64,000 nt of DNA from an uncultured Methanobrevibacter sp. (lineage in GTDB: Archaea; Methanobacteriota; Methanobacteria; Methanobacteriales; Methanobacteriaceae), in contig NZ_CAMVPN010000002.1 of NCBI RefSeq assembly GCF_947169325.1, positions 1-64,000 on the forward strand, read 5' to 3'. The notes under the pieces were generated by a model that worked only from the letters and a program-made list of their open reading frames with translations, made no database searches and was not told where the DNA came from. The translations under genes and the position numbers were made by a program. This document shows, one piece after another, positions 1 through 64,000 of the stretch. The stretch's first letter is position 1; every line of letters starts with the position of its first letter.

Positions 1-115
1 ATTTCACTGATTTAAATGGGAAATAGACCCTAGCTTGTCGCACGAATACTTTTCACATGCTCTGGGTAAACTTATTTATACCTACTTCTACAATATACAG
101 TTGGAGGTAACTTAT

Positions 116-376
116 ATGAACTTTGAAGATATGAAATTTTGCCAATCCTGTGCCATGCCAATGGCTGACGACGACTTCGGGACTGAAAAAGACGGTTCCA
201 AAAGCGAAGACTACTGCAAATACTGCTATCAGGACGGAGAGTTCACAAGCGATGTGACAATGCAGGAGATGATTGATTTCTGCGTTCCAAAAACCGCTGA
301 AGCTACAGGCATGAGCGAAGAGGAAGCAAGAAAAATGTCTGAAGAAATGTTTCCAAAATTAAAAAGATGGATGTAA
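116..376 (+). CDS. Small putative zinc-ribbon protein
   Basis: An 86-residue protein with an N-terminal Cys-x2-Cys (C9, C12) and a second Cys-x2-Cys (C34, C37), matching the small stand-alone zinc-ribbon family seen in many anaerobes (starting KFCQSCAMPM). The acidic C-terminal half looks helical. No enzymatic motif is visible and the function is unknown. The start at 116 is chosen because a strong GGAGG lies at 103-107; the frame is open further upstream to 35, but that part has no ribosome binding site and does not resemble the family. It converges on the M14-like gene and shares a hairpin terminator with it. Confidence 0.85.
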   Translation: MNFEDMKFCQSCAMPMADDDFGTEKDGSKSEDYCKYCYQDGEFTSDVTMQEMIDFCVPKTAEATGMSEEEARKMSEEMFPKLKRWM

Positions 377-400
377 TAGCCATCCACAACTTCTTTTTTT
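368..400. terminator. Convergent hairpin terminator
   Basis: TGGATG and CATCCA (368-373 and 381-386) form a 6-bp stem with a 7-base loop that overlaps the stop codon of the zinc-ribbon gene. A T-rich tract at 391-400 follows. It lies between two convergent genes. Confidence 0.55.
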
Positions 401-1115
401 AAAATTCCAAACCATCGACCGCATAGATAAGTTCCAGCATGTGGGAATCCTTCACGTCCTGAGGCGCAAAGCTGTATTCCTCATAGTAGAATGCGGGAAC
501 TCCATTTTCATTCAATGGAATTGTGAGATATGGTCCGCTTGTTGTTGAATCCGGAGCATAATATGATATATTCACCGCCTCATCTGAAACCTCATGGGCA
601 TAATCCACACCCAATCCCTCTTTCACCGGAGAGAAAACGAATGTCTGATATGGATAAGCACCCACATTTGAGTGAACGTCAACGGCAAGCTCATAGTTTC
701 CGTCAACGATTTGAGGATAAACATATTCATATGCAAGATTCTGGCCGTTCTGGCGTCCGGGACTGTCATCTGATGAACCGTCCCCATAATATCCTATGTC
801 ACTTGTTACATTAACGATATATATGTCATAGCAGCAATTCAGATCCGTTAATGTGGGAAGCAGATTGACCAGTGTCCTGTGAGTCTGGTTTTCCAAAGGG
901 TGAAGGCCCACCACATATGCTATCCTTTTGCCGTCAGGGTTTCCTATGTGTCTAATGACACTGACGCTTCCTTTCGAATTATTGGCAAGAACCTCATTAT
1001 CGGTTGTGTTAATGTTGGATTTTGCCTCCTTGTGATTGACATTGACGATTGCAATGCTGAAAGCCAAAATGACAATCAGGAGAATTAAAATTAGGATATG
1101 TTCCTTTTTAATCAT
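399..1115 (-). CDS. Secreted or anchored M14-like (carboxypeptidase/AstE fold) protein
   Basis: 238 residues with an N-terminal hydrophobic segment (about 7-25), so probably membrane-anchored and facing outward. H72-x2-E75 (in GLHPLE) and D146-x-H148 (DVHS) match the zinc-binding HxxE...H pattern of M14 metallopeptidases and succinylglutamate-desuccinylase-like proteins. E212/E213 near the C-terminus could supply the catalytic glutamate. The protein is shorter than typical M14 carboxypeptidases. A cell-wall or peptide substrate is possible but not shown. A TATA-like box (1139-1144, read on the minus strand) sits 24-29 bases before the start and no ribosome binding site is present, so the mRNA may be leaderless. 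Confidence 0.6.
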   Translation of the reverse strand: MIKKEHILILILLIVILAFSIAIVNVNHKEAKSNINTTDNEVLANNSKGSVSVIRHIGNPDGKRIAYVVGLHPLENQTHRTLVNLLPTLTDLNCCYDIYIVNVTSDIGYYGDGSSDDSPGRQNGQNLAYEYVYPQIVDGNYELAVDVHSNVGAYPYQTFVFSPVKEGLGVDYAHEVSDEAVNISYYAPDSTTSGPYLTIPLNENGVPAFYYEEYSFAPQDVKDSHMLELIYAVDGLEF

Positions 1116-1409
1116 TAGTTTAAATATTGATTTTGTAGTTTATAACATTAACATTCACGATTTTCATATCAAAATTCATTTCTGTAATTGTTTGATATAT
1201 ATCCCTTATTTAGATTGATTCAGAAAATTGAAAAGGTTGGCGTTAATGTCAGATTCATTCAATAATTTCAATTGAAATTTTAAAACATTCATTTTAATGA
1301 AGCGTTCTTTCAATATAATTGAAGACTAACATTGGCCCGTATGTTACTGAAAAATCATCGCCGAAACATGATTCAAAAAAAATAGTAAAAAAATAGATGG
1401 ATTCGATTC
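1116..1409. other. AT-rich intergenic region
   Basis: About 294 bases without a supported gene. The right part is downstream of the NapH-like gene and the left edge holds the TATA box of the M14-like gene. I see no RNA gene or strong repeat. Confidence 0.6.
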
Positions 1410-2192
1410 TCATCTATTTTTGATTCTGTGCTCGACTTTGCAGATTGCCTGTGTCATTGTTCCCATAGGACAGTACACGCACCATGATCTTGGCTTGAAG
1501 AGAAGCATTGTCGCCAAACCGAGAATGGTGGAAGTAAGCATCACGCTGTAGAATCCGAAGGCGTACTGTGAAACCCATGGAGCTATTACGTTTCCATGAT
1601 ATGCCCATGACCAAGGCACATTGATTGTCCACAGCAGGGTGACTGCCTGTGTGAGTGATTTGGTTCCTGCAAATACAAGATATGTGTTCCAGAGCATCAC
1701 GAAAAACATTGCAAAGAAGAATACCAAAAAGCCGTATCTGAAAGCCTTTGAATACATCCATTTTGGTACATCCCTTTTTCTGGAAAGACCTATTCTACCT
1801 CCAAGCAATCCCAAAAGCTGACCTCTGTCACAATAACGGTTGCAGAATCCCTTGTTGCCTTTGAACAATGCAAAAAGCAACGGCACTATGAAGCATATCA
1901 TTCCAAGCCAGGCAAATATTATGTTGAAGAATCCCAACGTGAAGTATGCGATTGTAAATATCCAAAGGTAATCGTACCACCTTTTGAATTCGACCTTGTT
2001 GGCCTTTTTGGCACATTTTCCTTCAATGATTGACGATGGACATTCAAGAACGCATTTACCGCATCCAATGCATAATTCATCATCAATTTTCGCATACATT
2101 CCATCTTTAACTTCAATTGCATCTTTCGGACATACCTTAAGGCAGCATCCGCAAGACACGCATGAGTCCTCATCAACACTTGACTTTGCCAT
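1410..2192 (-). CDS. NapH/NosR-like membrane 4Fe-4S ferredoxin
   Basis: 260 residues. Two classical 4Fe-4S motifs are at the N-terminus (C11, C14, C17, C21 and C41, C44, C47, C51), followed by about four transmembrane helices (75-110 and 150-230). Cys pairs typical of the NapH/NosR membrane family are at C117/C121 and C238/C241 (CVYCPMG). It probably passes electrons across or along the membrane; partner and acceptor cannot be read from the neighbours. The start at 2192 is preferred over the upstream 2237 because a GGTGA lies just before it and the first ferredoxin motif then starts at the normal distance. Confidence 0.8.
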   Translation of the reverse strand: MAKSSVDEDSCVSCGCCLKVCPKDAIEVKDGMYAKIDDELCIGCGKCVLECPSSIIEGKCAKKANKVEFKRWYDYLWIFTIAYFTLGFFNIIFAWLGMICFIVPLLFALFKGNKGFCNRYCDRGQLLGLLGGRIGLSRKRDVPKWMYSKAFRYGFLVFFFAMFFVMLWNTYLVFAGTKSLTQAVTLLWTINVPWSWAYHGNVIAPWVSQYAFGFYSVMLTSTILGLATMLLFKPRSWCVYCPMGTMTQAICKVEHRIKNR

Positions 2193-2351
2193 ATGTTCAC
2201 CAATCTGAAAAATTTGTATATAAAATATATCTATCAAAAAATGTATTTAAAACATTAAGTAATTTATGAAATTCTATCAAATTAATTTGAAAATATTTAC
2301 CTCACTAACTCTTAAATAATAATTTAAATAAAATAGTATTAGGTGATACAT

Positions 2352-2531
2352 ATGGATAACAAAGAAAAAGTTATTGAAGCATTCAAAAATTCCGAAGAAC
2401 CTTTAAACGCTACAAAAGTTAGTGAAATATCAGGTGTCGAGAAAAAAGAAGTGGACAAAATCATGAAAGAATTGAAAAAAGATGAAACAATCGTTTCACC
2501 TAAAAGATGTTATTGGACTCTCAACGAATAA
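2352..2531 (+). CDS. Small winged-helix DNA-binding protein
   Basis: 59 residues that read as a single winged-helix domain: helix 1 (about 4-11), a turn, a recognition-type helix (ATKVSEISG...KKEVDKIMKEL), then a short wing with DETIVSPKRCYWTL. It probably binds DNA as a small regulator or nucleoid-associated protein; the target is unknown. The start at 2352 follows AGGTGAT at 2341-2347 with a 4-base spacer. The gene is monocistronic and convergent with the next gene; a T-run at 2539-2547 may end both transcripts. Confidence 0.75.
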   Translation: MDNKEKVIEAFKNSEEPLNATKVSEISGVEKKEVDKIMKELKKDETIVSPKRCYWTLNE

Positions 2532-2545
2532 TAACATCCCTTTTT

Positions 2546-2821
2546 TTATTTTTCAAACATTTCTATTATTTTTCTTGCATATTTCCTGTCCTGTTCTTTT
2601 ACCTTTTCGCTCAGCTCATCATAATCGACCCAATAGCTTTCCCATCTTGCCAATCTTTCCTTTTGTGTTTCAATGAATTGCACATCCTCTTGAGAGAGGC
2701 TGTTAACATCTATAAGTTCAATCAACTTTTCTATTGATTCATGTACTGATTTTGACCAATGAATCCATTGCTCATGTTCAAGTGCAGACAATTCTTCTAA
2801 AAGTTCATCCCTATCGCTCAT
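2546..2821 (-). CDS. Small phage-type protein (LEHEQWxxW / YxELSExxKExDR pattern)
   Basis: 91 residues, helical and acidic. It carries an N-terminal LSALEHEQWIHWSK segment and a C-terminal YDELSEKVKEQDRKYA segment. I know this pair of motifs from short proteins of bacterial phages and mobile regions; I know no biochemical function. The start at 2821 (ATG) is chosen because GGGTGA lies 5 bases upstream; a GTG at 2830 is the alternative. The larger neighbour upstream on the same strand (2910-5999) also looks phage-derived. Confidence 0.6.
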   Translation of the reverse strand: MSDRDELLEELSALEHEQWIHWSKSVHESIEKLIELIDVNSLSQEDVQFIETQKERLARWESYWVDYDELSEKVKEQDRKYARKIIEMFEK

Positions 2822-2909
2822 GTCAATCACCCTTAGGATATGTTGAATAGTATGTAACTTTCAATATTTAACAGTTTTCGCAAATGCATGGCGTTAATGT
2901 CAGGCAAAA

Positions 2910-5900
2910 TCAGCTTCCGCCTTCATCATCGACAATCTTTATTGGAGATATTGCGAATTTTGCATTTCCGTTGATGGAACTTTTAATCAAATCGAATATG
3001 CTTGTATCAGCCTCCCTGAAGTAGGTCTTGATGAATTTGGAATTCTTGAGGATGCTTTTGAGCTTTTCCTCATCGACCCCTTCGGCCCCTTGGATATTTA
3101 GATACTCGATGTCCTGATTTAGGATATCATACTTTTCCCAAATCTTGAATTCGCCTAAGCCGATTTCCTTTTTGATCTGCTTGTTGAGCCAATTTTTAGG
3201 AATGCCTATTGATAGTGAGCACTGGTACTGAAGGATGCTTGGAATCAATACCCCAAGTTCGAAAATCAATGCGAAATCCTTGAAGGTTTCATCACCGTCC
3301 TTGCCTTTAAGATACCAGTCATATATCTCATCAAGAGTGATTCCTGCCTTTTTCGCCAGTTTGGTTCCTGTGGTTTTTCTTTTGCTTATCTCTTCTGCAA
3401 TGATTTTGAACCTGCCACCCAATACAAACCTTGTGATTTTCTCCTCCTTTTCAAGGTATTCCTCTTTAGTGAGGTTGGCATTTTTCATTGCTATCCTTTT
3501 GGACTTCTTGGCGATGGTGGCCTTCACAAAGAGATGTATCTTAAGATTGAGATATGCTTCGCTGAAATACTTGAACTTGTCATTGCCGTAGTTGCCCAGC
3601 TTGTAGTAGTAGTTAAGCTCCTCTTCGGTAATCCTTGAGTTCTTCAGGGCTTTGGCATATGGCTTATTTTCGAATTCCATCAGGAAATTCTTGAGGAGGT
3701 TCGGAACGACATAATCCTCATACAGCTCTGAAATCCTTGCAAACTCTTCAAATCCGCTTTTTCCAAGGTTGATGAATTCCTCGATTGTCTTTAAAGGAAT
3801 GTCATATGTGTCTGAGACTTCCTGTTTTGATTTCAAATCCTTAAATCCGTCGATAATCAGCTTGATTTCAAGCTGGTCGTTTTTCTTTTTGAAATCCCAA
3901 AATAGGTCATATTCTATATGCCTCAGCCATTTGCTGACAATCGTATTTGAAAGGCCAATGCTTCTTGCCGCATCGGGCATGTTTTTTCCCTCATATCTTG
4001 CTTTCATGTACTTTTCCATCAAAAGCTCTGTAGTCTTTAGGTAAAACTGTGTTGGATGATTTGTTGACATGTACATGTCCTGGTCTTTTATATACCATTC
4101 ATTGAACTCCTTCTGGCTAATCTCGCATTTCTGGATGGCATTGTAGAAATCATTGTCTATTAGAAGCTTTGGAAATAGCCTTTTGCGGTTTTCCTCATAT
4201 TCCTGATCAAATCTGGCATGGAAGTTGCTTCTCTCCTTTCGGCTGCTGTTGTACAATTCAAGGAATTCCTTCGGACTGACGCCTGCTGAGTAAATGGCCT
4301 CTTCCTTGCTTTTGTCTTCCTTAAGGGCATTTATGATTTTTCCCCTTTTTATCAGACTTGAAGTGATTTTCGCGTTTTCCTCTTCGAATTCCAGAAGCAG
4401 GTCCATGTCTGTGTGCTTGCTCCATGACTTTACCATGTCCTTTGAGATGTTCATCCTCTTGAGTATTTCAGGTTTTGAAAATCCCCTTTGGCGGTAATTG
4501 AGATATTTTTCCATGAGGATTTTTGTTGTCTTCATGTAGAACTGCGAATAGTCAATCTCACCTGTGTAATACCATCTGTAGAATTCATCACGGGTAATCT
4601 TGCTTATTCTGATTGCGCTGTTCAGGTTGCTTTTGCCCAGATGCTTGATGAATGTCTTCTGTCTTTTTTGGGTATATTCAGCATCGAATGTCTTGTGAAA
4701 CCCATCACCTGACTTTTTGGACATGTAGTAGATTCTGTCAAATTCCTTCTGGCTGATGCCGATTGATTTCAATGCATCCTTGAGGCTTTTGTTTTTCTTG
4801 ATTTCCTTTATGATGAGGTCCTTTTTGATGTCGTTGGTCATCTTCATGAAATCCTCGCTCATGAAATGGGTCTGCCAGAACTCTAACATCTCATCTGAAA
4901 GCTCAAGCTTTTGGCGGATTTTATCCTCATTTATGTTCCTTTTTCTATAGTTGAAATAGCTCTTTATCTGAAGCTCATTGTACATTATGAATGCTTCGTT
5001 CAGCTCTCCGGCGATGAATTCATCCTTCCTATGGTTGAACCATTCCCTGATGTTCAAATCATCCATGGATGAATCCTTCATGCTTTTCTTGATGTTTTCG
5101 CTTTTGAGGAGATTTTCCTCGAAGTCCCTTTCAAGCTTCAGGTTTACAAGCCTGTAGAACTCGCAGTAGTTTTTCTGCTTCACTCCTCCTTTCCAGTACT
5201 CCAAAGTGTTTTTGACCTCTCCTGCTGAAATCCTGTCATTGTAAAACTGCATGAGGAGTACGCTGATGTCAATATATTCGTTGATTTCATCCATCATACG
5301 TTGGAACATCTCGTCGTTTATGTGATATGTCTCGCCCTTTTTCATGATGACATTATCCTTTGAGAGTTCCATCAAAAATGAAATTGCCTCGCTTTCATCC
5401 AATCCGTAATTGACAAGATCTCTTTTTGTAAATCCTGAATCCTCAAATGAATTCTTGATTGACAGAAGGAGGTTTGCATTGTCGATTTTTCCATTGCAGA
5501 TATTGCAGAGATTTGACGATGCATCCTCATTTGGCTTGCCGCAGATGATGCAGTTGTCAAAGTGGAATTCCCTGTGCTGCGGTTTTTTGTAATCGGGAAT
5601 GTCAATGTACCTTTCGCTTTCGCAGAAGTCCCTGAAATATTTTTTGGAAATGTAGTACAGTCTTTTGTGAAGGTCAAATGCCACATTCCTCTCTTCCTGG
5701 GTGTTTTTGTAGTTCTTATGGATTTTGTTTCTTAGGTTATATGCCTCCTGAAGCTTGTTTTTGAAGATGTATGATATGACTCCCTGCCTGTAGAGATTGT
5801 CAATCTTTTTGTAGAATGAAATCATATGGCTTTCAAGTTTCTTTTTTGACAGCCTATACATGTCATTGACTATTGTTTCCAAAAACAGTGTTGCATCTGC

Positions 5901-5999
5901 TGTCACTGCCCTTGGGGAGTTCAAAACATCATCTTCAAGTTTGACTCCAATATCGTAGAGTTCCTGATTAAAGCTTTTCAAAAAATCAAAGTTTGACAT
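2910..5999 (-). CDS. Large multi-module HTH-like protein with zinc ribbon
   Basis: 1,029 residues, no signal peptide or membrane helix. Residues 1-125 are helical and contain an R90...H94 pattern (LRNKIH) reminiscent of DUF4145/HEPN regions. A zinc ribbon follows at C150, C153, C165, C168. From about 260 to 920 the protein is built of short helix-turn-helix-like modules such as DALKSIGISQKEFDRIY (408-424), KRMNISKDMVKSW (514-526), RSIGLSNTIVSKWL (679-692) and KKAGITLDEIYDWYLKG (883-899), each followed by a GDxxFxxF-like stretch. These resemble the HTH of phage terminase small subunits. Modules recur in an A-B-C order (about 405/459/503, then 563/616/668). It probably binds nucleic acid; the function is unknown. 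GAGGTG precedes the start. Confidence 0.7.
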   Translation of the reverse strand: MSNFDFLKSFNQELYDIGVKLEDDVLNSPRAVTADATLFLETIVNDMYRLSKKKLESHMISFYKKIDNLYRQGVISYIFKNKLQEAYNLRNKIHKNYKNTQEERNVAFDLHKRLYYISKKYFRDFCESERYIDIPDYKKPQHREFHFDNCIICGKPNEDASSNLCNICNGKIDNANLLLSIKNSFEDSGFTKRDLVNYGLDESEAISFLMELSKDNVIMKKGETYHINDEMFQRMMDEINEYIDISVLLMQFYNDRISAGEVKNTLEYWKGGVKQKNYCEFYRLVNLKLERDFEENLLKSENIKKSMKDSSMDDLNIREWFNHRKDEFIAGELNEAFIMYNELQIKSYFNYRKRNINEDKIRQKLELSDEMLEFWQTHFMSEDFMKMTNDIKKDLIIKEIKKNKSLKDALKSIGISQKEFDRIYYMSKKSGDGFHKTFDAEYTQKRQKTFIKHLGKSNLNSAIRISKITRDEFYRWYYTGEIDYSQFYMKTTKILMEKYLNYRQRGFSKPEILKRMNISKDMVKSWSKHTDMDLLLEFEEENAKITSSLIKRGKIINALKEDKSKEEAIYSAGVSPKEFLELYNSSRKERSNFHARFDQEYEENRKRLFPKLLIDNDFYNAIQKCEISQKEFNEWYIKDQDMYMSTNHPTQFYLKTTELLMEKYMKARYEGKNMPDAARSIGLSNTIVSKWLRHIEYDLFWDFKKKNDQLEIKLIIDGFKDLKSKQEVSDTYDIPLKTIEEFINLGKSGFEEFARISELYEDYVVPNLLKNFLMEFENKPYAKALKNSRITEEELNYYYKLGNYGNDKFKYFSEAYLNLKIHLFVKATIAKKSKRIAMKNANLTKEEYLEKEEKITRFVLGGRFKIIAEEISKRKTTGTKLAKKAGITLDEIYDWYLKGKDGDETFKDFALIFELGVLIPSILQYQCSLSIGIPKNWLNKQIKKEIGLGEFKIWEKYDILNQDIEYLNIQGAEGVDEEKLKSILKNSKFIKTYFREADTSIFDLIKSSINGNAKFAISPIKIVDDEGGS

Positions 6000-6202
6000 T
6001 TTTCATAACACCTCATTTTTATTTGATTTTAAAAATCCTCTTGTTGAGGTATTAATGTCTATTAAAAGAAGTAGTATATAAGTATTTAAATGATTAAAAG
6101 CATTATTGCTTTTTGTTTGTAATTTTACAAGTTTAAATCAATATTTACTTTTGCGTGTAAATTATAGGTGGAGGGTTTGCTGCGGTGGCGAAAAAATATA
6201 AT

Positions 6203-6249
6203 TGTTTCATTTACAACTGTTTCATTAGAAACATTTATATTATTTTTTA
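6203..6249 (+). promoter_or_regulatory. Promoter and candidate MarR operator
   Basis: TGTTTC-ATTA-GAAACA (6218-6233) is a perfect inverted repeat with 6-bp arms. TGTTTCAT also occurs as a direct copy at 6203-6210. A TATA-like stretch (about 6235-6242) follows at once, so a protein bound to the palindrome would block the transcription-factor-B/TATA region. The gene behind it is a MarR regulator, so autoregulation is the simplest reading. Confidence 0.55.
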
Positions 6250-6274
6250 GACATATGTTAAAACAGGTGATGAA

Positions 6275-6721
6275 ATGGATGACGAAAGTACACAGAACCT
6301 GGTGAAGAATTCCCCGTTTATTGCTTGGATTCACAACATATCTCTAAATCAACAGAAATACATGAAATCCAAGATAGAAGATTTGGATTTCGACCACAAC
6401 ATGAGATACATAATATTCATCTACGACAATCCAAACTGTTCACAGGAAGACATTGTAAACATGTTCGGCCAAAGCAAGGGAAACATTGCCAAGGTCTTGA
6501 GAAAATTCGAGGACGAAGGATACATCAAAAGAGAAATAAATCCCGAAAACAGGAGAAAATATATATTGAACACTACCGAAAAGGGCAGTGAAATAGTTCC
6601 AAGGATAAGGCAGATTTCAAAGGACTGGGAAGCCGAAGTCGGAATAACAGATGAAGACAATGAGCTGAAAGAGAGAATCATTGAAATTGCAATCAATGGA
6701 ATGAAACTTATTGAGGGATAA
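6275..6721 (+). CDS. MarR-family transcriptional regulator
   Basis: 148 residues with the MarR winged-helix layout: a dimerising helix at the N-terminus, the HTH (about 45-80, NCSQEDIVNMFGQSKGNIAKVLRKFEDEGYI), the wing with KREINPENRRKYILN, and a C-terminal helical dimer region. It probably represses its own operon and the two exporters that follow, the first only 3 bases downstream, and should respond to a small molecule. The start is fixed by AGGTGAT at 6265-6271. Confidence 0.88.
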   Translation: MDDESTQNLVKNSPFIAWIHNISLNQQKYMKSKIEDLDFDHNMRYIIFIYDNPNCSQEDIVNMFGQSKGNIAKVLRKFEDEGYIKREINPENRRKYILNTTEKGSEIVPRIRQISKDWEAEVGITDEDNELKERIIEIAINGMKLIEG

Positions 6722-6724
6722 ATC

Positions 6725-8104
6725 ATGAAATTCGATTTGGAAACTGCAGTCGTCTTTGTATCTTTCATCACATCGTTTTTTGCAGTATTCCTATCAGCGG
6801 GAATCGTATTGGGAGTGCCTTCAATTGCAAGTGAGTTTGAAATGAACAATGTCATTCAGAACTGGATTCCAACAATAGCTCTACTTGTCATTGCAGTCTT
6901 TACTCTTCCGGCAGGACAGATTTCAGGAAAATACGGAGTTAAAAAATCCCTGATTGTCGGAGTGGTCATTTTCATTCTGGCTTCAATCGGTGCCTGCCTT
7001 TCATTTTCAACAGAATCCTTTTTGCTTTTCAGAGTAATGCAGGGCATTGGAATTGCATTTTTGAACGTGTCTGCAATGGCAATGGTCGTGCAAGCAGTAA
7101 ACCCAAAAAACAGAGGAAAAGCACTGGGTTTCACAGTGACCGGAATATATCTGGCAGGATCACTATCACCGGTATTGTGCGGATTTCTGGTCTATAACCT
7201 CGGATGGAGGTCCATGTTCTACTTTGTGATTCCATTTCTGGTTTTATGTTTGGCCTTGATGATATGGAAAATACCTGGAGAGTGGAAAACATACGAAAAC
7301 AGCAAAATCGATTCTATAGGATACATCCTATATGGAATAGGAATTCTGCTTTTCATCTACGGATTTACCAATCTGATTAACTTTTACGGCATGATGTGTG
7401 TAGCTTCAGGATTCATATTGCTGGCTGTCTTTTCATATTGGGAGCTTAAAGCTGACAGTCCTGCATTCAACATGAAACTGTTCAAGAACATGAAGTTCAC
7501 ATCATCAAACATTGCGGCATTGTGCAGCTATCTTGCAATTGCAGCAATAACAACCATTCTCAACTACCATTTCCAATACGTCAGAGGATGGAATGCACAG
7601 ATGTCCGGCATTATGCTGATAATAACTCCCATCATCATGGCAATAATGGCACCTAATGCCGGAAAGCTTTCAGACAAAATCCATCCGCAGAAGCTGGCCG
7701 CAATAGGAATGAGCATAGCGACTGTGACATTGGTGATACTGATATTTTTGGATGCTAACACCTCCATTTATCTGATTGTAATTGCAATGGTTCTGCAGGG
7801 CATCGGAATGGGACTGTTTACAACACCGAACACCAATGCAATAATGAGTTCAGTTCCGCCAAATGAAACCCCAAACGCATCAGCGGCACAGTCTGCAATG
7901 AGAACAATAGGTCAGACAATGAGTTTAGGTCTTCTAACTTTAATTTTTGCTTGGATAATGGGCAGCTTAAAGCTAATGCCGGAATATGCCAACATGATTG
8001 TTCAGGCATCACAGCTGATTTGTCTTATTTGTACCATAATCTGCATAACAGCAATATTCGCCTCATTAGTAGGCATTCAATCTAAAGATTCATTTAATAA
8101 TTAA
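6725..8104 (+). CDS. MFS drug-type exporter, DHA2-like (copy 1)
   Basis: 459 residues with about 14 hydrophobic helices, the layout of the DHA2 (14-helix, H+-coupled) exporters. A motif-A-like loop GQISGKYGVKKS is near residues 59-70 and a motif-C-like segment GSLSPVLCGF near 145. It probably exports a toxic organic compound under control of the MarR gene 3 bases upstream. It is a close paralogue of the following gene, with the same opening residues (MKFDLET) and the same length within four residues; see findings. Confidence 0.88.
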   Translation: MKFDLETAVVFVSFITSFFAVFLSAGIVLGVPSIASEFEMNNVIQNWIPTIALLVIAVFTLPAGQISGKYGVKKSLIVGVVIFILASIGACLSFSTESFLLFRVMQGIGIAFLNVSAMAMVVQAVNPKNRGKALGFTVTGIYLAGSLSPVLCGFLVYNLGWRSMFYFVIPFLVLCLALMIWKIPGEWKTYENSKIDSIGYILYGIGILLFIYGFTNLINFYGMMCVASGFILLAVFSYWELKADSPAFNMKLFKNMKFTSSNIAALCSYLAIAAITTILNYHFQYVRGWNAQMSGIMLIITPIIMAIMAPNAGKLSDKIHPQKLAAIGMSIATVTLVILIFLDANTSIYLIVIAMVLQGIGMGLFTTPNTNAIMSSVPPNETPNASAAQSAMRTIGQTMSLGLLTLIFAWIMGSLKLMPEYANMIVQASQLICLICTIICITAIFASLVGIQSKDSFNN

Positions 8105-8119
8105 AAAGAGGGATAAATT

Positions 8120-9511
8120 ATGAAATTCGATTTGGAAACAGTTGTAATATTTGTATCATTTATTACATCATTTTTTGCAGTGTTTTTATCCAATGGGATA
8201 ATTATAGGAGTCCCGGCCATTGCACAGGAATTTGCAATGAACAACGTTATTCAAAACTGGGTTCCTACAATATTTTTCCTTGTGGTTGCTGTGTTTACAG
8301 TTCCCGCAGGGCAGATTTCAGGAAAGTTCGGCGTTAAGAAATCATTGCTGATGGGAGTCATAGTATATCTGATAGCATCAATCGGAGCATGCCTTTCATT
8401 TTCAACAGAGTCATTTTTAATCTTCAGAATGCTTCAGGGAGCAGGAGTCGCATTCCTGAACGTATCTGCCATGGCAATGGTAGTTCATGCAGTAAAACCG
8501 CAAAACAGAGGAAAGGCACTTGGATTTACTGTAACAGGAGTGTATCTTGCAACATCTCTTTCACCTGTGCTGTGCGGATTTCTGGTGCATAATCTCGGCT
8601 GGAGATCAATGTTTTACTTTGTGATTCCGTTTTTAGTTATATGCATCCTATTGATGGTATTAAAGATACCTGGCGAATGGAAAACATATGAAAAGGACAA
8701 AATCGACAAGATAGGTTCAATCATATATGGGCTTGGAATTCTTGCATTCATCTACGGTTTTACAACATTGACAACCACAAACGGACTGATTCTAACAGTT
8801 GCGGGATTAATCCTGCTGGTAATATTCGGAGCATATGAATTAAGGCAAACATCCCCAGTGTTTAACATGAACCTTTTCAAGAACAGGAAGTTCACATCAT
8901 CAAACATTGCAGCTTTATGCAGCTACATTGCAGTTATGGTTGTTACAACAATCCTAAATTACCATTTCCAGTATGTAAGAGGATGGGACGCCCAGATGGC
9001 AGGACTGATACTGATCATCACTCCAATCATCATGGCAATAATGGCCCCTAATGCAGGAAAGCTGTCAGACAAGATTCATCCGCAGAAGCTTGCCGCAATC
9101 GGTATGGGAATAGCTACTGTGGCATTGCTGATATTGACATTCCTTACAAAGGACACTCCATTGTATCTTGTAGTATTGGCAATGGTTCTTCAGGGTTTCG
9201 GCATGGGACTCTTCTCAAGTCCGAACATGAATGCAATCATGAGCTCAGTCCCGCCTAAGGATGCTCCGACCGCATCAGCTTCACAGGCAACAATGAGAAC
9301 AATAGGCCAGACAATGAGCCTGGGTCTTCTCACACTGATATTTGCTTGGGTAATGGGCAGTCTGAAACTTGCTCCTCAATACGCATCCATGATTGTGCAG
9401 GCATCACAGACAATCTGTGCAATATGTACTGCTGCATGCATAATTGCAGTATTCGCTTCACTTGTGGGAATCAAATCAAGCGACAAGTTCAATACTGATA
9501 GACCTAACTAA
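8120..9511 (+). CDS. MFS drug-type exporter, DHA2-like (copy 2)
   Basis: 463 residues and co-linear with copy 1 over its whole length. Long blocks are identical, for example the GKALGFTVTG and IMAIMAPNAGKLSDKIHPQKLAAIGM regions. Differences cluster in the membrane segments and loops (around 200-260), which could alter substrate range. It is 15 bases behind copy 1 and preceded only by a weak GGGAT, so it is probably translated from the same mRNA. A hairpin terminator follows. Confidence 0.88.
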   Translation: MKFDLETVVIFVSFITSFFAVFLSNGIIIGVPAIAQEFAMNNVIQNWVPTIFFLVVAVFTVPAGQISGKFGVKKSLLMGVIVYLIASIGACLSFSTESFLIFRMLQGAGVAFLNVSAMAMVVHAVKPQNRGKALGFTVTGVYLATSLSPVLCGFLVHNLGWRSMFYFVIPFLVICILLMVLKIPGEWKTYEKDKIDKIGSIIYGLGILAFIYGFTTLTTTNGLILTVAGLILLVIFGAYELRQTSPVFNMNLFKNRKFTSSNIAALCSYIAVMVVTTILNYHFQYVRGWDAQMAGLILIITPIIMAIMAPNAGKLSDKIHPQKLAAIGMGIATVALLILTFLTKDTPLYLVVLAMVLQGFGMGLFSSPNMNAIMSSVPPKDAPTASASQATMRTIGQTMSLGLLTLIFAWVMGSLKLAPQYASMIVQASQTICAICTAACIIAVFASLVGIKSSDKFNTDRPN

Positions 9512-9526
9512 AAATTAACTTTTGAA

Positions 9527-9580
9527 ATGATGAGAGGAATCCAACCTCTTTTCTTCTCATCATCATATCTACTTTTTTGG
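9527..9580. terminator. Convergent hairpin terminator
   Basis: ATGATGAGA (9527-9535) pairs with TCTCATCAT (9555-9563), and AGAGG/CCTCT gives an alternative inner stem. A T-run at 9573-9578 follows. It sits between the exporter and the convergent PNPOx-like gene. Confidence 0.6.
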
Positions 9581-9611
9581 GTAACTCAATTCAAATAATT
9601 ATTTGGTGAGG

Positions 9612-10082
9612 CTATTTTTCAACGGTGATTTTGCCGGTCATATGCTCAATGCTGATTTCAAAGACTTCTGTCTTATCCAATAGCTTATTTATTTCATCAA
9701 CAGTCTCCTCATGGGTCGGAAAGAACTTGTCTCCAAGATGGGTCAGCTTTTCTATCTTTTCATCTCTGTCAGTCAATGTCCTGATTTTTCCAAATGCAAT
9801 GACGCTTCTGAAGGTATACCACCATTCACCTTCGTTTCTAACTCCATTGTCCACAACACAATATGAAACCTTCGGATATTTCCTGACCGCATCCAATTTA
9901 TGCCCTTTCTTGGCACCGTGGAAGTATATCTTGCCGTCGACATATACATGACTCATCGGAAGCGCATACGGGTAGTCGTCATCACCCAAAAGCGCCAAAA
10001 CTCCCCGTGGCTCATCAGTCAATATCTCAATACATTCTTCCTGTGAAAGCTCCTGCCTTTGACGTCTCATCTTTCTGAACAT
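9612..10082 (-). CDS. PNPOx-like flavin-binding (NimA-type) protein
   Basis: 156 residues with the split-barrel flavin-binding fold of the pyridoxamine-phosphate-oxidase superfamily. It begins with the RRxxQxLSxEECxEIL lead-in and continues with GVLALLGDDDYPYALPMSHVYVDGKIYFHGAKKGHK, a region that is highly typical of the NimA/5-nitroimidazole-resistance-like group. The family binds FMN, FAD or F420 and reduces small molecules; the substrate is unknown. It is divergent from the acetyltransferase with only 36 bases between, so both promoters are compressed in that space. Confidence 0.82.
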   Translation of the reverse strand: MFRKMRRQRQELSQEECIEILTDEPRGVLALLGDDDYPYALPMSHVYVDGKIYFHGAKKGHKLDAVRKYPKVSYCVVDNGVRNEGEWWYTFRSVIAFGKIRTLTDRDEKIEKLTHLGDKFFPTHEETVDEINKLLDKTEVFEISIEHMTGKITVEK

Positions 10083-10118
10083 AGCATTATATTTATCATA
10101 ACCAATAAAAATAAGTTT

Positions 10119-10595
10119 ATGTCCGAATTAACATTTAGAAATGCAACCGAGGAAGACGTCGGTTTGATATTGAAGTTCATCAAAAAGCTTGCAGATTATG
10201 AAAAAAGGCTGGATGAGGTCATCGCCACTGAAGATGATTTAAGAATGTGGATTTTTGAAAGGCATCAGGCTGAAGTCATCTTTGCACTTGAAGACGGAGT
10301 GGAGATAGGCTTTGCACTGTTTTTCCTTAGCTTTTCAACATATCTTGGAAACGCAAACCTTCACCTTGAAGACCTCTTCATAGACCCTGAGTTTCGAGGT
10401 AAAGGATACGGCAAGGCACTGCTTAAAAGGCTGGCGAAGATCGTTGTCGAGAGAGGTTACGGAAGATTTGAATGGACATGCCTTTCATGGAACAAACCAA
10501 GCATTGACTTTTATCTCTCATTGGGTGCAAAGCAGAAGGACTGGAACGTTTTCCATCTTACAGGCGATGAGCTGGAAAAATTGGCCAACGAATAA
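10119..10595 (+). CDS. GNAT acetyltransferase, diamine/SAT1-like
   Basis: 158 residues, single GNAT domain. The acetyl-CoA loop is FRGKGYGKALLKRL, preceded by LHLEDLFIDPE. The line FEWTCLSWNKPSIDFYLSLGA is close to the C-terminal signature of spermidine/diamine N-acetyltransferases, so a polyamine or a thialysine-like amine is the likely substrate. The start at 10119 has a TATA-like box (10084-10093) about 30 bases upstream and no ribosome binding site, which favours a leaderless mRNA; the frame is open further upstream but overlaps the neighbour. Confidence 0.82.
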   Translation: MSELTFRNATEEDVGLILKFIKKLADYEKRLDEVIATEDDLRMWIFERHQAEVIFALEDGVEIGFALFFLSFSTYLGNANLHLEDLFIDPEFRGKGYGKALLKRLAKIVVERGYGRFEWTCLSWNKPSIDFYLSLGAKQKDWNVFHLTGDELEKLANE

Positions 10596-10602
10596 TAATT
10601 TT

Positions 10603-10620
10603 AGAGAGACTTATCTCTCT
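10603..10620. terminator. Convergent hairpin
   Basis: AGAGAGA-CTTA-TCTCTCT is a perfect 7-bp stem with a 4-base loop between the acetyltransferase and the convergent flavoprotein, and it touches the latter's stop codon. T-rich tracts lie downstream in both directions. Confidence 0.6.
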
Positions 10621-11347
10621 ACATCACTCTTTTTAATATTGCAAACATTATTTTTGAAAAGGCTTTTTTTACGATTCCCAATTTCACTTCAGGTGAAAAG
10701 TCATGATTGACAAGACCTGTCTCATGCCAGAATATGCAGTCTGCCTTAATTGGATTATCCATTACTGCCATTGCCTTCCAGACATTGAAAAAGATTATGT
10801 CCATGAATTTTGGTGAATGCAGCTTGCCTGATTCAACATCCTTTGCGAACTGTTTTGCAACCTTGTCGATGGCTTTTATATCAAGAGACTCCTTTCCTCC
10901 GCAGGCGAATTTGAGCTGATATACCTTGTTTATTCCCCAATGCCTTAGTGTTTCATCCATATATTTTGCCACCTTCTTATGGCCGGTTCCCGCTGTGGTT
11001 ACAACAACCAGCGCCTTTTTTGTGAAAAACACAGGTCGGTGATAGAGATATGCGGTGTGGTCAATGAAGTTCTTAATAAGGCCTGACACGTTCATCGCAT
11101 AAACCGGAGAAGTGATTATAACTGCATCGGCCTTTTCAATCTTTTCCAATATGCCTTTTACCTTTTCAAAGTGATGGCACTTTTCCTCCCCGTCCATTAT
11201 GCATTTCATGCATCCGTTGCAAAGGGGAATCTTTTCCTTTGCCAACTGAATTTCCTCAAAATTGCCGTCGAGACTTTTCTTGACCTGTTCTACAACTGCC
11301 CAAGTATTCTTTTTTCTTGGAGACCCGTTAATTATAAGATAATTCAT
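10619..11347 (-). CDS. Iron-sulfur flavoprotein / FMN reductase family
   Basis: 242 residues. The N-terminus has the flavodoxin-like FMN site (IINGSPRKKNTW). The cysteines C43, C46, C49 and C57 form the compact C-x2-C-x2-C-xn-C cluster motif of methanogen iron-sulfur flavoproteins. ITSPVYAMNVSGLIKNFIDH is the second FMN-contact region. It probably moves electrons from ferredoxin to O2, H2O2 or another acceptor. The C-terminal 90 residues go beyond the usual core. The start at 11347 lies one base behind the stop of the upstream acetyltransferase, so they are co-transcribed. Confidence 0.82.
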   Translation of the reverse strand: MNYLIINGSPRKKNTWAVVEQVKKSLDGNFEEIQLAKEKIPLCNGCMKCIMDGEEKCHHFEKVKGILEKIEKADAVIITSPVYAMNVSGLIKNFIDHTAYLYHRPVFFTKKALVVVTTAGTGHKKVAKYMDETLRHWGINKVYQLKFACGGKESLDIKAIDKVAKQFAKDVESGKLHSPKFMDIIFFNVWKAMAVMDNPIKADCIFWHETGLVNHDFSPEVKLGIVKKAFSKIMFAILKRVM

Positions 11348-11348
11348 A

Positions 11349-11957
11349 TTAAACACCTAACTGTCCTTCTAGTATTAGCTTTTCCTTATGTTCGAATTGC
11401 CTGTCGAACTCGTCAACATCACTTTCACCCACATCAAAGACATCAGGATTTTTAAAAATTCCTTTCCTTAATTTGCTCTCATCAAATACTTTTATCATGA
11501 AAAACGGACATTCCTCAGAGGCGTCTGTTCCTTCCAGATACATCTGATATCTTGATGCTGATTTAAAGCCGAAGCGTGAATAATAGTTTTCATCACCAAT
11601 GACAAAGACATATGGCATGCCCTTCTCTTCTGCAGCCGTTAATGTGAATTCAATGAGTTTTGATCCATATCCCATGTTTTGATGTTTCTTGTCAATGGCT
11701 ATCGGGCCCAGCACAGCCGCTTTTTCACATTCACCGTTTTCGTAAGTGATGCTGCCGTAGGAATAATTGATGTGGCCTATGATTTCGCCGTCATTCTCGA
11801 TTACATATGCCAAATCATTGATGAAACTTTCATGATTTCGAAGATTGTGGACTATGAGGTGCTCGTAAGCTCCAGGCCGATATATGTTCCAGAAGGCGTT
11901 TCTAACCATTTCCTCCACTTTCAAATAGTCATCTTTTTCTTCCAATCTCATCTGCAT
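11349..11957 (-). CDS. GNAT acetyltransferase, YhbS-like
   Basis: 202 residues. The N-terminal 145 residues form a GNAT domain: an N-terminal strand with the LKVEEMVRNAFWN helix, then LGPIAIDKKHQNMGYGSKLIEFTL as the acetyl-CoA-binding loop, and VIGDENYYSRFGFKSAS, typical of YhbS-like N-acetyltransferases. The last 55 residues are an acidic extension. The substrate is unknown. The gene is the middle of a three-gene run (YgjV-like, this, flavoprotein). GTGAT lies 3 bases before the start; an ATG two codons later is possible. Confidence 0.8.
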   Translation of the reverse strand: MQMRLEEKDDYLKVEEMVRNAFWNIYRPGAYEHLIVHNLRNHESFINDLAYVIENDGEIIGHINYSYGSITYENGECEKAAVLGPIAIDKKHQNMGYGSKLIEFTLTAAEEKGMPYVFVIGDENYYSRFGFKSASRYQMYLEGTDASEECPFFMIKVFDESKLRKGIFKNPDVFDVGESDVDEFDRQFEHKEKLILEGQLGV

Positions 11958-11966
11958 ATTATCACA

Positions 11967-12482
11967 TTAGCTTTCATTTTTAATTAATTTTACCCAGGAA
12001 TACACGCCGACCAACGCGGTGAACAGTTCGATTGCTGAAGATGCAAAATCCAGAATGGCAATGAAATATATAATATAAAAGATTTCATTGACGATGAAGC
12101 TTAACTTGATCCATTTTATTGACTTCAAGGCATAATTGCAGATGGTAATCTGAACGATTGCAATTATCGGCAAAAGCCCAATGACTCCCATGGTATTAAC
12201 CATCAAACCAAGAGCGACTGACAGTATGATAAAAAATATCGTCCAACTGAGGGTTAACTTGCCCTTGTAGACAAAGATGTTTCTTGTGGCGGCTATGGCC
12301 ATTGTGGTAACGCCAGTCCATGATAAAAAGAATATGGAGGATATCATCAGTACGAAGGCATTGAGAAACTGGTGCTTGTAGGCCCGCTTTTCATCATTGA
12401 CCCACATGCTCAGAATCAGGAAAATCCCCGCAACCAATGAAATTATGTTTCCAACAATAATGTTCCACGGCAAATCAATCAT
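11967..12482 (-). CDS. YgjV-like inner membrane protein
   Basis: 171 residues, six short hydrophobic helices. The opening GNIISLVAGIFLILSMWVNDEKRAYKHQFLNA and the GVYSWVKLIK end match the YgjV family of small membrane proteins, whose function is not established. The first of three co-directional genes with 9- and 1-base gaps. No clear ribosome binding site lies before the start, and a TATA-like TTTAAGTATTTTTA (12501-12514, minus strand) is about 20-30 bases away. Confidence 0.72.
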   Translation of the reverse strand: MIDLPWNIIVGNIISLVAGIFLILSMWVNDEKRAYKHQFLNAFVLMISSIFFLSWTGVTTMAIAATRNIFVYKGKLTLSWTIFFIILSVALGLMVNTMGVIGLLPIIAIVQITICNYALKSIKWIKLSFIVNEIFYIIYFIAILDFASSAIELFTALVGVYSWVKLIKNES

Positions 12483-12539
12483 TGATGTTATGTTAGTAAT
12501 TAAAAATACTTAAATCTGTTTAAATTCAAAATAATCTAT

Positions 12540-13106
12540 ATGGAAATTTCAGCTAGTGAAATGAAAAAATCAATCAAGAGAATATATGAAAGGCTTGATG
12601 AGGTAAGCCCTGTTGATTTTGACTGCGGAAAGCTTTGCGGTGAGGTCTGCTGCGTATATGATGCGGAAGACTACAGAAATGAGGAGCTTGCACTCTACCT
12701 GCTTCCGGGCGAAGAGCTTATGTATGAAGACTCCGATGAATTTGAGCTTTACTTCATCGATTCATCAGAAATCAAATATCCTCATTCATGGAAAGGCCAG
12801 ATTTATCTTGTCAAATGCGTCAACCCGCCAAAGTGCGACAGGTCAATCAGGCCGATTCAGTGCAGGACATTTCCACTGATACCTCACCTTGATAAAAACG
12901 GAGAGTTTCATCTGATTTTTGACGAAAGCGAATTTCCCTACAAATGCCCTATCGTCAATGACCACATTAAGCTGAATGACAATTTTGTCAAAACAACCTA
13001 TGAGATATGGTCAGTGCTCATAGCCAATCCGCTGGTATATGACCTGGTCGATATGGACTCAAGAATGAGGGACAACAGAAATACGGATTACGAGATAGTA
13101 ATATAA
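12540..13106 (+). CDS. YkgJ-type cysteine-cluster protein
   Basis: 188 residues. Cysteines appear in the YkgJ pattern: CGKLCGEVCCVYD at about 28-40, CVNPPKCD near 97, then RPIQCRTFPLIPHL and a final Cys at PYKCPI. In this family the cysteines bind zinc or an Fe-S cluster; the function is not settled. The archaeal version carries extra acidic residues between the first and second groups. A TATA-like box (12504-12515) is about 30 bases upstream and no ribosome binding site is seen, suggesting a leaderless mRNA. Confidence 0.78.
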   Translation: MEISASEMKKSIKRIYERLDEVSPVDFDCGKLCGEVCCVYDAEDYRNEELALYLLPGEELMYEDSDEFELYFIDSSEIKYPHSWKGQIYLVKCVNPPKCDRSIRPIQCRTFPLIPHLDKNGEFHLIFDESEFPYKCPIVNDHIKLNDNFVKTTYEIWSVLIANPLVYDLVDMDSRMRDNRNTDYEIVI

Positions 13107-13131
13107 ATACAATTACTCACAAACTATTAAC

Positions 13132-13728
13132 ATGCTTAAAAAGATACTGATATTTTCACTGGCACTGTTTTTAATGATCAACTGTGCTGTGGCCATAGAC
13201 TCATCCAACTGGACAAAGGCCACCGTAGGCTATGAGGAGTTCAGGATACCTCCTCAGTTCGAAAACCCTTACCATTCCGACTTCCACATGTATGAATTCG
13301 ACGAGGACATCGATGAGTTTACAATAAGATACGTCAATCCAAATATCATGAGCCTTTATGGATATTTCCTTGAGCAAGGCCAATCAAAAAAGGTCAATGT
13401 TTCAAGCCATGACGCAGTTCACTTCATGAATTACGACCGCCATGACGAGAAAAACAATTCAAAGCTGTGGTTTTCTGCCGGTGAAGAATTCTACTATATC
13501 ACATTCAGAGGAACAGAGATAACACCTGAAATAAAGGAGATTGTAAAAAGAGTTTCTCCTTCAAAATACTCACACGATGAGTTTTATTCCATTCTTAATG
13601 ACGAATATAAAACTTATAAGATAGTTGATGCCATTGAATCCCAAAGATATGACTATCCTCAGGATAACGGGCACCATTCATTCTTCTCTGTTGGAACCAA
13701 TGGATTCAGTGTTGGAGTGATTAATTAG
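13132..13728 (+). CDS. Secreted protein of unknown function
   Basis: 198 residues with a clear signal peptide (KK then a hydrophobic core to about residue 21, cleavage near AVA-ID). The mature part is rich in aromatic and acidic residues and has no recognised motif. The C-terminus ends in a short beta-rich segment. A TATA box overlapping the stop codon of the preceding gene (13099-13110) lies 22-33 bases before the start and no ribosome binding site is present, so it probably has its own leaderless transcript. Confidence 0.6.
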   Translation: MLKKILIFSLALFLMINCAVAIDSSNWTKATVGYEEFRIPPQFENPYHSDFHMYEFDEDIDEFTIRYVNPNIMSLYGYFLEQGQSKKVNVSSHDAVHFMNYDRHDEKNNSKLWFSAGEEFYYITFRGTEITPEIKEIVKRVSPSKYSHDEFYSILNDEYKTYKIVDAIESQRYDYPQDNGHHSFFSVGTNGFSVGVIN

Positions 13729-13733
13729 AGAAG

Positions 13734-15491
13734 CTAAAACGCTCCTCCACCTCCACCACCGGATCCACCTCCGACACTGCCGAAGCTACCTGAATCTGAG
13801 GATGTTGTAGTGCTATGTGCACTGTCATATGAATGGTAAAATGTATGGTATCCGTAATAGTGGTACATGAACACACCATCATCATAATCATGGACATTAG
13901 GTATCTGAAGGTTCATCGCTTTTTCAACGCTTTTAGCTACTCCAAGGGAGGTCGCATAAATCAAGTACTTCTTCCATACAACTATTGATTCCGGAGGGTG
14001 TTCTTTCATTAAACTGTTATCGTTTAAGAATTTCTTAAAGTTTTTCCATTTCAGATAGATGACACGACCCTCTTCTGTCCATCTTCCAAAAATATCATCG
14101 CGCCTGTTGAGCAGGAAATATGAAAACACAGCAACTGCAACGCCTATGACCAGCAATGTTGTGCTTCCTTCGAAATCGAAGAAAAGGAAAATAAGGACAA
14201 AGACAATTCCCAATCCCATTCCCAAAAGGCTTATTGCCTGTGCAATGACAGTGCCTGTATCGTCAAAGTATCTCTTTTGAATATCTTCAGAGAGATATTC
14301 CTCTTCAACTGCAGTCTGCCAGCTTTCAAAGTGGTCCAAAAACCATTTGGCATTGCTTTCGCTATCCATCCTGTCATCAAGTTTGGTCAAATTCAAAACG
14401 CCTTTGTTTGCGAAGTGATTTATTATATCCACAACAATTGATTCGGCCTTATCCAGATTATCTGCACCTTCATTGACCGTGAGGAACAAATCATCATTTT
14501 CCTTGTGAATAGAGAATACCTTTCTATCTATCAGATCCATTATTGTCGCTTCAAATCCCTTTTTGTTCGGTGTTGCGAATGTGTCGCTGTCAATCATCGC
14601 ATTTACAACGGCCGGAGGGTCATCCGTAGGAGGCTCCCTTTCATATATCCCATCATAATTCACCTTAGGTTCCCTTCCGTATTTGAGATAGGTTCCTATT
14701 GCCGAGAATGGAACGAATATCAGTGAGAATATTTCAGCAATCCATGTCACTGACCCCCAGAACTTCTGTGAATTCTTGCTGTCCTCAAGATTTTTTAGAA
14801 TCATTTCCCTTCCGTCACTGTCAACATGCTTTGCATAAGGGGATGATGAGAAATCATCGACAGGCATCAGAACTAGCAATTCATAATACTTGCCTTTTGA
14901 AATTGAGTTGGATTCCACTGAAATGACATTGTCGTCGATGCTTGACGAATATGTCAGCTCTTCGGGATTGAGGTAATATTCATTTCCTTTCCCATTTGGA
15001 AGTTCAATGTATGCTGTGACTTCTCCAACGCCGACATCCCATTCTTCGCCCCACAGCTTATATTGCAGCGCTCCGACATCATTGAATACAGTAACGACAT
15101 TCTTCATGTCATACTGGATGTAGACTGTTACTGTGCAGTCGCTTATCTTTTTGGTGTGGGCGGAATCGGCATAGAGGTATATCTTAAGATGCTCCTTTCC
15201 GTCTTCCGAGGTCTGTTCGAGAACAGGATATGCTCCATCAGCCCAGACCTTAACGTTTTCAATGCTTTCACCTTCCTTTAGGGGAATGTCCCTATATACT
15301 CCATTGAATGTGCCGTCAAAATTGTAGACATATGATTCATCCACCTGCAGCAATCCGTCATTTAAAACACACAAATCCACATGGGCCTTGCTGATGGAAT
15401 ATGAATCATCGGCACTGACAACTGCAACAGTTGAAAGCAGTACCAAAAACAAGAATGCTATTAAAAATACCCTTTTAAAATCCATTGTCAT
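13734..15491 (-). CDS. DUF2207 predicted membrane protein
   Basis: 585 residues. A signal peptide (about 1-27) is followed by a beta-rich extracytoplasmic DUF2207 domain (28-215, beginning SYSISKAHVDLCVLNDGLLQVDE), a membrane helix (about 245-270), a cytoplasmic stretch, two more helices (about 415-460) and a glycine-rich tail (GSVGGGSGGGGGGAF). This layout is shared by DUF2207 proteins of bacteria and methanogens; the role is unknown, with surface or envelope function likely. The start codon overlaps the stop of ung in ATGA, so translation is coupled; an ATG two codons later is the alternative. Confidence 0.82.
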   Translation of the reverse strand: MTMDFKRVFLIAFLFLVLLSTVAVVSADDSYSISKAHVDLCVLNDGLLQVDESYVYNFDGTFNGVYRDIPLKEGESIENVKVWADGAYPVLEQTSEDGKEHLKIYLYADSAHTKKISDCTVTVYIQYDMKNVVTVFNDVGALQYKLWGEEWDVGVGEVTAYIELPNGKGNEYYLNPEELTYSSSIDDNVISVESNSISKGKYYELLVLMPVDDFSSSPYAKHVDSDGREMILKNLEDSKNSQKFWGSVTWIAEIFSLIFVPFSAIGTYLKYGREPKVNYDGIYEREPPTDDPPAVVNAMIDSDTFATPNKKGFEATIMDLIDRKVFSIHKENDDLFLTVNEGADNLDKAESIVVDIINHFANKGVLNLTKLDDRMDSESNAKWFLDHFESWQTAVEEEYLSEDIQKRYFDDTGTVIAQAISLLGMGLGIVFVLIFLFFDFEGSTTLLVIGVAVAVFSYFLLNRRDDIFGRWTEEGRVIYLKWKNFKKFLNDNSLMKEHPPESIVVWKKYLIYATSLGVAKSVEKAMNLQIPNVHDYDDGVFMYHYYGYHTFYHSYDSAHSTTTSSDSGSFGSVGGGSGGGGGGAF

Positions 15492-16147
15492 AATCTCCAG
15501 TTGATTTCTTCAATGTTATTGTCCCTTAAATATTCATTGGCCAATTTGAAATGATTGGATCCTAAAAATCCACGTCTTGCTGAAAATGGGGAAGGATGGG
15601 ATGTTATCAAAACAAGATGCTTCGGATTTGTTATCAGTTCCTTTTTCTTTTCCGCCTGCTTTCCCCACAGCATGAAAACGATTGGCTGTTCCTGACTGTT
15701 CAATATCCTAATGACATTATCGGTGAAGGTCTGCCATCCGCATTTGCTGTGGGAGTTTGCATTGCCTGCTTCAACAGTCAGGACAGTATTGAGCAAAAAC
15801 ACGCCCTGTTGTGCCCAACTTTCAAGACAACCTGAATCCGGAATCGGATAATCGTATTCTGCATTGATTTCCTTGAAGATGTTTTTAAGAGACCTTGGAA
15901 TAGGCCTGCCTTCCGGTGTTGAAAACGCAAGGCCATGAGCCTGGCCTTCCTCATGGTATGGGTCCTGGCCTAAAATGACCACTTTAACGTTTGACAATTC
16001 CGTTAGCTTAAATGCATTGAAAATATCATCATATGGTGGATAGATGGTTTTTGATGCGTATTCTGCATCGATAAAATCAATGATATTTAGAAAGTAATCC
16101 TTTTCAAACTCTTCTGTTAGGACTGAATCCCAATCATTTCCAATCAT
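15488..16147 (-). CDS. ung: Uracil-DNA glycosylase, family 1
   Basis: 219 residues, near the usual length for family-1 enzymes. Motif A is GQDPYH (60-65) with the catalytic D62. The uracil-pocket region follows at GLAFS. The C-terminal loop HPSPFSARRGFLGSNHF carries catalytic H184 and the intercalation loop. It removes uracil from DNA at the start of base-excision repair. Many archaea use families 4 and 5 instead, so a family-1 gene suggests transfer from bacteria. It is the first gene of an operon with the DUF2207 gene, an unexpected partner. Confidence 0.93.
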   Translation of the reverse strand: MIGNDWDSVLTEEFEKDYFLNIIDFIDAEYASKTIYPPYDDIFNAFKLTELSNVKVVILGQDPYHEEGQAHGLAFSTPEGRPIPRSLKNIFKEINAEYDYPIPDSGCLESWAQQGVFLLNTVLTVEAGNANSHSKCGWQTFTDNVIRILNSQEQPIVFMLWGKQAEKKKELITNPKHLVLITSHPSPFSARRGFLGSNHFKLANEYLRDNNIEEINWRL

Positions 16148-16303
16148 AAAATAAGTTATATTCTGTATTGCTTATATAAATTTAGTATATGAAAAGGATA
16201 TTATACTCATTAAATTATTTGTAACTGCCACTGTTATTGTTGGTTTAAAAATTCTAATGATGATGGATATGATTCCATTCATCAAAAAAGGTAATCTGAA
16301 CAG

Positions 16304-17011
16304 TCAAGTCCATTGCTTGATGAATCTGATGATTTCATCAGCTCCCTGCTTTTGCTGGTCTTCGGCAGTGATATGTGACGGACTGTCTTTGGATTGCTCG
16401 CCATAGTCACCCCATTGGGCATGATTTCCTCCGGCGACAATAATTTCCGTGAAATTATTGACAATAAGTGATTTGGATTTGTTGTAGTTGTCCATATTCA
16501 TTACAGTATCCTCAGATCCGTATATTGATAGAACAGGAACATTGACTGGATTATCCAGATAGGAGCATATCAATATCAAACCGTCGACATCACTGGAATG
16601 GTTTACATACTCACCGGCCATAACACCACCTAAGGAATGACCGCACATGAAGTAATGTGAGTAATTTGATTCGTTAATGATTGAATCTGCCTTATCAACT
16701 CCTAAAAATGCGAAATTAATCGGCATGTCTACCAGATAACAGTCAACCCCTTCACTGGCAATCTGTGTAAACATAGGAAGATATGCAGTATATTCCACTT
16801 TTGCCCCCGGATAGAAAATCAGTGCAGAATCATTACCCGGACCATCAAGAAATAGTCCAGTAGTTACATTAGTGACATTAACATCTCTTGTTCCATTCAA
16901 ATATGCAGTTGCAGTTGCAGTTGCCTGATAATTAGTATGCACATATGCTCCTGCAACAATAATAAATGCCAAAACAATAACTAAAATTGAGATTTTAAGC
17001 TTTTTGCCCAT
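16304..17011 (-). CDS. Membrane-anchored alpha/beta hydrolase
   Basis: 235 residues. A membrane segment (about 7-25) anchors an extracytoplasmic alpha/beta hydrolase. The nucleophile elbow is GHSLGG with S126, the acid is D168 (GSEDTV), and the histidine is H197 in GGNHAQWGDYG, a signature of the alpha/beta-hydrolase-5 group. Catalytic residues are all present; the substrate is unknown and probably an ester. It is the last gene of the TelA operon (8 bases after the previous gene). The start at 17011 is chosen because it leads directly into the membrane helix. Confidence 0.85.
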   Translation of the reverse strand: MGKKLKISILVIVLAFIIVAGAYVHTNYQATATATAYLNGTRDVNVTNVTTGLFLDGPGNDSALIFYPGAKVEYTAYLPMFTQIASEGVDCYLVDMPINFAFLGVDKADSIINESNYSHYFMCGHSLGGVMAGEYVNHSSDVDGLILICSYLDNPVNVPVLSIYGSEDTVMNMDNYNKSKSLIVNNFTEIIVAGGNHAQWGDYGEQSKDSPSHITAEDQQKQGADEIIRFIKQWT

Positions 17012-17019
17012 TATATCAC

Positions 17020-17451
17020 TTAGAGAACTATTATCATGAATATGAAAAATATCACAAGAATACAAAGGCAGCATCCGATATTGGTCTTTGAGTTATCGTT
17101 TTTCTTTTGTGACTGTTTTGTGAGAACTGTTGACTGGATAGTGTACTTTTCCTCATTGTCATATACGTCTGCCAGCTTAACGGCCACCCAAACGGACCTT
17201 ATTATGCTAACGAGCATCATCATCACTGATATGAACACGAATGTGCCTGTGACATTGAATCCTATAGGAGTGCCATATAGGCCATACATTATGAAGTATA
17301 TGAACCATGGAAGCTCGTATATGATACCTTCCAGAATCCAATTCCTGTTGTTGTGCTTGGATCCGATGTAGATAAATCCGAATCCATTCAAAAACATTAT
17401 GAATGAAAGGATTACCCACCAGGACCTTTTGATTTTTTCTAGAGTATTCAT
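17020..17451 (-). CDS. Small multi-helix membrane protein (TelA operon)
   Basis: 143 residues with three or four hydrophobic helices (about 10-28, 40-58, 65-90 and a cysteine-rich C-terminal helix 126-143). A charged loop (95-122) lies between the last two. No family is recognised by eye; the opening FLNGFGFIYIGSKHNNRNW resembles short membrane proteins that precede a C-terminal tail. It is 2 bases behind telA and 8 bases before the hydrolase, so it belongs to the same operon. Confidence 0.68.
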   Translation of the reverse strand: MNTLEKIKRSWWVILSFIMFLNGFGFIYIGSKHNNRNWILEGIIYELPWFIYFIMYGLYGTPIGFNVTGTFVFISVMMMLVSIIRSVWVAVKLADVYDNEEKYTIQSTVLTKQSQKKNDNSKTNIGCCLCILVIFFIFMIIVL

Positions 17452-17453
17452 TT

Positions 17454-18599
17454 CTATTCAAGTACAGTATTATTGGTTGTTTCTAATTTTTCAACTACCT
17501 TTTGACCGTCATCAGCCATGTCTGAGAACATGTTGATGGTTTCCTTCATCTTTGGAAGTGCTTGCTGCTTATATGTGCTTACATCTTCAATTGCCTGAAG
17601 CGCTTCTGAAAATGATGCCTTCAGCACGTCAGGTGAAATCATGGCTTCTGCACTTTGCTTTTGAATTTCACTTCCTTGCTCCTTAAGCATCTTGGAAGTG
17701 GATTCTATGATGTTTTCAGTGGTTGCATTGAGAATGTTGATCTTATCCATTACGATTTTCTGGTCATAGAGTGCACTTGCAACCATGACTCCAGTTCTTA
17801 AGGCTGAAACTGTCACGTTTTTAGCCCTGTTCACACCACGGATAAGTTCCTTGTTGTTTCTTCTGATTACATTAAGGGAGATTATTCCTTGCTGGTTTAC
17901 AACAATCATCTGCTGCATGTCCATTATCCTTTGCCTGAGAGGGAACAGTATCTCTTCACGCACAAAATCAATCTTGTTTTCATCAACTCCTTCATATATC
18001 GCCTGCTGAATTTGCGCTTCGATTGATTCATCCATCTGTTTTGCAAGTTCAATGTCAGTCATTAGCTTATTGGTAACTCCCCTCAAGTAGTTTTCTTCAC
18101 TTAAAAGGGTTGTATTATCGTTTTGTAGGATTTTACCACTGTTTTCAAGGGATTCTATGATGTTGGAAATGGCAACTTCCGCCTTCTCATACTTGTCAAA
18201 GTATTTTCTGACAGGATTAAGCAAGCCTCCTAAAACTCCTTTTTTTGAAAAGTCAACCTTGCTTGGGTCAAGATCTTTCATTTGCCTTTCAAGGTCTGAC
18301 AATTTGTCACCAATATTTTCGGCTTCCTTTCCGCTTTTTGACATGTCAACAAATCTTGTTGCCAGCATCTCATTTCTTGATGCTGATTTGGACATGTCAT
18401 CCATACCGAAATTTTCCAAAGGTTTTAAGATACTTTCCCTTTCCTGAGGATTGTTCAGGTCAGCTTCAAATATAGCAGTGGCATTATTGTCTGCCTGAGT
18501 TTTGATAACGCTGGTATTTTCCAGCTTTTCTTCTTCCTCTTTTAAGGATTTTTCAACATCACTTTTAATTTCATCAATGTCTAAAGAGAATTCCGCCAT
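17454..18599 (-). CDS. TelA/YaaN-family protein
   Basis: 381 residues, almost entirely helical and soluble. The pattern LRGVTNKLMTDIELAKQMDESIE, a block of basic residues ending in RNNKELIRGVNRAKNVTVSALRTGVMVASALYDQK, and the C-terminal SPDVLKASFSEALQAIEDVSTYKQQALPKMKETI are the conserved TelA core. The family was named for resistance to tellurite and other toxic anions; the mechanism is unresolved. The gene is the centre of five co-directional genes with very small gaps. GGTGAT lies 3 bases before the start. Confidence 0.88.
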   Translation of the reverse strand: MAEFSLDIDEIKSDVEKSLKEEEEKLENTSVIKTQADNNATAIFEADLNNPQERESILKPLENFGMDDMSKSASRNEMLATRFVDMSKSGKEAENIGDKLSDLERQMKDLDPSKVDFSKKGVLGGLLNPVRKYFDKYEKAEVAISNIIESLENSGKILQNDNTTLLSEENYLRGVTNKLMTDIELAKQMDESIEAQIQQAIYEGVDENKIDFVREEILFPLRQRIMDMQQMIVVNQQGIISLNVIRRNNKELIRGVNRAKNVTVSALRTGVMVASALYDQKIVMDKINILNATTENIIESTSKMLKEQGSEIQKQSAEAMISPDVLKASFSEALQAIEDVSTYKQQALPKMKETINMFSDMADDGQKVVEKLETTNNTVLE

Positions 18600-18608
18600 T
18601 CTATCACC

Positions 18609-19196
18609 TTAGTTTAAATAATCGATTTTACTTTGATCTATTTTAGAAGTATAATTGTCAACAGTCTTTCCGCCTTTTATGATTTCCACATTAACATGGT
18701 CAGGATTCGGCTTTTTATATGTATCATAGTGTCCAAAACTGAGCGCATAATCGCTGTCATAATACACATTATCAAGTTTTTCAATTTCATGACCTATTTC
18801 AGAGCCATTTTCATCCACATAGGTTGTTTTAATGTTATATCCCTTTAAATCTGAAGGGACTTTATTAAATAGAGCATAGGTGTATATTGCATAATAGGTT
18901 TTGCCTGAATCATCACCGTCATATCCTGACACTTCGGTAATCGTCAAGTCAACATCATGCTCGTCAACATCAGCAACATCTGTATTGCCATTTCCTCCAA
19001 AGCCGGAGCTGAGAATAACTGCCACTCCAATGACAACAACTACTGCTATGAGAATTAAAAATATCTTGCCGTTAGAGAATATGCTCTCAGAGCTTCGGCC
19101 TCCTGAATTCTTTTGGAAAAAATCATGTCCGCAGTCTGCACAGAAATGTGCATCGTCAGGCACTTCATTTCCACATTCCGGACAATTTTTACTCAT
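18609..19196 (-). CDS. Zinc-ribbon membrane-anchored protein
   Basis: 195 residues. An N-terminal zinc ribbon (C5, C8, C19, C22) is followed by one transmembrane helix (about 44-63) and an outer beta-rich domain (about 75-195) with a Ser/Thr/Asp-rich stretch. The ribbon is thus inside and the domain outside. It lies second in the TelA operon. The start at 19196 overlaps the end of the upstream gene by 8 bases and has GGTGGTGA directly before it; the frame is open four more codons upstream. Confidence 0.8.
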   Translation of the reverse strand: MSKNCPECGNEVPDDAHFCADCGHDFFQKNSGGRSSESIFSNGKIFLILIAVVVVIGVAVILSSGFGGNGNTDVADVDEHDVDLTITEVSGYDGDDSGKTYYAIYTYALFNKVPSDLKGYNIKTTYVDENGSEIGHEIEKLDNVYYDSDYALSFGHYDTYKKPNPDHVNVEIIKGGKTVDNYTSKIDQSKIDYLN

Positions 19197-20109
19197 CTTC
19201 ACCACCATAATCCTTTACAGAACCTATGAGGTTTTCCATATCATCGAGCAATATTTTAACGTCTTCATCAGATTGCTTATCAGAACTGATATTGATTACC
19301 AGCTCATTGGTGAGCTCCTCAATCTGATCGATGATTGTTTTCATGTTGCTGATTTTATTTTCAATCTCGTTCCTGATTCTAGGAGTGTCTTCAACCGCCA
19401 GATTGATTATGCTTGTTGAAGAATCTACCTGATTATAGAACATCTTATGGGCCTTATCGACCATTGATATGAACCTGTCATAGGTGATTTGAGGAGGTTC
19501 GAAACGTTTATGAATCAAATCACGAACCACGTTTTCCTTAACGTCAAACAACACTTTCAGGTTATTGATTTCACTTTCATAAGATTTAAGGGATGAAACT
19601 CCAGTTTGCACTTCCTCTTTTGGAATTTCTTCTGGCTTTGAAACCTTTGGAGTGTCTTTTTTCTTAAGTTTCGGCCTGGATTTGACCTCATAGCTTTTAA
19701 GATTATAGATATAGTATGAGTAAAGCAAAGGCAGTATGAACAACACCAGCAAGACCAGAAGGATAAAAGTGTTCTTTGCAAAGAGCATCGGAATCGCAAC
19801 GCATATCAATATGACATAATAAAGACCAAAAATCCATGGAAGGGATTCATGCACCAGCAGCACATCCTCCATTTTTCCAAATCCCCTTTTCAGTCTGATT
19901 CTTGAAGCTGCTTTTGAGTCCGGAGCGTACTGCATTATCTCATCATCTGTAAGGATGCCTTCCTTAGGCTCGATTATGTATCTTACATCAGATAATGTTT
20001 CAACGCATTTTATTGCTCTTCCTTCACTGTCGTAAGCCTTAGAATTTTTAAAGGTTAATGGGGTTGTCAACCTTTTTATTTCTTGAGCTTTTGTATTTTC
20101 ACCAGGCAT
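19189..20109 (-). CDS. Membrane protein with cytoplasmic helical domain, first gene of TelA operon
   Basis: 306 residues. After a basic N-terminal region come two transmembrane helices (about 90-110 and 113-134) and a long helical C-terminal domain (165-306) with a KKKDTPKVSKPEEIPKEE linker. Bacterial telA genes are often paired with xpaC, which also has two helices and a helical tail; this gene may be the functional counterpart, but I see no clear residue-level match. It is the promoter-proximal gene of five. GGGAGTG precedes the start. Confidence 0.72.
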   Translation of the reverse strand: MPGENTKAQEIKRLTTPLTFKNSKAYDSEGRAIKCVETLSDVRYIIEPKEGILTDDEIMQYAPDSKAASRIRLKRGFGKMEDVLLVHESLPWIFGLYYVILICVAIPMLFAKNTFILLVLLVLFILPLLYSYYIYNLKSYEVKSRPKLKKKDTPKVSKPEEIPKEEVQTGVSSLKSYESEINNLKVLFDVKENVVRDLIHKRFEPPQITYDRFISMVDKAHKMFYNQVDSSTSIINLAVEDTPRIRNEIENKISNMKTIIDQIEELTNELVINISSDKQSDEDVKILLDDMENLIGSVKDYGGEDE

Positions 20110-20175
20110 AATAACACTCCCAATGATTATAAGTTTATATGATTTACTTTTTAATCTTTATGTTTTAAAATTGTG

Positions 20176-20619
20176 TTAATCTTCAAATTCCTTTTCAAGC
20201 AAAATTGTTACCGGTCCGTTATTGAGCAGATCGACCTGCATGAATGCTCCGAAGACTCCGGTTTCAACTTCGCAATATTCACGGCATTTTTCTGTAAAGT
20301 AGTCGAAAAGCTCTGTTGCCTTTTCGGGTTCAAGTGCCCTGTGAAATGAAGGCCTGTACTTTTTAACCTTTCCATATAGGGTAAACTGGGGAACCAGAAG
20401 TAGCTTTCCGTTAATGTCAAGCACTGATTTGTTCATGCGGCCGTCCTCATCCGGAAATACCCTTAGTTTTGCAAGTTTCCTTGCAAGATAATCCGCCTCT
20501 TTGGTTGTGTCGTTCTCACCGAAACCTACCAAAGCCATCAAGCCTTCGCCGATTTGGCCTGTAACCTCACCGTCTACCTCAACACTGGCATGTGAAACTC
20601 TTTGGACAACTAACTTCAT
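20176..20619 (-). CDS. dtd: D-aminoacyl-tRNA deacylase, DTD1 type
   Basis: 147 residues, the normal DTD1 length. It has the opening MKLVVQRVSHASVEV, the first motif as PQFTLYG (77-83) where most family members have SQFTL, then RPSF, and the second motif NGPVT (134-138) with its Gly-cis-Pro. It removes D-amino acids (and glycine from tRNA-Ala) from mis-charged tRNAs. Archaea typically use DTD2, so this is probably of bacterial origin. A TATA box (20667-20675, minus strand) and a GAGGT before the start support its own promoter. Confidence 0.9.
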   Translation of the reverse strand: MKLVVQRVSHASVEVDGEVTGQIGEGLMALVGFGENDTTKEADYLARKLAKLRVFPDEDGRMNKSVLDINGKLLLVPQFTLYGKVKKYRPSFHRALEPEKATELFDYFTEKCREYCEVETGVFGAFMQVDLLNNGPVTILLEKEFED

Positions 20620-20691
20620 TTACATACCTCATTAAAATTATCTAATAATTAATTATTTCTTTTAGTATATAAATGTTAGTAAAATAAGTAA

Positions 20692-20707
20692 GTGGGTTTA
20701 ACCCCAC
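20692..20707 (-). terminator. Hairpin terminator after the mdh-sstT operon
   Basis: GTGGG and CCCAC form a 5-bp GC stem with a 6-base loop just behind the sstT stop codon (20717). T-rich sequence follows on the minus strand. Confidence 0.5.
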
Positions 20708-20716
20708 AAATAATGT

Positions 20717-21958
20717 TTAATCTTTTGCAAATTCGCCTAAAAAGTTAACCGGCTCTCCGTTTTTCATGCGGTCATGGTATTCTGCGGTTGCAGAAAATAG
20801 GGCATCTCCTGCGGAGTTGAGTGCTGTTTCACAGGAATCCTGAATTACTCCAATGATGAAACCTACTCCTACTGCCTGCATGGATACATCGGCAGGTATT
20901 CCGAAAAGTGAACATGCCATAGGGATAAGCAAAAGTGATCCTCCGGCAACACCTGATGCTCCGCATGCTCCGATAGTGGATATTATGCATAATACAACAG
21001 TAATCGGCAAAGGAACAGATATGCCCATGGTATGACAAACTGCAAGGGCCATCACGGTAATTGTAACTGCAGCACCTTCCATGTTGATTGTAGCGCCCAA
21101 TGGGATACTGATTGAGAAGAAATCCCTGTCAAGTCCCAGACGTTCACAAAGCTGCATATTGATTGGAATGTTTGCAGCTGAACTTCTTGAGAAGAATGCA
21201 GTGATTCCGCTTTCCCTTAAGCAAGTTAAAACAAGAGGATAAGGGTTGCGTCTAAGGGCAACTGCAGAAATAATCGGGTCTGTTACTAAGGCAACGAATG
21301 CAATACATCCAACCAAAAGCAGGATTAGCTGACCGTATTGGGCAAATATTCCAAGTCCGCTTTCAGATACTGATGAAAATACCAATCCCATAATACCTAT
21401 TGGGGCACATTGGATAATTCCGCGTACGACTAAAGTAATCGCATCAGCACAATCGGTGAGCACATCCTTTGTTGTGCCGCTTGCAACCATCTTAAGGGCA
21501 ATACCGAATACAATTGACCAGAACAGTATTCCAAGATACTGGCCCTGGGCCAACAGGTCTATCGGGTTTGATACCACAGTCATGATTAAATCATGCATCA
21601 CTTCGCCAAGGCCACCCGGTGCAGTGGCGGTACTTGCATCTGTGAGATGGATAGTAACCGGAAAGAGAGTGCTTGCAATAATTGCAACCATTGCTGAGAG
21701 AAAAGTACTGAACAGATATAGGACAATTACAGTTTTAAACCTTCCTCCAATACCACTTCTTGCTTTGGAAATAGCTGATGCAACCAAAACAAATACCAAG
21801 AGTGGCGCAACAGCCTTAAGCGCACTTACAAAAAGCTCCCCTGGAAAGGAGATAATTTCCCATTCAGGAACAGTGATTCCTAAAATTGCACCAATAACTA
21901 AACCAATGATAATTTTTAATATAAGGCTGGACTCTGTCCATTTCTTAACAAAATTCAT
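20717..21958 (-). CDS. sstT: Serine/threonine:Na+ symporter SstT
   Basis: 413 residues with the full set of helices of the dicarboxylate/amino-acid:cation symporter family. The stretch ITAFFSRSSAANIPINMQ and the GATINMEGAA motif are typical of SstT and place it apart from glutamate carriers. It should take up serine and threonine with Na+. It lies 13 bases behind mdh in the same direction, so the two are probably one operon; serine uptake could supply pyruvate/oxaloacetate pools that mdh uses. SstT is mostly bacterial, and horizontal origin is likely. Confidence 0.92.
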   Translation of the reverse strand: MNFVKKWTESSLILKIIIGLVIGAILGITVPEWEIISFPGELFVSALKAVAPLLVFVLVASAISKARSGIGGRFKTVIVLYLFSTFLSAMVAIIASTLFPVTIHLTDASTATAPGGLGEVMHDLIMTVVSNPIDLLAQGQYLGILFWSIVFGIALKMVASGTTKDVLTDCADAITLVVRGIIQCAPIGIMGLVFSSVSESGLGIFAQYGQLILLLVGCIAFVALVTDPIISAVALRRNPYPLVLTCLRESGITAFFSRSSAANIPINMQLCERLGLDRDFFSISIPLGATINMEGAAVTITVMALAVCHTMGISVPLPITVVLCIISTIGACGASGVAGGSLLLIPMACSLFGIPADVSMQAVGVGFIIGVIQDSCETALNSAGDALFSATAEYHDRMKNGEPVNFLGEFAKD

Positions 21959-21971
21959 AATTTCACACGGA

Positions 21972-22922
21972 TTATTCTTTAAGCGATTTTAAAACTTCAT
22001 CCGTAGTTTCCCTGACAACCTTGGCGGCTTCATGAAACTCAGCAAGTTCAAAATCATTCATATGGAGCGGAACAATCATTGCAACACCGTTTTTGTTTAA
22101 AACAACAGGAACACCCAGTGACACTCCATAAACGTCACCGATTTCACCATCAAGATATGATGAAACGGTCAAAATCTTATGCGTATCTGTGATTATTGTT
22201 GAAATCAGGTTTGAAATTGCATATGACGGACCATATTCTGTCGCTCCTTTTTTGGAAATGATGGTATTTCCGGCTTTTTTAAGTCTGTTTACAAGACGTG
22301 GGACTTCCATATCTACTGATTTTACGAAATACTTTAATGGTATACCGCCTATTGTTGTTGAACTTAAGAGAGGAACCATATGGTCGCCGTGTTCCCCTAT
22401 GACACGAGTATGAACTTCTGAACTGTTAATGTTAATCTGTCTTGAAAAATAAGCCTTAAGTCTTAGGGAATCCAAGTGGTTTCCAACACCGATAACCTTT
22501 GATTTTTTAAATCCGGATGCCTTTAAAGCAACAGTTGTCATGACATCCACAGGATTTGTAGCTATCAGAATTATTGAATCCGGAGCATATTTGGAAATAT
22601 TAGTTGCATATTCATTGACAATTTTAGCATTCGGAATTGCCAAGTCACGTCTGTTCATTCCTTCCTCACGAGGAGTGCCTGCAGTAATCAATACAATTGC
22701 AGAATCCTTCAGGTCCTCATAATCCGAAGATGGAATTAGAAGACAGTCAATGTCTTCAGCAGCAAGGGCATCATACATGTCAAATGACTCTCCTCTTGCC
22801 TTTTCAACGCTTTCAGGTCTTGCAAAGAGCACAATTTCATCCACAGTATCTGCCCTTGCAAGGGTAAATGCAACATTCTTACCAATAATTCCAGTTGATC
22901 CCATAATACTTACTTTTACCAT
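21972..22922 (-). CDS. mdh: Malate dehydrogenase (LDH/MDH superfamily)
   Basis: 316 residues. The Rossmann motif is GSTGIIG (8-14). Substrate-binding arginines are in TPREEGMNRRDL (R85, R91/R92), with R85 at the position that selects malate over lactate. The catalytic pair is D151 (LDSLR) and H178 (GEHGDH). Arginine and lysine after the second strand (FARPESVEKARGE) suggest NADP may be accepted. It feeds the reductive side of the incomplete citric-acid cycle of methanogens. A 17-bp inverted repeat lies just upstream; see findings. Confidence 0.93.
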   Translation of the reverse strand: MVKVSIMGSTGIIGKNVAFTLARADTVDEIVLFARPESVEKARGESFDMYDALAAEDIDCLLIPSSDYEDLKDSAIVLITAGTPREEGMNRRDLAIPNAKIVNEYATNISKYAPDSIILIATNPVDVMTTVALKASGFKKSKVIGVGNHLDSLRLKAYFSRQININSSEVHTRVIGEHGDHMVPLLSSTTIGGIPLKYFVKSVDMEVPRLVNRLKKAGNTIISKKGATEYGPSYAISNLISTIITDTHKILTVSSYLDGEIGDVYGVSLGVPVVLNKNGVAMIVPLHMNDFELAEFHEAAKVVRETTDEVLKSLKE

Positions 22923-22928
22923 ATTAAT

Positions 22929-22945
22929 ATTTAGAAATTCTAAAT
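22929..22945. promoter_or_regulatory. Palindrome before mdh
   Basis: ATTTAGAA-A-TTCTAAAT is a perfect inverted repeat with 8-bp arms and a 1-base centre, 7 bases before the mdh start codon. The TATA-like sequence that could serve mdh, GCATATAAAA (minus strand, about 22970-22980), lies further upstream. The position suits an operator overlapping the start of the transcript; no regulator is known. Confidence 0.4.
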
Positions 22946-23015
22946 TAAAATAGATTGCTATACAATAGTTTTATATGCATCGAACGATTTAATTATATAC
23001 CAAACAGGTGAAATC

Positions 23016-23666
23016 ATGGAACCAGAAGAACTGAAAATGGAGACAAAATGCTATGACGCCAACGAGTACGGATACCTTTACGGACTCAACAAGAAAATCC
23101 CCGATGAGGAATTTGAAAAGGTAAAGCCCTATTTCAGGAAATTCAAAAGAATGGACTTTGTGGAAGGAAACGTTCAGGTAACCGGAAGGCCTGAAGGCTG
23201 GAGATGCCTTGAAAAGGACGTGGCAAAAGTTGAGGAAATACTGGGAATTACAAACACCCTTGAAAAAAGGCAGAACAAGGTAAAGGAAGCGTTTGCAGAT
23301 CCAATCAAAAAGACAAATCTCAAGGACAAGTCTTATGAATGGCTGACAATGCTCTTTCAGAGAACCGGCACCAGACCGGAACAGGACCTCTCACGCCTTG
23401 CAATCCATTCAACAAAAATATACGACCCTCAAGACAGCTTCAAAACCCGTTCAAAGGACGGTGAAGGGGAACTTTTCATATATACTCCACATGGCATGTG
23501 GTACATTATAAACAACAGCGGAGAATATTCAAATTTAAGCCTGAACAACGTCAAAACACCTGCCGGCGGCGCAATAGGATACAGGCTCATGTATGATGAT
23601 CTGGTCGACAGGCTGATTAGAATATATACCGAAGAAAACGAATACAGCGGAGAAAATCTCTATTAG
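23016..23666 (+). CDS. Protein of unknown function
   Basis: 216 residues, soluble, basic and acidic residues evenly mixed. No motif is recognised. The N-terminal half has FRKFKRMDFVEGNVQVTGRPEGWRC and a central TRPEQDLSRLAI, while the C-terminal half reads as beta-rich (LFIYTPHGMWYIINNSGEY). A clear AGGTGAAATC sits before the start and a TATA box at about 22971-22976, so it is a well-expressed monocistronic gene. It is divergent from mdh. Confidence 0.7.
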   Translation: MEPEELKMETKCYDANEYGYLYGLNKKIPDEEFEKVKPYFRKFKRMDFVEGNVQVTGRPEGWRCLEKDVAKVEEILGITNTLEKRQNKVKEAFADPIKKTNLKDKSYEWLTMLFQRTGTRPEQDLSRLAIHSTKIYDPQDSFKTRSKDGEGELFIYTPHGMWYIINNSGEYSNLSLNNVKTPAGGAIGYRLMYDDLVDRLIRIYTEENEYSGENLY

Positions 23667-23689
23667 ATTCATCCGCTTCCTTTTTTTAA

Positions 23690-24088
23690 TCAATTAGACA
23701 TCCCGTCTATAACTATTCCAATGACATATCCTATTACAAATGTAGGGACTGCAAATATCAATCCAAAAATGATTGCTGTAAGAATAAGTGCAAATAATGA
23801 TGCCCCTTCAACACCCACCGTCATTGCAAAGAGAAACATCAATATGAATATGGCGATGCTGATTGTCTTTGCCTTTCCAATCCTTAACTCCCCAGTATAT
23901 TTATCCTCCTTTAAAAACAGATTGGAAATTACTGGATTGCTGCTTAAACCGCCCGCATCAATAGAGTTATTTGCTTTGGGTGGTTTTTGTGACTTTTTCT
24001 CTATTTCAACATTGAATTCCAAACCGCAATTTCTGCAAAACTGTGCCTCGTCAATGTTTTCGCATCCGCATTCAGGACAAAACTTCAT
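23690..24088 (-). CDS. Zinc-ribbon membrane protein
   Basis: 132 residues. The zinc ribbon C4, C7, C18, C21 is at the very N-terminus; two hydrophobic helices follow (about 74-92 and 97-128). The layout matches two other proteins in this window (18609-19196 and 45723-46085), but the outer parts do not match, so the shared plan is an N-terminal zinc ribbon plus membrane anchor. The role is unknown. No ribosome binding site is visible before the start. Confidence 0.78.
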   Translation of the reverse strand: MKFCPECGCENIDEAQFCRNCGLEFNVEIEKKSQKPPKANNSIDAGGLSSNPVISNLFLKEDKYTGELRIGKAKTISIAIFILMFLFAMTVGVEGASLFALILTAIIFGLIFAVPTFVIGYVIGIVIDGMSN

Positions 24089-24176
24089 GTTATTGTATAT
24101 GTGGCTATCTTGTTAATTAAATTTTTTATATCTTGAAATCAAAAATTATATCTAGATACAAAGGTGGTTTAATTTT

Positions 24177-24974
24177 ATGCAGAAACTAGTAAATGCACAT
24201 TGTCATATTTATCCGGAAAAAATAGCAGACAAAGCGGTTTTAGGAATCAGAGACTTTTACGATTTGGACATGTCCCTTAACGGAAAATTGGACGATTTGA
24301 TTAGGGACGGCAATGAAGTTGGAGTTACACACTATCTTGTCCACTCAGTGGCTACCACTCCAAAGCAGGTAAAATCAATCAACGAATTCATTGCTGAATC
24401 AGTGAATGCTCATCCTGACCTGTTTACCGGTTTCGGCACACTGCATCCCGACAGCGATGACATCGAGGGCGATTTCGATTATCTGATTGAACTTGGACTT
24501 AAGGGCGTCAAGCTTCATCCGGATTTCCAGCAGTTTGCCATGAACGAAGAGCGTGCATTCAAGATCGGGGAAGTCGTAAGCAACGGTGGCGTTCCAATGC
24601 TTGTCCACTGCGGAGACTTCAGATACAGCTATTCAAATCCCGAACAGATTAAACCATTTTTAGACAAGTTTCCAGATTTGACTTTCATTGGAGCTCATTT
24701 TGCAGGATGGAGCATGTGGGAGGAAGCCACCGAAAAATTGGCAGGAACACCAAACCTTTATGTTGATTTAAGCTCCAGTTTATATGCATTAAATCCCGAA
24801 ACAGCATTGGATCTGATTCATGCTTATGGTGCGGATAAGGTATTGTGGGGAACAGACTATCCGATGTGGGAATCCAAAAGCGAAATGGAATATTTCAACC
24901 GTATTGACCTGACAGATGAAGAAAAAGAGCTTATCATGTATAAGAACGCATCTAAAATTTTAGGACTTGACTGA
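24177..24974 (+). CDS. Amidohydrolase-family metal-dependent hydrolase
   Basis: 265 residues with the metal-dependent TIM-barrel pattern: NAHCHIYPE (HxH), GLKGVKLHPDFQQF (the lysine-containing strand), VHCGD, GAHFAG and WGTDYPMW (the final Asp). It resembles the amidohydrolase-2/TIM-barrel hydrolase group, with a predicted decarboxylase- or lactonase-like activity; the substrate is unknown. A GGTGG is found 10 bases before the start. A perfect palindrome and a hairpin lie between it and the convergent Nudix gene. Confidence 0.85.
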   Translation: MQKLVNAHCHIYPEKIADKAVLGIRDFYDLDMSLNGKLDDLIRDGNEVGVTHYLVHSVATTPKQVKSINEFIAESVNAHPDLFTGFGTLHPDSDDIEGDFDYLIELGLKGVKLHPDFQQFAMNEERAFKIGEVVSNGGVPMLVHCGDFRYSYSNPEQIKPFLDKFPDLTFIGAHFAGWSMWEEATEKLAGTPNLYVDLSSSLYALNPETALDLIHAYGADKVLWGTDYPMWESKSEMEYFNRIDLTDEEKELIMYKNASKILGLD

Positions 24975-24986
24975 AATTTTTTCAAG

Positions 24987-25005
24987 GTGTTACAAATTGT
25001 AACAC
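24987..25005. repeat. 19-bp perfect palindrome
   Basis: GTGTTACAA-A-TTGTAACAC is a perfect 9-bp inverted repeat with a single central base, at the end of the amidohydrolase gene. The stem extends by one wobble and two A-T pairs. It cannot form the full hairpin in RNA without opening the centre, so a protein site or a short terminator stem are both possible. Confidence 0.4.
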
Positions 25006-25021
25006 TTTAAAATCAAACTAT

Positions 25022-25046
25022 AGTTGGCTACAAAGTGTTGCCAACT
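25022..25046. terminator. Hairpin between convergent genes
   Basis: AGTTGGC and GCCAACT form a 7-bp stem around an 11-base loop. On the plus strand a T-run (about 25055-25061) follows, which fits termination of the amidohydrolase transcript just before the convergent Nudix gene. Confidence 0.5.
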
Positions 25047-25052
25047 CAAAAA

Positions 25053-25469
25053 CTATTTTTTAAAAGCCTTTTTGGCGGCTACTGCAAGTTGGCCGTTTTC
25101 AATCATTTTCAGGACTTCTTCTTTTGTAAACCATCCGTAGTCATCATGCTCTTCACTGATTGTAACCTCATCGCTATCGCTGGTCACGTTCATGATTAGT
25201 TGGATTGATTTGATTTCCTGATTTGTCTTGCATGCGGTGTAGTCTCTTTGAATTACATTATACAGTGATTCGACTTCAACATCAAGGCCAGTCTCTTCCT
25301 TAAACTCCCTTTTAAGTGCAGCATCAAAGAACTCTCTTTTCTTTACTTTACCGCCTGGAAATTCCCATAATCCTGCATCGTGAGTTGACCTTGACCTGAT
25401 TTTCAAAAGCAGTATTTTGCCATTGTGCTCGCAGATTCCTTTAGCTGCAAGTCCCCATAGGTTTGACAT
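25053..25469 (-). CDS. Nudix hydrolase, MutT-like
   Basis: 138 residues, a single Nudix domain. The Nudix box reads GGKVKKREFFDAALKREF then KEETGLD, giving the G-x5-E-x7-REUxEExGU pattern in full. The preceding LWEFPGG and the following FKEETGLDVE match MutT-like 8-oxo-dGTP or nucleotide-cleaning enzymes. The substrate cannot be read. It is co-directional with the GGGtGRT pair but separated from it by a hairpin terminator (25494-25511). Confidence 0.88.
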   Translation of the reverse strand: MSNLWGLAAKGICEHNGKILLLKIRSRSTHDAGLWEFPGGKVKKREFFDAALKREFKEETGLDVEVESLYNVIQRDYTACKTNQEIKSIQLIMNVTSDSDEVTISEEHDDYGWFTKEEVLKMIENGQLAVAAKKAFKK

Positions 25470-25493
25470 GTTATCAACAAAAAAAGATTATAA

Positions 25494-25511
25494 AAGGGAT
25501 TTTAATCCCTT
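25494..25511 (-). terminator. Hairpin terminator after the GGGtGRT operon
   Basis: AAGGGAT-TTTA-ATCCCTT is a 7-bp stem with a 4-base loop that overlaps the stop codon of the GGGtGRT gene. T-rich sequence follows on the minus strand (TTTTATAATC then seven T). Confidence 0.6.
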
Positions 25512-26511
25512 ATTTTTTCATAGCTTTCTCTACAGCAACGGCAACGGCAACGGATGCTCCTACCATCGGGTTATTACCCATACCGATGAGTCCCATCATT
25601 TCCACGTGAGCAGGCACTGATGATGAACCGGCAAACTGTGCATCAGAGTGCATTCTTCCCATGGTGTCTGTCATACCGTATGAAGCAGGTCCTGCGGCCA
25701 TGTTGTCCGGGTGCAGGGTTCTTCCTGTTCCTCCACCGGAGGCGACTGAGAAGTATTTCTTGCCTTGTTCAATGCATTCCTTCTTGTATGTTCCAGCTAC
25801 AGGGTGTTGGAAACGTGTAGGGTTTGTTGAATTTCCTGTTATGGATACATCAACGCCTTCCAAATGCATGATTGCAACGCCTTCACGCACATCATCTGCA
25901 CCATAGCATCTGACCTTTGCCCTTTCACCGTCGGAGTATGCCTTTTCCTTAACGACTTTGACTTCTCCTGTGAAGTAGTCGAATTCGGTTTCGACATGGG
26001 TGAATCCGTTAATTCTTGATATAATCAATGCTGCGTCCTTTCCAAGACCGTTTAAAATTACTCTTAAAGGCTTTTCCCTTACTTCATTTGCTGAGTTTGC
26101 AATTCCGATTGCACCTTCTGCTGCTGCAAAACTTTCATGACCTGCAAGGAATGCGAAGCATTCGCTTTCATCACTCAAAAGCATGGATGCAAGGTTACCG
26201 TGTCCGAGACCTACCTTTCTGTCATCGGCTACACTTCCAGGAATGCAGAATGCCTGAAGTCCTTCGCCGATTGCCTTAGCGGCATCTGATGCCTTTGTGC
26301 AGCCGGTCTTGACGGCTATTGCAGCGCCTAATGTGTATGCCCAGCATGCGTTTTCAAAGCATATCGGCTGGACGCCTTTTACTATTTCATATGGGTCAAA
26401 GCCTTTGTCGAGACATATTTGCCTTGCCTCTTCAAGGCCTTTGATGCCGTATTTTTCTAAAACAGGAATGATTTGATTGATTCTTCTTTCATAACTTTCA
26501 AATAAACTCAT
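25510..26511 (-). CDS. GGGtGRT protein
   Basis: 333 residues. The C-terminal part carries the name-giving GGGTGRTLHPDNMAAGPASYGMTDTMG line and the very glycine- and alanine-rich HVEMMGLIGMGNNPMVGASVAVAVAV tail. The family occurs next to a NifU-like scaffold in many anaerobes and its activity is unknown. Here it follows the scaffold gene by 4 bases. ITGNSTNPTRFQHPVAG and VKVVKEKAYSDGERAKVRCYG are other conserved blocks. A role in Fe-S or metal handling is inferred from the neighbour only. Confidence 0.9.
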   Translation of the reverse strand: MSLFESYERRINQIIPVLEKYGIKGLEEARQICLDKGFDPYEIVKGVQPICFENACWAYTLGAAIAVKTGCTKASDAAKAIGEGLQAFCIPGSVADDRKVGLGHGNLASMLLSDESECFAFLAGHESFAAAEGAIGIANSANEVREKPLRVILNGLGKDAALIISRINGFTHVETEFDYFTGEVKVVKEKAYSDGERAKVRCYGADDVREGVAIMHLEGVDVSITGNSTNPTRFQHPVAGTYKKECIEQGKKYFSVASGGGTGRTLHPDNMAAGPASYGMTDTMGRMHSDAQFAGSSSVPAHVEMMGLIGMGNNPMVGASVAVAVAVEKAMKK

Positions 26512-26515
26512 AATA

Positions 26516-27211
26516 TCACTCCTTTCTAGGGTCTATCTTTTTGGCCGCATCATCAAATCTTCCGTATTGGCCTGTTGCCTTTTCAATGGCTTCAAGCGCA
26601 TCAACTCCGTCTTTGATGAGGTCCAGCATGACGCCCAGGTTTATGTATTTGTATCCTATGATTTCATTGTCCTCGTCAAGTGCGATTTCAGTGATGTATC
26701 CTTCAGTGAGCTCCAGATATCTTGGACCCTTTTCCTTTGTGGAGTAGATTGTTCCGACCTGGCTTCTGTGGCCTTTTCCCAGATCTTCAAGTCCTGCACC
26801 AATCTGAAGGCCTCCTTCTGAAAATGCTGATTGGGTTCTTCCGTAAACAATCTGTAAGAATAATTCGCGCATTGCTGTGTTGATTGCATCGCAGACCAGA
26901 TCGGTGTTCAGCGCTTCAAGGATTGTCTTGCCGACCAATATCTCCCCTGCCATTGCGGCTGAGTGGGTCATGCCTGAACATCCCAATGTCTCAACCAATG
27001 CCTCTTCAATAATTCCGTCCTTAACATTCAATGTCAATTTGCAGCATCCCTGTTGCGGTGCGCACCAGCCTATTCCATGAGTAAAACCTGAAATGTCAGT
27101 GATTTGCTTTGCTTTTACCCATTTTCCCTCTTCAGGAATCGGAGCAGGGTCATGATTAGCACCCTTACGGACGGAACACATATTTTCTATCTCATCATCT
27201 TTTTTCTCCAA
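26516..27211 (-). CDS. Fe-S cluster assembly scaffold (NifU/IscU-like)
   Basis: Up to 231 residues. Cysteines at GWCAPQQGCCKL and LGCSGMTHSA, plus DLVCDAINTAMREL, give the scaffold pattern; the YGRTQSAFSEGGLQIGAGLEDLGKG line is specific to the version paired with GGGtGRT proteins. It should assemble an Fe-S cluster. The start is uncertain: the open frame begins at 27211 with TTG, and the first in-frame ATG is at 27178 (MCSVRKGANHDP). A GGAG at 27206-27209 is followed by an out-of-frame ATGATGAGATAG, which would encode only three residues. Confidence 0.85.
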   Translation of the reverse strand: MEKKDDEIENMCSVRKGANHDPAPIPEEGKWVKAKQITDISGFTHGIGWCAPQQGCCKLTLNVKDGIIEEALVETLGCSGMTHSAAMAGEILVGKTILEALNTDLVCDAINTAMRELFLQIVYGRTQSAFSEGGLQIGAGLEDLGKGHRSQVGTIYSTKEKGPRYLELTEGYITEIALDEDNEIIGYKYINLGVMLDLIKDGVDALEAIEKATGQYGRFDDAAKKIDPRKE

Positions 27212-27332
27212 AATTTTTTGCTAATTTTATATATCTGTTTTAATATTAAAATAATTTACATTGAAAATTAAATAGAATAGCTTTAATAATATGAAAATAT
27301 AACTAATCATATCAAATGTTTGGTGAGTAGTT

Positions 27333-27629
27333 ATGGATTTCATAATTGTTTTAGCAAAAGTAGAACCAAAAGAAGGTTGTCTCGACACCATTATTGAAGT
27401 CGCTGATGAATTGATATTTGAAACCTTGCAAGAGGAAGGAAATATCGATTATCAACTGTTAAAATCAATAGACGAGAAAACTTTAACATTTGTCGAAAAA
27501 TGGGAATCCCTGGATGCCCTCAAAAGACATATGGCTTCTCCGCACTTTTTGAACTTCGGTGAGGAAAGTGGAGAATTTGTTAAAAATATGACTATTCAAG
27601 TTATAGGTGCCGATGAACTCGACCTATAA
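27333..27629 (+). CDS. Antibiotic-biosynthesis-monooxygenase-type (ABM/YgiN) protein
   Basis: 98 residues, a single dimeric alpha-beta ABM domain: IIVLAKVEPKEGCLDTIIEVADELI, then EEGNIDYQLLKSIDEKTLTFVEKWESLDALKRHMASPHF, the usual pattern of YgiN-like quinol monooxygenases. Such small proteins handle quinones or heme in bacteria; in an anaerobe the substrate is unclear. GGTGA at about 27321-27325 marks the start. Confidence 0.85.
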   Translation: MDFIIVLAKVEPKEGCLDTIIEVADELIFETLQEEGNIDYQLLKSIDEKTLTFVEKWESLDALKRHMASPHFLNFGEESGEFVKNMTIQVIGADELDL

Positions 27630-27720
27630 TACTATTTTTTTATTTACTTATTTTTATTGCACGATTACCTACCCGTTTTAATAAGACCCTTTAAAACATT
27701 TAAAAACCATACTATTATAT

Positions 27721-28503
27721 ATGAAAATCTTCATCAGAAAGGACGAATTTAAAAAAATCTCAAGCTCGATTCATGAAAGACTTCTTGAAATTTCAAAGGA
27801 ACTGGGCATTGACGTTGCAGAGGATATTGAAAATGCAGACATCATCATATCCATTGGAGGAGATGGAACATTTCTTAAAACCGCAAGACTGTCTGGCGGA
27901 AAGCCTATTGTCGGCATAAATACTGGAACACTAGGTTATCTTACCGAAATTTCCCCGGATGAAATAAAAGATGCACTGACAGACATTAAAAACGGCAACT
28001 TTCGAATAGAAGAGAGGATGATGGTTGAAGGCGAAATCATCAAACCAAATGGAGATAAAATTAGGATACCAGAAAGCCTCAATGAGATTGCAATATCAAA
28101 AAACACATTCGGCGTGGTAAGGTTCGATGCTATAGTGAACACTAAACTGATTAATTCTTATACTGCAGACGGAATACTTGTATGCACACCGACAGGCTCA
28201 ACAGCATACAATCTATCCTGTGGAGGACCAATAGTTGACCCAACAGCACAGATAATGACATTGACGCCGATAGCACCTCATACGATACTCAATAGAAGCG
28301 TGATTCTATCTGACGATTCGATAGTGGAGCTTAAAATAACCGAACTAAGACAAAACACCCAAGCTTATGTTCTTTATGATGGAAAAGCCATTGAAGTGTG
28401 CAGTGGTGATGCTGTAAGGATTAAAAAATCAGACAATATTACAAAAATAATCAAATTGGAAGAAAGGAGCTTCATTGACAATATTCGCGAAAACATTAGT
28501 TAA
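27721..28503 (+). CDS. nadK: NAD kinase
   Basis: 260 residues, the usual bacterial length. The phosphate-binding GGDGT (46-50) contains catalytic D48. NEIAI and DGILVCTPTGSTAYNLSCGGPIVDP match the diphosphate- and NAD-binding motifs. It makes NADP from NAD and ATP. It is a stand-alone kinase, not fused to an inositol-phosphatase domain as in some methanogens. A TATA-like TTAAAA (27691-27696) lies about 30 bases before the start and no ribosome binding site is visible, so the mRNA may be leaderless. Confidence 0.92.
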   Translation: MKIFIRKDEFKKISSSIHERLLEISKELGIDVAEDIENADIIISIGGDGTFLKTARLSGGKPIVGINTGTLGYLTEISPDEIKDALTDIKNGNFRIEERMMVEGEIIKPNGDKIRIPESLNEIAISKNTFGVVRFDAIVNTKLINSYTADGILVCTPTGSTAYNLSCGGPIVDPTAQIMTLTPIAPHTILNRSVILSDDSIVELKITELRQNTQAYVLYDGKAIEVCSGDAVRIKKSDNITKIIKLEERSFIDNIRENIS

Positions 28504-28511
28504 AAAGAAAA

Positions 28512-28661
28512 TTAATCAGCTAAAATTTCTTCCAATTCTTTTACTGATTTTCCGGTTTTTTGAGACAAATCTATAAGTGATTCCCCAGAATTAATCAAAC
28601 AAATAGAATTTCTCGCAACCCCTCTTTTTACCTTTAGCTTCTTTTCGTTCACCATATTCAT
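28512..28661 (-). CDS. Possible small protein (about 49 residues)
   Basis: A short frame that ends in the regular helical stretch GESLIDLSQKTGKSVKELEEIL, which looks like a LysM- or HTH-like motif and not random translation. It lies 31 bases behind the ferredoxin gene on the same strand. The start is uncertain (ATG at 28661 or 28655) because no good ribosome binding site is seen. A longer frame upstream overlaps the ferredoxin and is not likely to be coding. Confidence 0.4.
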   Translation of the reverse strand: MNMVNEKKLKVKRGVARNSICLINSGESLIDLSQKTGKSVKELEEILAD

Positions 28662-28692
28662 AAAAATACAAAAATTTGAATGTAGTAAAAAC

Positions 28693-28929
28693 CTAGTTAA
28701 CAGTAATGCAGTCATTAGGACAAATCGCCATGCATACCCTACAGCTTTTGCAAACCTGAGGGTCACGAACTGACATCTTGTCTTCAACAATCATCAGCAC
28801 GTTATTCGGACAGGCTATTGAGCATTTTTCGCATGCATCACACACATCACCGTTAATGTCAATGTGTGATTCAATGACTTCCTCTTTTTTCTCTTTTTTG
28901 CCTCTTTTAAAAAGTGAACCTAAACCCAT
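28693..28929 (-). CDS. 2[4Fe-4S] ferredoxin
   Basis: 78 residues. Two clusters are built by CDACEKCSIACP and CKSCRVCMAICP. The first 27 residues are a basic, lysine-rich extension (SLFKRGKKEKKEEV). It should serve as a soluble low-potential electron carrier, for instance for the flavoproteins in this window. It is alone apart from a possible small gene after it, and the upstream 300 bases are AT-rich. Confidence 0.92.
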   Translation of the reverse strand: MGLGSLFKRGKKEKKEEVIESHIDINGDVCDACEKCSIACPNNVLMIVEDKMSVRDPQVCKSCRVCMAICPNDCITVN

Positions 28930-29255
28930 ACAAATAGTTTATCGAAAATTGTAATTAAATGTATTGCCAATATTATCCAGCATAATTTTGAACAAAACAC
29001 CAAATCGATATTTCCAAAATGAAGTCATTTTTCCAAATACAATGCAATAATGACCTATTCATATTAAAAAATTACATATTCAAATCAATATTGAATTTAA
29101 ATGCTTAAATTTACCTTAAATCAAACAAATCATTTAAATAAGATAGAAAATATAATAATTGATGAGTTAAAAAGGGTTAATTTAAAATCGGATTGATTTA
29201 AATAATAATCCTTGAATTATCATAATGCCTAAACTTAATTAAAAAAGGTGAAAAA
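28930..29255. other. AT-rich intergenic region
   Basis: About 326 bases with no supported gene, between the divergent ferredoxin and Rpn-like genes. It must hold both promoters. I see no RNA gene, repeat or strong palindrome. Confidence 0.6.
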
Positions 29256-30113
29256 ATGAGTATTGAAAATGTAAAAAATAGAGATCTGTTCCTGAAAATG
29301 TGTTTTATGTATTTTCTGGCACATATTTTAAATGTACTTGGAATTAAAGAAGAAATAGATGACGTATTACCAACCGAATTGGTTACCTTTAAAAGAATCG
29401 AGAATTTCAAAATATTTGATCTCCTCCACGATTTCAAAGTGATTACAAAGTCGGGAAAGATAATCATTTTTGAGTTTAAGAAAAATATGCTCAAACTAGA
29501 TGATTTAAAACAGGTATATAATTATCATTGGAATACCTCGTGCAAAGAGAAAACAGACAATATAATCGCTATTATCATTGTTATTTCAAAAGATGGAAAG
29601 ATCAGTGAATTCAAAAAACTAGATTTTACATATAGACCTAAGATAATTAAAACAAAAAACATTAACAAACAAGAAGACTTAAAAATAATTAGAGACAAAT
29701 TTGAAAACAATTTGAAGTTGACTTCACAGGAATGTTCTCTTTTGATTGCATTTCCACTATTCGATTTAAAAGAAAGCGAATCCAAAATTATTGAAGAGAT
29801 GTGTGAAAACATCAAATCCAAAAAAGAATGTATTCCTGAAGAGGACTTAGATGGAGTAATTATAGGAATGTACCTCAATATTATTGAATATATTGACTCT
29901 GAAAAACAATATGCATTAAAGGAGATGATTAACGTGAGCGGAAAAATCGAAGGCGAATTTGCTAAATGGAAAAAAGAACAAAAAGCTGAAGGAATAATAG
30001 AAGGTGAACAAAACATCATCCGTGAATTATTAAACAACCACTCCATAAAAGAAATATCTAAAATGATTCACAAAGATGAAACTGAAATAAAAAAAATAAT
30101 AGGAATAGATTAG
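29256..30113 (+). CDS. Rpn/PD-(D/E)xK nuclease-like protein
   Basis: 285 residues. The N-terminal domain has the layout of recombination-promoting (Rpn/YhgA-like) nucleases: an Asp (DLLHDF, about 51-56) followed by IIIFEFKKN, giving an E-x-K active-site pair. The C-terminus (KAEGIIEGEQNIIRELLNNHSIKEISKMI) is the helical tail typical of these proteins. Base composition is markedly AT-rich and lysine/isoleucine-rich compared with neighbours, so recent transfer or mobility is likely. AAAGGTGAA precedes the start. Confidence 0.68.
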   Translation: MSIENVKNRDLFLKMCFMYFLAHILNVLGIKEEIDDVLPTELVTFKRIENFKIFDLLHDFKVITKSGKIIIFEFKKNMLKLDDLKQVYNYHWNTSCKEKTDNIIAIIIVISKDGKISEFKKLDFTYRPKIIKTKNINKQEDLKIIRDKFENNLKLTSQECSLLIAFPLFDLKESESKIIEEMCENIKSKKECIPEEDLDGVIIGMYLNIIEYIDSEKQYALKEMINVSGKIEGEFAKWKKEQKAEGIIEGEQNIIRELLNNHSIKEISKMIHKDETEIKKIIGID

Positions 30114-30127
30114 AATCCATTCTAATC
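30108..30127. terminator. Palindromic convergent terminator
   Basis: GATTAGAAT-CC-ATTCTAATC is a perfect 9-bp inverted repeat over the Rpn-like stop codon, followed by TATTTTAG. It separates this gene from the convergent flavoprotein. Confidence 0.5.
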
Positions 30128-30131
30128 TATT

Positions 30132-30674
30132 TTAGAATTTCAATCCTAATTCATAAGCCTCTTTTAATTTATCTTCCTGTTCTTCTGCAACAATCCCTGC
30201 AGGGCCTGCTGAACCTGCATCGACATGGCCGATTACATCATAACCCATGAATGTGAATGGTGAGAATTTAGTAAGCTCGATGTAGTCTGCATAAGTTCCC
30301 TCAGGCTGGTTTTCAGTAAATATCAATGCTGCTTTTCCTGATAGGCTTTTGTCCGGGTTTTGGCCTATTGAATAGAAACGGTCGATAATCAATTTTCCCT
30401 GTGCTGACATCTGACCGTAGTAGATTGGTGTTGCAAATATTACTCCGTCAGCGCCAACAAGGTCATCCAATATTTTGTTTCCGTCATCTGCCCTTACGCA
30501 TTCAGGATGTTCGGCGCAGTACATGCATGCCTTACATGGTGCGATGTCACAGCCTTCAAGGAAGTACTTTACTACTTCACCGCCGTTTTCCTCAATACCT
30601 TTTATCATTTCATCCATCAGTACGTCACAGTTTCCGCCTTTTCTTGGGCTTGCTTGAAGTGCTATAATTTTCAT
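30132..30674 (-). CDS. Iron-sulfur flavoprotein / NADPH-dependent FMN reductase
   Basis: 180 residues, close to the core size of the family. FMN site ALQASPRKGGNC, Fe-S cysteines C47, C50, C53 and C59 (CKACMYCAEHPEC), and FATPIYYGQMSAQ as the second flavin region. It probably passes electrons between ferredoxin and a small acceptor, and may remove oxygen or peroxide. The second such protein in the window; the one at 10619-11347 is longer. It is monocistronic. Confidence 0.88.
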   Translation of the reverse strand: MKIIALQASPRKGGNCDVLMDEMIKGIEENGGEVVKYFLEGCDIAPCKACMYCAEHPECVRADDGNKILDDLVGADGVIFATPIYYGQMSAQGKLIIDRFYSIGQNPDKSLSGKAALIFTENQPEGTYADYIELTKFSPFTFMGYDVIGHVDAGSAGPAGIVAEEQEDKLKEAYELGLKF

Positions 30675-30751
30675 TAACTACTCTCCTAATGTTTTGTTAT
30701 TAAATAGTATAATCGATTAATTATATAAATCTATTTTACCAAAATATTAGT

Positions 30752-31474
30752 ATGAGATTATCCAAATCGAAAGTGAACACCTATCTTAAATGTCCGAAGG
30801 AATTCAAATTCCAGTATATCGATGAGATTCCCTGCGAACCCAACAAGTACATGACCAGGGGAAGTGACGTCCATCTCATTGCGGAGAAATTCACTGACAA
30901 ATTCGAGGATAATCTGGATGACATCGACATTCATAATGAATTGATTAAGGTTGCAAATGATTTGGATATCGGCTATGACCTTGAGGAGCATATAGATAAT
31001 CTGGGACTGTTTTTCAAGGAAGTCTTTGTTGACAATAACTATAAGCTGCATTCAAATGAGGAATATCTTATAGATAATAAAAACAGGTTTTCAGGAATTT
31101 GCGACATCATCCTGGAAGATGAAAACGGCCATCTGGTTGTTATTGACTACAAGACAAGCAATTCCAATTCATTTTCCAAATACCGTCTGGAACTGTGCTA
31201 TTACAAGCTGCTTGTTGAAAACGTATATCACAGGCCTGTTTCTGCAGTAGGCGTGTTCTTTACAAAAAACGGTCGTCTGAGGATTTTGGATGTCTGCGAT
31301 GAAGACAACAAACGAAAGTATTTGAACAATTCCGAGATTGACGAAGCCATCGATACCCTGCATGATGTTCGCCAAAGGATAAATAACAAGGAGTTTCCGG
31401 CCAAAAAACAGTACCTCTGCAAGCATTGTACATACAGAAAGCTTTGTGAAGACCCATTCCATTTCTTCAAATGA
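30752..31474 (+). CDS. Cas4/RecB-type PD-(D/E)xK nuclease
   Basis: 240 residues. The opening SKSKVNTYLKCPKEFKFQYI contains the first Fe-S cysteine (C14). The nuclease core has GICDII, VVIDYKTS (Asp-x-Lys) and RLELCYYKLLVE (QxxxY-like). The C-terminal CKHC-x5-C (CKHCTYRKLC) supplies the other three cluster cysteines as in Cas4 and AddB. No CRISPR array or cas gene is nearby, so this is a stand-alone repair or defence-type nuclease. A TATA box at 30721-30730 and no ribosome binding site suggest a leaderless mRNA. Confidence 0.85.
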   Translation: MRLSKSKVNTYLKCPKEFKFQYIDEIPCEPNKYMTRGSDVHLIAEKFTDKFEDNLDDIDIHNELIKVANDLDIGYDLEEHIDNLGLFFKEVFVDNNYKLHSNEEYLIDNKNRFSGICDIILEDENGHLVVIDYKTSNSNSFSKYRLELCYYKLLVENVYHRPVSAVGVFFTKNGRLRILDVCDEDNKRKYLNNSEIDEAIDTLHDVRQRINNKEFPAKKQYLCKHCTYRKLCEDPFHFFK

Positions 31475-31500
31475 TTATATTTTTTTAATTATTTTAAAAA

Positions 31501-31526
31501 TTTAGGCATGCCTAAAAATTTATATA
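31501..31526 (+). promoter_or_regulatory. DtxR-like palindrome and TATA box
   Basis: TTTAGGCATGCCTAAA (31501-31516) is a perfect 16-bp palindrome whose arms have the TTAGG/CCTAA core known from DtxR/IdeR-type metal-repressor sites. A TATA box (about 31519-31526) follows directly, so binding would block transcription of the methyltransferase at 31578. One of three such sites in this window. Confidence 0.6.
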
Positions 31527-31577
31527 GTATTACATCCAACCATTAAATAACCACAATTAACTTATGGAGGAAAACTT

Positions 31578-32360
31578 ATGAATTTAGAAGGCGTAGAAAA
31601 AACCATGCTTTTGACATTGTTTGCCAAAGCACAGCATTCACAGGAAAAGAACCATAAATTCTATGACAGAAAGGCAATTGAAGTCATATCAAAAATAGAC
31701 TATGATTTCACCATTGCAGACAAGGACAGGAAGATGAAGATGGGAGTTATCGGAAGGACAATAGTTCTTGACGACATGGTTGGAGAATACATCAAAAGCC
31801 ATCCCCACTGCACTGTAATCAATATCGCTTCAGGCATGGATACCCGATTCAACAGGCTTGACAACGGGATTATGAAATGGTACAATGTGGATCTGGAAAA
31901 CTCAGCAAATTTCCGCCTCAAATACATTGAAGATACAGACAGAGTCAGAACCGTTGCATACTCCGCAATGGATGAAGGATGGACCGATGAAATCAAGGTT
32001 GAAAGCGGGAATGTGCTAATCATTATTGAAGGATTAACAATGTACCTGCAGGAAAAGGAGGTTTCAGACATATTAAAAATAATAAGTGACAATTTCATGC
32101 ATGCCACAGTGTTCATGGAGGTGATGCCACCGGTTTCAGTTGACAACTGCAAAGAGATATCAGTTGAGGAAACCGATTCCGAATTCACCTGGGGCGTTCA
32201 GAAAGGCCATAATCTGTTAAAACTCAATTCAAACTTCAGATGGGTTCGTGATGTTAACCTGTTTGATGGAGTCAACAAATATAAGCCGATAACCAAATTG
32301 TTTACATGGATTCCAGCCATCAGAAACCAAATGGACTACATTGCAGTCCTTGAAAAATAA
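31578..32360 (+). CDS. COG3315-type SAM-dependent methyltransferase
   Basis: 260 residues. Its SAM motif is INIASGMDTRFNRL, the DTRxxR signature of the leucine-carboxyl-methyltransferase-like/polyketide O-methyltransferase family. VLIIIEGLTMYLQEKEV is the second conserved block (EGLxxYL). It should methylate a carboxyl or hydroxyl group; the substrate is unknown. GGAGG at 31566-31570 fixes the start. The promoter holds a DtxR-like palindrome, so metal supply may control it. Confidence 0.85.
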   Translation: MNLEGVEKTMLLTLFAKAQHSQEKNHKFYDRKAIEVISKIDYDFTIADKDRKMKMGVIGRTIVLDDMVGEYIKSHPHCTVINIASGMDTRFNRLDNGIMKWYNVDLENSANFRLKYIEDTDRVRTVAYSAMDEGWTDEIKVESGNVLIIIEGLTMYLQEKEVSDILKIISDNFMHATVFMEVMPPVSVDNCKEISVEETDSEFTWGVQKGHNLLKLNSNFRWVRDVNLFDGVNKYKPITKLFTWIPAIRNQMDYIAVLEK

Positions 32361-32367
32361 TTCCAGA

Positions 32368-32400
32368 TGAAAATGACTTGTTGAAAAGCAAGCATTTTCA
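32368..32400. terminator. Convergent hairpin terminator
   Basis: An 8-bp outer and 4-bp inner stem with one bulged A (TGAAAATG-a-CTTG against CAAG-CATTTTCA) encloses an 8-base loop, then AAAATATTTTTATTTT follows. It lies between two convergent methyltransferase genes. Confidence 0.6.
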
Positions 32401-32408
32401 AAATATTT

Positions 32409-33101
32409 TTATTTTACTGCCACAACCGTCATCCACTCGAGAAACTTATCGGAAAAAGAAATGTTACTATAATCATCATCCATTCTAATTACATTTCCAT
32501 TTGATTTAATTATCTCTTGTTTGTTTTTACCATCCCTTAAGTAAACGGTTATTTCACTAAATTGATTGTTAGTTAAAAATCCAGTAATTTCCTCATCATC
32601 ATATACATTCATATCAATCAATTTTTCAGATAATCTCATCATCAGGTTGTCAGATCCGTTGGATTCCATTCCAATCAGAAAAGTGCCGCCTAGTTTAAGT
32701 ACCCTTTTTACTTCACCAAAACATTTTTCGATATCCGGCCAGAAATATACTGTTTCAAAAGCGGTTACAGCATCAAATGTGTTGTCATCATACGGCAGGC
32801 TTTTGACATTGCCCTTTTGGATTTCCACTTTACCGTCATAGATTTCCTGATAGTTCACTTCCCGTGACAGATTGACACTTTCGATACTGTAGTCTATCCC
32901 ATAGACCTTTTGGGCTTTTTCAGCCATTCTTTTTACGTTTATTCCGCCGCCGCATCCAACATCCAGTATAACATCATCAGGCTTGATGTCGAGATGCTTC
33001 AATCCCCACAGCGATACAGGAGTGTGTTCCTTGTTCATTGATTTCAGCTGAATCTTTCCCAATTTTCCTTTCGGTTTTCTCATGTTGTCAAAAAATCCCA
33101 T
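32409..33101 (-). CDS. Class I SAM-dependent methyltransferase
   Basis: 230 residues. SAM-binding glycine loop VILDVGCGGGINVKRM (about 43-58), acidic loop YGIDYS, then KGNVKSLPYDDNTFDAVTAFETVYFW typical of UbiE/Methyltransf_11-like enzymes, with the strand GGTFLIGMES after it. The start at 33101 overlaps the stop of the upstream ICMT-like gene as TGATG and has GGTGA 4 bases before it. The substrate is unknown; the partner gene suggests a lipid or cysteine-linked substrate. Confidence 0.85.
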   Translation of the reverse strand: MGFFDNMRKPKGKLGKIQLKSMNKEHTPVSLWGLKHLDIKPDDVILDVGCGGGINVKRMAEKAQKVYGIDYSIESVNLSREVNYQEIYDGKVEIQKGNVKSLPYDDNTFDAVTAFETVYFWPDIEKCFGEVKRVLKLGGTFLIGMESNGSDNLMMRLSEKLIDMNVYDDEEITGFLTNNQFSEITVYLRDGKNKQEIIKSNGNVIRMDDDYSNISFSDKFLEWMTVVAVK

Positions 33102-33580
33102 CAAATCACCTTCGGTATGAATCTGTTTACTTTTTTTGAATATTCGATATAATCATTTCCATATAGGTCAGCAAGCCATTTCTCTTCTGTTTTTTTCATT
33201 GAAATTGATAAAAAAGCCCAGAACAGTACCGGCAAAACGAATAGGATAATATTCTGTGTGATTGAGATTATTCCTGTTGCAATATATAGAAATGAGGCAT
33301 ATATCGGATGTCTGATGTAGACATATATTCCTGTGGTTATCAGATTATTTTCCTTAACATTCTTATCAAAATTAGAGTTGAAAACCGCCAACAACCAGCA
33401 GATTGCACCTAAAACAATTAAAATTATTCCTAAAATTATAAGAACCATATTTAATTCATCCATTTTAAAAACTGGAATCAAATGATAGTATGATAATATG
33501 AAGGAAGTAATTGTAACGATTCCAATTGCAGAAATTAAATATGGCCCTATGCCAAAAACAGGCAAATGATTTTCTTCCAT
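33101..33580 (-). CDS. ICMT/PEMT-type membrane methyltransferase
   Basis: 159 residues with four or five membrane helices. The C-terminal signature GIYVYIRHPIYASFL and EEKWLADLYGNDYIEYSKKVNRFIPK matches isoprenylcysteine carboxyl methyltransferase and phospholipid methyltransferases. It may methylate a prenylated or lipid-like substrate at the membrane. The first gene of a two-gene operon. The ATG has a TATA-like TTATTTATT (33599-33609, minus strand) about 20-30 bases upstream and no ribosome binding site. Confidence 0.82.
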   Translation of the reverse strand: MEENHLPVFGIGPYLISAIGIVTITSFILSYYHLIPVFKMDELNMVLIILGIILIVLGAICWLLAVFNSNFDKNVKENNLITTGIYVYIRHPIYASFLYIATGIISITQNIILFVLPVLFWAFLSISMKKTEEKWLADLYGNDYIEYSKKVNRFIPKVI

Positions 33581-33609
33581 ATACTAATTAATATTTTCAT
33601 AGAATAAAT

Positions 33610-33640
33610 AATTTAGGCATACCTAAATTTAAATTATATA
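33610..33640. promoter_or_regulatory. DtxR-like palindrome in a divergent promoter
   Basis: AATTTAGG-CATA-CCTAAATT (33610-33629) has perfect 8-bp arms. A TATA box for the RNase H gene lies on the right (33631-33640) and a TATA-like box for the ICMT-like gene on the left (33599-33609). One bound repressor could shut off both directions. Confidence 0.6.
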
Positions 33641-33676
33641 TCATATTAAATCAAATGAATAATTGAGGTTAGAAAA

Positions 33677-34219
33677 ATGACTAAATATACTTATTACACC
33701 GATGGCGCAGCCACAATGATTAACAAAAACGGACAATACCTGAGAAAGGAAGGAGGATGGGCATATATCTGCCTAAAAGATAATGAAATAATTGAAAAGC
33801 AGTCAGGAGGATGTCCCCTTACAACAAACAATGAGATGGAACTCTATGCAATCTATGCATCACTCAGGGATTTTCTTGACAATTCTTCAAGTGATGATGC
33901 TGTTGAAATCTGTTCCGATTCCGGATATTCCATTGACATATTCACAAAGTGGGCGCGAAACTGGAAAAAAAGAGGATGGGTTAAATCTGACGGAAAACCT
34001 ATCAAGAATCTTGAAATCATTAAGGCAACCTGCACTTTAATTGACCGTATCGGTGAGGAAAACGTGTCATTTAGAAAAGTTAAGGGTCACTCCAAAAACA
34101 GGTTGAATCAGAAAGCCGACAGGCTTGCAGTTGATGCAAAAATAAATGCCAAAAAAAGCAAGAAAACAACCGGATATATGCAAAAGCCGGATGATCTTCT
34201 TGGAAAAAAAAATAAATGA
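33677..34219 (+). CDS. rnhA: Ribonuclease HI
   Basis: 180 residues. The four catalytic acidic residues are D9 (YTDGAA), E55 (NNEMEL), D81 (SDSGY) and D148 (NQKADRLA), and H138 is in the KGHS motif. It cuts the RNA strand of RNA-DNA hybrids. Archaea usually rely on RNase HII, so a type-1 enzyme suggests transfer. The C-terminal 25 residues (KKSKKTTGYMQK...) are a basic extension. GAGGT before the start; the promoter contains a DtxR-like palindrome. Confidence 0.92.
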   Translation: MTKYTYYTDGAATMINKNGQYLRKEGGWAYICLKDNEIIEKQSGGCPLTTNNEMELYAIYASLRDFLDNSSSDDAVEICSDSGYSIDIFTKWARNWKKRGWVKSDGKPIKNLEIIKATCTLIDRIGEENVSFRKVKGHSKNRLNQKADRLAVDAKINAKKSKKTTGYMQKPDDLLGKKNK

Positions 34220-34222
34220 AGT

Positions 34223-35965
34223 TTAAGAGGATGCTTCCTCAACTTCATCAAAGTCTACTTTTTCACCTAATATTCTAAGACCTATAAACATTACAACTAT
34301 ACCGACTGGGATACAGATGTACCATGGGACTCCTAATCCTGCTGGGATGTAACCGATGAATATTGCAACACAAGCTACAAAGATTGCATAGTAGATTTGT
34401 GTCTGAACGTGATCGATATGGTTACAGCTTGTTCCCATGGATGAGAGAATTGTTGTATCTGAAATCGGTGAACAGTGGTCTCCGAAGATTGCACCGGTCA
34501 AAACACCACTGGTACAGATGATTGTAAAGTTCATATCTCCGGTACTTACAGCCCATGCCAATGGGATTGCAAGAGGCATCAGGATACTCATTGTACCGTA
34601 AGCTGTACCTGTTGCAAATGAAATCAGTGCACCTAAAACGAAGATAAGTGCAGGCACGATGAACTGAGGTATGGTATTACTTAAAATCCCTACCAGATAA
34701 TCTGCGGTTCCGACTTCACCGATTACTCCACCTAAGGACCATGCGAGAAGAAGGATTACACCAGTGATAACGATGGTTTTCATACCGCCAATCCATTCGG
34801 ATATTGCATCTTCGATTTTGAGGATTTTCTGACCGACTGCCATTATGATAGCTACGATTGAAGCTAAAAGTGCAGCCTGGAAGAGTGCAACGGATGCATC
34901 TGAAGCTGAAAGCGCTTCAAAAATACCATTGAATGATAAAGGTGAGGTATGCATCAGGGTTATGAGAGCCTGGTCTTCACCGCCTAAGATGGTGGTGTAT
35001 CCGCTCCAGTAGAATGCGATAAGTGCTCCTACAATAAGTGTACCGATCGGTATGATAGCGTTCCATACTGATAATTTGATTCCTTCAACCGGTTCAACTT
35101 CATCAAAACCAGGTGCTTGAGGTACTATAACTTCTTCACCATCTTTTCTTGCACGGGCAGCCTGTTCTGCCTTTTTCATTGGTCCGAATTCATATAATGT
35201 TGCTGCGGAAATCACAATGAAAATCAAAATGAAAATATTATAGAATCTGTAAGGGATAGTTTGTAGGAATATACCGAATCCAGTTACGTTTGTCGCACCG
35301 ACAGATTGGAAACCGGCAGCAATCAAACTTATTTCCAATCCAATCCAGGTGGAAATGATTGCGATACCAGCAACAGGAGCTGCAGTTGCGTCGACTACAA
35401 ATGCCAATTTTTCTCTAGATACTTTGAGTTTGTCCATAACAGGTCTCATGATAGGTCCGACAATAAGTGAGTTTGCATAATCGTCGAAAAATACACATAA
35501 TCCTAAAATCCAGGTAAAGAGCTGTGCTTTTCTAGGAGTGTCTGCCCTTTTAGCGAATGCTTCTGCAAGAGCCTTTGCTCCTCCCATCTTGGTTACCAGC
35601 TGGATGATACCTCCAATAAGCAGACACTGAAGGATAATACCTGCGTTCCAAGGATCTGCCATACAGCTGATAATCTGAGAACCCATCTGTAAAAAAGCGT
35701 TTATTGCTGTGCTGACGATATTTAGGTCGTTAACACATAACATGAATTCCCCAACGAATACCCCAATGAACAGGGATACAATTGTCTCTTTGGTAATGAA
35801 TGCCAAACCGATTGCCACAAGAGGAGGCAATAAGGTTAGAATACCGAAACGAACTGCATTGTCGTCATTGGCAGGTGTCTGGGAAATCCATAGGGATAAT
35901 ACGAAAAGAGCTATTATTGAAATAGCTGCAATTAAACCTAATTTTACATTATCGTTTATTTCCAT
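34223..35965 (-). CDS. NhaC-family Na+/H+ antiporter
   Basis: 580 residues with 12 or more hydrophobic helices. Blocks such as FFDDYANSLIVGPIMRPVMDKLKVSREKLAFVVDATAAPVAGIAIISTWIGLE and GAIFGDHCSPISDTTILSSMGTSCNHIDHVQTQ are the hallmarks of the NhaC family (Na+/H+ and malate/lactate exchange). A cytoplasmic loop with PQAPGFDEVEPVEGIK lies around 280-295. It should keep the Na+ gradient on which methanogenesis depends. The start at 35965 is favoured by a GGTGTGATT just before; a GTG at 35971 is an alternative. Confidence 0.9.
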   Translation of the reverse strand: MEINDNVKLGLIAAISIIALFVLSLWISQTPANDDNAVRFGILTLLPPLVAIGLAFITKETIVSLFIGVFVGEFMLCVNDLNIVSTAINAFLQMGSQIISCMADPWNAGIILQCLLIGGIIQLVTKMGGAKALAEAFAKRADTPRKAQLFTWILGLCVFFDDYANSLIVGPIMRPVMDKLKVSREKLAFVVDATAAPVAGIAIISTWIGLEISLIAAGFQSVGATNVTGFGIFLQTIPYRFYNIFILIFIVISAATLYEFGPMKKAEQAARARKDGEEVIVPQAPGFDEVEPVEGIKLSVWNAIIPIGTLIVGALIAFYWSGYTTILGGEDQALITLMHTSPLSFNGIFEALSASDASVALFQAALLASIVAIIMAVGQKILKIEDAISEWIGGMKTIVITGVILLLAWSLGGVIGEVGTADYLVGILSNTIPQFIVPALIFVLGALISFATGTAYGTMSILMPLAIPLAWAVSTGDMNFTIICTSGVLTGAIFGDHCSPISDTTILSSMGTSCNHIDHVQTQIYYAIFVACVAIFIGYIPAGLGVPWYICIPVGIVVMFIGLRILGEKVDFDEVEEASS

Positions 35966-36266
35966 AATCACACCATTTTCCTAAAATATTATAATTCTTA
36001 AAGATTAGTATTACAAATGTTTAACAATATTCATAATATACTGATAATTATTATTCATTAAATTTTGTTAAACCATTAATTTTTATGAATTATATAGTAA
36101 TATTTATCCTTTTTAGTATAAATAGTATAATTATTTGCTTAATGTATAATATATTCAAAAATTACCATACTAAGATAAAAAGTAGCCATTTTCAACAAAA
36201 CTGCCATTTGAAAAAACAATTATTATATAGTTTGAAACTTAATAACTATTAACTAGGTGAATAGAT
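35966..36266. other. AT-rich intergenic region
   Basis: About 300 bases between the divergent NhaC and secreted-protein genes. It contains A/T runs and several TATA-like stretches. I see no RNA gene or strong repeat. Confidence 0.55.
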
Positions 36267-36818
36267 TTGAACATGAAAACACTTTATGCATTACTTGTTA
36301 TTTTGATAGTCATCTATATCGGCATAAACGTCGGCGCAAACAACTTGAATCTTGTCGGCTCCGATGCTGATACATCCACCGACGCAAACACCCCAACCAA
36401 TGTTGACGGCATTGCTATTGGAAGCAGCAACTTTGCAAAGCAAGATGGCTTTAACAATACAAAAATCAATGATACTGCTTTAAGGTTAACAAATACCAAT
36501 AACCTTACAATAACGGTCAGCCTGCTTGACAACAGCCAGAACATATCAGATGTTGCAAACAATCTGATCAGCTCCGGGCAATACACTTCAAATCAGGTGA
36601 TTGACCAGAACGGCACTACCACCTACTTCCTTTACAAAGAAGGTGCAGATTCATACAGTTCAGATATTTTCTTTAATAAGAACAGCCAAAACTACAAGTT
36701 AAGCGGAGGAAACATCACTTATGACAACAGTGACACATTCATCAATACCTGTAAAAACATAATTGATACAATGAGCTCTTCCGGCGGAAGTTCTGGCGGT
36801 TTTTCAAAATTCGGATAA
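36267..36818 (+). CDS. Secreted protein of unknown function
   Basis: 183 residues. A short signal-type hydrophobic segment (about 6-22) is followed by an Asn/Thr/Ser-rich, low-complexity domain and a GGSSGGFSKFG tail. It resembles small surface proteins of methanogens, without a known fold. The start is not certain: TTG at 36267 is 6 bases behind GGTGA (36256-36260), the typical spacing here, while the ATG at 36273 would be 12 bases behind. I report the TTG start. Confidence 0.62.
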   Translation: MNMKTLYALLVILIVIYIGINVGANNLNLVGSDADTSTDANTPTNVDGIAIGSSNFAKQDGFNNTKINDTALRLTNTNNLTITVSLLDNSQNISDVANNLISSGQYTSNQVIDQNGTTTYFLYKEGADSYSSDIFFNKNSQNYKLSGGNITYDNSDTFINTCKNIIDTMSSSGGSSGGFSKFG

Positions 36819-36850
36819 TTTAACTAATTATCCTCTATTTCTTTTTTTAG
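36813..36850. terminator. Convergent hairpin terminator
   Basis: GGATAATT (36813-36820) and AATTATCC (36826-36833) form an 8-bp stem around a 5-base loop that overlaps both stop codons. A T-tract (36838-36848) follows. Confidence 0.65.
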
Positions 36851-38257
36851 CTCTAAAATATATTCATCACTTTCGAACTGATTAATATAATTCAAAACTA
36901 TTTCTTTTGGCTTCAAAGCGTTGTTCCTGTAGAAATACTCTTCAAAATCAGTGTAGTTGAAAAGGTCTAGATTGTACTTCTCATAGAAATGCAAGGGGTG
37001 TGTTGCTAAAAACTCCAAGCCATTCTCGGTAATCTCACCATTAAAATATCCGTTTTCAGTGAGATACTGATTCAATATGTCCCAGTCAATGTTATATGTG
37101 TTTTCTATTGTCAGCATTGCGTATTGAACTTCGATTCCCTCATCAATCAGCTTTAGAAATTTGTATGCGACATATCTGATGTCTTCCTCGAAGTCATCCT
37201 GAGCCACATCAATAGTGTCAATCAGGCTGTCAAGCATCTCATCAGGCCTGTAGTCAAGGTTTATTCCACAGAAGTGGCAGAACCTGTCATGGCTGTCAAT
37301 GGGCATGCTGCAGTACTGGCATGTGTCCGTGTGGGACTTTATTGACACCTTCTTATTCTCATCAAAGAGATATGCAAGACGGATTAGTAGAGATTCGTTC
37401 AAAATCATTCCAGCCTCATATTCCTCAATCATCTGCTGCTTTATCTGATGTGCCTTTTCAGCAGTGATGTGGGCATCGTCAATAAGCGATGAGATGTAGG
37501 CTGAAAATTCACCGTCGCCTCCGACAACCTCCTCCAATGTGTATGACTTCACCGGAAGCCTGTCCTCCAGGTCTGTGATCTGTCTCATGATTTCAACATC
37601 ATTTTCCATGAAGAATTCCCTGATTTCGGCAAAATAAGCATCATCTATTGAATCTCTCTTTTCTAGGCAGTCATAATTGACAATGTCATAGTTTAGAGGG
37701 CTGCTGTATGCGACTATTCCCTTGTCGATGTCTAGAAAATGGATGCAGGCAGAGATGCTGATGTCATAGAAATGTGTCGAGAGCTCTTCGGTTGCTTCAT
37801 ATGAGGCGTTTGAGATGACATGGCTTCCCGGAACGATGAATTCAATGGAACTTGCAACAATATTGTCGGAGATTCTTTTCGCAAATCCGTATTTGATTAA
37901 AAGTTCAATGACAAGGTGCGTAGGCTCGACTATGCTTGGCTTGTTGTATTCAACCATGGTCTTTTGAAGCTCATCCAAAAAGAGTCCGTTTCCGCGAAAC
38001 TCGGGAATAACATAGATGTTGTTGAGGGCCGCTGTGATGAACTGCCTTGAAAAGTCATATGAGCAGAAGCCGACAACCTTATTATCCCAGACCAGTTCCT
38101 TGAAGAGATTGCACTCACTGGCCTTAAGAATTATTCCCTCATCTCTTATCGAATCCAATATGTAAGGGTAGTTTTTCTCAAGAATCTCTTCAACGCCGAG
38201 ATTCGCTTCACTTAAAAAGACCTTCTGTGTGTTATCGTCCCTAATCAAATATTCCAT
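36824..38257 (-). CDS. GNAT-like/zinc-ribbon fusion protein
   Basis: 477 residues. The N-terminal part reads as a GNAT acetyltransferase (ALNNIYVIPEFRGNGLFLDELQKTM, about 77-100). Further down a zinc ribbon (CQYCSMPIDSHDRFCHFCGINLDY, about 312-336) is placed between long helical regions. The remainder (340-477) is helical and acidic with no recognised motif. A domain order of acetyltransferase, helical, zinc ribbon, helical is unusual; the substrate may be a protein or RNA. GGACGAT precedes the start. Confidence 0.7.
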   Translation of the reverse strand: MEYLIRDDNTQKVFLSEANLGVEEILEKNYPYILDSIRDEGIILKASECNLFKELVWDNKVVGFCSYDFSRQFITAALNNIYVIPEFRGNGLFLDELQKTMVEYNKPSIVEPTHLVIELLIKYGFAKRISDNIVASSIEFIVPGSHVISNASYEATEELSTHFYDISISACIHFLDIDKGIVAYSSPLNYDIVNYDCLEKRDSIDDAYFAEIREFFMENDVEIMRQITDLEDRLPVKSYTLEEVVGGDGEFSAYISSLIDDAHITAEKAHQIKQQMIEEYEAGMILNESLLIRLAYLFDENKKVSIKSHTDTCQYCSMPIDSHDRFCHFCGINLDYRPDEMLDSLIDTIDVAQDDFEEDIRYVAYKFLKLIDEGIEVQYAMLTIENTYNIDWDILNQYLTENGYFNGEITENGLEFLATHPLHFYEKYNLDLFNYTDFEEYFYRNNALKPKEIVLNYINQFESDEYILELKKEIEDN

Positions 38258-38344
38258 GTTATCGTCCTTGAATAATGTTAAAACTTATTATTATTTAAAT
38301 CAATCGATTTTAAAGTATTTTTTAGGTAAAACTAATAATTAAAA

Positions 38345-38395
38345 TTCAGTTATACTGAAACTAATAATAGAACAAATAATTTAGTCATACCTAAA
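38345..38395 (+). promoter_or_regulatory. Two palindromes in the panE promoter region
   Basis: TTCAGT-TAT-ACTGAA (38345-38359) is a perfect inverted repeat. TTTAGT-CATA-CCTAAA (38380-38395) is a third DtxR-like site with one mismatch between its arms. A TATA-like AAAATATTTA (38417-38426) lies about 25-30 bases before the start codon at 38450. Confidence 0.5.
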
Positions 38396-38449
38396 AATTA
38401 TTTGGATTTCATCATTAAAATATTTATTGGTATAAAACAAAGTTTAATC

Positions 38450-39403
38450 ATGAATGTTTTAGTAATAGGTTCAGGCGCAGTGGGAATAGGACTTGCAGCT
38501 TCAATGCTCTCCCAAAATGCAAACATCAGCATATATGCAAGAGGAGAAACTGCAGATGCAATAAGAAAAAACGGAATCAAAAGAGTGGGTCTTTTTAAAC
38601 ACTACACCTTTGCACCGCAAGACGTCAATGTATATGACAATTATTCAGACATCCCGAAAAACACGTTTGATTATGTCTTCATCACCTCAAAGACAACAGC
38701 AAATGAGGACATCTCAGATAAGTTAAACCAGTCAAGGGACATCCTCAAGGATAACTTTAAAATCATCATTTTCCAGAACGGCTTTGGAAACGATGAATTG
38801 TACTTAAGATACTTTTCGCCGAAAGAAGTGTTTTCAGCACGTGTAATCACCGGATTTGCAAGGCCTGAGCGACACATCAGCGAAGTGACAGTCTACACCG
38901 AACCCATACTGATTGGGTCCCTTCAAAAAGAGGATCCAAGTGACCTTAAGGTAATAGCCGACATGATTACTGCTTCCGGAATCAACTGCGAAATCACTAA
39001 AGAGGTCGACAGGTACCTGTGGGCAAAGATGCTCTACAACTGTGCGCTTAACCCTCTTGGAGCCATTCTTGATGTGGCCTACGGCAAACTGACCGAAAGC
39101 GAATATTCAATCGAGATTATGGACAAAATCATCGATGAGATATTCAACGTCATTGATGCAAGCGAATATGAAACACTCTGGGAAAGCCCAGACGAGTACA
39201 GGGACATATTCTACTCAAAGCTGGTTCCCGATACCTACAACCACTACTCTTCAACACACCAGGACATCAAAAAGAAAATCAGAACCGAAATCGATTCGCT
39301 GAATGGAAAGGTAATCGAGCTGGGAGATGCCTACAATATTGATGTGAGCACAAACAGAATCATATACAATCTGATAAAATCCATTGAAAATGACTTCGAT
39401 TAA
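38450..39403 (+). CDS. panE: 2-Dehydropantoate 2-reductase (ketopantoate reductase)
   Basis: 317 residues. The NADPH motif is VLVIGSGAVGIGLA, and DRYLWAKMLYNCALNPLGAIL contains the catalytic lysine in the ApbA/PanE pattern. It reduces ketopantoate to pantoate for coenzyme A, which methanogens make by a pathway sharing this step. The start at 38450 begins with the Rossmann motif as usual; the longer open frame to 38402 has no supporting signals. The mRNA is probably leaderless (TATA box 38417-38426, no ribosome binding site). Confidence 0.88.
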   Translation: MNVLVIGSGAVGIGLAASMLSQNANISIYARGETADAIRKNGIKRVGLFKHYTFAPQDVNVYDNYSDIPKNTFDYVFITSKTTANEDISDKLNQSRDILKDNFKIIIFQNGFGNDELYLRYFSPKEVFSARVITGFARPERHISEVTVYTEPILIGSLQKEDPSDLKVIADMITASGINCEITKEVDRYLWAKMLYNCALNPLGAILDVAYGKLTESEYSIEIMDKIIDEIFNVIDASEYETLWESPDEYRDIFYSKLVPDTYNHYSSTHQDIKKKIRTEIDSLNGKVIELGDAYNIDVSTNRIIYNLIKSIENDFD

Positions 39404-39420
39404 CCCCAAAAAATCTAAAC

Positions 39421-39492
39421 CTTTATATAGGTTAAAAATCTATATAGTATTGTTCATATTGTTATATACTATTTTTTTATAATATGAACAAT
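39421..39492 (+). promoter_or_regulatory. Promoter with 12-bp inverted repeat
   Basis: CTTTATATAG (39421-39430) is a good TATA box. About 25 bases later the inverted repeat ATTGTTCATATT (39449-39460) and AATATGAACAAT (39481-39492) begins, with 12-bp perfect arms and 20 bases between. It lies where transcription of the SseB-like operon at 39601 should start, leaving an unusually long leader of roughly 110-150 bases. Confidence 0.5.
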
Positions 39493-39600
39493 GGTGATGG
39501 TTGAAATGAGCATTCGTTTGTATTCCTTTAGTGGTGTTTAGGAAGAGAATGTTCATTTGTTTTAAAGAATACTTATTTTAATAGATTATTACGTGATACT

Positions 39601-40086
39601 ATGAGTGAACTTAAACAACTTATTGAAAAATTTATAGAACTTGATGATAATTTAAACGAAAAGATTGAAGGGCTTCCTGAAACCGAAGAGGCTTTCGAAG
39701 CATTTGAAGCAGACCACATTGATGAAATCACCGAACTCAACGAAATCTACCATGAAATCGAACATATGGTGTTCCATGAAGAGTTCATCATCGTCTCAAA
39801 CGACTCCTCAGAGGAAAAGGAAGTTGTCGCTTTAATCATCAGCGATGAAAACGATGAGGAAGAGGAGTTTGTAATTCCTGTATTTACCGATGACGCTGAA
39901 GCGGAAATTGCTATCGAAGAGTTCAAAAAGGAATTCGGAGACATCGAGTTTACCTGCGACAAAAGGACAGGGGCTGAAATCGTTGCTGACCACCATGATG
40001 ACGACGACTTCATCGGCCTTGCAATCAACGCACCTCAATGGGACTTTGTAATAGCAACCGAAGACGTTCACGACTGCTGTGAGTAA
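39601..40086 (+). CDS. SseB-like protein A
   Basis: 161 residues, very acidic. The C-terminal half holds the SseB-like block EEFVIPVFTDDAEAEIAIEEFKKEF and DFIGLAINAPQWDFVI. The N-terminal 50 residues are a helical extension. SseB-domain proteins are found in many bacteria and their role is unknown. First of three genes packed with 2-base and 1-base-overlap junctions; a long leader with an inverted repeat precedes them. The weak GTGAT at about 39593 is the only ribosome-binding signal. Confidence 0.7.
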   Translation: MSELKQLIEKFIELDDNLNEKIEGLPETEEAFEAFEADHIDEITELNEIYHEIEHMVFHEEFIIVSNDSSEEKEVVALIISDENDEEEEFVIPVFTDDAEAEIAIEEFKKEFGDIEFTCDKRTGAEIVADHHDDDDFIGLAINAPQWDFVIATEDVHDCCE

Positions 40087-40088
40087 AC

Positions 40089-40532
40089 ATGAATCCTAAA
40101 GATTACGAAGACTACAAGAAAAATAACGTGAAGGCTTCAAAAAGCCAGCTTAAAGAGTATATACAGGTATATGCCGACATGGCAAAAAAGCTTAAAAGCG
40201 AAAGTGCCGTTGAACTTGAAGCCGTCAAGGCAAACATCAGGAAAGCGTATCCCCAAGAGATCTACTTCACACTTGTTGATGAAAAGGATGATTTCGTAAA
40301 GCTGACACTGACTGAATCAAGCAGGGAATACATTATACCTGTTTTTACAGACATCAGGGAATATGCACTCGGCAGCGCCAAAATCTCAAAGCTCTTTTTG
40401 GACAAGCTTGAAATGAAGGAAATCACTCCCGATGACATTTCAAAAATAGCAGATGAGGATGAATTCTTCCAGGGCTTTGTAATCAATCCGCACTCACAGA
40501 ACTTCAACATGGACAGAAAAGGTGATTTCTGA
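40089..40532 (+). CDS. SseB-like protein B
   Basis: 147 residues. It shares REYIIPVFTDIREYALGSAKISKLFLDKLEM and DEFFQGFVINPHSQNFNM with the other copies. The NPHSQNFNM end is the 'NP' motif of SseB domains. The N-terminal half is basic-acidic and helical. It follows copy A by 2 bases. Confidence 0.68.
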   Translation: MNPKDYEDYKKNNVKASKSQLKEYIQVYADMAKKLKSESAVELEAVKANIRKAYPQEIYFTLVDEKDDFVKLTLTESSREYIIPVFTDIREYALGSAKISKLFLDKLEMKEITPDDISKIADEDEFFQGFVINPHSQNFNMDRKGDF

Positions 40533-40804
40533 TGAAATACATCTGCCCGACACTCGGAGAGGACCATGAAAGGGATTTTCTGGTGACCGGTTCATTGGAT
40601 GACTTTAAGATAATAGTATTTTCAGATTTGAAAGAATATGAAAAGGGTTATGAGTATCTGGAAATAATTGACTACGAACCGACTGAAGTGTCAGCTGAGC
40701 TGTTTAAGGAACTGTCCAAAAATGATGCTGAATTTGGAGGGATTATCCTGAATCCCCACAGCGAAAATAAGTTTATTTCAAAAAAAGAATTGTTGGAAGA
40801 ATAG
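40532..40804 (+). CDS. SseB-like protein C (core only)
   Basis: 90 residues. It starts in the TGATG overlap with copy B, so translation is coupled. It consists of little more than the SseB core: FKIIVFSDLKEYEKGYEYLEIIDYEPTEVSAELFKEL and AEFGGIILNPHSENKFIS. It is the shortest of the group. A perfect palindrome (AGAATAGATCTATTCT, 40798-40813) covers its end. Confidence 0.65.
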   Translation: MKYICPTLGEDHERDFLVTGSLDDFKIIVFSDLKEYEKGYEYLEIIDYEPTEVSAELFKELSKNDAEFGGIILNPHSENKFISKKELLEE

Positions 40805-40806
40805 AT

Positions 40807-41085
40807 CTATTCTATTTCTTCTCCATCTTCCTCTATAATATCATCGTCAAGATAGTATCTGATTCTGTAAGACATTTTGAACCCTTTGTCCACTTCCCTT
40901 TTAGGCCTTCTTTTGCGTCTTATATGTGGCCCGTTCATGTCCTTGAAGGGTTCCTGAAACGGCTTTGCCAAATTCTTGTTTTCACGATAATATGTGGAAT
41001 TTCTATGCCTAGTATGGGGAGCCTTATACATTCTCTTTCTTAAGAGCCTCCTTTTACTAGTTACACGTCTTATCACAAAAATCAC
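40807..41085 (-). CDS. Small basic protein
   Basis: 92 residues. The first half is strongly basic (RRVTSKRRLLRKR, RRKRRPKRE) and the C-terminus acidic (YYLDDDIIEEDGEEIE). This charge split resembles small nucleic-acid-binding or ribosome-associated proteins, but no family is recognised. The GTG start at 41085 overlaps the stop of the next-upstream gene as GTGA. The start is uncertain because there is no strong ribosome binding site. Confidence 0.5.
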   Translation of the reverse strand: MIFVIRRVTSKRRLLRKRMYKAPHTRHRNSTYYRENKNLAKPFQEPFKDMNGPHIRRKRRPKREVDKGFKMSYRIRYYLDDDIIEEDGEEIE

Positions 41086-41279
41086 TTGTTCATTCTGTTT
41101 TTATTTTTTGTTGAAGACTTATCTAGGGTAGCCTGGATTTCATCAATCCTTTCAACTACAACCTTAATGGCCTGTTCGCCTTGACGGGTAGGATTGATAC
41201 CTTGCTCTACAAGCAATGCATCCCTGATGTCTCTTAATCTGTCAATTGAATCGATTTTCATTATAGTACTGTAAAACAT
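41082..41279 (-). CDS. Small helical protein
   Basis: 65 residues. Two amphipathic helices (DSIDRLRDIRDALLVEQGI and GEQAIKVVVERIDEIQATL) with the linker NPTRQG. No motif known. GGAGGA lies about 9 bases before the start at 41279. It probably shares an mRNA with the basic protein that follows. Confidence 0.55.
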   Translation of the reverse strand: MFYSTIMKIDSIDRLRDIRDALLVEQGINPTRQGEQAIKVVVERIDEIQATLDKSSTKNKNRMNK

Positions 41280-41389
41280 TCTAACATGTCCTCCACATTA
41301 TATTTTGATTTTTATATTAAAAAATCTTTTTGACGGAATTATGTTTTCCAACAGCTAAATTAATTAATCTTGAAGGGAAACTATTAATC

Positions 41390-42286
41390 ATGTTTGAAAA
41401 GTTACAGGTAATCTATCTTGCCGGAGGATGCTTTTGGGGTGTTGAGGCATACATCTCAAGACTTAAAGGGGTAAACCAGACTGAAGTGGGATATGCAAAC
41501 GGCAATGACCTTGCGCCAACCTATGAAAAGGTGTGCACCGGAAAGACAGGCCACGCTGAAACCGTTAAGGTCACCTACAACCCTAAAATAATCGCACTTG
41601 AGGACATTTTGGAGGAGTTCTTTAAAATCATCGAACCCTACTCCAAAAACCGTCAGGGAGCTGATGTTGGAACACAGTACCGTACAGGAATCTACTGGCA
41701 GGAGGAATCGCAAAAGGACATTGTATTGAAGTTTCTGGCAAGAAAAAGAGGAGAATCATCAAAAAGGATTGCCGTTGAGGCCCGTGCAATACTCAGTTTC
41801 TATCCGGCAGAGGACTATCATCAGAAGTACCTTGAAAAGAATCCGCAGGGATATTGTCATGTGGATTTAAATTTAATAGATGATGGAGAATTCGACCACT
41901 TGACTCGTGAAGAGTATGAAATAACACAGCTTGCTTTAACAGAACCGCCATTCAGTGGAAAATATGATGACTTTTTTGAGGATGGTATGTATGTCGACGT
42001 GGTAGATGGTGAAATTCTTTTCAGTTCAGATGACAAGTTCGACTCAGGATGCGGATGGCCGGCATTTTCAAGACCCGTTTCAGATGACGTGATTACATTG
42101 AACCGTGACTTTTCATATGGCACCACACGCATTGAAGTGAGAAGCAAAAAGGCAAACTCACACCTTGGCCATCTTTTCCATGACGGACCTGGAGGTACAA
42201 GAAGGTTCTGCATCAACTCGGCCGCATTGAGATTCATACCGAAAGATGAGATTGAAGATTATTTAAACGATAAAAACCAAGATTAA
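41390..42286 (+). CDS. msrAB: Fused methionine sulfoxide reductase MsrA-MsrB
   Basis: 298 residues. The MsrA half has [10 protein letters not shown] with the catalytic cysteine and KVTYNP and [16 protein letters not shown]. The MsrB half begins around [19 protein letters not shown], has [13 protein letters not shown] and ends with [14 protein letters not shown], where the catalytic cysteine lies. The two CxxC zinc motifs of many MsrB enzymes are absent ([14 protein letters not shown]). The fusion repairs both sulfoxide forms of methionine, part of oxygen defence. The start at 41390 is chosen as the family start; upstream sequence does not match. Confidence 0.92.
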
Positions 42287-42287
42287 T

Positions 42288-42686
42288 ATGATGAAGATTG
42301 AAGACATTAAAAACCCCGAGCTTAAAAATCACATCAACATGATTTACATGCACGGTGAAAATCAGAATCAGAAAGCCATTGATGCAACAGAAGAAGAAAT
42401 TAAAGAATATATCAAGGACAACTATTTTATCATATCTATTGAGGACGGAAAGCCTGTTAAGATTCCTTATGGCAATGACGGAGAATATATTGTTCCCATT
42501 TTTACAGATGAACAGGAATACATTAACGGAATGCAGTACTTTTCACTGAACGTAATGGATGAAAACAAGGATTATATCATTGAAAAACGAGATTGCTTTA
42601 AAAAATTAAAGGAAGATCCTAATTTCTTAGGATACATCGTAAATATTGCAAGAGTAAGCTATATAATCAATCTTACTCTTTTATAA
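42288..42686 (+). CDS. SseB-like protein D
   Basis: 132 residues, one base behind msrAB and so very probably in its operon. GEYIVPIFTDEQEYINGMQYFS and FLGYIVNIARVSYII match the SseB-like blocks of the copies at 39601-40804. The 'NP' position is replaced (VNIAR). The end overlaps the convergent Mrp gene by 14 bases. Confidence 0.66.
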   Translation: MMKIEDIKNPELKNHINMIYMHGENQNQKAIDATEEEIKEYIKDNYFIISIEDGKPVKIPYGNDGEYIVPIFTDEQEYINGMQYFSLNVMDENKDYIIEKRDCFKKLKEDPNFLGYIVNIARVSYIINLTLL

Positions 42687-43653
42687 ACTCTTTTTGTATG
42701 TCTGAAACTATTTCGACAAACCTTTTTGAAACCTCATCGCTAGGGTCCAGCACTGAAATGACGGCTTCCTTGTTTGGAGACTGTGAGACTGCCTCTTCAA
42801 TCGGAAGGTCTCCCAGATATGTGATTTCCATCTCTTCAGCAAAGGCCTTTCCGTTTCCTTCACCGAATATGTAGAGCTTTTCATCACAGTGTGGACATAT
42901 GTAATATGCCATGTTCTCGATAAGTCCAATCTTGTCTATGTTCATCATTCCAACCATCTTTACGCATTTCAAAACGTCTTCCTGTGATACGACGTTAGGT
43001 GTGGTTACCATTATTACAGCATCAGCATCAGGAATTGTCTGAAGCACTGTTAAAGGTTCGTCACCTGTGCCCGGAGGGTTGTCGATGATAAGATAGTCAA
43101 GCTCGCCCCAGTGAGCATCTGAAATGAGTTGCCTGATTGCACCGGTCTTTTGCGGACCTCTCCAGATGATTGGAGTGTCGATGCTGTCAAGCAGAAATGC
43201 CATGGACATTACTTTAAGTCCGCTTGGAAGTGTTACCGGAAACATTGAATGCTTGTACTCTTCCTGTTTTGCCTTTATGAATTCTGCCTTTTCCTCATCA
43301 TTTGCAAATGTCTCTTTTGCCATTGCTCCTTCTGTGAGTTCCTTGAATACTTCAAACTGGTAGTTGCTGAAGTTTTCACCGTACAGTTCGATTCCAAGCA
43401 TTTTTGGAATGTTAGGACCATGAATATCAGCATCCAATATGCCTGTCTTGAATCCGAGTTTCTGGAGGGTTTCTGCAATGTTTGCAGCTACGGTGGATTT
43501 TCCCACTCCTCCTTTTCCGCTCATGACGACAATCTTGTGCTTTATTTGACCTAAGTTTTTAGCAAGTCTTAATTCCTGCTCAATCATTTGCTTTTGTTGT
43601 TCAGGAGTCATTTGGCCTCCGTGACCGTGATGACCGTGACCATGTTCTGGCAT
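42673..43653 (-). CDS. Mrp/NBP35-family ATPase (Fe-S carrier)
   Basis: 326 residues. The Walker A loop is GKGGVGKSTVAANIA (46-60). DADIHGPNIPKMLG follows, and a Cys-x2-Cys (CPHC) near 253 holds a bridging cluster as in Mrp/ApbC. A His-rich N-terminus (HGHGHHGHGG) may bind metal. It probably transfers Fe-S clusters to target proteins. The gene for a NADH-oxidase-like flavoprotein lies 25 bases upstream; GGAGATG precedes the start. Confidence 0.9.
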   Translation of the reverse strand: MPEHGHGHHGHGGQMTPEQQKQMIEQELRLAKNLGQIKHKIVVMSGKGGVGKSTVAANIAETLQKLGFKTGILDADIHGPNIPKMLGIELYGENFSNYQFEVFKELTEGAMAKETFANDEEKAEFIKAKQEEYKHSMFPVTLPSGLKVMSMAFLLDSIDTPIIWRGPQKTGAIRQLISDAHWGELDYLIIDNPPGTGDEPLTVLQTIPDADAVIMVTTPNVVSQEDVLKCVKMVGMMNIDKIGLIENMAYYICPHCDEKLYIFGEGNGKAFAEEMEITYLGDLPIEEAVSQSPNKEAVISVLDPSDEVSKRFVEIVSDIQKEFIKE

Positions 43654-43678
43654 AATTTTTCATCTCCTATAAATTTAA

Positions 43679-45010
43679 TTAATTGAATTTTTTACTTACC
43701 TCTTCAACCGCAAGGATTAGAGGGTCTGTCACCATTGATACAGGCGGTGCGTAAGCGAATTCCATATTGCTTAAATCAAAGCATGTCATGCCTTCGGTGA
43801 TTGCAAGTGTCATTGTATCGATTCTCTCAGCAACCCTTTCTTCAGCAATAATCTGGCATCCTATGATTGTTCCGTTTCCATCACATATTACCTTGATGTC
43901 CATCGGTTTGGCGTTAGGATAGTAGCGTGCCCTTGTAAGTGCTTCAACCTTCTGCACGACCGGCCTGATTCTGTTCTGCTGTGCGAAACTGGTGGTGTAT
44001 CCGACTGCACCGAATTCAAGTTTTCCGACTTTTGAAACCATTGAGTTCAGCACAGGATTGAATTTGGATTTTTTGCCGCAGATTGTACGTGCCAAAGTTT
44101 TTGATTCACGCACTGCAGTTGTACCAAGCTGTGAAATGGTGTTTGAACCTAAAATGAGGTCTTTTGACTCTACGCAGTCACCTACAGCATACACGTCCTC
44201 GACTGAGGTTTCCATCCTGTCGTTTACAAGAATTGCCCATCTTCCGATTTCACATCCTGCCTGTCTTGCAAGGTCAAGTTCCGCCCTTACACCTGTTGCC
44301 ATGATGACCATGTCAGCGTCATACAAGTCCTCATCGCCGAAGCATGCCTTTTCGACTTTGCCGTCACCAATGAGTTTGGTAATAGGTTTTCCTAAAACTA
44401 CCTGAATTCCTTCCATTTCAAGGTATTTCACCAGGATGTCGGACATGTCCTTGTCAAGGGATCTTGGAACGATTTGCGGCAACATTTCACTCAGTATTAC
44501 ATCAAGTCCCTGTTTTTTAAGTGCAAATGCAATTTCAATACCTATCAGACCTGCACCTGTGACAATTGCGCTTTTAGCTTCCTTCATAGCTTCCTGCACA
44601 CGGATACCGTCGTCGATGTTTCTTATCCTGAATACACCATCAAGTTCAACACCTTCCATAGGAGGCACAAACGGATTTCCTCCGGTTGCAAGAACCAGCT
44701 TGTCCCAGTTCATGACGTTTTCCTTGCCGTCCTTAACATAGGCAATAGTCTTTTTCTCGCTATCCACAGTTGTCACTTCAGCTTCTGTGATAACCTCAAT
44801 GTCCTTTTCCTTATAATCTTCAGGAGTCCTCATCACAATGTCATCGAATGACTTGATTGTACCGGACAGTACGTAAGGAATTGCGCATGGAGAGTATGCA
44901 ACCTTGTTGTCCCTTGTGAGAACTGTAATTTCAATTTCCTTATTAAGTTTACGAATATTGGAAGCTGTAGAGATTCCTCCAGCTCCTCCGCCTACAATTA
45001 CTACTTTCAT
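43679..45010 (-). CDS. NADH oxidase/CoA-disulfide reductase-like flavoprotein
   Basis: 443 residues. FAD motif VIVGGGAGGIST, the redox-active cysteine C42 in YSPCAIPYVLSG, a second NAD(P) motif in IVTGAGLIGIEIA and the C-terminal dimerisation domain (KVGKLEFGAVGYT...). The C42 line matches the NADH-oxidase/CoADR family, which reduces oxygen, peroxide or disulfides. In a methanogen, oxygen defence or thiol turnover are both plausible. Confidence 0.88.
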   Translation of the reverse strand: MKVVIVGGGAGGISTASNIRKLNKEIEITVLTRDNKVAYSPCAIPYVLSGTIKSFDDIVMRTPEDYKEKDIEVITEAEVTTVDSEKKTIAYVKDGKENVMNWDKLVLATGGNPFVPPMEGVELDGVFRIRNIDDGIRVQEAMKEAKSAIVTGAGLIGIEIAFALKKQGLDVILSEMLPQIVPRSLDKDMSDILVKYLEMEGIQVVLGKPITKLIGDGKVEKACFGDEDLYDADMVIMATGVRAELDLARQAGCEIGRWAILVNDRMETSVEDVYAVGDCVESKDLILGSNTISQLGTTAVRESKTLARTICGKKSKFNPVLNSMVSKVGKLEFGAVGYTTSFAQQNRIRPVVQKVEALTRARYYPNAKPMDIKVICDGNGTIIGCQIIAEERVAERIDTMTLAITEGMTCFDLSNMEFAYAPPVSMVTDPLILAVEEVSKKFN

Positions 45011-45100
45011 TATAACATAACCACTTAAGATTTATAACATATATATTTATTATTGAATACATATAAAAAAGTAACTATTTAATAGGTTTTAGGTTGAAAA

Positions 45101-45730
45101 ATGAGGGAAATAGAATTTAATTTAGATGAAAATCCGTTTATCGATTTTCTGTCATCAAGATACTGCATGAATGCACGTATTAATGTTGAAAAATTATGGG
45201 ATTGGTGTCATGAAAATGACAGGTCATTTTTTGTGATGTCTTTGGGATGTCTGCTTAACGCCGTAAACAGGGTTCCTCAGCTTAAAAGAAGAATCATAAA
45301 CGGCAAGGCTTATGAATTTGATTATCTGGACGGAACATGTCCGATAATGGATGAGGAAAATGAGATTTATCGTGAAATGAGAGTCATGCCTCCTGAAAAA
45401 TTTGACAGCATCTTAATTTGGCATGATTATGTGAAGGAATTGTCACAGGACATACTGTCGGGAAAAAGTGAAGGGTTTGCTGTCGACATGCATTTAAGGG
45501 ATAAGGAAAACATTGCCAATTTCTCATGCATCCCATGGGTTGATTTCGATTCAATCACCAACTGCATCGTCGAGGCCAACCAGATCCAGCCGCTTCTTAC
45601 ATGGGGACGTGTAAACGAAAATCATGAAATGACCGTTTCAATTACAGTCAGCCACATATTCGTCAACGGCCGTGAACTGGGGCATTTCTATGAATATGCC
45701 CAAAAGGAATTCGACAAGACCCCTAAATGA
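45101..45730 (+). CDS. CAT-like acetyltransferase
   Basis: 209 residues with the chloramphenicol acetyltransferase fold: FFVMSLGCLLNAVNRVPQLKRRI, FSCIPWVDFDSI and SHIFVNGRELGHFYE. The catalytic His is H185, but the HxxxDG motif reads H-x3-NG (N189). CAT-like proteins without the Asp are common outside resistance genes and may use a different acceptor. It overlaps the stop of the convergent zinc-ribbon gene by 8 bases. GGTTG before the start is a weak ribosome binding site. Confidence 0.83.
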   Translation: MREIEFNLDENPFIDFLSSRYCMNARINVEKLWDWCHENDRSFFVMSLGCLLNAVNRVPQLKRRIINGKAYEFDYLDGTCPIMDEENEIYREMRVMPPEKFDSILIWHDYVKELSQDILSGKSEGFAVDMHLRDKENIANFSCIPWVDFDSITNCIVEANQIQPLLTWGRVNENHEMTVSITVSHIFVNGRELGHFYEYAQKEFDKTPK

Positions 45731-46085
45731 TTCCGAAAATGAACAGGAATATTGAAATCAGAACGATAATCAGGGCATGGACTCTTGTTCTTTCATCTTC
45801 AATCAGTTTGAATGAGACATAAAATGTCAATAGAATGCACATCAAAGGATACAGTATAATCCTGTCGGAGTTGATTACTCTGACGTTGTATCTTGATGCA
45901 AGAATCGCCACGAACTGTATGAACAGTGTCAGATATCCGAAAAGAATCATCAGATGGACCTTATTTATCCCATTTGAACTGCTTTTTGTTGTGGTTACAA
46001 CAGGAACGTCAATCTTTGAGCCGCAGTTCTGACAGAAAACTGAATTTTCCTCTACCTCTTCACCGCATTGCGGACACTTTCTCAT
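45723..46085 (-). CDS. Zinc-ribbon membrane protein
   Basis: 120 residues. N-terminal zinc ribbon C4, C7, C18, C21 and three transmembrane helices (about 43-63, 75-95, 103-120). It shares the plan of the zinc-ribbon membrane proteins at 18609 and 23690. It follows the giant adhesin gene on the same strand but a hairpin terminator separates them, and GAGGTGAT before the start supports independent expression. Confidence 0.8.
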   Translation of the reverse strand: MRKCPQCGEEVEENSVFCQNCGSKIDVPVVTTTKSSSNGINKVHLMILFGYLTLFIQFVAILASRYNVRVINSDRIILYPLMCILLTFYVSFKLIEDERTRVHALIIVLISIFLFIFGII

Positions 46086-46207
46086 AATATCACCTCTACT
46101 CTTCTGTTTTTGATTCTAAAGTGGTCTTAAGGATTGTAATCTTAACTTTTTTCATATGAATATTTTAGTGAATGGTCAGATATACGATTTTCTAAAAAAA
46201 GAGAAAT

Positions 46208-46231
46208 ATAAGGGAAAATGATATCCCTTAT
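46208..46231 (-). terminator. Adhesin terminator
   Basis: ATAAGGGA and TCCCTTAT form an 8-bp stem around an 8-base loop, overlapping the adhesin stop codon. On the minus strand a run of seven T follows. Confidence 0.62.
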
Positions 46232-49200
46232 CTTATAGTAATTTTTGCTTTAGTGCTTGATGAAGCATACATCTTGTCGCCTGCAAAGCTTAAAGCCACT
46301 ACAAACTTGCCCCTTTTGGAAATGCTAAGTGCAAAGGTAGCTTTTCCACTGCCGTCTGTTTTGGCGAAGTATGTTCTTCCATTGAGTTTCATGGTTACAG
46401 TCTTACCTGCCTTGAGGTATGCATTGCCGTCAAAGGATGATCCCATATCGGTTTTGAGGTTTACTGTGTAGGATTTAGTTCTTGCACCTGCTTTGAATGA
46501 TTTTGCAGCCGCTTTTATGCTTGTCTTTTTCAGTTTTACGTTGATGTTCTGCACGGTAAATGAAGAGTTGTACTCAGAGTCGCCTAAAAATGCTATTGCA
46601 AAGGTGTATCTTCCTGCCTGTTTCAGGTTGATTTGCAATTGCGCCCAACCGGTTGAGTTGGTGGTCTTGTTGTAGACATGTCCGTTGAATCCGATTTTTA
46701 CCGGTTTGTCTGATAACGGCTTGCCGTTTTCATCAACCAGCCTGACCTTGAAGTAGTGTCCCCTTTCACCTGCATCGAAATCAACTGCATAGGTAGTGTA
46801 TTCGCTTGCAATGATTGAGGTTGCAAGTCTTACCGGAGCCAAATCCTTAAGCTCAATTGTAGTGTTTGAAGGCAATATCACATCGCTTCCATCATATTTG
46901 ATGTCAACCACACTGTTTGCAGAGGCGTTAATTACAATAACGCCACTTGCATCGGTAGCTGTCTTGAACTGCTTGCCGTTTATAGCGTAGGTAATGTTCG
47001 CATTTGCGATTGGAGCGCCTGCATCATCAACCAGAACTGCAGTGATTTTTCCGTCACCGCTTACTACAATGTCTTTTAATTCACTTTCATGGGCAGTTGC
47101 ATTAATCTGCTTGGATATAACTGCAGGTGCATGTGTGTCATCACCCGGATAGACCACAACGATGCTGTGGCTATCGGCAGCTAAGCTTGGTACTGTGAAG
47201 TTCACATTACCGTTTTCATCCAAGGCAACACTGGTTTCAACTCCGTCAATGATGAGTGACACGTTTCCGGTTGCATTTGGAATTGAGACTGCAATTTCTG
47301 AGTCCTCACCAAGCTTAATGTCACCGACTGTCACATTGACATCACTGGTCTTTTTGTCTATGCTGAATGACTGAGATTCAATTGCCATCTCGTTGTTTTC
47401 ATCTCCGGTGTAGATTACGGTTACTGTGTGGTTTCCTGCCTTGAGGTCTTCCAATGGATAGCTTAAAGATCCGTTTTCATCAAGTTCAACCTCTTTTGCA
47501 ACACCGTCGACAATGACGAACACTGAACCTGTAGCGTTTGGAATGTTTAAGGTAATGTTTCCATTTTCTCCTGCCTTGATTTCAGGAACTGTCACATTAA
47601 CGACTGGAGTTTCCTTCTCTGCCACTTCAATTGTCCTGACAGCTGATTTGGAGGCATTGAACATGTCATCACCAAGGTATCTTGCGCTGACGTTGAATTT
47701 TCCTGCTTTATCCATCACGACATCAACTGATGTTGCATTTTCAAGGTCAATTGAATATTCTTTATCACCAACAGTTACAATGACGATTCCGGTTGCTTTT
47801 GCTGTGACATTTACTGTCACGGTTGATTTTTCACCGACTTTAGCGTCTGTTGCATTCACTGTGAGTGTTGAAGCTAGTTTGTCAACAGCAAATGTAGCAT
47901 TGGCTGTGGTGCCTAAGTATTTGTCAGTTTCTGCAACGCCTGCAATGATTGTGTGCAATCCTTGAGTAGCTTTCATGGTAAAGACATTGTCTTTTACACT
48001 TTGGGCTTTGCCGTCGACATTAACGGCAATGACTGCACCGTCGTATGATTTGACAGCAACTTCAATGTCTTTTCCGATTTCAATGTCTTTCGGCAAGATT
48101 ATTTCAACTGAAGCATCGTATTTTTCAACAGCAAGTGAACCTATATAGGTTTCTTGAGCATAATCAGCAGTTTCTCCTGCAACTACAACAACAGGATAAA
48201 TGCCTGCATCATCAGCTTTAAATTCAACCTTGCCATCGATTACGGTTTGCGGATTGCCATCAATCAGTACGGTTATGTTATCATTATCGGATACCACATT
48301 GACAATGACAGTTTGGCCGACTTTGATGTTATCCGGAATCACAACATCAATGTTGGATGGATCTTTTTCTGTAGCTTTCACTGAAATCGCATTTGAATCC
48401 GCTTCAGTGAAGAGTTCATCACCCAAGTATTTGGCTGAAATGCTGTAATTTCCAACATTATCAAGTTTGACATCAATTGATTTGGCTGAATTCATGTCCA
48501 CTGTATATTCAGAGCCGTTCACATTGACAATGACGATTCCGGTTATGAAATCAGGACTGTTAATGTCAACAGTTGTTTTTTCACCAACCCTTACGTCGTT
48601 TGCTTTAATTGTTATTGTCGGGGCCTTTTTGTCCACTTTAAATGTCCTGTTTGCAGATGCTGAAAGATACTTGTCGTTTTCAGCAACATTTGCAACGATT
48701 GTGTGGTTTCCGGCTGTTGCCCTGATAAAGAACTTGCCGTATATAACTGTTTGGCGAATGCCGTCGACATAGACATTAATGTCAGCACCGCCATATGATT
48801 TGACGGTTACTTCAATATCATATCCTATTTCAATATCTCCCACGTTAATGTCAACAGCTGCAGTGTTTTTGCCTGCTGAAAATGCGTTGATGTATGAATC
48901 TGACTTATAATCAGGGGTTTCAAATGCGTTTACAACAATCGGATAACTGCCTGCAGAGACAACTTCAAATTCGACCTTGCCATTGCTTACTTTTTGAGCG
49001 GTTCCGTTTATCAGCACTTCAATTTGATTATTAGGTGAAGTGACATTAATGACCACTGTCTGTCCGACTTTAATGCCATCTGGAATTTCAACAATGAGGT
49101 TTGATGATGCCTTTTCAGTTGCTTTAACGGCAATCTTATTTGAATCTGCACCGTTGTAGATGTCATCACCTAAATATTTTGCTGAAACATCATATTTGCC

Positions 49201-52200
49201 TGCCTTATCGAAAGTGACTTCAACTGATTTGGCATTTTCCAGATTTATGAGATACTCTGTGCCGTTAACATTGACGCTGACGATTCCAGAAGCAGAATCT
49301 GTGATGTTAATGTCAATTACAGCTTTTTCGCCGACTTTGACATCGGATGCATTGATTGTGATTTTGCAATCCAATTTATCAACAGTGAATGTGTCGTTAG
49401 CAGCAGCATTAAGGTATTCATCTGTTTCCTCAACGCTTGCAGTGATTGTATGGGTTCCTGCAGTTGCTTTCACTTTGAACTTGTTGTCTGTCAATGTTTG
49501 TGCAACGCCGTCCACGTATACTGCAATTTGTGCGCCGTCATATGATTTGACGGTCACTTCAATATCCTCACCAATTACAATATTTCCTTTGGAAATGTCG
49601 ATTGAAGCTGTGTTTTTATCGGCATTGAATGAATCAATGTATGAATCTGGCCTGTAATCTGCGGTTTCATTAGTGTTTACAATGATTGTGTATGCGCCAG
49701 CTTTTGTTACTTCAAATTCAACTTTGGAATTGTTGATTTTTTGCGCAACGCCGTTAATCAGCACTTCAATTTGATCATTAGCTGAAGTGACATTGATGAC
49801 AACTGTCTGTCCGACCTTGATGTTTTCAGGAATTTCAACAGCAATGCCTGATGATTCTTTTTCAGTAACTTCAATGACGATCTTATCGGATTGTGCTTCT
49901 TCAAATATTTCATCACCAAGATATTTTGCTGAAACATCATATTTTCCAGCCTTATCCAAGGTGACTTCAACTGATTTTGCAGAAGATATGTTGACTGTAT
50001 AATCGCTTCCGTTCACATTAACGATGACAATTCCTGTTTTTGGACCGGTAATGTTAATGTCAACAGTGACCTTTTCACCGACTTTTGTGTTGGATGCATT
50101 TACTGTCAATGCCGCAGCCCTTTTAGTGACTTTGAATGTTGCATTAGCAGTCAATTGAACGTATTCATCGCTTTCAACCACATTGACAATGACATTATGG
50201 GTTCCTGCAGCTGCAGTGATTGTGAATTTGCTGTCTTTGACATCCTGCTTTTCACCGTCAACATAAACTGTCATGACTGCACCATCATAAGCGTCAATTG
50301 CAATAATTGCGTCATCTCCAGCTTTAATATCTGTTGGAATGATGATTTCAACATCATATTGCTTTTTGGCAACATTGTAATATGCTGTGATTTCAGATGA
50401 AGCGTAAGGAGAGCTTTCATCTGGAAGATATGCTGCAGTAATATTGTTTTTACCGGCAATGTTTTGGACAGGCAACTCAATTATTGATTTAATGTCATAT
50501 TCCTGTTCACCAATTCTGATTTTACCTGTAGCTCCTGCCGGCAGGGCAATTGTAGCATTAGCTTTTTGGCCTAAAACAGTATCTGCAACTTTCACATCAA
50601 ATTCATAGTTATAGATTGGATTAACTGTGAACACTTTAGTTATTTCAAAGTCATTGTATCTTTCATTTCCATCATATTTGGCAGTTATCTTGTAAGTTCC
50701 AACGCCCAAATCAGAAATTGCGTATCTGTTGTATTTGTTTGCATCAACAATTTCTGTTTTAATGATTTTTGAGTCTTTTGTTACTGTAACATTCAATTTT
50801 CCGTCATCAGTGGCTGTGATGATTGCTGTTGCATTTTCTCCTGCAGTAACATCACCTATGTCTAAAGTGATTTCATAGGTCAGTTTACCTACCCTTAGGG
50901 TTATTTCTTTTACATCACCAATATATTTCTCAGATTCTGATGCATTAACTGTTATTGTTACTTTTCCGTCATCAATAGCTTTGATAAGGCCGTTTTTGTC
51001 AACGGTAGCTATTGAGGAATTTGAAGTTGTGAAAGTGATTTCACCGTCATAATCAACTTCTGTGCTGATTGCCAATTGTGTTTTTTCACCGCCAATCATC
51101 TCGATTGAATCCGGTTTAACGTTAAGTTGGGCGGAAATCTTTTTGACAGTGACATTGACTTCATGAGTTTCATCGAGATATGTTGGAGAGTTTAAGAATT
51201 TGACGGTAACAGTTACGTTTCCTGCCTTGATTCCAGTGACTTTACCATCACTGTCAACAGTGGCAATGGAAGAATCTGTGCTTTCAAATATAACAGTTCC
51301 ATCATAGCTGCCATAAATATTTATTATCTTATTTTCCTTTACATCCACATCTACAGATTCATCGACTTCAATGGTTGCAGGGATCTTTTTGATTGTTAAT
51401 GTAATGTTTTTACTTTCCGCTAGATGTATTTCGTCTTCATCAACGCTAACTGTGATGTTTACGATTCCACCGCTAACAGGAGTGATATGACCATCAGCAT
51501 CGACTTTGGCTATGGATTCGTTGCAGCTTGAATATACTGGTTGACGTCCAAATTCATCATTTGCAATAATGTCATCGGAACCATCCACATCCATTTCAAT
51601 TGTGTCTTTTACATCCAAACCGTTAGCTTTAATTTTATTTACAGTCACATTTATTATAATGCTATCGTCAAGGTATTTAGGAGAATTTTTAGCACTTATT
51701 GTAATTGTTACATTTCCGGCTTTGATTCCTTTAACATTACCATTGCTGTCAACACTTGCAATTGTGTCATTGCTGCTGATAAATGTAATTTTGCCACCAA
51801 AATCACTCGGCTGAACGGTTATGGCCTGTGATTTATCAATTTCAACTATTATATCACTGGCATTTAGATTCGGAGCAATTTTGTTAACTGTAACAGTTAC
51901 ATAAACAACTGCATCTTCATATTTGCCTGATTCATTTGCATTAACTGTGATTCTTGCTTTACCACCAATTATACCTGTGACAACACCGTTTTCATCAACA
52001 GTAGCAACAGAAGTGTCATTGCTTATGTAACTAACTTTACCATCAAATTCGCCTGTAATGACAATGGAGTTGTTTGATTTTGCATCAACATCAAAGGAAT
52101 CGACTTCAACACCAATGTCTGAAGGAATCCTTTTGACAGTTACTTCGACATATTTAACTGCATCGTTGTAATAGACAGAATCTGTTGCATTTACTGTTAT

Positions 52201-55200
52201 TTTTGCTTTTCCGCTTGATACGCCTGTTACAATACCGTTTTCATCAACAGTAGCTACAGAAGTGTCATTGCTAGTGTAGCTGACTTTACCAACAAATTCA
52301 CCGGTGATTACAATGGATTTGTTCGCTTTCACATTAACATCAAAGGAATCGGCTTCAACGCCAATGTTTGAATCTATCTTATTGACAGTTACTGTTATCT
52401 CAACTGAATCGTCAGTGTAGTTTTGGGCATCGTGAGAAGTTATTGTAATAGTTACTGTTCCTCCTGACACACCTGTTACGACACCGTCATCATCGACTGT
52501 TGCAATTGACTCATTGCCGCTTTTGAATGTGAATTTTCCGTCAAATTTATCAGGTTTTTGAACATTAGTCTTGTTAGTGCCTTCCACATCAACTACCAAA
52601 TCACCAGCACTGATGTTCGGATTCATTTTATTAATTGTGAATGTGCATTCATTGACAATGACAGTGTAGTTTTCATCACTTACAGCCTCTGCTGTTGCGA
52701 CATAATCTATACCTGCCGCTAAAGTAGTTTTGTTTGATCCTAAACCCTCATTTCCAACTGCAACATTCACTTTGGTTCCGTTAATGTCAATTGTGTATGT
52801 TCCGGCAAGAGTTGCAGTTACTTTAACTGTCACTTCACCCGGAGAACTGATGTCCTCAACATTGATAACTATGATGTTGTTTCCCTTATTGACTGTGAAT
52901 GTGGCATTGTGAGTGTCTGCAGTGTAGTTTTCATTTGAATATGTAACGTTTGCATAATATGAGCCTGCAGCCAGTTTTATAAGTTTACCTTCACCATTAG
53001 CCACAACATCATAATCTGTTCCGTTAATGTTGACTTTATAAGTGCCTTCCACATCTGCAGTGACTTTGACTGTGGCCACATTTGGATAGGTAACCTCATC
53101 AACGGCGACTGTGATTTGATTTACGGCAGGAATGACATTGAAGTTTACTGTTTGGGTTCTTGCCCTGTAATTTCCATCCCCATTGAATCTGGCCTGAATT
53201 GAATATGAACCAACCTTTACAACAGGCATTGCAAACTCATTGGATTGTGTGACATCACTGATTTCACCGATGAATGTTCCGTCAGTATAGTTGAAAGTGA
53301 CATTGCCTGTTACATCATCCGGAAGCTCGATTTTAAGGATTATTTCCTCCTTATATTTATATGTTTGTTTTGTTGATGATGCATTGAAGTCTGTTGCAGT
53401 TTGTACAACTTCAAATGTTGTTTGGGCAGTTTGGGCATTATAGTCATCGCTTTGGGCAATACTTACCTCTGCCTGATAGCCTGTCGCTACAGGAAGAGGA
53501 ACTTCATGGGAGAATGTGTTACTGCCAGTATTCAACTCAACATTAAACTCTACGAGGTTGGCTATTCTTACGGTGTATGTTCCGCTCAAATTAGTGTTTA
53601 TTGTACCGTTTACATTAGACCCATAAACAATTTCGTTTATGATGATTTCCAGATTAATGTTGGATCTGTTTACATCAAATGTAGCATTTGTTATGCTTAC
53701 TGTGTAGTTTTGATGGTCAGCAAATGTTGTATTGGCCTGATATTTCACACCTGCCGGCAGTAAGATTGTGTTTTGACCGACACCGTTTGCTCCAACAACA
53801 ACATCAACTGAGTATGTTCCATTGATTACAACATGATAAGTTCCGGCCACACTGGCTGATACGCTGACAGTTACATCTCCAGGCAGGTATTTGTCGGTGA
53901 CGCTTACAGTGACATCATTTGATGCCTTGCTTATTGTGAATGTGTCGTTAGTGGTTATGCCGTAGTAATAATCACTTGCATAACCTGTGATGTTTGCATA
54001 ATAACTTCCTGCAGCCAGTTTAACTGACCTTCCTGCAGTGTCATTGGCGACGACATCATAAGCAGTTCCGTTAATGTCGATTGTGTAGGTTCCCGCAACT
54101 GTAGCATTCACTTTAATGGTGATGCTGTCAGGATATGTCGCATCATCCACAGCAACCTTGATGATATTGTCAGCTTTATCTGAAGTTACTGAGATGTTCA
54201 GCTCGCTTGCTTGGAACTTATTGTTTTCAGCATATTTTACAGTAATGTTGAACTTGCCGACACGGTCAACAGTAAACGGATTGGAAATTGACTCATCACC
54301 AATGAAGTAGGATATTGTTCCAATATTCACTTCTTTGCCGTCTGCTTTAACAGTAGGATTGATTGTGATTTGCTTTAAGTAATTGGTTGATATTGAAGTG
54401 TCTGCAATGATTTCGGATGCAAGCTTATTAACGGTTACTGTAATTGTCTTGGTTGAAGAGAGATATTTTTCGCTTTCAGCATAGGTTATTGTTATATGGG
54501 CTTCGCCACCGCCAACAGCAGTTAATTTACCGTCAGAAGAAACGGTTACGACACTTTCATTGTCACTTGAATACTCTAAAGTGTATGCATCTGTTATGTT
54601 TAATGTAGCACCGATGTCAATGTTTTCGTCAGTTGATTTCAATGTTTTATCTTCTGCAGTGATTTCAGTTGCATTCTTTGAAACGGTTAATGATATGGTG
54701 TCTTCTGAGAGTTCATATTTTCTGTCTCCAGGATATCTGACTGTTATTGTTGCTGTACCGTTTCTGTGTGCGGTAATCAAACCAGTGCTTGAAACAGTTG
54801 CAACACTTTCATTACAGCTGATATATTCCAAAGCACCAGCATTAGGATCGACATTAGCTACAATTTGAGATTTTTCATCAATCCTTAATGAAAGGTCCTT
54901 GTTGCTGGTAACGGCAGTTGTAGTGCCATATTTGGTTACAGTGACTGTTAATGTCTTGGATGAAGCTTCATGTGTTGTATTGCCCGCAAACCTAACTGTT
55001 ATAACAGCAGTACCATTGCCCATAGCATTATAGTTACCATCATTATTAATGAATTTGAATACGTTTTCATTGCTGCTTTCATAAATCAGTGCAGTGGTTG
55101 CCTGTGTTCCATTATTATAGAAGATTGCATTAACATTGCCTTCATCATCGACTTTAAATGAATCTTTATCATCAAAATCAACTGCAGTTGGTGCTTTATT

Positions 55201-58200
55201 AACAGTGATTTTGATTGTATAATTTTCACATTTGAATTTATCTGTATTGAGCCTAGCCAGACATATTGTTAGGTTTGTAGTTCCACCGCCTTTAGCTGTG
55301 ATATGTCCAGTTGCATAATAACTTGGGTCATCAGTTTTGTTATAGTAGTCATGTGTAAATGAAATTACACTGCTGTCAAATTTATAATCTATTACATAAG
55401 CTCCTGCAGGAGCATAACCATTATGGATTTTATCAACAATAGCTTCGATATCCAAATCCAATGTATCAGTGACATTCAATGTAATTTCCCTACTTTCAAG
55501 ATTAGTGACATTTATTGTAAGTGGTACTTTAAAGACTTTTACAACCAGTTCATATGTTTCAGGAGTACCATAATTAGTTACAGACCCATCATAAGTAAAT
55601 ATGAGTTTTGCAGTTCCTTCGTTAGACCCTGCCCTAATACCTACATCGGTATTAGGGTCTATTAAAGAAGAATTGCAAGAAACTGTGATTCCATTATAAT
55701 TACCTGAATCTGTTTTAATAAGTTTATCTTTATTTAAGTAATGCCCAGCATACATGATGTAAGGAACATCAACTATTGGAACCATATAAGGACCGTATAT
55801 TGTAATTGGCAACTCATTTGACACGCCATTACAATAAATTACAATATATGCATTTCCACAATCTATTGCAGTGTAAGTGAATTCTTCATTAGGAGATACA
55901 CAGTTTTTATTCAACCCTATTTTGTCACAATCAACATTCAAATCAATATTAGGCAAGTGTGAATTGTCGAATTCTATGATTTCATTTCCATCAAATGATT
56001 TTAAATAATATCTGATTGTAGAAGTTTCATTATAACTAAGTTCATAAGAACTAACAACGGCATCTATAAATAGCCAATTATTCGGAGTTATTGTTCCTCC
56101 AAAATAATCATACTGTGTTTCACCAAGTTTATCATAATTTACACTAGTGCTTCCCCACCAGTTATCATCAATATTTACAGTACCTGACTTTAATAAAAAT
56201 GCAAAATTGTTATTTTTAGCAGAATTACCATCATTATCTATAAAGATTGAATTTTTGACAACATTATTTCCATTATCATTTGCTGTTTTCCATATAATTG
56301 CAGCACCTATACTTGAATATGAAGCACTTGTTATGGTGTTTTCCCTAAAAAGACATTTGTCAATGGTTGTTTCAGTATTATCTGTTTCTATGTACAATGC
56401 TCCATTATAGTATGCTTTGTTTCCTATAAAGCTAGAATTATACAAATCAAATTTAGAATCTTTAATATTTAAGTAGATAGCTCCACCATTATCACCAAGA
56501 GCATTATTGTTTATAAATGCACAATTTTTAATATTGTATGTTCCTTCATTAGCTTTTATGTAAATTGCACCACCTTGATATTTTTGTTCGAAATTATCTT
56601 TATAAGCAGTGTTATTTACAAAAGTACAGTTATCAACATTAAACTCAATAGCATCAGTATTGTCTAAGTTATAGTAAATTGCTCCACCAGGGTTACCTCC
56701 ATCATCATAACCCAGATTGCCTTTACCGTTGGCAAATATGATGTTTTTGAAGGTGACATTTAAAGCTTGCACATTGAAAATCCTTGTCATTTCTTTTGCA
56801 TCAATAGTATGGCCTTTACCATCAATTGTAATGTTTTTATTAATGAGAATTCCTTTGGTTATTTCATCATCATCATTGTATGTGTAATCACGATTAAATT
56901 CAATTACTGAGTTTTCATCGGCGTTGTCAATTAAAGTTTGAAGTGAATCAAATTCACCTAAAACTCTTTCTTTAGTTAAAGATATGTCACCATAACTTAC
57001 AGTTAATGCACCTGTTTCTCCAATCAATTCATATGGAACTCTGACTTGACCTGTACTATCAAGTGTAAATTTATTTATGTTTAAACTTAAAGTAGTTGAA
57101 TTGATATTTAGTGTAACTTCAGGAAGATTATAATCAGAAATAACACTTGATGAAGCAGCATTAGTATCATATAAATTATTTAAGGAGATAACTGCATAGT
57201 CTTCATAAAATTTAATTTTTAAGTATAACCATTTATCAGCATGACCAGAAACCAATGCAGCATCAAAATTATCTAATGTATTTCCAATCCAATTATTATT
57301 AAATTTCCCATAAGAATTATATATTGAACTTGGAGAATTATCTAAGAAAATAGAATTTGATATATACTCCTTGGAATACTGGAAAACAACATGATTGCCA
57401 GTATTGTTAATAAAAATACATTTATCAACAGTACCATAATACCCATAATTATAGATAGCACTTCCAGTATAACCTGTTGAACCTACAGAATTGTTTATAA
57501 AAACGGAGTTTGAAATTTTATTTCCATTTCCATAATTGGCACCACAATAAATAGCACCACCATTACTAGATGCACTATTGTTAACAAAAGAACAATTATC
57601 AATAGTCACATATTCCATTTTAAAGTAAATAGCTCCACCTAAATCAGATTTACCATTTTTAAAATTAGTATTTTTTAATAAAATTCCATCTGCAACAAGA
57701 TTAAATATTCTAGAGTTACCTTTAGCATCAACTGTAAAACCGTTACCATAAATACCAATACATTTATCTACTAGAATTCCAGTAGAAATTGTGTCATTTT
57801 CAGAATAGGAATAGTTTCTAGTTAACTTGTACATATATCCTTCTGGAACTAAATTTAGAATAGTTTGAAGAGACTCAAAATCTCCTTTATCAAAGAATTT
57901 AATTTTATTTGTAATCCTAACAGAATTATAGCTAGCCGTTAATGATCCTGTAAGTCCAGTAAGTGAATACTCAACTGTAGATTTGCCCTCAGAATCTAAA
58001 ATAATGTTATCTTTATTTGGTATTGCATTAACAGCCGAAATATCAAATATTAATTCAGGCAATGTATAACTATAATCAGATCCATCATTTAGATTATTTA
58101 AGGAGATTTCTCCTCTTTTAATTTCATCATCAACAGTCATGTTTAAATAGAACCATTTTTCAATGTTTATACCTTCACCAACATTTGCAATATTAAGGCC

Positions 58201-61200
58201 ATAATTAGAGGCATTGTTTCCCCACCAATTATAATCAGCATTAACACTACCTGTTCCTTTAGCAATTGTTACGCCCTCATTATTAACAATTACAGAATCG
58301 CTCACTACAAATGAAGCATCGCTTAATGCAGAATTGAGATAAATGATTGAATTGGCACATGTATTGTTAATAAAAGTGCTTTGAACTATCCTATTTTCAA
58401 CATTATTGTTTGCGCCATTTACATATATAGCTGAACCCTGACCGTTAGCAGTATTGTTAATAAAGGTACAATTAATTATTTCAATTCTGTTACCGTTGAA
58501 GTATACTGCAGCACCATTTTCACCGGTTGCATTTGCAAAAATTATATTCTTTAGGATTAATGTTTTTGTGTTTGAATCATCATTGAAATAAAATATATTA
58601 CTTAGTCCTTTTGCATCAATAGTGAATCTTGCACCATCAATAGTCAAAGATTTTGAAAAGATAATGTCATTTGGATTATCCACATTAGGATTAAATGCAT
58701 AATTTTGATCTAAAACTAACTCATCAGTAGCATCATTAATTTGAGTTTTTAATTCAGTAAATGATGCAATATTAACAAATGATTTAGTTAATTCAACCCC
58801 ATTATAGCTAGCAGTTATTGAGTACTTTTTAGAGAATGTATGTTCGATATTGCATTCTCCATCATCAAGAGTAACTTTATTTTTAGTTAATTGAGTATTA
58901 GTGGATTTAGTATTGAATGTGATTGCAGGTAAAGCACAATTATTATCTATGGTGATGCCATTACCATCATATAGATTATTCAATGTTAGTTTTGAAACTG
59001 TGCTAATATCAACAGACATATCTAATACATACCAGTTATTAGCTGTTACGGTAGAACCTATGCTAAGAGATGTTTCATAATTATCTATAGTATGACCCCA
59101 CCAGTTATTGTTAGCAATAACATTACTTGAACTTGATGCATCAATAACATTTCCACCTTTATTTCCTACGAATATGGAATTGGATACCTCAACATTATTA
59201 TAAGCATAAATAGCACTACCTTTATCAGATGCAGTATTATTGATAAAAGTAGAATCTACAATAATAACACTACCAGGATAGTTACATATTGCACCACCAT
59301 TACTAGAAGCTAAATTATTAATAAAGGTACAATTAATAAATTCACCGCCAAGGTTGGAATTATAATAAACTGCTCCACCATAAGTAGAATAACCATGGAC
59401 AAATATTATATTCTTAAAAGTAACTTTCACATCTTTAACAACAAGATTAGTTTGGCCTTTTGCATCTATAGTATGGCATTTACCGTCAATAATTAACGTT
59501 TTTGCTATTAACATTTGACCAACTAATTGAGAATCAATTGTAGAATCAAAGGCATAATCCCATTTTAACTCTATGGTGTCCCCTTCTTCAGCAATGTTTG
59601 TGAATAGGTTTTTCAATGACTTGAAGTTCCCATCATCATCATAAGTTACAACTTTTGTTAACGCAATTTCATCCTTATAACTAACAGTCACTGATCCTGT
59701 TGTTTTAACAACATAACTAACTGAGGATTTTCCTGTTTTATCAATTTTTACATTATCTTTGTTAATTTTCGCATTTGATGAACTAATATTTAGTGTAATT
59801 TCTGGTAATGCATAACCTGAATAAGTGCTGTTTCCAACACCGATAGTGTATAAATTGTTTAATGATATTTCAGCCAAACCTTTTTTATCATTAGTTGTCA
59901 TGTTTAAGAAAACCCAATTATCCCTTGTTACTGAACTGCCCACATTAACAATGCTTGTAGCGTAATTGTCTGCAGTGTTTCCCCACCAATTATAATTGGC
60001 ATTAATGGTTGCAGAATTATCCCCATCAACAGCAATGTTTTGAGCATTAATAATAGAATCATGAATATTGTAATTACCGTTACCGCTGCAATAAATTACA
60101 GAACTCCCTGCATTATTACTGAAAGTATTTTCTGTAATTTCACCAGTATTGGCATTTAAAGCAATAGCCCCACCATAAGTATTTGCAGTGTTATTGGTAA
60201 AAGTACAGTTTATTAAAGTTAAACTGTTAACATTTGCATTAATTGCACCACCAACATCGGCATTACCATTTACAAAATTAATATTTTTTAAAACAACATC
60301 TTTTGTAGGATCATTAATATAGAAAATCCTCTTAAGTTCTTTCGCATTCAAGGTATGGCCTTGACCATCTATTGTAATGCTTTTAGCAAAATCGACACCA
60401 TAAATAAGATCAGCATCCTTACTAGGGTTATAAGCATAATCTTCAGTCAAAGCTATAATTGAACCTTCTGATAACTCAATTGTTTTTTTCAAACCAGATA
60501 AACTTAAATCTTTAATATATTTTGTTATATCTATATTTTCATAACTAACAGTAATTGAACCTGAACTTCCAATTAATCGATAATCAAAAGTTGCTTTACC
60601 TTCACTGTTCAATTGCACCTCATTTTTATCCACATCAACATTTGTAGTTTTAATTTTGAATTTAATTTGAGGTATGTCTCCAGTATAAACACTTGAATCG
60701 CCAGTTTTGCTTGAATATAGATTATTCAAAGAAATAGTTGCAATACCTGTTGAATCATCTGTTTCAAATTTTAAGAATAACCAATCATTAATTGTCCTTC
60801 CAGATTGTCCAATTTTAGCAATATTCTGATTAAAATCATCCTCAACATTTCCCCACCAATTATTATTTAATGAATATGTAGTAGGACCAATATAAATTCC
60901 ATTTTGGCCGTTATTTAATATTACAGAATTATTTACAATGAAATTACCATACATATATCCATAAATTACTGAACCTTGAGTACCACTATTATTAATAAAA
61001 CTGCAACCGTCAACAAGTTGTTCAACACCAGTTTTACCTTGAATGTAAAGAGCTCCACCATAATTTTTTGCTGAATTTCTAATAAAAGTAGAATTAATTA
61101 TTTGTAAACCATTAGGAGCACTATTTGAATTAATATATGCCGCACCACCATTTTTACTATAATTTGGATTGGCTTTATTATCAACAAAGGTAGAATTAAT

Positions 61201-61830
61201 AATATAAATATGGTCTTTAGCTGTTAAATAAACTGCTCCTCCATGACCATAATAAGAATAAGAAGAACTAGAACTGTAACCACTTGCAGTATTATTTTCA
61301 AAGGTACAATTAATTATTTCAACACTTGCAGGACCATTTGCAGCCTTATTACTACAAGAAATTGCACCACCCCATTTTCCATAGCCATTACAAAAGGTTA
61401 TATTTTTAAAGATTATGTTATAACCTGAAGTAAGAGTAAATATTTTAGTTTTTCCTTTTGCATCAATTTTATGACCTTGACCATCAATTGTCATGTGTTT
61501 TGAAATAGTAATACCCGATGTAATAGTATCAGTATCGGAATAAACATAGTCTTTATTTAGATAAACAGTATCATATGCACTAATACTACTACTAGTTAAA
61601 TTTTCCGACAATTCATTAAAAGTTCCAACTTCACCATCCTTTAAAATTTCAACATCATTTTTCATCGCCAAATTATCATTAGCTACATCTTCACTTACAG
61701 CTTCTACACTATCATTAGTCACACTGACAACATCCGTCGTGCTGTCTGCCGCACTAATCGCCGAAATTGTAAAAAGCATGCAAATAATAAGAACAATAGC
61801 TATTATCTCTCTTTTAAATTTCAATATCAT
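46228..61830 (-). CDS. Giant adhesin-like protein (5,200 residues)
   Basis: One uninterrupted frame. Signal peptide at residues 1-27. Six parallel beta-helix modules (about 70-1930) each end near WWGN, then a linker, then long stretches of bacterial Ig-like (Big_2-type, SxATVDxxGxVTG) and other Ig-like repeats to the C-terminus. No transmembrane helix, LPxTG-like signal or obvious pseudomurein-binding repeat is seen at the C-terminal end (MYASSSTKAKITIR). It belongs to the adhesin-like proteins that gut and rumen Methanobrevibacter carry in large numbers, presumed to bind protozoa, bacteria or host glycans. AAAGGAGAG precedes the start. Confidence 0.9.
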   Translation of the reverse strand: MILKFKREIIAIVLIICMLFTISAISAADSTTDVVSVTNDSVEAVSEDVANDNLAMKNDVEILKDGEVGTFNELSENLTSSSISAYDTVYLNKDYVYSDTDTITSGITISKHMTIDGQGHKIDAKGKTKIFTLTSGYNIIFKNITFCNGYGKWGGAISCSNKAANGPASVEIINCTFENNTASGYSSSSSYSYYGHGGAVYLTAKDHIYIINSTFVDNKANPNYSKNGGAAYINSNSAPNGLQIINSTFIRNSAKNYGGALYIQGKTGVEQLVDGCSFINNSGTQGSVIYGYMYGNFIVNNSVILNNGQNGIYIGPTTYSLNNNWWGNVEDDFNQNIAKIGQSGRTINDWLFLKFETDDSTGIATISLNNLYSSKTGDSSVYTGDIPQIKFKIKTTNVDVDKNEVQLNSEGKATFDYRLIGSSGSITVSYENIDITKYIKDLSLSGLKKTIELSEGSIIALTEDYAYNPSKDADLIYGVDFAKSITIDGQGHTLNAKELKRIFYINDPTKDVVLKNINFVNGNADVGGAINANVNSLTLINCTFTNNTANTYGGAIALNANTGEITENTFSNNAGSSVIYCSGNGNYNIHDSIINAQNIAVDGDNSATINANYNWWGNTADNYATSIVNVGSSVTRDNWVFLNMTTNDKKGLAEISLNNLYTIGVGNSTYSGYALPEITLNISSSNAKINKDNVKIDKTGKSSVSYVVKTTGSVTVSYKDEIALTKVVTYDDDGNFKSLKNLFTNIAEEGDTIELKWDYAFDSTIDSQLVGQMLIAKTLIIDGKCHTIDAKGQTNLVVKDVKVTFKNIIFVHGYSTYGGAVYYNSNLGGEFINCTFINNLASSNGGAICNYPGSVIIVDSTFINNTASDKGSAIYAYNNVEVSNSIFVGNKGGNVIDASSSSNVIANNNWWGHTIDNYETSLSIGSTVTANNWYVLDMSVDISTVSKLTLNNLYDGNGITIDNNCALPAITFNTKSTNTQLTKNKVTLDDGECNIEHTFSKKYSITASYNGVELTKSFVNIASFTELKTQINDATDELVLDQNYAFNPNVDNPNDIIFSKSLTIDGARFTIDAKGLSNIFYFNDDSNTKTLILKNIIFANATGENGAAVYFNGNRIEIINCTFINNTANGQGSAIYVNGANNNVENRIVQSTFINNTCANSIIYLNSALSDASFVVSDSVIVNNEGVTIAKGTGSVNADYNWWGNNASNYGLNIANVGEGINIEKWFYLNMTVDDEIKRGEISLNNLNDGSDYSYTLPELIFDISAVNAIPNKDNIILDSEGKSTVEYSLTGLTGSLTASYNSVRITNKIKFFDKGDFESLQTILNLVPEGYMYKLTRNYSYSENDTISTGILVDKCIGIYGNGFTVDAKGNSRIFNLVADGILLKNTNFKNGKSDLGGAIYFKMEYVTIDNCSFVNNSASSNGGAIYCGANYGNGNKISNSVFINNSVGSTGYTGSAIYNYGYYGTVDKCIFINNTGNHVVFQYSKEYISNSIFLDNSPSSIYNSYGKFNNNWIGNTLDNFDAALVSGHADKWLYLKIKFYEDYAVISLNNLYDTNAASSSVISDYNLPEVTLNINSTTLSLNINKFTLDSTGQVRVPYELIGETGALTVSYGDISLTKERVLGEFDSLQTLIDNADENSVIEFNRDYTYNDDDEITKGILINKNITIDGKGHTIDAKEMTRIFNVQALNVTFKNIIFANGKGNLGYDDGGNPGGAIYYNLDNTDAIEFNVDNCTFVNNTAYKDNFEQKYQGGAIYIKANEGTYNIKNCAFINNNALGDNGGAIYLNIKDSKFDLYNSSFIGNKAYYNGALYIETDNTETTIDKCLFRENTITSASYSSIGAAIIWKTANDNGNNVVKNSIFIDNDGNSAKNNNFAFLLKSGTVNIDDNWWGSTSVNYDKLGETQYDYFGGTITPNNWLFIDAVVSSYELSYNETSTIRYYLKSFDGNEIIEFDNSHLPNIDLNVDCDKIGLNKNCVSPNEEFTYTAIDCGNAYIVIYCNGVSNELPITIYGPYMVPIVDVPYIMYAGHYLNKDKLIKTDSGNYNGITVSCNSSLIDPNTDVGIRAGSNEGTAKLIFTYDGSVTNYGTPETYELVVKVFKVPLTINVTNLESREITLNVTDTLDLDIEAIVDKIHNGYAPAGAYVIDYKFDSSVISFTHDYYNKTDDPSYYATGHITAKGGGTTNLTICLARLNTDKFKCENYTIKITVNKAPTAVDFDDKDSFKVDDEGNVNAIFYNNGTQATTALIYESSNENVFKFINNDGNYNAMGNGTAVITVRFAGNTTHEASSKTLTVTVTKYGTTTAVTSNKDLSLRIDEKSQIVANVDPNAGALEYISCNESVATVSSTGLITAHRNGTATITVRYPGDRKYELSEDTISLTVSKNATEITAEDKTLKSTDENIDIGATLNITDAYTLEYSSDNESVVTVSSDGKLTAVGGGEAHITITYAESEKYLSSTKTITVTVNKLASEIIADTSISTNYLKQITINPTVKADGKEVNIGTISYFIGDESISNPFTVDRVGKFNITVKYAENNKFQASELNISVTSDKADNIIKVAVDDATYPDSITIKVNATVAGTYTIDINGTAYDVVANDTAGRSVKLAAGSYYANITGYASDYYYGITTNDTFTISKASNDVTVSVTDKYLPGDVTVSVSASVAGTYHVVINGTYSVDVVVGANGVGQNTILLPAGVKYQANTTFADHQNYTVSITNATFDVNRSNINLEIIINEIVYGSNVNGTINTNLSGTYTVRIANLVEFNVELNTGSNTFSHEVPLPVATGYQAEVSIAQSDDYNAQTAQTTFEVVQTATDFNASSTKQTYKYKEEIILKIELPDDVTGNVTFNYTDGTFIGEISDVTQSNEFAMPVVKVGSYSIQARFNGDGNYRARTQTVNFNVIPAVNQITVAVDEVTYPNVATVKVTADVEGTYKVNINGTDYDVVANGEGKLIKLAAGSYYANVTYSNENYTADTHNATFTVNKGNNIIVINVEDISSPGEVTVKVTATLAGTYTIDINGTKVNVAVGNEGLGSNKTTLAAGIDYVATAEAVSDENYTVIVNECTFTINKMNPNISAGDLVVDVEGTNKTNVQKPDKFDGKFTFKSGNESIATVDDDGVVTGVSGGTVTITITSHDAQNYTDDSVEITVTVNKIDSNIGVEADSFDVNVKANKSIVITGEFVGKVSYTSNDTSVATVDENGIVTGVSSGKAKITVNATDSVYYNDAVKYVEVTVKRIPSDIGVEVDSFDVDAKSNNSIVITGEFDGKVSYISNDTSVATVDENGVVTGIIGGKARITVNANESGKYEDAVVYVTVTVNKIAPNLNASDIIVEIDKSQAITVQPSDFGGKITFISSNDTIASVDSNGNVKGIKAGNVTITISAKNSPKYLDDSIIINVTVNKIKANGLDVKDTIEMDVDGSDDIIANDEFGRQPVYSSCNESIAKVDADGHITPVSGGIVNITVSVDEDEIHLAESKNITLTIKKIPATIEVDESVDVDVKENKIINIYGSYDGTVIFESTDSSIATVDSDGKVTGIKAGNVTVTVKFLNSPTYLDETHEVNVTVKKISAQLNVKPDSIEMIGGEKTQLAISTEVDYDGEITFTTSNSSIATVDKNGLIKAIDDGKVTITVNASESEKYIGDVKEITLRVGKLTYEITLDIGDVTAGENATAIITATDDGKLNVTVTKDSKIIKTEIVDANKYNRYAISDLGVGTYKITAKYDGNERYNDFEITKVFTVNPIYNYEFDVKVADTVLGQKANATIALPAGATGKIRIGEQEYDIKSIIELPVQNIAGKNNITAAYLPDESSPYASSEITAYYNVAKKQYDVEIIIPTDIKAGDDAIIAIDAYDGAVMTVYVDGEKQDVKDSKFTITAAAGTHNVIVNVVESDEYVQLTANATFKVTKRAAALTVNASNTKVGEKVTVDINITGPKTGIVIVNVNGSDYTVNISSAKSVEVTLDKAGKYDVSAKYLGDEIFEEAQSDKIVIEVTEKESSGIAVEIPENIKVGQTVVINVTSANDQIEVLINGVAQKINNSKVEFEVTKAGAYTIIVNTNETADYRPDSYIDSFNADKNTASIDISKGNIVIGEDIEVTVKSYDGAQIAVYVDGVAQTLTDNKFKVKATAGTHTITASVEETDEYLNAAANDTFTVDKLDCKITINASDVKVGEKAVIDINITDSASGIVSVNVNGTEYLINLENAKSVEVTFDKAGKYDVSAKYLGDDIYNGADSNKIAVKATEKASSNLIVEIPDGIKVGQTVVINVTSPNNQIEVLINGTAQKVSNGKVEFEVVSAGSYPIVVNAFETPDYKSDSYINAFSAGKNTAAVDINVGDIEIGYDIEVTVKSYGGADINVYVDGIRQTVIYGKFFIRATAGNHTIVANVAENDKYLSASANRTFKVDKKAPTITIKANDVRVGEKTTVDINSPDFITGIVIVNVNGSEYTVDMNSAKSIDVKLDNVGNYSISAKYLGDELFTEADSNAISVKATEKDPSNIDVVIPDNIKVGQTVIVNVVSDNDNITVLIDGNPQTVIDGKVEFKADDAGIYPVVVVAGETADYAQETYIGSLAVEKYDASVEIILPKDIEIGKDIEVAVKSYDGAVIAVNVDGKAQSVKDNVFTMKATQGLHTIIAGVAETDKYLGTTANATFAVDKLASTLTVNATDAKVGEKSTVTVNVTAKATGIVIVTVGDKEYSIDLENATSVDVVMDKAGKFNVSARYLGDDMFNASKSAVRTIEVAEKETPVVNVTVPEIKAGENGNITLNIPNATGSVFVIVDGVAKEVELDENGSLSYPLEDLKAGNHTVTVIYTGDENNEMAIESQSFSIDKKTSDVNVTVGDIKLGEDSEIAVSIPNATGNVSLIIDGVETSVALDENGNVNFTVPSLAADSHSIVVVYPGDDTHAPAVISKQINATAHESELKDIVVSGDGKITAVLVDDAGAPIANANITYAINGKQFKTATDASGVIVINASANSVVDIKYDGSDVILPSNTTIELKDLAPVRLATSIIASEYTTYAVDFDAGERGHYFKVRLVDENGKPLSDKPVKIGFNGHVYNKTTNSTGWAQLQINLKQAGRYTFAIAFLGDSEYNSSFTVQNINVKLKKTSIKAAAKSFKAGARTKSYTVNLKTDMGSSFDGNAYLKAGKTVTMKLNGRTYFAKTDGSGKATFALSISKRGKFVVALSFAGDKMYASSSTKAKITIR
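47610..50370 (-). repeat. X-Y-Z Ig-like superrepeat in the adhesin
   Basis: Three Ig-like types repeat in fixed order: X (IEIGxDIEVTVKSYDGA), Y (VKVGEKxxVDINIT... KSVEVTLDKAGKYDVSAKYLGD) and Z (NIKVGQTVVINVTS). There are three full X-Y-Z sets and a final X-Y. Each unit is about 84 residues; the set repeats every 755 or so bases (Z copies near 49770, 49015 and 48262). Confidence 0.75.
50890..52640 (-). repeat. Seven Big_2-like repeats in the adhesin
   Basis: Seven units of about 83 residues, each with a variant of SxATVDxxGxVTGxxxGxxxITV and ending in VTVNKI or VTVKKI. Three more degenerate units lie at about 54400-55190. Confidence 0.72.
56000..61640 (-). repeat. Six beta-helix modules of the adhesin
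   Basis: Modules begin near 61625, 60510, 59640, 58775, 57895 and 56970 with a phrase like FxSLxxLI, continue with TIDGxGHTIDAKG, several FxNNTA coils, and close with NNWWGN about 650 bases later (near 60860, 59985, 59098, 58219, 57283 and 56152), followed by a short Ig-like part. Periods run from 865 to 1,115 bases. Confidence 0.75.
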
Positions 61831-62161
61831 TCTCTCCTTTTTACACTAAATATTAATCGATATTATATTAAATTATGTAGAACATAATATTTAAATTATA
61901 TTAAAAAATTGAGAATTTTGTAAAATTTTATTCTGAAAATAAAAAAATTTATTAAAAGATATTCAAGAAAAAATATTAATAATAAACAAATTCCAATTAT
62001 TACTCTTATAATTAAAATTATTCCAAAAATCTGTGTAAAAATAGGATTTTATTAAAATCAGCTTTACAAATAATAACTATTATTTAGAAATATTTATAAA
62101 AAGTAAACATTTTACAATATATATTACAAATATTAAAAACAGTCAAAAATTAAGTCAATGA
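61831..62161. other. AT-rich promoter region of the adhesin
   Basis: About 331 bases, extremely A/T-rich. On the minus strand it holds the ribosome binding site AAAGGAGAG and several TATA-like stretches, for example TTTAATATAATAT near 61860-61875. I see no RNA gene. Confidence 0.55.
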
Positions 62162-62656
62162 TTATTTACATTTTACAGAAATCTCATTCAAAATTTTTTG
62201 AAGATACTTCTTTTTCAAAACAAGTTCGCGCCTATCGGCCAATAACTCACTGTTGGGCTGGCGAACCTTTCCGCCAATTCTTGAAGCCCCCAGGTATTTG
62301 GTGTCACCTTCCCTCAACTCATGCACAGTACCATCACGAATCGCACTTAATATTCGATAATAATCCCTGAAAAGCACGTCAAAATCGTTGCTTAAGTGAT
62401 ATATCTCCAAATCGGTTATCAGACGTGACTCCTCATCAAACCATATTAGAAAAATAGCTTCGAATTTAAACAGATTGCTGAATTCGACAAAATCGAAGTA
62501 ATCCAAATCGCACAGTTTCAGTTTTGAGGCTGGATATCTCTGACCGCAGTTTTTAAACTTATATCCAATGGTAAAAATAAAATCAGAGGATCCATCCAAA
62601 TCAACTTCATCTACTGAAAGACCTATAAGCTTTTCGAATGAATCCATAAAAATCAT
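62162..62656 (-). CDS. MutH/Sau3AI-like protein, probably catalytically altered
   Basis: 164 residues. SFEKLIGLSVDEVDLDGSSDFIF (4-28), then a long helix-strand core, and the C-terminal line DYYRILSAIRDGTVHELREGDTKYLGASRIG...RRELVLKKKYLQKIL resemble the MutH/Sau3AI fold. Where active enzymes read GxELK, this protein reads GYKFK (near 31-35), so the catalytic Glu appears replaced by Lys. It could be an inactive, DNA-binding homologue. Directly behind npdG with no gap; M4 at 62647 is an alternative start. Confidence 0.5.
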   Translation of the reverse strand: MIFMDSFEKLIGLSVDEVDLDGSSDFIFTIGYKFKNCGQRYPASKLKLCDLDYFDFVEFSNLFKFEAIFLIWFDEESRLITDLEIYHLSNDFDVLFRDYYRILSAIRDGTVHELREGDTKYLGASRIGGKVRQPNSELLADRRELVLKKKYLQKILNEISVKCK

Positions 62657-63346
62657 CTAGTCTTTGTCAAGTGCAGGAATTCCGGTAATTCTTAATCCGC
62701 CGTAATGGGATTTGTATTTAATATTTAACCCAATAAGCAGAGGAGTGATCTTTTCGATGATTCTTGCCTTTTCAAGAACTCCTGTATCGATTGTCCGTAC
62801 ACCCGGAATCTTGTCGATGATTTCAGCTGCAGTCTCTTTAGCTTCCTTATCATCACCTGCAATGAGACAGTCACAGTCGATTTCTTCAGGAATGTTTGCC
62901 AGATGGGAATTGGAAATGTTACAGAATGCACAAATCACTTTAGCATCTGTTCCTTCAAGGATTGAAGCTGTCCTTTCAGCAGCTGATCCTTCCATCAAAT
63001 CTATAAACCTGAATGGCTTTCCACCGATTGCAGTTTCAAGAGGCACTGTTGCATCCATGACGATTTTGTCAGTGCAGAATTCCTTGATTCCTTCGATTGT
63101 TGGTTTTTGGGCAGCCAATGGTACTGTGATAATCAAAATGTCTCCTTCTTTTGCTGCGTCTTCGTTTGCCATTCCTTTCATGTTGGATAAATCATAGTCT
63201 GCAAGTTCCTCTTTTGCTTTTGCGACTACATCCAATGCCTTTTCTTCCTTACGAGATCCGACTATCACATCTACTCCGGCGATAGCCAGTCTTTCTGCTA
63301 TTCCAAGACCTTGTGGTCCTGTTCCACCAATTACACTTACTATCAT
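62657..63346 (-). CDS. npdG: F420H2:NADP oxidoreductase
   Basis: 229 residues. The NADP-binding motif is VSVIGGTGPQGLG with GSRKEEKA behind it; the R and K select the phosphate. The stretch GGKPFRFIDLMEGSAAERTASIL and the CAFCNIS line are typical of the F420-dependent enzyme. It transfers hydride between reduced F420 and NADP to supply NADPH for biosynthesis, and is restricted to F420-using organisms. GGTGAT precedes the start. It lies 8 bases behind the DUF2284-like gene. Confidence 0.93.
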   Translation of the reverse strand: MIVSVIGGTGPQGLGIAERLAIAGVDVIVGSRKEEKALDVVAKAKEELADYDLSNMKGMANEDAAKEGDILIITVPLAAQKPTIEGIKEFCTDKIVMDATVPLETAIGGKPFRFIDLMEGSAAERTASILEGTDAKVICAFCNISNSHLANIPEEIDCDCLIAGDDKEAKETAAEIIDKIPGVRTIDTGVLEKARIIEKITPLLIGLNIKYKSHYGGLRITGIPALDKD

Positions 63347-63354
63347 TTTATCAC

Positions 63355-63906
63355 CTATTTTTTATCGTACAATAAACCGCCGACGAATATCAGATATTCC
63401 GGCAGTTTTCCGTCCTTTGCGTATTGTATCTTATAACCGAAAATGTCTTCAACAGCCTTGTCCACGTCTCCACCTAAGGCTTCAATCGGATATCTCATCT
63501 TGAAGGGCATTTTGCATGGCATGTTGAATTCCCTTGTGCATCTCATGCAGAGGTTGCATTTGCCCAAAAAGAGTCCCAGAGAATCTTCACTTTCAAGCGC
63601 ATAGATTTCGTTCATGAATTTCACTTTCATTCTCTCAAAGCGTTTTAAAATGTATTCAAGTTCCTTTTCCTCAAAGGTGTGTTCCAGCTCCTCGGAGGAA
63701 AAGTCGATTTTAAAAGCGATGATCTTGAGTTTATTGTATGAGTTCCATACGTCATCCGTGTCGAATTCAAATGGAGGATAATTCCAGTTGTAGCCTAACA
63801 TTTCCTGCTCTTCGATGCAGAGTTTTGAAATTTTTTCAAAGTCAACATAGTTTTTGTAAAACTCTTCGACATCCACATCTGCAGTTAGTTTTCTTATCTC
63901 AGACAT
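63355..63906 (-). CDS. DUF2284-like putative metal-binding protein
   Basis: 183 residues. A central CNLCMRCTREFNMPCKMPFKMRYPIEALGGDV gives a cysteine set and the RYPIEALG motif of DUF2284 proteins, thought to bind a metal or Fe-S cluster. The N-terminal half is acidic. It is the first gene of the npdG operon. A TATA box (about 63929-63940, minus strand) lies 25-30 bases before the start and no ribosome binding site is visible, so the transcript is probably leaderless. Confidence 0.78.
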   Translation of the reverse strand: MSEIRKLTADVDVEEFYKNYVDFEKISKLCIEEQEMLGYNWNYPPFEFDTDDVWNSYNKLKIIAFKIDFSSEELEHTFEEKELEYILKRFERMKVKFMNEIYALESEDSLGLFLGKCNLCMRCTREFNMPCKMPFKMRYPIEALGGDVDKAVEDIFGYKIQYAKDGKLPEYLIFVGGLLYDKK

Positions 63907-64000
63907 AATTAATAATATTGAAATGAAACATTATAAAAGTTACTACAAAAATATCTTGCAAAAATAAAAAATATTCATAAATTTTAAAAATTTGATAAAA

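Follow-up and report, generated by a model that had tools for sequence, protein, structure and literature searches.

A HEPN-headed protein with a zinc ribbon, a winged helix and 14 HTH-like units, encoded by an accessory chromosomal gene of Methanobrevibacter

The gene discussed here lies in a window of 64,000 nucleotides (the whole stretch of DNA analysed) from an uncultured Methanobrevibacter sp. Its protein consists of a HEPN-type head, a zinc ribbon, a winged helix and 14 HTH-like three-helix units, and the gene is an accessory chromosomal gene of Methanobrevibacter, present in some gut methanogens only. Our preferred reading, held tentatively, is of a conflict (defence) protein that senses nucleic acids and acts through a HEPN effector, its binding of nucleic acids, its action as an RNase and its part in defence being inferred. 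An earlier sequence-only reading had described a zinc ribbon followed by tandem HTH-like modules, and this overall observation stands, as does the placing of the ORF, which was exact, with the strand (minus) left unstated. The features are listed in Table 1.

Table 1. Features of the gene and its surroundings, with positions in the window
Feature	Position	Strand	Residues	Basis or remark
Whole gene	2910..5999	minus		intact ORF, ATG start, 1029 aa
TATA-like box CTTATATACTAC, candidate	6071..6082	minus		~70-80 nt 5' of ATG, read from sequence
Ribosome-binding-like site GAGGTG, candidate	6009-6014	minus		read from sequence
Presence/absence block	2554..6200	.		missing in G048 (L141): 2553 joined to 6201, ~12 bp between
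HEPN/DUF4145-like helical bundle	5616..5999	minus	1-128	Pfam DUF4145 and Foldseek
HEPN-type R...H motif, R90-N-K-I-H94	5718..5732	minus	90-94	alignment of 32 homologues
Zinc ribbon C150-x2-C153 ... C165-x2-C168	5484..5567	minus	145-172	
Winged helix-like domain, two-strand wing	5316..5483	minus	173-228	model secondary structure
Repeat unit M1	5136..5315	minus	229-288	most diverged; helix triplet in model, no profile match to other modules
Module C1 (M2)	4968..5135	minus	289-344	profiles, class models
Module A1 (M3)	4821..4967	minus	345-393	profiles, class models, high-confidence fragment model
Module B1 (M4)	4668..4820	minus	394-444	profiles, class models, fragment model
Module C2 (M5)	4521..4667	minus	445-493	profiles, class models, fragment model
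Extra A-B-C cycle (M6-M7-M8)	4026..4520	minus	494-658	only in long form; long/short alignment gap
Module A3 (M9)	3861..4025	minus	659-713	profiles, class models
Diverged modules M10-M14, D-type	3045..3860	minus	714-985	profiles, class models, model
C-terminal tail, low confidence	2913..3044	minus	986-1029	pLDDT <50 from residue 995

The N-terminus had been taken as simply helical. Helical it is, but it is also a HEPN-type domain: the N-terminal bundle of the full-chain model has the HEPN helical-bundle fold, matching the HEPN structure 2hsb (Foldseek, prob 1.00, TM 0.68 on target, rmsd 4.2), and all 32 homologues aligned keep R90 and H94. DUF4145 (PF13643) is a member of the HEPN superfamily (PMC3710099), and the Pfam DUF4145 match has 20.0 bits (E 7e-4), below the gathering score of 23.1. 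The head thus resembles the DUF4145-like family in its 2hsb-type bundle and in the invariant R, mostly followed by N, and then the invariant H, and differs from it in the sub-threshold Pfam score and in the R-H spacing, which is x3 in 30 of the homologues and x4 in two. The usual HEPN RNase motif is Rx4-6H (PMC3710099), and the prevalence of Rx3H makes the putative HEPN catalysis uncertain. Fusions of DUF4145 with zinc ribbons and sigma-HTH are on record (PMC3710099), but a 14-unit HTH solenoid fused to HEPN is absent from the survey table of that paper. In two ORFs that comprise a HEPN head only (L039:8032-9241 and L040:6493-7430) the motif's H has been lost; both adjoin a DNA cytosine methylase-like gene, and that of L039 also adjoins a type II restriction enzyme gene.

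The zinc ribbon is well founded, all four cysteines of the CxxC/CxxC pattern (C150, C153, C165 and C168) being invariant in 32 of 32 homologues. The winged-helix stretch of the full model has GntR-type matches (Foldseek, prob 0.93-0.98), and the zinc ribbon and winged-helix stretch are found again in proteins of the BrxD/BrxHI cassettes discussed below.

For the repeats, residues 229-985 were cut into 14 units (M1-M14), and family profiles of these units were aligned pairwise. Nineteen of the 91 module pairs match at 60% probability or above in at least one direction, the maximum for column-permuted modules being 25% in 364 comparisons. Class A comprises M3, M6 and M9 (96-99% for the neighbours M3/M6 and M6/M9), class B M4 and M7 (99%), and class C M5 and M8 (98%), with M2 joining through M2/M5 (64%); M4, M5, M11 and M13 also match one another. 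The array is thus one of tandem HTH repeats, in that its three-helix units align with each other in sequence, as the sequence-only reading had supposed. Class models, built from the long group only with the short paralogues left out of the building, give a module order of C-A-B-C-A-B-C-A-x-D-x-D for the long proteins and C-A-B-C-A-D-D-x-D for most short paralogues, two short forms having an extra D unit, so that a complete A-B-C cycle separates the long form from the short. The fixed three-module order seen earlier was recovered by both profile matches and class models, and the recurring motifs quoted for it (residues 331, 480 and 647) prove to mark the step from a C to an A module in three cycles that follow one another. 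The earlier estimate of about ten modules was too low, as the AlphaFold2 model has 14 plus one winged helix. The solenoid would have grown by duplication of the A-B-C cycle. Our literature search found no tandem-HTH archaeal proteins.

The whole-chain AlphaFold2 model (18 sequences, mean pLDDT 83.7, pTM 0.39) has a five-helix N-terminal bundle, a zinc ribbon, a two-strand winged helix and then, past residue 229, 14 long-short-medium helix triplets, with a long helix leading from the end of each unit into the beginning of the one after it. Structure prediction thus gives the repeated three-helix HTH-like folds that had been expected. A three-module fragment (residues 335-485) is modelled with pLDDT 93 and pTM 0.83, and its PDB matches are mostly HTH regulators (TetR, AraC/ToxT, TrpR and phBC6A51), all weak (Foldseek, prob <=0.28). 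The three-helix HTH unit is shared with AraC/ToxT, TetR and the terminase-like phBC6A51 (2ao9), and in AraC two HTHs are joined by a long helix; the differences are the 14 units in series and the weak fold scores. Full-length Foldseek matches were set aside as mostly unspecific helical solenoids, only the local matches to HEPN, GntR and small DNA-binding proteins being highly probable, and PDB sequence matches to the designed 'CAP repeat' 8vd6 and to a homeodomain, which are short, weak and in repetitive or HTH sequence, were taken as chance. After the disordered stretch near the C-terminus there is a conserved -GK ending in eight long-form proteins, and -GN in two more.

There are 13 near-full-length orthologues (994-1057 aa, 45-58% identity, frame intact) and two truncated copies; the orthologues are all from Methanobrevibacter, with records mostly from ruminant guts, and homologues beyond this genome, which had been predicted, are found in other Methanobacteriaceae. 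The systematic search for relatives was within the order, and for contigs an alignment-based scan gave 19 loci where a single-protein query gave no match. The genomes are mostly metagenome-assembled and fragmented, our own having 145 contigs and being 93% complete. Among 67 genomes of the genus the long form is found in 16, at a single conserved chromosomal locus whose flanking genes (PNPOx-like, uracil-DNA glycosylase, MarR and MFS) are common to loci with and without it, and tblastn found no gene remnant at 16 loci that lack the gene. Compared in pairs, copies of the gene are on average 54% identical, whereas the MarR, c3, PNPOx, c13 and MFS neighbours in the same genomes reach 69-81%; the c9 neighbour is as diverged as the gene (mean 51%).

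We found no conserved operon partner of the long form at the orthologue loci. Csx1 genes lie near four of these loci (L050, L051, L053 and L055) but also at two loci without the gene (L143 and L148), and the association is thus not specific. This Csx1-like CARF-HEPN gene recurs at the locus whether or not the HEPN-HTH gene is there, and is degraded in L053. Just 3' of the gene, and nearly all inside the presence/absence block, is a 94-aa ORF (2546-2830, minus) with a very weak match to DUF7701 (E 0.0025), a homologue of which has another position within this locus in L045 and L141. On the other side two similar tandem MFS transporter genes (6725-8104 and 8120-9511) lie beside a MarR-type regulator (6275-6721).

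There is also a family of short paralogues that lack exactly one A-B-C cycle. DUF1232 has 26 full-length matches in 139 genomes. Short HEPN-HTH genes adjoin 12 of them, and at least 8 are next to large zinc-ribbon/HTH proteins, which for the most part belong to BrxD cassettes; three further matches are in neighbourhoods that we call DndD/PbeC-like by resemblance to L123, and our own genome has no DUF1232 match. Near the short paralogues are Cas10, Csx1, DrmB, BrxL, PglZ and type I and type IV restriction genes. Enrichment in defence islands looked strong but failed against a control of 20 random 19-kb loci from family-carrying genomes: defence genes are near 11 of 20 short paralogues and 6 of 20 random loci, a difference that is not significant (Fisher p = 0.20) with a query set taken from the short loci and favouring them if anything, so that the defence setting of the short paralogues is only suggestive.

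The family profile also finds large proteins of 700-1700 aa in several genera, with the same ~50-aa HTH module and the zinc-ribbon/winged-helix pair. Seven loci of such proteins (L121, L122, L123, L126, L129, L131 and L136) are beside BrxD ATPase and BrxHI helicase genes, which were profile-tested in L122 and L129 (E 1e-73 to 1e-77 for BrxD and 1e-148 to 1e-152 for BrxHI) and recognised by shared motifs in the other five; a PRK00809-type protein and a DUF1232 protein are often present as well. The large proteins, which are from Methanobacteriaceae and one other family and several of which share the DUF1232 neighbour with the short HEPN paralogues, differ from ours in that linkers keep their modules apart, several carry TGFAWV-type repeats at the C-terminus, no HEPN domain was seen in them and they sit in an ATPase/helicase cassette. 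BrxD is present in 15 of the 139 family genomes (one a weak, degraded match), in 6 genera. There is no BrxD match in our own genome as assembled, and neither BrxD nor BrxHI among the neighbours of the gene, which is thus not itself part of a BREX or Shango cassette. The BrxD/BrxHI dyad is part of type 2 BREX, and a TerB/helicase/ATPase trio makes up Shango, SngABC (PMC12839542, PMC10250203). The SngB and SngC models also match the BrxHI/BrxD-type pair, and the cassettes of the relatives encode the ATPase/helicase pair of both systems; however our gene is solo, and no TerB protein was identified in those cassettes.

Close relatives are beside or inside likely antiviral gene sets, so that the protein may be an unusual antiviral sensor. 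Its HEPN domain would be a putative RNase and dimerisation head, and the chain of zinc ribbon, winged helix and HTH units would dock, within the cell, on an invading element's DNA or RNA/protein complex, docking serving to position or activate the head, which would then cut RNA. The analysis shows the architecture, the repeat order and the invariant R, H and Cys residues. In favour of this reading are the HEPN fold match, the invariant R and H, the patchy presence at a fixed site with an exact empty site, divergence faster than that of most neighbours, the recurrence of homologous sensor modules in BrxD/BrxHI-cassette proteins, the DUF1232 genes beside both short paralogues and those proteins, and the defence genes near short paralogues. 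Against it are the non-significant excess of such defence genes over random loci, the position of the long form among housekeeping genes, the Csx1 genes that are there even when the locus is empty, the lack of a BrxD cassette or DUF1232 in our own genome, the net charge near zero, the Rx3H spacing, the equal divergence of c9 and the finding of no defence-system match by PADLOC. It is rather doubtful that there is here a previously undescribed solo or two-gene methanogen antiviral system, in which an HTH 'ruler', its number of cycles varying, would detect the nucleic acid of an invader and so turn on the HEPN RNase, and which exchanges sensor modules in evolution with the BrxD/BrxHI/DUF1232 cassette. 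Antiviral defence in gut methanogens is poorly known, and a defence role, if true, would add to their conflict systems a HEPN protein whose HTH sensor is long and modular, and would link it to that cassette. The gain and loss of whole A-B-C cycles is a natural series for asking whether HTH arrays measure DNA length.

The main rival, which we consider unlikely, is that the HTH units are a repurposed protein-contact solenoid and the HEPN head is non-catalytic, serving in dimerisation or RNA binding, so that the protein organises a complex and reads no DNA. The net charge of the protein is +8, that of long forms is usually +7 to +30 per ~1030 aa (+3 to +30 covers most of them, with extremes of -23 and +83), and most short paralogues are net acidic, while the third helices of the units have no net basic charge. 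These values are in keeping with a scaffold, as are the Rx3H spacing, the predicted fusion of the units into one continuous solenoid through shared long helices, and the many alpha-solenoids (CRM1, importins), all of low probability, among the top Foldseek matches of the whole model. If so it would be a DNA-binding fold turned solenoid. However the matches of the three-module fragment are mostly to HTH regulators, though weak, the zinc ribbon and winged helix are kept, and the relatives from BrxD cassettes have this HTH module as separate units between long linkers. The charges bear also on the sequence-only reading of an architectural protein that coats DNA or reads its spacing, with every HTH unit touching DNA at a fixed step. 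Repetition of HTH folds in a fixed order and the shift in copy number by a whole A-B-C cycle fit such a protein, but the modules differ in mean net charge, between about -4 and +6 (the highest value, +6.3, is that of M5), and the near-neutral array and non-basic third helices count against simple coating, while still compatible with specific contacts. As the ~50-residue units also share long helices, so that their recognition helices may not all face one duplex, and as most Methanobrevibacter genomes lack the gene, a strange pattern for an architectural protein, we find coating at a set spacing improbable.

Regulation of neighbouring genes is suggested by the winged helix and HTH units and by the monocistronic gene adjoining a MarR gene in the window, but we think it more improbable still, since the adjacent genes vary among orthologues and the flanking genes stay at the empty site. 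The modules had also been likened to phage terminase small subunits. The likeness holds at the general HTH level and goes no further, phBC6A51 being one weak match among many to TetR and AraC; Sf6_terminase weakly matches two BrxD-cassette relatives. There is no terminase family among the PHROG or Pfam matches of the protein, and its neighbours are housekeeping genes with no large-subunit gene adjacent. No match was found in viral contigs, phage records or plasmids and no capsid or terminase genes were seen nearby, and with a conserved chromosomal locus and a distribution that contradicts a phage origin, a terminase-related phage or provirus protein is most improbable.

The BrxD/BrxHI cassette, of which we found no description in our literature search, is patchy in Methanobacteriales, being seen at the seven loci above and at L184, L185 and L186, though at L185 no helicase was seen beside BrxD. 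The cassette has in addition a zinc-ribbon/HTH protein of 700-2200 aa, usually a PRK00809-type protein and often DUF1232; the cassette resembles Shango and type 2 BREX, with no TerB or methylase gene seen. The C-terminal halves of the large proteins of L121, L122, L129 and L131 have tandem TGFAWVxKxGxxWxYxRxIxGKxIxI...NIxxLHxKVxxxxxxWGV repeats, which are AP2/integrase-type DNA-binding-like.
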